Below, piece after piece: positions 1 through 15,147 of a stretch of 15,147 nucleotides of DNA. The translations under genes were made by a program, and so were the position numbers. Origin of the DNA: Candidatus Omnitrophota bacterium. Its GTDB lineage: Bacteria; Omnitrophota; Koll11; Duberdicusellales; 4484-171. Below the pieces are notes generated by a model. The model had not been told where the DNA came from. It searched no databases and saw only the letters and a program-made list of their open reading frames with translations. The stretch spans positions 1 through 15,147 of the forward strand of contig JAUYCY010000193.1 of the NCBI GenBank assembly GCA_030692055.1. The letters are read 5' to 3'. Positions within the stretch are counted from its first letter, which is position 1, and each line of letters starts with the position of its first letter.

Positions 1-217
1 TGGCCAGAAGAATAAAAAAAACAACTACAAAAAATATGGAAATACCCAAATACTGTCTCTTCAAATAGGCCTGAGCCCCCACCCGCACTGCTTGTGCGAT
101 TTCCCTCATCTTATCCGTGCCCTCATCCATTCTCAGGATGCTTAAGACTAGATAAAAGGCAAAACCTAAAGCCATAATCGAACCCACCGGTGCTAACAAC
201 AACAGATCAAAACTCAT
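1..217 (-). CDS. hppA: Membrane-bound proton/sodium-translocating pyrophosphatase, N-terminal part (cut by window edge)
   Basis: This is the first 72 codons of an ion-pumping inorganic pyrophosphatase, which couples PPi hydrolysis to H+ or Na+ export across the inner membrane. The visible part starts with a hydrophobic helix (LLLLAPVGSIMALGFAFYLV region, residues 5-24). The family's typical stretch follows, with MDEGTDKM at about 30-37, VGAQAYLKRQY at about 46-56, and then the start of a second helix. The ATG at 217-215 is preceded by AAAGGAG at 233-227, a well-spaced ribosome binding site. The rest lies outside the window, so K+ dependence and the pumped ion cannot be judged. A broken copy of the same 5' end lies at about 1782-1866. 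Confidence 0.9.
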   Translation of the reverse strand, partial: MSFDLLLLAPVGSIMALGFAFYLVLSILRMDEGTDKMREIAQAVRVGAQAYLKRQYLGISIFFVVVFFILLA

Positions 218-280
218 TTTACTACACTCCTTTCAAAAATAAACTCAACACAATTAATTCTTTAAGTAAAAATTTTTAAT

Positions 281-308
281 ATGTTAACACAAAAACTATG
301 CTTGTCAA
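281..308 (-). promoter_or_regulatory. Candidate sigma70 promoter for hppA
   Basis: On the minus strand TTGACA (308-303) is followed after 16 bases by TAACAT (286-281). This would start transcription near 275 and give a leader of about 55 bases before the hppA ATG. The -35 box is consensus and the -10 box is weaker. Confidence 0.5.
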
Positions 309-328
309 TAACAATTGCACTATCCGAA

Positions 329-357
329 TTGACAAACTATACTGAAGAATATATAAT
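329..357 (+). promoter_or_regulatory. Consensus sigma70 promoter facing the S26-like peptidase gene
   Basis: TTGACA at 329-334 and TATAAT at 352-357 are separated by exactly 17 bases, a perfect consensus match. A transcript would start near 364 and run about 200 bases before the ATG at 568. With the hppA promoter it makes the 218-567 gap a divergent promoter region. That gap also holds a GGGAGGAG ribosome-binding-site-like sequence (about 481-488) with no ATG behind it, and a 14-base perfect palindrome GGGATATATATCCC (502-515). I see no convincing gene in the gap. A 34-codon frame (457-561) lacks its own ribosome binding site. Confidence 0.7.
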
Positions 358-567
358 ATTAAACAAACTAAACATTCGCGTATAAACTAATAAATATATC
401 TTTTTATTTTTAATGATAAAAATACCTGAAAATAAAATAATTTTTTAGCGCAAAAAATGATTCTGTATATTTTAACCTTATGGGAGGAGCATAATTCCCT
501 GGGGATATATATCCCTGAGTCACAAAAGAACGGTATTTATAGAAACTTAGCGTATTATTAAATAACA

Positions 568-1059
568 ATGTCGCTTATAACAAAAGATATTATATCAGAT
601 TTCCTCAGAAATAATAGCTCCTTATGCATGCAAGCAACTGGTGACAGCATGTGGCCTTTTATTCGGGAAGGCGATTCAATATCATTCAAAATAGTTAATT
701 TTAAAAATATCCGTACAGGTGATATAGCTGTATATATTAAAAATAAAAATATACCTCTTATTATTTCTCATAGGATTATTAAGAAAACAGATGACGCATT
801 AATAATAAAGAGTGATGGCGCGCTTTTTCATTATGACATTATTCACGAAGATGCTTTGATTGGCAGGTTAAAAAGCATAACAAGAGACGGCAAAAGCATT
901 AGATTGGACAATAGAATTCATGACATATTAAATAAAATAATCGCTTGGTTTTCTTTAAACATACCAGTTGTCCTGTTTATTTTTAAACATTCTTTCTTTT
1001 TGCTATTTTTTTTATTAAAATGCCTGGATAGAATAATCCATGGCAAAACAAAAGTATAG
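568..1059 (+). CDS. S24/S26-like signal peptidase (possible RiPP leader peptidase)
   Basis: This 163-residue protein resembles the small serine peptidases of the S26 signal peptidase / S24 LexA superfamily. The nucleophile motif GDSMWPFI puts Ser at residue 27. SHRII places a His at 68 and KSDGA an Asp at 83, matching the Ser-His-Asp arrangement of SipW/eukaryotic-type signal peptidases rather than the Ser-Lys pair. Residues about 119-152 are strongly hydrophobic and could be a C-terminal membrane anchor. It is the only clear plus-strand gene, convergent with the 44-residue precursor gene at 1105-1239, and its likely job is cutting that or a related precursor. No ribosome binding site precedes the ATG, so the start is uncertain, but the N-terminal helix before the Ser motif fits the family. 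Confidence 0.75.
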   Translation: MSLITKDIISDFLRNNSSLCMQATGDSMWPFIREGDSISFKIVNFKNIRTGDIAVYIKNKNIPLIISHRIIKKTDDALIIKSDGALFHYDIIHEDALIGRLKSITRDGKSIRLDNRIHDILNKIIAWFSLNIPVVLFIFKHSFFLLFFLLKCLDRIIHGKTKV

Positions 1060-1104
1060 GATTTCTTGAAAATCTATGATTTAAGATTTATACAACTTAA
1101 TATA

Positions 1105-1239
1105 CTAAGATGCGACTTTAGGGTTTGGATTTTCCCAAGCGCAACAAATTTTACAAAATGCGATTGCTAATTTTTCCTCAGCAATTATGCATGGCTTAAC
1201 ATAAATCTTTTTAGCATTTTTCTTTGGATTAGTTTTCAT
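1105..1239 (-). CDS. Cys-containing RiPP precursor peptide, 44 residues (second locus)
   Basis: A short gene of 44 codons plus TAG. The ATG at 1239-1237 has AAGAGG (1250-1245) five bases upstream. The N-terminal half is Lys-rich and leader-like, with KPCII and an EEK patch around residues 15-23. The second half holds Cys29, Cys32 and Cys33 (plus Cys17) and Trp35, and the peptide ends in Ser44. The layout of Lys-rich start, KPxI, acidic patch, hydrophobic LA, then Cys motif parallels the precursor at 7150-7326. It begins 19 bases after the stop of a SPASM-domain remnant (1259-1510), the neighbour expected for a radical SAM-modified peptide. The function as a precursor is inferred from this context. 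With its dedicated maturase destroyed, it may be orphaned or served by the enzymes of the main cluster. Confidence 0.65.
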   Translation of the reverse strand: MKTNPKKNAKKIYVKPCIIAEEKLAIAFCKICCAWENPNPKVAS

Positions 1240-1258
1240 CTATACCTCTTTTTTTTAA

Positions 1259-1510
1259 CTAATTATCTATTATGGGTTTTAAACATGATGCATTCGCTAG
1301 GTTGCTTTTGGTTAGGAACACTACAGCTGGACAATGCTTGCAATAAGAATTTAACTTGCACTCATTGCATACCCTAGGCTCTTGAAGCAACGTTTCTCTT
1401 AATATTGATAACATTTTAGATTCTTTCCAAATTTCTTTAAAACTTTTATTTCTTATATTTCCAGCTGATATACGCAAACTAGTGCAGGAATATACTTCTC
1501 CGCAAGGACC
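1259..1510 (-). pseudogene. Remnant of a radical SAM/SPASM peptide maturase (C-terminal SPASM domain only)
   Basis: The open frame reads from just after an in-frame TAG (1513-1511). It gives a typical SPASM segment: GPCGEVYSC, then a GNIRNKSFKEIW stretch, then a C-x2-C-x5-C-x2-CP pattern and a final Cys. These are the auxiliary iron-sulfur ligands of peptide-modifying radical SAM enzymes. The whole radical SAM core, including the CxxxCxxC motif, is missing. An ATG at 1477 exists inside the domain but would give a useless fragment. The upstream end runs out of frame into an HPr-kinase-like remnant, so an internal deletion has probably fused two genes. Confidence 0.7.
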
Positions 1511-1685
1511 CTATAACAGTAAACTTTTTTTTAAATTCAGATAAACTTACATGATTTATTTCTATATAGTATTGTGGTATTTTTTCAACAATAAATAGAG
1601 AAAATTCTTCTTTTATAGCCCTAAATAAACATGGATTATCTATTCTGATAGAAAATACCAAATTACATATTTCAATATTAATCAT
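1479..1685 (-). pseudogene. Remnant of HPr-kinase-like protein (N-terminal piece)
   Basis: From the ATG at 1685 the frame gives about 68 residues starting MINIEICNLVFSIRID. The alternation of beta-type strands (INIEI, LVFSIRI, FSLFIVE, YYIEI) resembles the region that begins the HPr-kinase-like half of the fusion enzyme at 4965-6917 (its residues about 363-410). The frame stops before any P-loop. Its last residues overlap, in another frame, the SPASM remnant at 1259-1510. I read it as the 5' end of a kinase gene joined by deletion to the 3' end of a radical SAM gene. The similarity is weak by eye, so the identity is moderate. An alternative TTG start at 1721 adds 12 residues. Confidence 0.45.
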
Positions 1686-1781
1686 GTAATATATATTAGC
1701 ACTTAATAGTCTTAAATACAAATAGTACGATACTTAAGTAAAGTCATAGTTTTATGAGACAAGTGCACAGCGTTCCGCTTC

Positions 1782-1866
1782 CTCAAGATACTTAAGGCCG
1801 ATAGAACGCAAAACCTAAAGCTAAAATCGAACCTACCGGTGCCAATAACAATCACTCGATGCTAAG
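1782..1866 (-). pseudogene. Broken duplicate of the hppA 5' end
   Basis: Bases 1800-1849 match 151-200 at 43 of 50 positions, and the match continues with one missing base to about 1782. The translated frame still shows LLLAPVGSI and ALGFAFY as in hppA. However, a TGA sits where the start should lead in, the ATG is lost, and a one-base deletion shifts the frame after FAFY. Similarity ends abruptly before the MDEGTDKM region. The piece begins directly after the stop of the third radical SAM gene (1875). Confidence 0.8.
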
Positions 1867-1874
1867 AACTTTTT

Positions 1875-2999
1875 TTATTTTACTATTTCTTTTACCAACC
1901 CCTCTGCTCGAGCATGAGCAACCTCACAAAAATAGTCAACCGGCATGTCTAATTCCCCTGTCTCAAGATAGGCATGGGCCGGGCACCACATACACAGGTT
2001 TATTATCGGGCACTTTCTGCATTTGGCGAGAAACTCTTTTCTCTTTGAATGCATATCCCTGACCTTCAAAGTGAAGTTCTCGAAAGCATCCTTTAGGCTC
2101 TCTTTCTTCAGGTCAACTACGCAATCCGGATGGCACAATGAAGAGCATAACCGGAAAAAACCGTCGTAACTCACGGTAAAACTGCCCTGACCCGCCCCGC
2201 AATGAAAGAGGTGATCGCAGTTTATATGGGAAAAATCCGGATTTATAAGTTTACTACAGTTTTTTTCGAGCGCCGCCGAGCGTTCGGAATCCAACTTTTC
2301 CAGGGCAACTATTTCTTTTGGGGAAAGCCGTTCCCGCTGTATCTGACGGTTTCTTGCCGCATCGCCGTCAAACCTTAGATGCAAAAACGGGTCAAAACGA
2401 AAATAGTCCTTGGTTCTTTCCCGGCAAAACCGCGCAATCTCAGGCAACTCGTGGACATTTGAACGCAGAGCCATTGCCTTAAGGCGGACCTTAATGTTGT
2501 TTTTAAGCAAAAGGCTCAAGCCGAACTTAAAAGCACGAAAGGAGCCGGAATTCCCGGTTACTTTCTCATAGGTTTCCTTAGTTACGCCATATACCGTTAC
2601 TTCAATATCGCGCGGAGGATACCTTTTAAAAAATTTAATATGCTCTTGGGTAATTAAGGTAGCGTTGGTAAAAACCGATATCAAAAGCCCTTTTTTCTTA
2701 ATATAGAGGTAAATATCAAAGAAATCCTCTCTTAGCAATGGCTCACCACCTGTAATCAAACACCATAAAGCCCCTAATTCAACTGCCTGATCAACTATAT
2801 TTTTTATTTCCTTAAAAGAAAGCTCATTACTAATGGTTTCTTTATCATTGGCCGGCAGGTTTATATAGCAATGCCGGCAATTATTGTTGCAGCGGGCAGT
2901 AATCTCCAAATCAAAAGAAACAAGGTTCCTTTGATTCTTAAATTTTCTCCAAAGAGAGAACCCGGACAGAGGAACTGAGTTTATAAAAGAATTTTGGAT
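1875..2999 (-). CDS. Radical SAM/SPASM peptide maturase, third in cluster (start codon unusual)
   Basis: A radical SAM enzyme with a C-terminal SPASM extension, expected to bind one SAM-cleaving [4Fe-4S] cluster and auxiliary clusters and to modify the precursor peptide. CNNNCRHC supplies the CxxxCxxC motif and TGGEPLLR the SAM-binding GGEP. Near the C-terminus CRKC, a Cys five residues on, CMWCP and a last Cys form the SPASM set. It is a close paralog of the protein at 3782-4957. No ATG precedes the motif: the first canonical-type codon is TTG at 2909, which would start only seven residues before Cys1 and has no well-placed ribosome binding site. An ATC at 2999-2997 with AAGGAG nine bases upstream (3014-3009) restores an N-terminus of the paralog's length, with SLW at the same place, so I use it. 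It overlaps the peptidase gene by 19 bases. Confidence 0.8.
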   Translation of the reverse strand: MQNSFINSVPLSGFSLWRKFKNQRNLVSFDLEITARCNNNCRHCYINLPANDKETISNELSFKEIKNIVDQAVELGALWCLITGGEPLLREDFFDIYLYIKKKGLLISVFTNATLITQEHIKFFKRYPPRDIEVTVYGVTKETYEKVTGNSGSFRAFKFGLSLLLKNNIKVRLKAMALRSNVHELPEIARFCRERTKDYFRFDPFLHLRFDGDAARNRQIQRERLSPKEIVALEKLDSERSAALEKNCSKLINPDFSHINCDHLFHCGAGQGSFTVSYDGFFRLCSSLCHPDCVVDLKKESLKDAFENFTLKVRDMHSKRKEFLAKCRKCPIINLCMWCPAHAYLETGELDMPVDYFCEVAHARAEGLVKEIVK

Positions 3000-3475
3000 T
3001 TTATTAATCTCCTTGCAGAAAAAAGAACCTGTTTACAGCACCAAAAACAAAAAGGTAGCAGCTTTAGTTTACTTAAGAAACCTATAAGAAACCGCTCAAA
3101 GCCAAGGCCAAGCTTAATCAACTTACCATTTCTCTCTATGGCAGTTACAACTCCCAGGATATTCTTTCTGGGAATCAGGCCGGCTGCTTCAGTAATATTG
3201 TCCCCTTTTATAAAATAGGAATTTCCCTTTTTCCCTATGACTCTATGGATAACAAACTTTCCTGAACAGGGGTTTATAAATGCTGCTGATTGCCCAAAAC
3301 CAATCGTAGAGTTATGAATAGGAGAAACTGTAACTACATCTTTATCTTTAATAAGAGGCGACATACTGAAACCATTAACTTGAAACCGAAAAGACGCGCC
3401 TTTAGCAAAAACTGACTGCAGCAATCCAGCTAAATCCATCGCGGAAAGCAGAATCTCATTCTGTTGCAGCAACAA
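2981..3475 (-). CDS. S24/S26-like signal peptidase of the main RiPP cluster
   Basis: A 164-residue serine peptidase of the S26/S24 superfamily. NGFSMSPLI places Ser at residue 37, FVIHRVI places His at 77 and IKGDN places Asp at 92, again the Ser-His-Asp type. The C-terminal stretch (about 128-150) is hydrophobic and may attach it to the membrane. Between the PqqD-like gene and the third radical SAM gene, its likely role is leader removal, since the cluster's ABC transporter has no C39 peptidase domain. The TTG start at 3475 is favoured because AAGGAG (3486-3481) lies five bases upstream, inside the preceding gene, with which it overlaps by 20 bases. An ATG at 3439 is possible but lacks such a site. 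Confidence 0.8.
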   Translation of the reverse strand: MLLQQNEILLSAMDLAGLLQSVFAKGASFRFQVNGFSMSPLIKDKDVVTVSPIHNSTIGFGQSAAFINPCSGKFVIHRVIGKKGNSYFIKGDNITEAAGLIPRKNILGVVTAIERNGKLIKLGLGFERFLIGFLSKLKLLPFCFWCCKQVLFSARRLIKSKILL

Positions 3476-3764
3476 TCATTCTCCTTTTTAACAGCTCTTC
3501 AGTAAGCCCTAGAACATCCTTTTCGATTTCTTCAATTGGTGCCTCAAACTCCGCGGATAACTCCAGCGCAATCTCTTTGAAATTTTTTTTTCCATCCAAT
3601 CTTTTCCAGATTGCCCTACCGGTTTCATTGAGAGAGAATATTGCATTTTCTAAGTCGCCTATGCCTGAAGTTATAGGTATAATAATAAATTCGCCCTGTA
3701 CATCACGGGCTACCACGTCTTCAGACGATTTATAAATTGCATTAATATCAACTTTCTTTTCCAT
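3456..3764 (-). CDS. PqqD-like RiPP leader-recognition protein
   Basis: A 102-residue protein of the PqqD family, a winged-helix RiPP recognition element that binds precursor leaders and presents them to the radical SAM maturase. The family signature is clear: FSLNETGRAIWKRLDG at about 43-58, followed by KNFKEIALEL and a last helix with DVLGLTEELLKRRMIV. It is free-standing rather than fused to a maturase, so it may serve several of the three radical SAM enzymes. The ATG at 3764 is chosen over a GTG at 3770 because AGGAG (3778-3774) then sits nine bases away rather than three. The 3' end overlaps the peptidase gene by 20 bases. Confidence 0.88.
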   Translation of the reverse strand: MEKKVDINAIYKSSEDVVARDVQGEFIIIPITSGIGDLENAIFSLNETGRAIWKRLDGKKNFKEIALELSAEFEAPIEEIEKDVLGLTEELLKRRMIVAATE

Positions 3765-3781
3765 AAGCACTATCTCCTATT

Positions 3782-4957
3782 CTAACTATTTGTAAAATTA
3801 TTTATTCTCTCCTTCCAATCTTCCACCTCCCAGGCTTTCTCGTTTTCTTCAATCAAACCAAGAAATCGTGCTTGAGCATGGGCAATTTCGCACAGATATT
3901 CAACCGGCGTATCCAAAGTGCCGTGCTCCATCCACGAGTTTGCCGGGCACTGCTCGCAGAGGCCCCTTAAGAAACATTTGGCGCAACGCCGAAGATATTC
4001 TGGATCATTGGCTTTTTTCTCTCTCATCTTTGGAAAAAAATTTTCCAGCGCATCTTTAAACGAACCTGCTTTGAGATTATAAACGCACTCCGGATACCTG
4101 AGCATCATACAAGACTGGAAGTTACCGTAAGCATCTACACATCCGCTGCCTAAGCCTGAACCGCAGGAAAAAAGTTTATCACTCGCCGAATGCATAAATT
4201 TAACGCAAAACTCCTTTATTTCTCTGGTATACTCATCTTTTCTGCGCATCAAAACCTTAAGGCCTTCCTGCGTGGATAAACGTAAACTTCTTATGCATCT
4301 ATTCTTCTTTTCTTCCCTGCGGTTACGCAAGTGAAAAAACATAGAATATGACGGCGGCTTATCCATCCCAGGAATAGTCGCTGCCCACTTTTCAAACTCA
4401 TCTATCTCTTCTTTATTTGGCGGGAGTAACGCTGCCTTGACTACAAAAGGAACTTTTTTCTCCAAAAGCAGGTTTATCCCTCTCCAGCAGGCATCAAATG
4501 AGCCAGCTGTGCGTGTTACTGCCTCATAGGAACTCTTTTTCATTCCATAAACGCTAATTTCAATTTTTTCTAATGGCACGATATATGTAAATAAATCCGC
4601 CAGCTGGGGTGTAATCAAGGTGGCATTAGTAAAAATTAAAACCGTTAGGCCCAATCTTCTGGCGAATAAATACAGCTCCGTAAAATCCTCCCTTAAAAGC
4701 GGCTCCCCCCCGGTAAACCTTACGGTCAGATAACCTAAAGCTGCGGCTTCTTTGAGAATATTCTTGACTTCTTCGGTAGAAAGCTCTTTGTTCTTCGCAT
4801 TCATATCATCCACAGGCAAATTTATACAGCAATGGATACAATTATTATTACAACGCTCAGTAAGTTCCATAACCAATCTGCCTAAAAGAGGAGACTTGGT
4901 CTTCCATAGGGATGCATGGTTATTTTTTTTAGTTACAACATAACTATTGGTTGACAT
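3782..4957 (-). CDS. Radical SAM/SPASM peptide maturase, second in cluster
   Basis: A 391-residue radical SAM enzyme with SPASM domain. The CxxxCxxC motif is Cys36, Cys40 and Cys43 (CNNNCIHC) and GGEP lies at 83-86. The SPASM region has Cys at 265, 273 and 283, then CAKC at 325-328, 334, CP at 337-338 and a last Cys at 356. Its overall plan matches PqqE/AnSME/sactionine-type peptide maturases. Such enzymes form thioether or C-C crosslinks or epimerise residues, but the exact reaction cannot be read from sequence. It starts seven bases after the fusion enzyme's stop and ends shortly before the PqqD-like gene, so it is cotranscribed. It is similar throughout to the enzyme at 1875-2999, suggesting duplication and division of labour. 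Confidence 0.88.
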   Translation of the reverse strand: MSTNSYVVTKKNNHASLWKTKSPLLGRLVMELTERCNNNCIHCCINLPVDDMNAKNKELSTEEVKNILKEAAALGYLTVRFTGGEPLLREDFTELYLFARRLGLTVLIFTNATLITPQLADLFTYIVPLEKIEISVYGMKKSSYEAVTRTAGSFDACWRGINLLLEKKVPFVVKAALLPPNKEEIDEFEKWAATIPGMDKPPSYSMFFHLRNRREEKKNRCIRSLRLSTQEGLKVLMRRKDEYTREIKEFCVKFMHSASDKLFSCGSGLGSGCVDAYGNFQSCMMLRYPECVYNLKAGSFKDALENFFPKMREKKANDPEYLRRCAKCFLRGLCEQCPANSWMEHGTLDTPVEYLCEIAHAQARFLGLIEENEKAWEVEDWKERINNFTNS

Positions 4958-4964
4958 TTTTAAC

Positions 4965-6917
4965 CTACAAATCTTCTAACAGATTAATTACCCTTCCACT
5001 CTTGTCAAAATAAAGTTCATAACAGGGAATTGTATTGCTGACACTCTCCAAAAGCGCCAAAGACTTCTCCCACCAATCCACAGTAACAAAAGGCCTTATC
5101 AGGTGGGCCAAAAGTTTTCTGGCGATTATTTTTTTATCTTTCAGAGGCTCTAAATAATTCCTATCGGATTTATTCAAAAATAAAATTGCTTTTAAAGGCG
5201 CGGAGTTTGCTGATATATCCGGCACATCCCCGTGGCTCCACGTTCCGTAAATCTTGAAACCATCGGGCTGTTTCCTGATAATAATCCTATCATCGCAAAG
5301 TATCTCAGCATTACCTTTTAAAATGGTTGCCATTGTGGATTTGCCCGCTTCAGCATGCCCCACAAAAAGCAGACCATTGCCCTTGAAATTCACGCCGCAG
5401 GAATGCAAATAACAGCCATCCCTATTAGCTAAAACACGCGCGAGGAGTATTTGGTCTGAAGAAAACATAGTCAGAGAGTGTAAATTCCCTTTTAAGAATG
5501 TTCCTTCCTCATCTCTGTAAATTCTGGCACGGGTATGGTCGGAATTAAATGCTGCAACGCGGTGCAGGCTTTTATCCCCTTGTATCGGCGAAATCCCTAA
5601 ATAAATCCATGAGCCGTTGTTTTTATATATTGCCCAGGGAGGCTTGCGGTAAACCTCATTCGCTAAACCTTTGCCATCTAAATCAGGAAGCGAAAAATGA
5701 AGCCGGATAGAAATATTGTCTTTTCCGGGGCCCTTAACCTCAAATTGTTTAAATTTGGAATTGAATGTATCGTTTTTTATTGGTAAATCCGATTCTACTT
5801 GTATGGTAATATCCGCAATTTTAAAGTAACGCCGATGGTTTTTCTGCCAGTTCTCTTTGAATTTTCTGTTTTCTTTGGCTATAGCGCAGAGATATTCGAC
5901 CTTTTTATTAAAATCTCTGTGCTCTAGATATCCATAAACCGGGCAAAAACGGCAGTCTTTCTTGAATTCACAGAAACTGCAATTATTTTTATATTCTTCT
6001 GTAATTTTTACTTTTGTAGCTAAGGAAGGGATGAAATTATCCCAACAGTCTTGAAAATTCCCCTTTCTTAAATCATAACGCACTTCATCATCTTTGATAA
6101 AACGACAGAAAGTCATCTTGCCGTAAGGGTCAATATGGAAATTGCGGCGGTTATTTACACAGGAGAAAAATAGGTATTCGCCGTTCGTCACTTGATGGCA
6201 ACCGCTATTCTCTTTCTTAATCCATTCCTCATAGGACAAATTCGGCTTATCCAGTTCAACTACTTCTTTGGGTGGCAGCCTTTGGTGGATTATTTCGGCA
6301 TTCCTTTGCCTATCACCGGATGCAGAAAGAAATAACCAGGGCGCCCCTATCCTGTAATACTTGCTTAAAGATTCTGCTAATTTTACCATCTCTTTAAATT
6401 GATGGTAGCTATCTTTCATTGGGATAAGTTGAACTATAAAACCCGCTCCTGTTTCTTTCAGATAAGCGAATCCGCGCATAGTTGCCTCAAATGAGCCGGG
6501 ATTGCAGGTAATATGGTCGTGAACTTCGGCAGTTGCGCCATAAAGCGCGACCATTTTCACCCCTTTTCTTGCCATAAGTTTTGCTATTTTAGGCGTAATC
6601 AAAGTGCCATTGGTATTTATAGAATAAGAATTGGAATGATTAGTAATATAATCAAATATCTCTGAGAAATCCGGCCTTAACATCGGCTCGCCACCAGAAA
6701 TATACCACTTGCGGCAGCCCATTTTCCGTGCCTCATCGGCAATTTTCCTTATCTCTTCAAAAGTAAGTTCTTCTCTCTTCTCTGAAGAATCTGGCGGGAT
6801 TCTCAACCAGCAATGCCGGCAGTTATTATTACAGCGGTAGGTAAGGTCAATACTGCCTTCTAAAGGCAGGCGGGGCAAATTATTTATTTTTATTTCTTTC
6901 AGATACTCTTGTATCAT
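4965..6917 (-). CDS. Fusion of radical SAM/SPASM maturase and HPr-kinase-like domain
   Basis: This 650-residue protein joins two RiPP enzymes. Residues 1 to about 355 are a radical SAM/SPASM enzyme: Cys29, Cys33 and Cys36 form CxxxCxxC, SGGEP is at 74-78, and SPASM Cys lie at 253, 271, 313, 316, 322, 325 and 344. Residues about 363-650 resemble HPr kinase/phosphorylase homologs: a beta-rich N-terminal part, then GHAEAGKST at 520-528 as the P-loop, CDDR at 541-544, and a helical end. Free-standing HPr-kinase homologs in lasso peptide clusters phosphorylate the C-terminal Ser of the precursor. The precursor upstream ends in Ser, so a similar role is a reasonable inference. The gene is the first enzyme after the precursor. 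Its ATG at 6917 lacks a clear ribosome binding site but overlaps (ATGA) the stop of a 12-codon frame at 6914-6952. Confidence 0.85.
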   Translation of the reverse strand: MIQEYLKEIKINNLPRLPLEGSIDLTYRCNNNCRHCWLRIPPDSSEKREELTFEEIRKIADEARKMGCRKWYISGGEPMLRPDFSEIFDYITNHSNSYSINTNGTLITPKIAKLMARKGVKMVALYGATAEVHDHITCNPGSFEATMRGFAYLKETGAGFIVQLIPMKDSYHQFKEMVKLAESLSKYYRIGAPWLFLSASGDRQRNAEIIHQRLPPKEVVELDKPNLSYEEWIKKENSGCHQVTNGEYLFFSCVNNRRNFHIDPYGKMTFCRFIKDDEVRYDLRKGNFQDCWDNFIPSLATKVKITEEYKNNCSFCEFKKDCRFCPVYGYLEHRDFNKKVEYLCAIAKENRKFKENWQKNHRRYFKIADITIQVESDLPIKNDTFNSKFKQFEVKGPGKDNISIRLHFSLPDLDGKGLANEVYRKPPWAIYKNNGSWIYLGISPIQGDKSLHRVAAFNSDHTRARIYRDEEGTFLKGNLHSLTMFSSDQILLARVLANRDGCYLHSCGVNFKGNGLLFVGHAEAGKSTMATILKGNAEILCDDRIIIRKQPDGFKIYGTWSHGDVPDISANSAPLKAILFLNKSDRNYLEPLKDKKIIARKLLAHLIRPFVTVDWWEKSLALLESVSNTIPCYELYFDKSGRVINLLEDL

Positions 6918-6968
6918 ATTTCAATTATAAGTAGAGACTTATCTTGGTTCATACTTTTTAAGAAAATT

Positions 6969-7008
6969 AGGGCGGGCAACAATTTAAAAACAAATCCCCA
7001 CCCGCCCT
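6969..7008 (-). terminator. GC-rich hairpin between precursor and maturase genes, possible attenuator
   Basis: AGGGCGGG (6969-6976) and CCCGCCCT (7001-7008) are perfect eight-base inverted repeats around a 24-base loop. On the minus strand the stem is followed by AATTTTCTT, only a partial U-tract. A leaky terminator here would make more precursor than enzyme message, as in many RiPP operons. An RNA-processing or stability hairpin is the alternative. Confidence 0.45.
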
Positions 7009-7050
7009 TTGCATTACCCCAAAGAGAGGTCTTGCATAGCCCCTTATACT

Positions 7051-7087
7051 ACGCAGGTAGAATCCGTAGATTCTTACCACCTTTGCG
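7051..7087 (-). repeat. Imperfect hairpin downstream of the precursor gene
   Basis: GGTAGAATC (7056-7064) pairs with GATTCTTACC (7069-7078) with one bulged base around a CGTA loop. Outer ACGCA/TGCGT arms can extend the stem. It lies in the 232-base spacer between the precursor stop and the first maturase, which holds no convincing gene. It may protect the precursor mRNA 3' end. Confidence 0.4.
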
Positions 7088-7149
7088 TTAGCATTGAGCG
7101 AAGTTGAAGGACCAAAAGCCAAAGAAACCAAGGGCTAATGGGGGAGGAC

Positions 7150-7326
7150 TCAAGATACACAGGCATCCCAACAGGAGGTGCAAGTTATGTAACACTGATG
7201 GTCCTCCTGAGCATCGTCATTCACCTTTGGCGTACAAGCACAAACTGCCAAAACAGACTCTTCAGGTTTTCCCCTCATTAAGATAATTAGCTTTGGCTTA
7301 TCCCATTTTTCTTTTTTCTTCTCCAT
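7150..7326 (-). CDS. Cys-rich RiPP precursor peptide, 58 residues
   Basis: A 58-codon gene ending in TGA. The ATG at 7326-7324 is preceded by AGGAGGAG (7341-7334), the best ribosome binding site in the window. Residues 1-28 look like a leader: a Lys/Glu-rich start, then WDKPKLIILMRGKPEESVLA (8-27). The rest is a six-Cys core with Cys29, 31, 45, 49, 52 and 56, Trp53 and a C-terminal Ser58. Cys45, 49 and 52 have CxxxCxxC spacing. No membrane helix or known domain is visible. It sits directly upstream of three radical SAM/SPASM genes, a PqqD-like protein and peptidases, so it is the likely substrate of this cluster. I have an impression that KPKLIxLxRxKPEE leaders recur in small uncharacterised bacterial proteins, but could not check. 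A strong hairpin lies just upstream (7346-7378). Confidence 0.82.
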   Translation of the reverse strand: MEKKKEKWDKPKLIILMRGKPEESVLAVCACTPKVNDDAQEDHQCYITCTSCWDACVS

Positions 7327-7345
7327 AATATATCTCCTCCTATAA

Positions 7346-7378
7346 TCATCAGGTATAATTAAGGATTATACCTGATGA
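7346..7378 (-). promoter_or_regulatory. Perfect 14-base inverted repeat in the precursor leader (operator or mRNA hairpin)
   Basis: TCATCAGGTATAAT (7346-7359) and its exact complement (7365-7378) flank a five-base loop and end four bases before the precursor's ribosome binding site. There is no U-run behind it on the transcribed strand, so it is not a standard terminator. It could be an operator for a dimeric regulator, a hairpin that keeps the ribosome binding site open, or an RNase barrier. Confidence 0.7.
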
Positions 7379-7394
7379 CAAAGATTAATAAAAG

Positions 7395-7517
7395 ATTGCA
7401 GAGATTAAAACATTAGACGCCTTATTTCGCAACTTTTATTTCCAAAAGTTTAATAATGAACCTACATCATAGCCAGATATTTTTAGATAAGACAAATCTT
7501 GGGATCATCTCTGCAAT
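7395..7517 (-). promoter_or_regulatory. Possible structured 5' leader RNA closed by an 11-base stem
   Basis: ATTGCAGAGAT (7395-7405) and ATCTCTGCAAT (7507-7517) are perfect inverted repeats about 100 bases apart. On the minus strand the 5' arm would lie at the predicted start of a transcript from the promoter at 7524-7553. A smaller stem, AACTTTT/AAAAGTT, lies inside. I recognise no known riboswitch in it. Confidence 0.35.
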
Positions 7518-7523
7518 ATGTAA

Positions 7524-7553
7524 ATAATATTTTTAGACAGTATAAGTGTCCAA
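7524..7553 (-). promoter_or_regulatory. Candidate promoter for the precursor operon, proximal
   Basis: TTGGAC (7553-7548) and TATTAT (7529-7524) are 18 bases apart on the minus strand. The predicted start, about seven bases beyond, falls at 7517, the first base of the inverted-repeat leader described at 7395-7517. The 7327-7645 gap as a whole holds promoters and leader elements and no gene that I can see. Confidence 0.4.
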
Positions 7554-7578
7554 TTTAGAATATGCTTTTACTGTACAT

Positions 7579-7607
7579 ATTGTAAACTACTATTTAAATT
7601 GTTTCAA
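7579..7607 (-). promoter_or_regulatory. Candidate sigma70 promoter for the precursor operon, distal
   Basis: TTGAAA (7607-7602) and TACAAT (7584-7579) are separated by exactly 17 bases on the minus strand, each one mismatch from consensus. The start would be near 7572, giving a leader of about 245 bases before the precursor ATG. Confidence 0.55.
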
Positions 7608-7645
7608 TATAAATTTTACTTGTCCGTGGGTGACAAAATTCACTC

Positions 7646-8737
7646 TTAGATTGTCTTTTTCATTATTATGCGTTCAACCGCTGCTTTATTCTTATCGGTT
7701 AAAAAGATATCCTTAGAGACGGATACTTCTTTAAAACCCATATTTTTAAAAAACCTTTCTAAACCTGCATCTTTAAATACGCTTAGTGATACATCTCTTA
7801 TTCCTAGCTTTTTCAATACGTCATCTGCCTGATTAAAAAATTTCTTCTCTATATTTGTACCCCTATAACGAGCCCTTAATTGAGCTTCGCACAACCACCA
7901 GCCGCAAAACAGGCAGCTACCGGGTTTTAAGAAAAAGGATAGATACCCTGCGGATTTAGAGTTGACTTTAAGGGTAATTTTCCATTTTACCAGTGCGGAT
8001 TCTCCCTGCAAAGAACTCTTTAGATCTTCAAGAGAAAGTTTTCTAAAAAACCTACTATTAGGCCTTGAGCTAATAGGCGCCTGTAAACAGAATTCAATTT
8101 TACTATTTATGAACAAAAATCCGGTTAAGACTCGATAAAACTTATAATGCTGCAGGTAGTTATGCAAATAGGCTAACCGGTTCCAATAATATCCGCCCAA
8201 ACCGCCCAAATAAATATAAATATCCAAAAATAACTTCATGGCTAAAGGATATTTCCTTGGCCGAGTACCTAAGATCATGCCATTTCTTTCTATGCGCGTC
8301 ACGATACCCAGAATATCTTTATCAAAACTGGGGCCGTCATTGCCAAATCTCGCTGTATCCGGACGCGTAACAATATAATCCTGTCCGTCTTGGCTGCCTT
8401 TATCAATTGTGCGATGGGCAAACAAACGGTTGAAACGGCGGTAGACTGCGATATCTCCTACTTGAATTTGCCCGGCACTGCGAGGTTCAAGATGCAAAGC
8501 ATCTTTGGGCCTGATGCAAGGGTACATACAGGTGCCCTGAATATAAAACTTGATCATCTTCTTTTCCAAAAATAAACGGCCTAATTCAAACATTTGCAAG
8601 ACTAATCCGGCCTCCAGATTATTATTCAAAAAAAATAAAGATGCTGGTATATTATTTTTATCTATTTTTTCGCAGGCAGGAGCATTCTGATAAATCTGGC
8701 TGCAGAAATCCTGATAATTCAGATCTTTACATATCAC
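7646..8737 (-). CDS. S26-like peptidase with Cys in the nucleophile position, fused to a GNAT-like acetyltransferase domain
   Basis: A 363-residue fusion, numbered from the GTG at 8737. Residues about 60-170 match S24/S26 peptidases. The nucleophile motif reads QGTCMYPCI, with Cys70 (codon TGT) where the other two homologs here have Ser. His108 (FAHRT) and Asp127 (RPDT) are retained. Residues about 210-363 resemble a GNAT N-acyltransferase, with a RARYRGTNIEKKF acyl-CoA-loop-like segment and a C-terminal GLERFFKNMGFKE typical of the last GNAT strands. The protein may be a thiol peptidase, or a dead peptidase used for binding with the acetyltransferase as the active part. The GTG lies ten bases after AGGAGG (8753-8748). 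A TTG at 8746 is in frame but only one base from it. It follows the nucleotidyltransferase gene closely, in one operon. Confidence 0.72.
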   Translation of the reverse strand: MICKDLNYQDFCSQIYQNAPACEKIDKNNIPASLFFLNNNLEAGLVLQMFELGRLFLEKKMIKFYIQGTCMYPCIRPKDALHLEPRSAGQIQVGDIAVYRRFNRLFAHRTIDKGSQDGQDYIVTRPDTARFGNDGPSFDKDILGIVTRIERNGMILGTRPRKYPLAMKLFLDIYIYLGGLGGYYWNRLAYLHNYLQHYKFYRVLTGFLFINSKIEFCLQAPISSRPNSRFFRKLSLEDLKSSLQGESALVKWKITLKVNSKSAGYLSFFLKPGSCLFCGWWLCEAQLRARYRGTNIEKKFFNQADDVLKKLGIRDVSLSVFKDAGLERFFKNMGFKEVSVSKDIFLTDKNKAAVERIIMKKTI

Positions 8738-8757
8738 TTTAAGCAAGCCTCCTGCGG

Positions 8758-10011
8758 TTAGCGATATCCGGCATATTCATTCTTACTTTTAACTATTTTT
8801 CTTATAGTTGCTTTTAAAATTAACACCAATAAATAGTATGGAAAATATAAAAACCGTAACCTATACCATAAGTGAGTTTTGATACTATAAGGTGACAACT
8901 TATAAAACTTAGCAAATTGTTCCTGCGGCATTTTTATGATCATACTTACCGGTTCCCAAAAATTATCATACACCAGAAAGTGATTTTTTAAAAAAATATT
9001 TCTGCCCGTTAAATCTTGGCCCAAAAAAGTATCTTTCAAAATAAAGCCTTCAATTAAACGCTTCTTATAATTAACTGGGGTTAAACTATTCAGTATTAAA
9101 TTGGGCACTTGAATATCAAAAAAAATATTTGCCTGGATAAGCCTAAAATATAAACTGGCGCACATTTGCCCATTTTTGGCTTCCTTCAGGATATAATCCC
9201 AATCTAAATCTTTATATTTAGTCAATAAACAAGCAAAATCGCAAGCTGACTTTAAAGAAAGCACGTTTCCGAAACGGCGCAGGTGCAGCGTTAGACAAAA
9301 AAGCGTATCCTCAGGCGACAATAGAGCAACTTCTCTTTTCCCAACTTGCAATTTTCTTATCCTCTCCCAAAGGGATGGCAGTAACCATAATTTTCCAGGA
9401 TAATCTAGCAACCAATGTAACTCCAGTATAGAAAACATTTTCCCGCTTTTATTTTTTGCAAAAGCAATATGGTAATTTTTTCTTCTCCAATAATCTTCTT
9501 TAAATCCACAGAGTTCCTTCTGGTATCCCAAAGTTTCTAATAAGTTTTCGGCTTGAGAAATTTTTTGTTTTTTTATTAAGATATCGATGTCGACCATCGG
9601 CCTTAATCCAGTCTTACCATTATACATATTATCAATAAGAAAAGCTGAGCCTTTTAACGGTAGCAAATCTACACCCTGTTCTCGGAAAATATCCGCAATC
9701 TCTAAAAATTCTTTTTCCAGGCCAGCAAGGTACGCTAAAACAAAATAGTAAGTTTTCTTCAATAAATCAACTTCACCGCTAGGAAGCAAAGCAGAGTAAT
9801 TTTTAAGACAAGAATAGGCAAAAGAAGATAATTCATGCTGCGCCAAGAGCGAATTGAAATACTCCCAATTAACCGACTCTTGGGCCAATATTTTTTCAAT
9901 CTCCGGTAGCCTACGGTCATTGACTATCCATTGAGCAATAAGGGAAACTAATCTTGCTTCCTGACTAATTGGATACTTGCCGATCTTAATAATATTGATT
10001 TCCCACCTCAA
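8758..10011 (-). CDS. Nucleotidyltransferase-like protein (NTP_transf_5 family)
   Basis: A 417-residue protein with the minimal-nucleotidyltransferase pattern. A helical N-terminus is followed by VDLLPLKGSAFL (about 114-125, with Lys120-Gly121), then Tyr130, Arg137 and the metal-binding MVDIDIL at 139-145 (Asp141 and Asp143), and then a mostly helical C-terminus. Members of this family are common in peptide natural-product clusters. In some lasso peptide clusters they accompany an HPr-kinase homolog and act after Ser phosphorylation, which fits the kinase-fusion enzyme here. The substrate cannot be deduced. The TTG start overlaps the stop of the ABC transporter gene, indicating translational coupling. 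There is no better start nearby. Confidence 0.78.
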   Translation of the reverse strand: MRWEINIIKIGKYPISQEARLVSLIAQWIVNDRRLPEIEKILAQESVNWEYFNSLLAQHELSSFAYSCLKNYSALLPSGEVDLLKKTYYFVLAYLAGLEKEFLEIADIFREQGVDLLPLKGSAFLIDNMYNGKTGLRPMVDIDILIKKQKISQAENLLETLGYQKELCGFKEDYWRRKNYHIAFAKNKSGKMFSILELHWLLDYPGKLWLLPSLWERIRKLQVGKREVALLSPEDTLFCLTLHLRRFGNVLSLKSACDFACLLTKYKDLDWDYILKEAKNGQMCASLYFRLIQANIFFDIQVPNLILNSLTPVNYKKRLIEGFILKDTFLGQDLTGRNIFLKNHFLVYDNFWEPVSMIIKMPQEQFAKFYKLSPYSIKTHLWYRLRFLYFPYYLLVLILKATIRKIVKSKNEYAGYR

Positions 10012-11738
10012 ACCTGGTTCTGGTTTTTAAAAAAATCCTGATAAGACTGACTTTTAGCCAATAACTGCGCATGCGTCCCTTCTTCTATTATGCTTTTCCC
10101 TTTTAAGAAATATATCCGGTCAGCATCCTTTACGACAAATAACCGGTGGGAAATAACAATGGTACTTAAATTGCGCCTTTTTTGTCTTAAGGCCGCAAGT
10201 ATCTTCTCTTCCGTAAACGCATCCACTGAAGATATGGCCTCATCAAGAATAAGCAAGCAAGGCTTTCTTGCAATTGCCCTGGCCAGGGCAACTCTTTGTT
10301 TAAGTCCATGCGACAGCAGACAGGCATCTTCTCCGGTCAATGTATCGAGCCCCTGCGGCAACTCTTTTATATAATCCTCAAGGCCTGCAATTCTAGCTGC
10401 CTCTTCTATCTCTTCTGGAGTTAAGTTTTTTAAACCACCGCTAATGTTCTCCCTGATGGAAACATCAAATAGCAGTGGCTGTTGAGTGGCAATGGCTATA
10501 TTTTTCCTTAAATCATTTAAACGTATCATCCTCAAATCCATTCCATCCAATAGCACCTCTCCTTGACTTGGTTCATAAAGCCTGAGGATGAGATTAATCA
10601 AAGTACTCTTGCCGCATCCTGATGAACCCACAATCGCCATCCAAGTATGAGGCGGAATATCCAAATCCAATTCTTTAAAAATTAACTTCTTCTGTTGATA
10701 CCCAAACGTAACATTATTAAATTGAATAGACCCTTTGATAGACTCCAAACTACTTGCTCCGGGCAGGTCTTTTATCCCGGGCTGGCTATCCATAATTTCA
10801 AGAAATCTTTCCAATGATACGGATTCCTTGGCAACATATTCAAATCTATAACTCAGGGACTCTAATAAGCTGCCTAATTGCATAAGATAAAGCATTGCTG
10901 CTGTATAGCTGCCAATCGTCAATCTGCCCTTAATAATAAGCCAGCCTCCAAAAAGGGTTACTATTCCATAGACAGCCTTGGACAAAAAAGACGAACTTAA
11001 AGAATTAAATATAGACCAACGAAAACTTTTTATCCCTAAACGGATATTTTTGATCAATGATCTTAAATAGGCATGCCTTTGATAGGACTCTAAACCAAAT
11101 GCTTTAATTATTAAAATCCTGGAAAAAGCATCATGGATTTCCTTAGACAATTTAGCGCGGCACTCCCAAAGTTCTCTATAGATGGGGGTAAGCTTTCTCT
11201 GAATATAAACGCTATTGATAAGAAATAGAGGGCTAAGCAATAATAAAATTATGGTCATGGGTAAATTAACCCAAAGCGAAATGACCAAAATAATAACCAA
11301 TTTAAATAAATCCGCTAGAAGGCGTGGGCATTGCTCAACTGCAAAATCAGCCTGAGCATCTACATCAGCTAACCTATAAGTATTCTCTCCTGCGGATTTA
11401 GACTGAAAAAAATCTAATTCAAAAGAATAGAATTTCCTGATAAATCTATTAACGAAATTAAGTTTTAATTTTATCATCATCTTATTTTTTACTATATCTT
11501 CTAACACCAAAAATAATGTGCTCAGAATGAATATTGCCGCCCCCCAGACAGAAATATGTAGAAATTTGCCCAAATTCCTAGCTAAAAAAGCATCATCCAT
11601 ATATAACTTGGAAAGAAAAGGCGAGACTAAAAGGAAACTGCTGGAAACCAGTTTCAATAAAACCAAAAAAATTATCTGTTTTGTATAATAAAAGGGGAGT
11701 TTTTTAAAAAAATTCTTAAAATTTTTAAAATATGCCAT
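10008..11738 (-). CDS. ABC exporter (fused membrane and ATPase domains), probable peptide exporter
   Basis: A 576-residue half-transporter. Residues about 15-305 form the membrane domain with roughly six helices. The ATPase domain follows, with Walker A GSSGCGKST at 371-379, the signature LSHGLKQR at 475-482, Walker B LLILDE at 495-500 and an H-loop VISHRL. The signature departs from LSGGQ. There is no N-terminal C39 peptidase domain, so it would export an already cut peptide, or a lipid-linked molecule, as a homodimer. The next genes (nucleotidyltransferase, S26-like fusion) overlap or abut it, which ties it to the RiPP cluster. It also sits 49 bases below glycosyltransferase genes, so a lipid-glycan flippase role is an alternative. 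The ATG is preceded by AAGAGG. Confidence 0.85.
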   Translation of the reverse strand: MAYFKNFKNFFKKLPFYYTKQIIFLVLLKLVSSSFLLVSPFLSKLYMDDAFLARNLGKFLHISVWGAAIFILSTLFLVLEDIVKNKMMIKLKLNFVNRFIRKFYSFELDFFQSKSAGENTYRLADVDAQADFAVEQCPRLLADLFKLVIILVISLWVNLPMTIILLLLSPLFLINSVYIQRKLTPIYRELWECRAKLSKEIHDAFSRILIIKAFGLESYQRHAYLRSLIKNIRLGIKSFRWSIFNSLSSSFLSKAVYGIVTLFGGWLIIKGRLTIGSYTAAMLYLMQLGSLLESLSYRFEYVAKESVSLERFLEIMDSQPGIKDLPGASSLESIKGSIQFNNVTFGYQQKKLIFKELDLDIPPHTWMAIVGSSGCGKSTLINLILRLYEPSQGEVLLDGMDLRMIRLNDLRKNIAIATQQPLLFDVSIRENISGGLKNLTPEEIEEAARIAGLEDYIKELPQGLDTLTGEDACLLSHGLKQRVALARAIARKPCLLILDEAISSVDAFTEEKILAALRQKRRNLSTIVISHRLFVVKDADRIYFLKGKSIIEEGTHAQLLAKSQSYQDFFKNQNQV

Positions 11739-11787
11739 ATTCCTCTTGCTCCAGATTTATACCTAAATAACGAACTCAACTGATAAA

Positions 11788-13301
11788 TTAAAGCTTCAGA
11801 TATCTATATACCCATAATCCATCAAGCTCTAAACTTAAATCTAGTTTATATCTCTTACTCATTTCTAAGTTTACAGCTTCAGAATTTTTATCTAATTCTT
11901 TGCCGCGTTGCCAATCACAAGAAACCACCCATATTCTCTTGGCACTAATAGAAGCCAACTCCTCAACACTTACAATTCCTGCGCCGGATTCATATGGCCT
12001 ATTCCAATTAGAATCAATCATTTTTGAGGCGAATAAAAAATTCTGCGCTATCTCTTTATTCCTAGAATAAAATTTAAAAACTTCCAGCGAAGAAGAATTC
12101 GTATGCATAATTATATCACCTAACTTAAAATTATTCTCAATGAACCTTAACGCCGGCTTAAATGGTTTTTTTAAAACTACACCAAGATGATGCCCAGGTT
12201 CTGCAGTCACTGAATTTCGATAATAACTTGATAAACTGATAAGTAAAATCACTAAAAAAGCACTTAGAATAATCTTTTTAAGTCGTTTATTCTCTAAATA
12301 ATCTATCCCTAAACCCAACAGGAGGTAATAATATGGGCTAAAAATAATCAAACCCCGGTCCAAGTAGACTGGAAAAAATATTTTTGAAAAACCAAAGGCT
12401 AGCACAAGCGGAAAAAAGGATAACATTGCTACAAAAATAAAATTTCTTTTCCCTTCCTTTTTTTGTCTGAGGGTTAAAAGACCTAACGCCAATATTAATA
12501 AAACTAGCAAATCCGAAAACCAATATAACCCAACTGAAGCATTGTAACCTAAATTAAAATTTTCTATTGTTAAGATTAGGGATTTTAAACTCGGTACGGG
12601 AATCCAGAAACCCCCCTTAACATACAAAAACTTGGAAGTGTAGTATTCTAAACGTAAAGAAAAAATTAAAAATACAATACAAAAAAGTGAAAATAGCTTT
12701 AAGTAAATATTTTTTTTATAAATATAACTGCTGCTAACAATTGGGTAAATAACAAAAACAAATAATAGAAAGTAGTGTCAGAATAGATACCTAGAATAGA
12801 AAATAAAATATAAATAATACCTAATTTGATTTTTTCTTCTTTTAAAAAGCGGTACAAATAATAAGTGGATAGAATACTCAAAAGTACGACTAAGCTATAG
12901 GGCCGCGCTTCTTGAGCATACCAGAGATGAAAACTTGACAAACACATAATTAGTGAAGCATATAACCCAACCCGGTTGTTAAAAATTTGTTTACCGAGAA
13001 AAAATATACTGGGTATGCTGGCGACACTAAACACTAGGGAAGGAAAACGTATGGCAAACTCAGAGACACCAAATAATTTGATCCAGTAGTACAGGAAAGA
13101 AAAATAAAGCGGCGGATTCCAATTATACAAAAAGTTTTTAGAAATTAAAACACTCCACACCTCATCATACCAAAGATCAGATGCCCCTAAACGGTATAAT
13201 CTCAAACCAAAAGCAATAATCGTAATAATTAATATTGCCCAAAATTCTTTATTTACAATTAGCTTTAATTTTAATCCCTGCATTTCCTTAAAAATTGTCA
13301 C
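11788..13301 (-). pseudogene. GT39-like membrane glycosyltransferase, split by a one-base frameshift
   Basis: Two frames together make one protein of about 504 residues. The first (GTG at 13301 to TAA at 12699, 200 residues) has an N-terminal helix, then LWYDEVWS near residue 45, the acidic motif of the GT39/ArnT/PMT-like family, and further helices. It ends just after an A8 tract (12717-12710). Past the tract, the other frame stays open through KKNIYLKLFSL and continues into the second part, whose nominal TTG start is at 12627. That part adds more helices and a soluble C-terminal domain ending near 11788. One extra A in the tract would restore the gene. Such enzymes transfer sugars from polyprenyl-phosphate carriers outside the membrane. 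It follows, with a 14-base overlap, a gene for a polyprenyl-phosphate sugar synthase-like GT2. A sequencing error, real mutation or slippage are all possible. Confidence 0.75.
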
Positions 13302-14010
13302 TACCTCTTCCTATGAGCTTAATGAGATGAAGCAAAGAAATAAAATACTGCTGCCAACCGGCCTTAGTTTTGCCTCCCTCTCTTGAGGCAAAAATAAAAG
13401 GCACCTCGCAAACTTTTCTATAGCTGCCCATTGCCAAAACTTCTAAAAGTATTTTATAACCCACCGGCAAAAGCTGTTTACCAGCAATTACTTCTTTACG
13501 TAAGATAAAATACCCTGACATCGGGTCCTTAACTATTTTGGAAATTTTAGGAACTAAAATATGCCCTAAAAAAATAGCCAATTGCGATCTAAGAGTTTGC
13601 CAAAAACTGCTTTTTAAAAACCCCCCGCCTTCAATATACCGGCTGGCAACCACAATATCAATTTCATGATCACTAAGAATTTTGTTGATCATTACTACAA
13701 GTGTTTCCACAGGATGCTGCAGATCTGCGTCAATTACGCCGATGATTTCTCCTTGAGAACTTTCCCAGCCGCTGACTACCGCGCTGGCCAAGCCTCTTAT
13801 ATGCATCCGGCGGATAACTTTTATTCTGGGTTCTTGCCTTGCCAAACCTTCAGCAACACTCCAGGTAAAGTCTGAGCTATCATCATCGACAATTATAATT
13901 TCAAAATTTAAAGAAATCTTATCTAAAACATTAATTAGCTTTTGGCATAATTTTGCAATATTCGCTGCTTCGTTATAAGTGGGTATTACTAGAGATAATT
14001 TAAGTGCCAT
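13288..14010 (-). CDS. GT2 glycosyltransferase, polyprenyl(dolichyl)-phosphate sugar synthase-like
   Basis: A 240-residue GT-A enzyme of the DPM1-like group, which moves a sugar from a nucleotide donor to a polyprenyl phosphate at the inner membrane face. SLVIPTYNEAANI (residues 6-18) opens the fold, VDDDSSD (41-47) binds nucleotide, and IDADLQHP (93-100) holds the metal-binding DxD. The DPMSGYF and FASREGGKTK segments are typical of DPM1/GtrB relatives. It lacks long C-terminal transmembrane helices, as in DPM1. The ATG at 14010 is chosen: it lies one base after the TAA of the upstream gene and directly before the conserved fold. The longer frame from 14067 would add an unrelated 19-residue tail. 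The product would feed the GT39-like enzyme next to it. Confidence 0.87.
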   Translation of the reverse strand: MALKLSLVIPTYNEAANIAKLCQKLINVLDKISLNFEIIIVDDDSSDFTWSVAEGLARQEPRIKVIRRMHIRGLASAVVSGWESSQGEIIGVIDADLQHPVETLVVMINKILSDHEIDIVVASRYIEGGGFLKSSFWQTLRSQLAIFLGHILVPKISKIVKDPMSGYFILRKEVIAGKQLLPVGYKILLEVLAMGSYRKVCEVPFIFASREGGKTKAGWQQYFISLLHLIKLIGRGSDNF

Positions 14011-14011
14011 A

Positions 14012-14347
14012 TTATAAAAGAGGAGGGCTCTCCTTATCGTCTTCAACTTCCTGCGCCTGAACATCAATTACTTTACCCAAGGGTTTACGGCTTTGATTAT
14101 CACGGCTCTGTGGCTCGTGGCTTTGGCTAGCAGAAGCCAAACCAGGACCTTGCCGCTCGAATGCTTGGCTAAGGCTGGAGAGTGTAAGCTTAATTTTAAG
14201 CACAAAAATTAAAACTAAAACTGCTTCAATACCTAACCATAAACCGGTAGAGCCAAAAATTAATTTACCAAAAAATAGATTAAAGACTATTAGCAGAGGC
14301 AATAAACATCCCCAATTACCCGCTAACAAAAATCCTGTAGAGGCCAT
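14012..14347 (-). CDS. Small membrane protein of unknown function
   Basis: A 111-residue protein with two predicted membrane helices (about 6-25 and 30-54). A hydrophilic tail follows, rich in Ser, Gln, Arg and Glu and apparently disordered, ending PPLL. I do not recognise a family. The ATG at 14347 overlaps the stop of the nitroreductase gene (TGATG) and has GGGAGA about seven bases upstream. A TTG five codons earlier is less likely. It is coupled on both sides, with the GT2 start one base after its stop, so it may be an accessory to the glycosyltransferases. Confidence 0.6.
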   Translation of the reverse strand: MASTGFLLAGNWGCLLPLLIVFNLFFGKLIFGSTGLWLGIEAVLVLIFVLKIKLTLSSLSQAFERQGPGLASASQSHEPQSRDNQSRKPLGKVIDVQAQEVEDDKESPPLL

Positions 14348-14850
14348 CAAAATTTCTCCCAATGCAATAGTCCGCTTAATTCTCTCTTATCCATAGCCTT
14401 AAAGACATTTTTCTCAAGCGGATACCCTAAAGCAATCATGCTGACCAATTTCATACCTAGGGGTGCATTTAATAAATTATTAACCTGCTGACAATAAGGC
14501 TTCTTATCTCCAGCGACCCAACAAGAACCTATTCCCAAAGCTGTCGCCGCTAAAAGTATATTACAGGTTGCCGCAGAGCCATCCTCCAGAAAATATTTTG
14601 TATCAATTGAATACACCGCAATACAAGCGGCAGCCTGAGCCATAAATCTGCCATTCTCTGCCAATGCTGCCAACTGGCTCAATTTAACTTTGTCCGTTAC
14701 TACCACAAATTCCCAGGGCTGAACATTTCTGGCTGTAGGAGCAAACCTGGCAGCATCCACAATTTTTTCCAGTTGATCAACAGAAACATCTTTATTGCCA
14801 AAGGCCCTAATACTGCGTCTAATCTTTAAGAATTTTAGAAAATCATCCAT
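14347..14850 (-). CDS. Nitroreductase-family flavoprotein
   Basis: A 167-residue FMN-dependent oxidoreductase of the nitroreductase superfamily. RRSIRAF (11-17) and PTARNVQPWEF (about 38-48) are the FMN-binding signatures. GIGSCWVAG (about 111-119) and ALGYP near the C-terminus are further family marks. It is on the short side, as in anaerobe members often found in place of bona fide nitro-compound reductases. The substrate is not predictable. The ATG at 14850 has a strong AAGGAGGAG ribosome binding site (about 14863-14855). It follows the thioesterase gene by about 27 bases and is coupled to the small membrane protein gene through TGATG. Confidence 0.88.
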   Translation of the reverse strand: MDDFLKFLKIRRSIRAFGNKDVSVDQLEKIVDAARFAPTARNVQPWEFVVVTDKVKLSQLAALAENGRFMAQAAACIAVYSIDTKYFLEDGSAATCNILLAATALGIGSCWVAGDKKPYCQQVNNLLNAPLGMKLVSMIALGYPLEKNVFKAMDKRELSGLLHWEKF

Positions 14851-14877
14851 ACACTCCTCCTTAAGATTGAAATTAAA

Positions 14878-15147
14878 TTATACTATTTTATTACGTAGAT
14901 CTTCAGGAATGGCTTGCGGCTTTAAATTCTTATCTACGCAGACAAGGATGGTTCTGGCCTTGACGATTATTTGTTTATTTTGATTGTAGATTTCATGCAA
15001 AAACTCGATACGCACTCCGGTAACCGCTCCCACCCGGCTCTGAATATCCAGCTCATCACCATATACTGCCGGGAATTTATAATCCACCTCCTGACGGGAC
15101 ACCACAAACATGGTCCCGCTATCAGCCAACTGCTTGATCGGGGCATT
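14878..15147 (-). CDS. Acyl-CoA thioesterase of the YbgC/4-hydroxybenzoyl-CoA thioesterase family (5' end outside window)
   Basis: The C-terminal 89 residues of a hot-dog-fold thioesterase. The frame is open to the window edge (reading NAPIKQLADSG before the internal TTG at 15129), so the gene begins upstream. FVVSRQEVDYKFPAVYGDELDI is the characteristic central strand region, followed by the VRIEFLHEIYNQ and KARTILVCVD strands. The N-terminal catalytic Asp region is not in view. These enzymes hydrolyse acyl-CoA thioesters in the cytoplasm. It heads the visible minus-strand run of genes. Confidence 0.8.
   Translation of the reverse strand, partial: NAPIKQLADSGTMFVVSRQEVDYKFPAVYGDELDIQSRVGAVTGVRIEFLHEIYNQNKQIIVKARTILVCVDKNLKPQAIPEDLRNKIV

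What the first reader, a model, noticed from the sequence alone, without database searches (positions are those of the whole stretch)
1875..7326. Uncalled 58-residue six-Cys precursor heading a three-radical-SAM RiPP cluster
Seen: a short minus-strand gene at 7150-7326 with AGGAGGAG ahead of its ATG. It has a leader-like KPKLIILMRGKPEESVL segment and six Cys in the last 30 residues. It lies directly upstream of three SPASM radical SAM genes, a PqqD-like gene and an S26-like peptidase gene. Known: PqqD-like proteins deliver leaders to SPASM maturases. Inference: this is an uncharacterised RiPP family whose likely modification is Cys-based thioether or related crosslinking.
Basis: partly seen in the sequence, partly recalled or inferred. 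Interest (0 to 1): 0.85.

Follow-up and report, generated by a model that had tools for sequence, protein, structure and literature searches.

The report
Radical-SAM peptide cluster with fused kinase
A very small gene encodes the raw peptide of a natural-product system found in many anaerobes, for which I found no published description; radical enzymes probably modify its cysteine-rich core while a kinase fused to one of them probably phosphorylates the peptide's last residue.

Summary
The first radical SAM/SPASM enzyme is fused to an HPr-kinase-like domain (kinase residues intact in 31 of 32 aligned sequences, allowing Ser/Thr and Asp/Glu swaps). Upstream lie an NTP_transf_5 protein, an S26-GNAT fusion and an ABC exporter. 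In 156 distinct precursors the leader is W-x-x-P-x-L, four Cys are usual, and the last residue is Ser/Thr (149/156), with Cys six residues earlier in 124/156. In 285 genomes of an Omnitrophota phylum sample all 8 with the fusion have the precursor; 3 of the other 277 do. In one genome precursors are fused to PqqD (4 of 5 copies show it); another has 21 precursors on 10 contigs but one fusion gene.

Best reading: a RiPP on the leader-RRE-kinase chassis of paeninodin-type lasso peptides, with lasso protease and cyclase replaced by three SPASM enzymes and S26-type peptidases. C-terminal phosphorylation is inferred; the radical chemistry is unknown. It is a sister of SynChlorMet, not a member. No product has been seen.

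The parts
7150..7326 (-). 58-aa RiPP precursor: leader about residues 1-26 (W8-x-x-P11-x-L13 ... PEE-x-VL), core 27-58 with C29, C45, C49, C52 (family positions), extra C31 and C56, C-terminal Ser58
7334..7341 (-). AGGAGGAG ribosome-binding site of the precursor
   Evidence: read directly
7346..7378 (.). 14-nt perfect inverted repeat (5 nt between arms) just upstream of the ribosome-binding site; possible operator or 5' UTR hairpin; its core pattern was not found in the 75 fetched loci
4965..6917 (-). 650-aa fusion: radical SAM + SPASM (about 1-361) and HPr-kinase/PEPCK-fold domain (about 363-650; H505, G520, G525, K526, S527, D542, D543)
3782..4957 (-). second radical SAM/SPASM maturase (391 aa)
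3456..3770 (-). PqqD-family RRE (leader-binding) protein, PF05402 61.8 bits
2981..3475 (-). S26/S24-like protein (archaeal-type signal peptidase-like, Ser and His motifs), candidate leader peptidase; scores below curated cut-offs
1875..2909 (-). third radical SAM/SPASM maturase; homology runs upstream of the TTG at 2909, real start probably near 2999 (non-canonical codon or sequence error)
7646..8746 (-). S26-like domain (Cys in place of the active-site Ser: GTCMYP) fused to a GNAT-like domain (below cut-off here; relatives in L017 and L041 score above it)
8758..10011 (-). NTP_transf_5 protein (PF14907, E 6e-40), Pfam's 'uncharacterised nucleotidyltransferase'
10008..11738 (-). ABC exporter (membrane + ATPase domains), candidate product exporter

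Best explanation
A RiPP biosynthetic operon. The PqqD protein binds the W-x-x-P-x-L leader of the 58-aa precursor and presents the core to three SPASM radical SAM enzymes, which modify the conserved Cys core (thioether crosslinks are the likeliest chemistry, not shown). The kinase domain fused to the first radical SAM enzyme phosphorylates the C-terminal Ser/Thr hydroxyl, as PadeK, ThcoK and PsmK do on lasso precursors; the NTP_transf_5 protein, where present, may further modify that phosphate as the predicted nucleotidyltransferase PsmN does. An S26-like Ser-His peptidase removes the leader and the ABC transporter exports the product. Shown here: precursor family, cassette synteny, co-occurrence, PqqD-precursor gene fusion, predicted kinase fold and active-site residues, terminal Ser/Thr. 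Inferred: leader binding, phosphorylation site, bond type, cleavage, export, function.
For: Last residue is Ser in 136 and Thr in 13 of 156 distinct precursors (entropy 0.77 bits against 3.57-4.10 at -2 to -6; S+T 15.7% elsewhere in the cores), and Cys stands at -7 in 124 of 156; enzymes at the same loci end in S/T in 21 of 175 (ORFs cut by contig ends not removed). Kinase motif H-G-G-K-S/T-D-D/E in 31 of 32 aligned sequences and all ten rSAM+SPASM Cys in 32 of 32 (window plus 31 copies from 30 of 43 loci; truncated, split or divergent copies at 13 loci were left out beforehand). Lasso peptide kinases need the same residues (PMC10368454, section 23). C-terminal domain predicted at pLDDT 93.6 with PEPCK/HPrK fold; N-terminal part matches SuiB, PqqE, SkfB. 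PadeK phosphorylates a C-terminal Ser conserved in precursors of clusters with the kinase, and PsmN adds hexose to it (PMC9266682, passages). Lasso leaders carry YxxPxL (PMC10368454, passages); W..P.[LIVM] occurs in 150 of 156 here. Co-occurrence: fusion in 8 of 285 genomes, all 8 with precursor; 3 of 277 others (Fisher 1.7e-13, or 1.2e-10 without the two seed genomes). PqqD-precursor fusions in G017.
Against: No product or activity is known. BsfK, an HprK-like lasso kinase, phosphorylates an internal Ser3, so a kinase does not imply the C-terminus. A SynChlorMet ScmC (L035) keeps the kinase residues, but three motif-picked candidate precursors on the SynChlorMet side end in V, F and P. 7 of 156 precursors do not end in S/T: three degenerate L034 copies, L050 (Y), two near-identical ones in L069 (V), P0065 (G, perhaps truncated). 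L028 keeps a Ser-ending precursor with a dead kinase. Kinase-domain scores lie below curated cut-offs (33 of 200, 31 of 125, 15.4 of 33.3), Foldseek TM-scores are modest (0.23-0.40 by query among the 45 best), and PEPCK, not HPrK, fills the 50 rows shown by VIA-align. NTP_transf_5 was found in 8 of 21 well-covered loci.
Confidence: 0.66

Rival explanations
1. The kinase domain acts on another target (internal Ser/Thr, or a protein), and the terminal Ser/Thr with the fixed Cys at -7 is instead the substrate of a radical SAM macrocyclisation or a recognition tail.
For: Cys at -7 in 124 and S/T last in 149 of 156: a nearly fixed spacing suits a ring of constant size; BsfK acts internally; SynChlorMet-side candidates lack terminal S/T.
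Against: Thr substitutes for Ser (13 of 156) as a hydroxyl acceptor would; the published kinases tied to terminal Ser share the active-site residues.
Confidence: 0.2
2. The Cys residues bind a metal or Fe-S cluster, or form disulfides, so that the product is a redox or metal carrier and the rSAM enzymes do other chemistry (epimerisation, C-C links).
For: The last two Cys are spaced CxC to CxxxC in 116 of 156. C31 and C56 are both present in the window and P0002 and both absent in P0003.
Against: Other members break that pairing: L005 and L066 have the CxC without a Cys at -3, and L002's second copy has Cys at -3 without the CxC. Three SPASM maturases per cassette; the core is otherwise hypervariable, unlike a carrier.
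Confidence: 0.2
3. It is simply a SynChlorMet cassette (known from NCBIfam).
For: Same building blocks: PqqD, HprK-like, SPASM enzymes; partial matches include ScmC-F.
Against: All four Scm models fall far below cut-off (ScmE 94/400, ScmF 95.4/400, ScmD 29.2/100, ScmC 30.9/125), while ScmE (502/400) and ScmF (432/400) in L012 and ScmC (256/125) in L035 stand beside this cassette (ScmD in L012 85.6/100 and ScmE in L019 396/400 just miss).
Confidence: 0.06
4. The ORF is a chance reading frame and the system has another substrate.
For: Short; no useful match in Pfam or NCBIfam.
Against: Family conservation, coding pattern, co-occurrence and PqqD fusion.
Confidence: 0.01

Closest known systems
Paeninodin/pseudomycoidin-type lasso peptides (PadeA-K, PsmK, PsmN)
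   Same: PqqD-type RRE, aromatic-x-x-P-x-L leader motif, HprK-like kinase with the same catalytic residues, precursor ending in Ser, a nucleotidyltransferase partner, ABC exporter; 2 of 50 precursors weakly hit the PadeA-family model (best E 0.0093) and 1 another lasso model (E 0.003).
   Different: No lasso B2 protease or asparagine-synthetase-like cyclase among the 18 window ORFs scanned with Pfam; three SPASM enzymes; kinase fused to one of them; Cys-rich core. That PsmN itself is an NTP_transf_5 protein was not tested.
SynChlorMet cassette (ScmC-F; NCBIfam model names; no paper with the name)
   Same: PqqD, HprK-like protein and SPASM enzymes together; lies next door in some related loci.
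   Different: Kinase fused to a third rSAM enzyme, S26 peptidases, a different precursor with C-terminal S/T; all four Scm models below cut-off.
Sactipeptide and ranthipeptide maturases (AlbA, SkfB, SuiB, PapB, StsB)
   Same: Radical SAM/SPASM architecture and fold, Cys-rich substrates.
   Different: Of the best 25 curated families shown per enzyme none passes its cut-off; separate PqqD; kinase; no SCIFF-type six-Cys or CxxxD/E pattern seen by eye (those patterns are recalled).
Prochlorosin-type systems (one maturase, many scattered substrates; recalled, no call)
   Same: G003: 21 precursors on 10 contigs with one full fusion gene and one close PqqD.
   Different: Radical SAM rather than lanthionine chemistry.

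Membership tests
RiPP (general) | short gene-encoded precursor with conserved leader and variable core beside an RRE and maturases | tested here: met
RiPP (general) | leader bound by the RRE | not testable with these tools
   supported indirectly by PqqD-precursor gene fusion in G017
SynChlorMet cassette | ScmC, ScmD, ScmE, ScmF above curated cut-offs | tested here: not met
   30.9/125, 29.2/100, 94/400, 95.4/400 bits; Scm proteins neighbour related loci
Lasso peptide | B2 leader protease and asparagine-synthetase-like cyclase C | tested here: not met
   no such Pfam match among the 18 window ORFs scanned; the whole genome could not be searched
Lasso peptide | YxxPxL-type leader motif | tested here: met
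   W..P.[LIVM] in 150 and [YF]..P.[LIVM] in 2 of 156; Trp in place of Tyr
Lasso-type peptide kinase (HprK-like) | PEPCK/HPrK fold with His-Gly-Lys-Ser-Asp-Asp residues | tested here: met
   on a predicted model; motif as listed in PMC10368454
Lasso-type peptide kinase (HprK-like) | phosphorylates C-terminal Ser of the precursor | not testable with these tools
   terminal S/T in 149 of 156 precursors is consistent
Sactipeptide / ranthipeptide | Cys S to C-alpha or C-beta/gamma thioether | not testable with these tools
   needs mass spectrometry or NMR
Sactipeptide / ranthipeptide | match to a curated maturase family above cut-off | tested here: not met
   best of these among the three enzymes: StsB 88.5/625, AlbA 66.9/850, PapB 62.7/340 (best 25 of 76-82 families shown per enzyme)
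SPASM radical SAM enzyme | CxxxCxxC plus seven auxiliary-cluster Cys | tested here: met
   fusion: 10 of 10 Cys in 32 of 32; the other two enzymes were read by eye only
S26-type signal peptidase | catalytic Ser with His/Lys partner, family score above cut-off | tested here: inconclusive
   Ser and His motifs in 26 of 27 S26-class hits, but TIGR02228 31.8/51.85 and PF00717 21.2/23.3 for the window protein

The most novel reading that the evidence does not exclude
A distinct, phylum-crossing RiPP class: a bifunctional radical-SAM/SPASM-kinase enzyme both modifies a four-Cys core and phosphorylates (perhaps then nucleotidylates or glycosylates) the C-terminal Ser/Thr, on a lasso-type leader/RRE chassis without lasso enzymes. 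One host carries a single maturase set with some 20 scattered substrates; another carries the RRE fused in cis to its precursors.
Probability: 0.58. Interest if true: 0.82.

Novelty: new variant of a known kind. Interest (0 to 1): 0.72.

Why it matters
It joins two RiPP logics, kinase tailoring of the C-terminus as in some lasso peptides and radical SAM modification of a Cys core, in one fusion enzyme. It gives a testable substrate rule (C-x5-S/T at the end), explains small 'hypothetical' genes in poorly known anaerobes, and offers a natural library in which one enzyme set seems to serve many cores. A relative sits in a cultured strain, Desulfofustis glycolicus DSM 9705 (L026), so a product can be sought directly.

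Tried and rejected
SynChlorMet membership: rejected on scores and because Scm genes sit next to the cassette. Lasso membership: rejected for lack of B2/C among the window ORFs scanned. Chance ORF: rejected. The 44-aa ORF at 1105-1239 as a second member: the family profile did not report it and it had no match in 29 genomes (that empty answer proves little). Conserved operator: the core pattern of the inverted repeat was not found in the 75 fetched loci. The Cys in the S26-GNAT active site is not general: Cys in 2, Ser in 4, motif not recognised in 2 of 8 SGN-class hits. Paired extra Cys (C31/C56) as a disulfide: not borne out by other members.

Papers: searches listed none whose title or start of abstract describes this cassette; two searches returned no paper at all. 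I saw passages of five listed papers: PMC9266682, PMC10368454 (and all of section 23), PMC4289311, PMC8939145, PMC9902471. The library holds open-licence PMC papers only, so this is weak evidence of absence; the 2011 radical SAM family survey cited in PMC8939145 is not held.
Full report
What is in the window. On the minus strand, in order of transcription, stand an ABC exporter (10008-11738), an NTP_transf_5 protein (8758-10011, PF14907 E 6e-40), an S26-like domain joined to a GNAT-like domain (7646-8746), the 58-aa ORF (7150-7326), a 650-aa radical SAM protein (4965-6917), a second radical SAM protein (3782-4957), PqqD (3456-3770, 61.8 bits), an S26/S24-like protein (2981-3475) and a third radical SAM protein (1875-2909). 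The precursor has AGGAGGAG at 7341-7334 and, just above it, a 14-nt perfect inverted repeat (7346-7378). No whole genome is held for the window; the closest fusion homologues (best segments 75 and 77% identical) are Omnitrophota MAG contigs.

The small ORF is a gene of a family. A search with the 58 residues gave three homologues besides itself (67, 60, 50% identity). A scan of genome contigs with the 650-aa protein gave 43 loci. A profile then found 52 family ORFs at E<0.01 in 28 of these 43 loci and the window; the next hits have E 0.43 and more, and reversed-sequence controls reached 1.4, 0.028 and 0.14 in the three rounds. The records are titled Omnitrophota, WOR-1, WOR-3, Saganbacteria, Aminicenantes, Chlorobiaceae, Methanolinea, Methanothrix, Desulfofustis and others; most are MAGs, whose labels can be wrong. 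W8, P11, C29, C45 and C52 are invariant in a 50-row alignment with mean column identity 27% (46 of the 51 locus ORFs, three proteins and the window; two truncated or aberrant and three degenerate ORFs left out). Single rows hit Pfam models weakly (methanobactin E 0.02, DUF4884 0.024); in NCBIfam 2 of 50 hit the paeninodin lasso family (best E 0.0093) and single rows three others, among them another lasso model (0.003). A profile search of 5.8 billion proteins returned 66 including the window's own, unnamed or 'hypothetical'. Codon positions 1, 2 and 3 of the leader differ by 0.41, 0.28 and 0.64 per pair (41 of 52 ORFs that fit the block), the pattern of a translated gene.

It belongs to the cassette. 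Of 39 sources (window included) with a nearly full fusion gene, 21 have at least 2 kb before and 5 kb after it; within 9 kb of it 20 hold another SPASM gene (17 at least two), 19 PqqD, 20 an S26-like gene, 20 a precursor, 10 the ABC gene and 8 NTP_transf_5. I gave 20 of the 43 loci to a whole-genome search: 20 of 20 genomes hold the precursor, including the four whose locus showed none (L003, L013, L018, L021); the other 11 loci without one were not followed. In 285 genomes of the phylum of G001 (genome of an Omnitrophota MAG) the precursor occurs in 11 (E<=1e-6) and the fusion in 8 (E<=1e-120); all 8 are among the 11. Fisher p is 1.7e-13, or 1.2e-10 without the two genomes that had seeded the search (related genomes are not independent). 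Of the three precursor-only genomes, G055 and G281 have SPASM, PqqD and S26 genes beside a precursor, so the fusion gene may be missing from the assembly; G281 also has an unfused kinase-like protein (32% identity) beside a radical SAM protein; G245 shows only one weak rSAM match. In G017 the precursor is the C-terminal end of a PqqD protein: two full ORFs of about 230 aa (L058, L060) have PqqD, a charged linker and the precursor, two more copies are cut by contig ends after the same PqqD tail, and a fifth is cut earlier and shows none. There the substrate is tied to its carrier.

What the kinase probably does. In 156 distinct precursors (162 before exact duplicates of the last 45 residues were dropped; one contig-truncated copy left out beforehand) the last residue is Ser in 136 and Thr in 13. 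The entropy there is 0.77 bits; at -2 to -6 it is 3.57 to 4.10. At -7 it is 1.33, with Cys in 124. The rest of the core has 15.7% S+T and enzymes at the same loci end in S/T in 21 of 175. The profile used to find members includes the tail, which may favour it slightly, and near-identical members remain in the count. In paeninodin-type lasso peptides the kinase phosphorylates the C-terminal Ser of the precursor, and PsmN, a predicted nucleotidyltransferase, is tied to hexose on the phosphorylated Ser (PMC9266682, passages); the RRE strongly stimulates a related kinase (PMC10368454). The leader motif W-x-x-P-x-L is the lasso YxxPxL motif with Trp for Tyr. I therefore infer C-terminal phosphorylation guided by PqqD. 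Against it: BsfK acts on an internal Ser3; the ScmC of L035 keeps the kinase residues though three candidate precursors on the SynChlorMet side (L012, L030, L035), picked by motif only, end in V, F and P; seven precursors here end otherwise; and L028 keeps a terminal Ser with a dead kinase. A tree should settle whether terminal S/T follows the kinase type.

Radical chemistry and processing. Three SPASM enzymes and a four-Cys core (106 of 156 have exactly four Cys) suggest thioethers, but no result here separates these from other bonds, and no sacti- or ranthipeptide maturase model among those shown passes its cut-off. In the window and P0002 two further Cys occur together (C31, C56) and both are missing in P0003, but other members have one without the other, so a pair is not established. 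The S26-like proteins have the Ser and the His of the archaeal type in 26 of 27 hits and are the natural candidates for leader removal; this is inference.

One enzyme set, many substrates. G003 (genome of L010) has 22 matches at E<=0.001; 21 were confirmed as ORFs on 10 contigs, 20 of them away from the cassette, while the weakest (E 9e-4) was not. The same genome has one full fusion and one close PqqD. Flanking ORFs look like housekeeping genes to the eye (no family search was run on them). G003 is a MAG, so binning errors are possible.

Relation to known systems. The cassette works like the kinase branch of lasso biosynthesis but is not a lasso system; it is built like SynChlorMet but fails all four Scm models tested, while Scm genes stand next to it in L012 and L035 and a near-threshold ScmE in L019. 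Hence: new variant of a known kind. Ten searches of an open-licence library listed no paper on it (named under Tried and rejected).

Noticed in passing
window 1721-1880 and 1-230 (minus): Some 70 bases near the start of the gene reading MSFDLLLLAPVGSIMALGFAF (recalled as an HppA-type proton pyrophosphatase) recur as a decayed second copy downstream of the third rSAM gene, as if the stretch between had been inserted or duplicated.
   Followed up: partly
window 1105-1239 and 1259-1721 (minus): A 44-aa ORF with a Y-V-K-P-C-I leader-like motif, four Cys and a terminal Ser follows the remnant of a SPASM protein (PF13186 in 1262-1510): perhaps the wreck of a second peptide cassette.
   Followed up: partly
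window 568-1059 (plus): A lone S24/S26-like protein (PF00717 25.3 bits, above its 23.3 cut-off) lies beside the remnant cassette on the other strand.
   Followed up: no
window 2909-3032 (minus): The third rSAM gene has no ATG/GTG/TTG in its conserved N-terminal stretch; AAGGAG followed by ATC near 2999 suggests a rare start codon or a sequence error.
   Followed up: partly
window 7346-7378: Perfect 14-nt inverted repeat directly upstream of the precursor's ribosome-binding site; core pattern not in the 75 fetched loci.
   Followed up: partly
L012 near 3045, L030 near 6168, L035 near 6884: Candidate Cys-rich SynChlorMet-side precursors with aromatic-x-x-P leader motifs that do not end in Ser/Thr.
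   Followed up: no
G075:C166:12500-13423: A stand-alone kinase domain 51% identical to the fusion's C-terminal half lies between a precursor and the fusion gene, next to another radical SAM gene: the kinase can exist unfused.
   Followed up: no
L010 / G003: 21 confirmed precursors scattered over 10 contigs of one 1.5-Mb MAG.
   Followed up: partly
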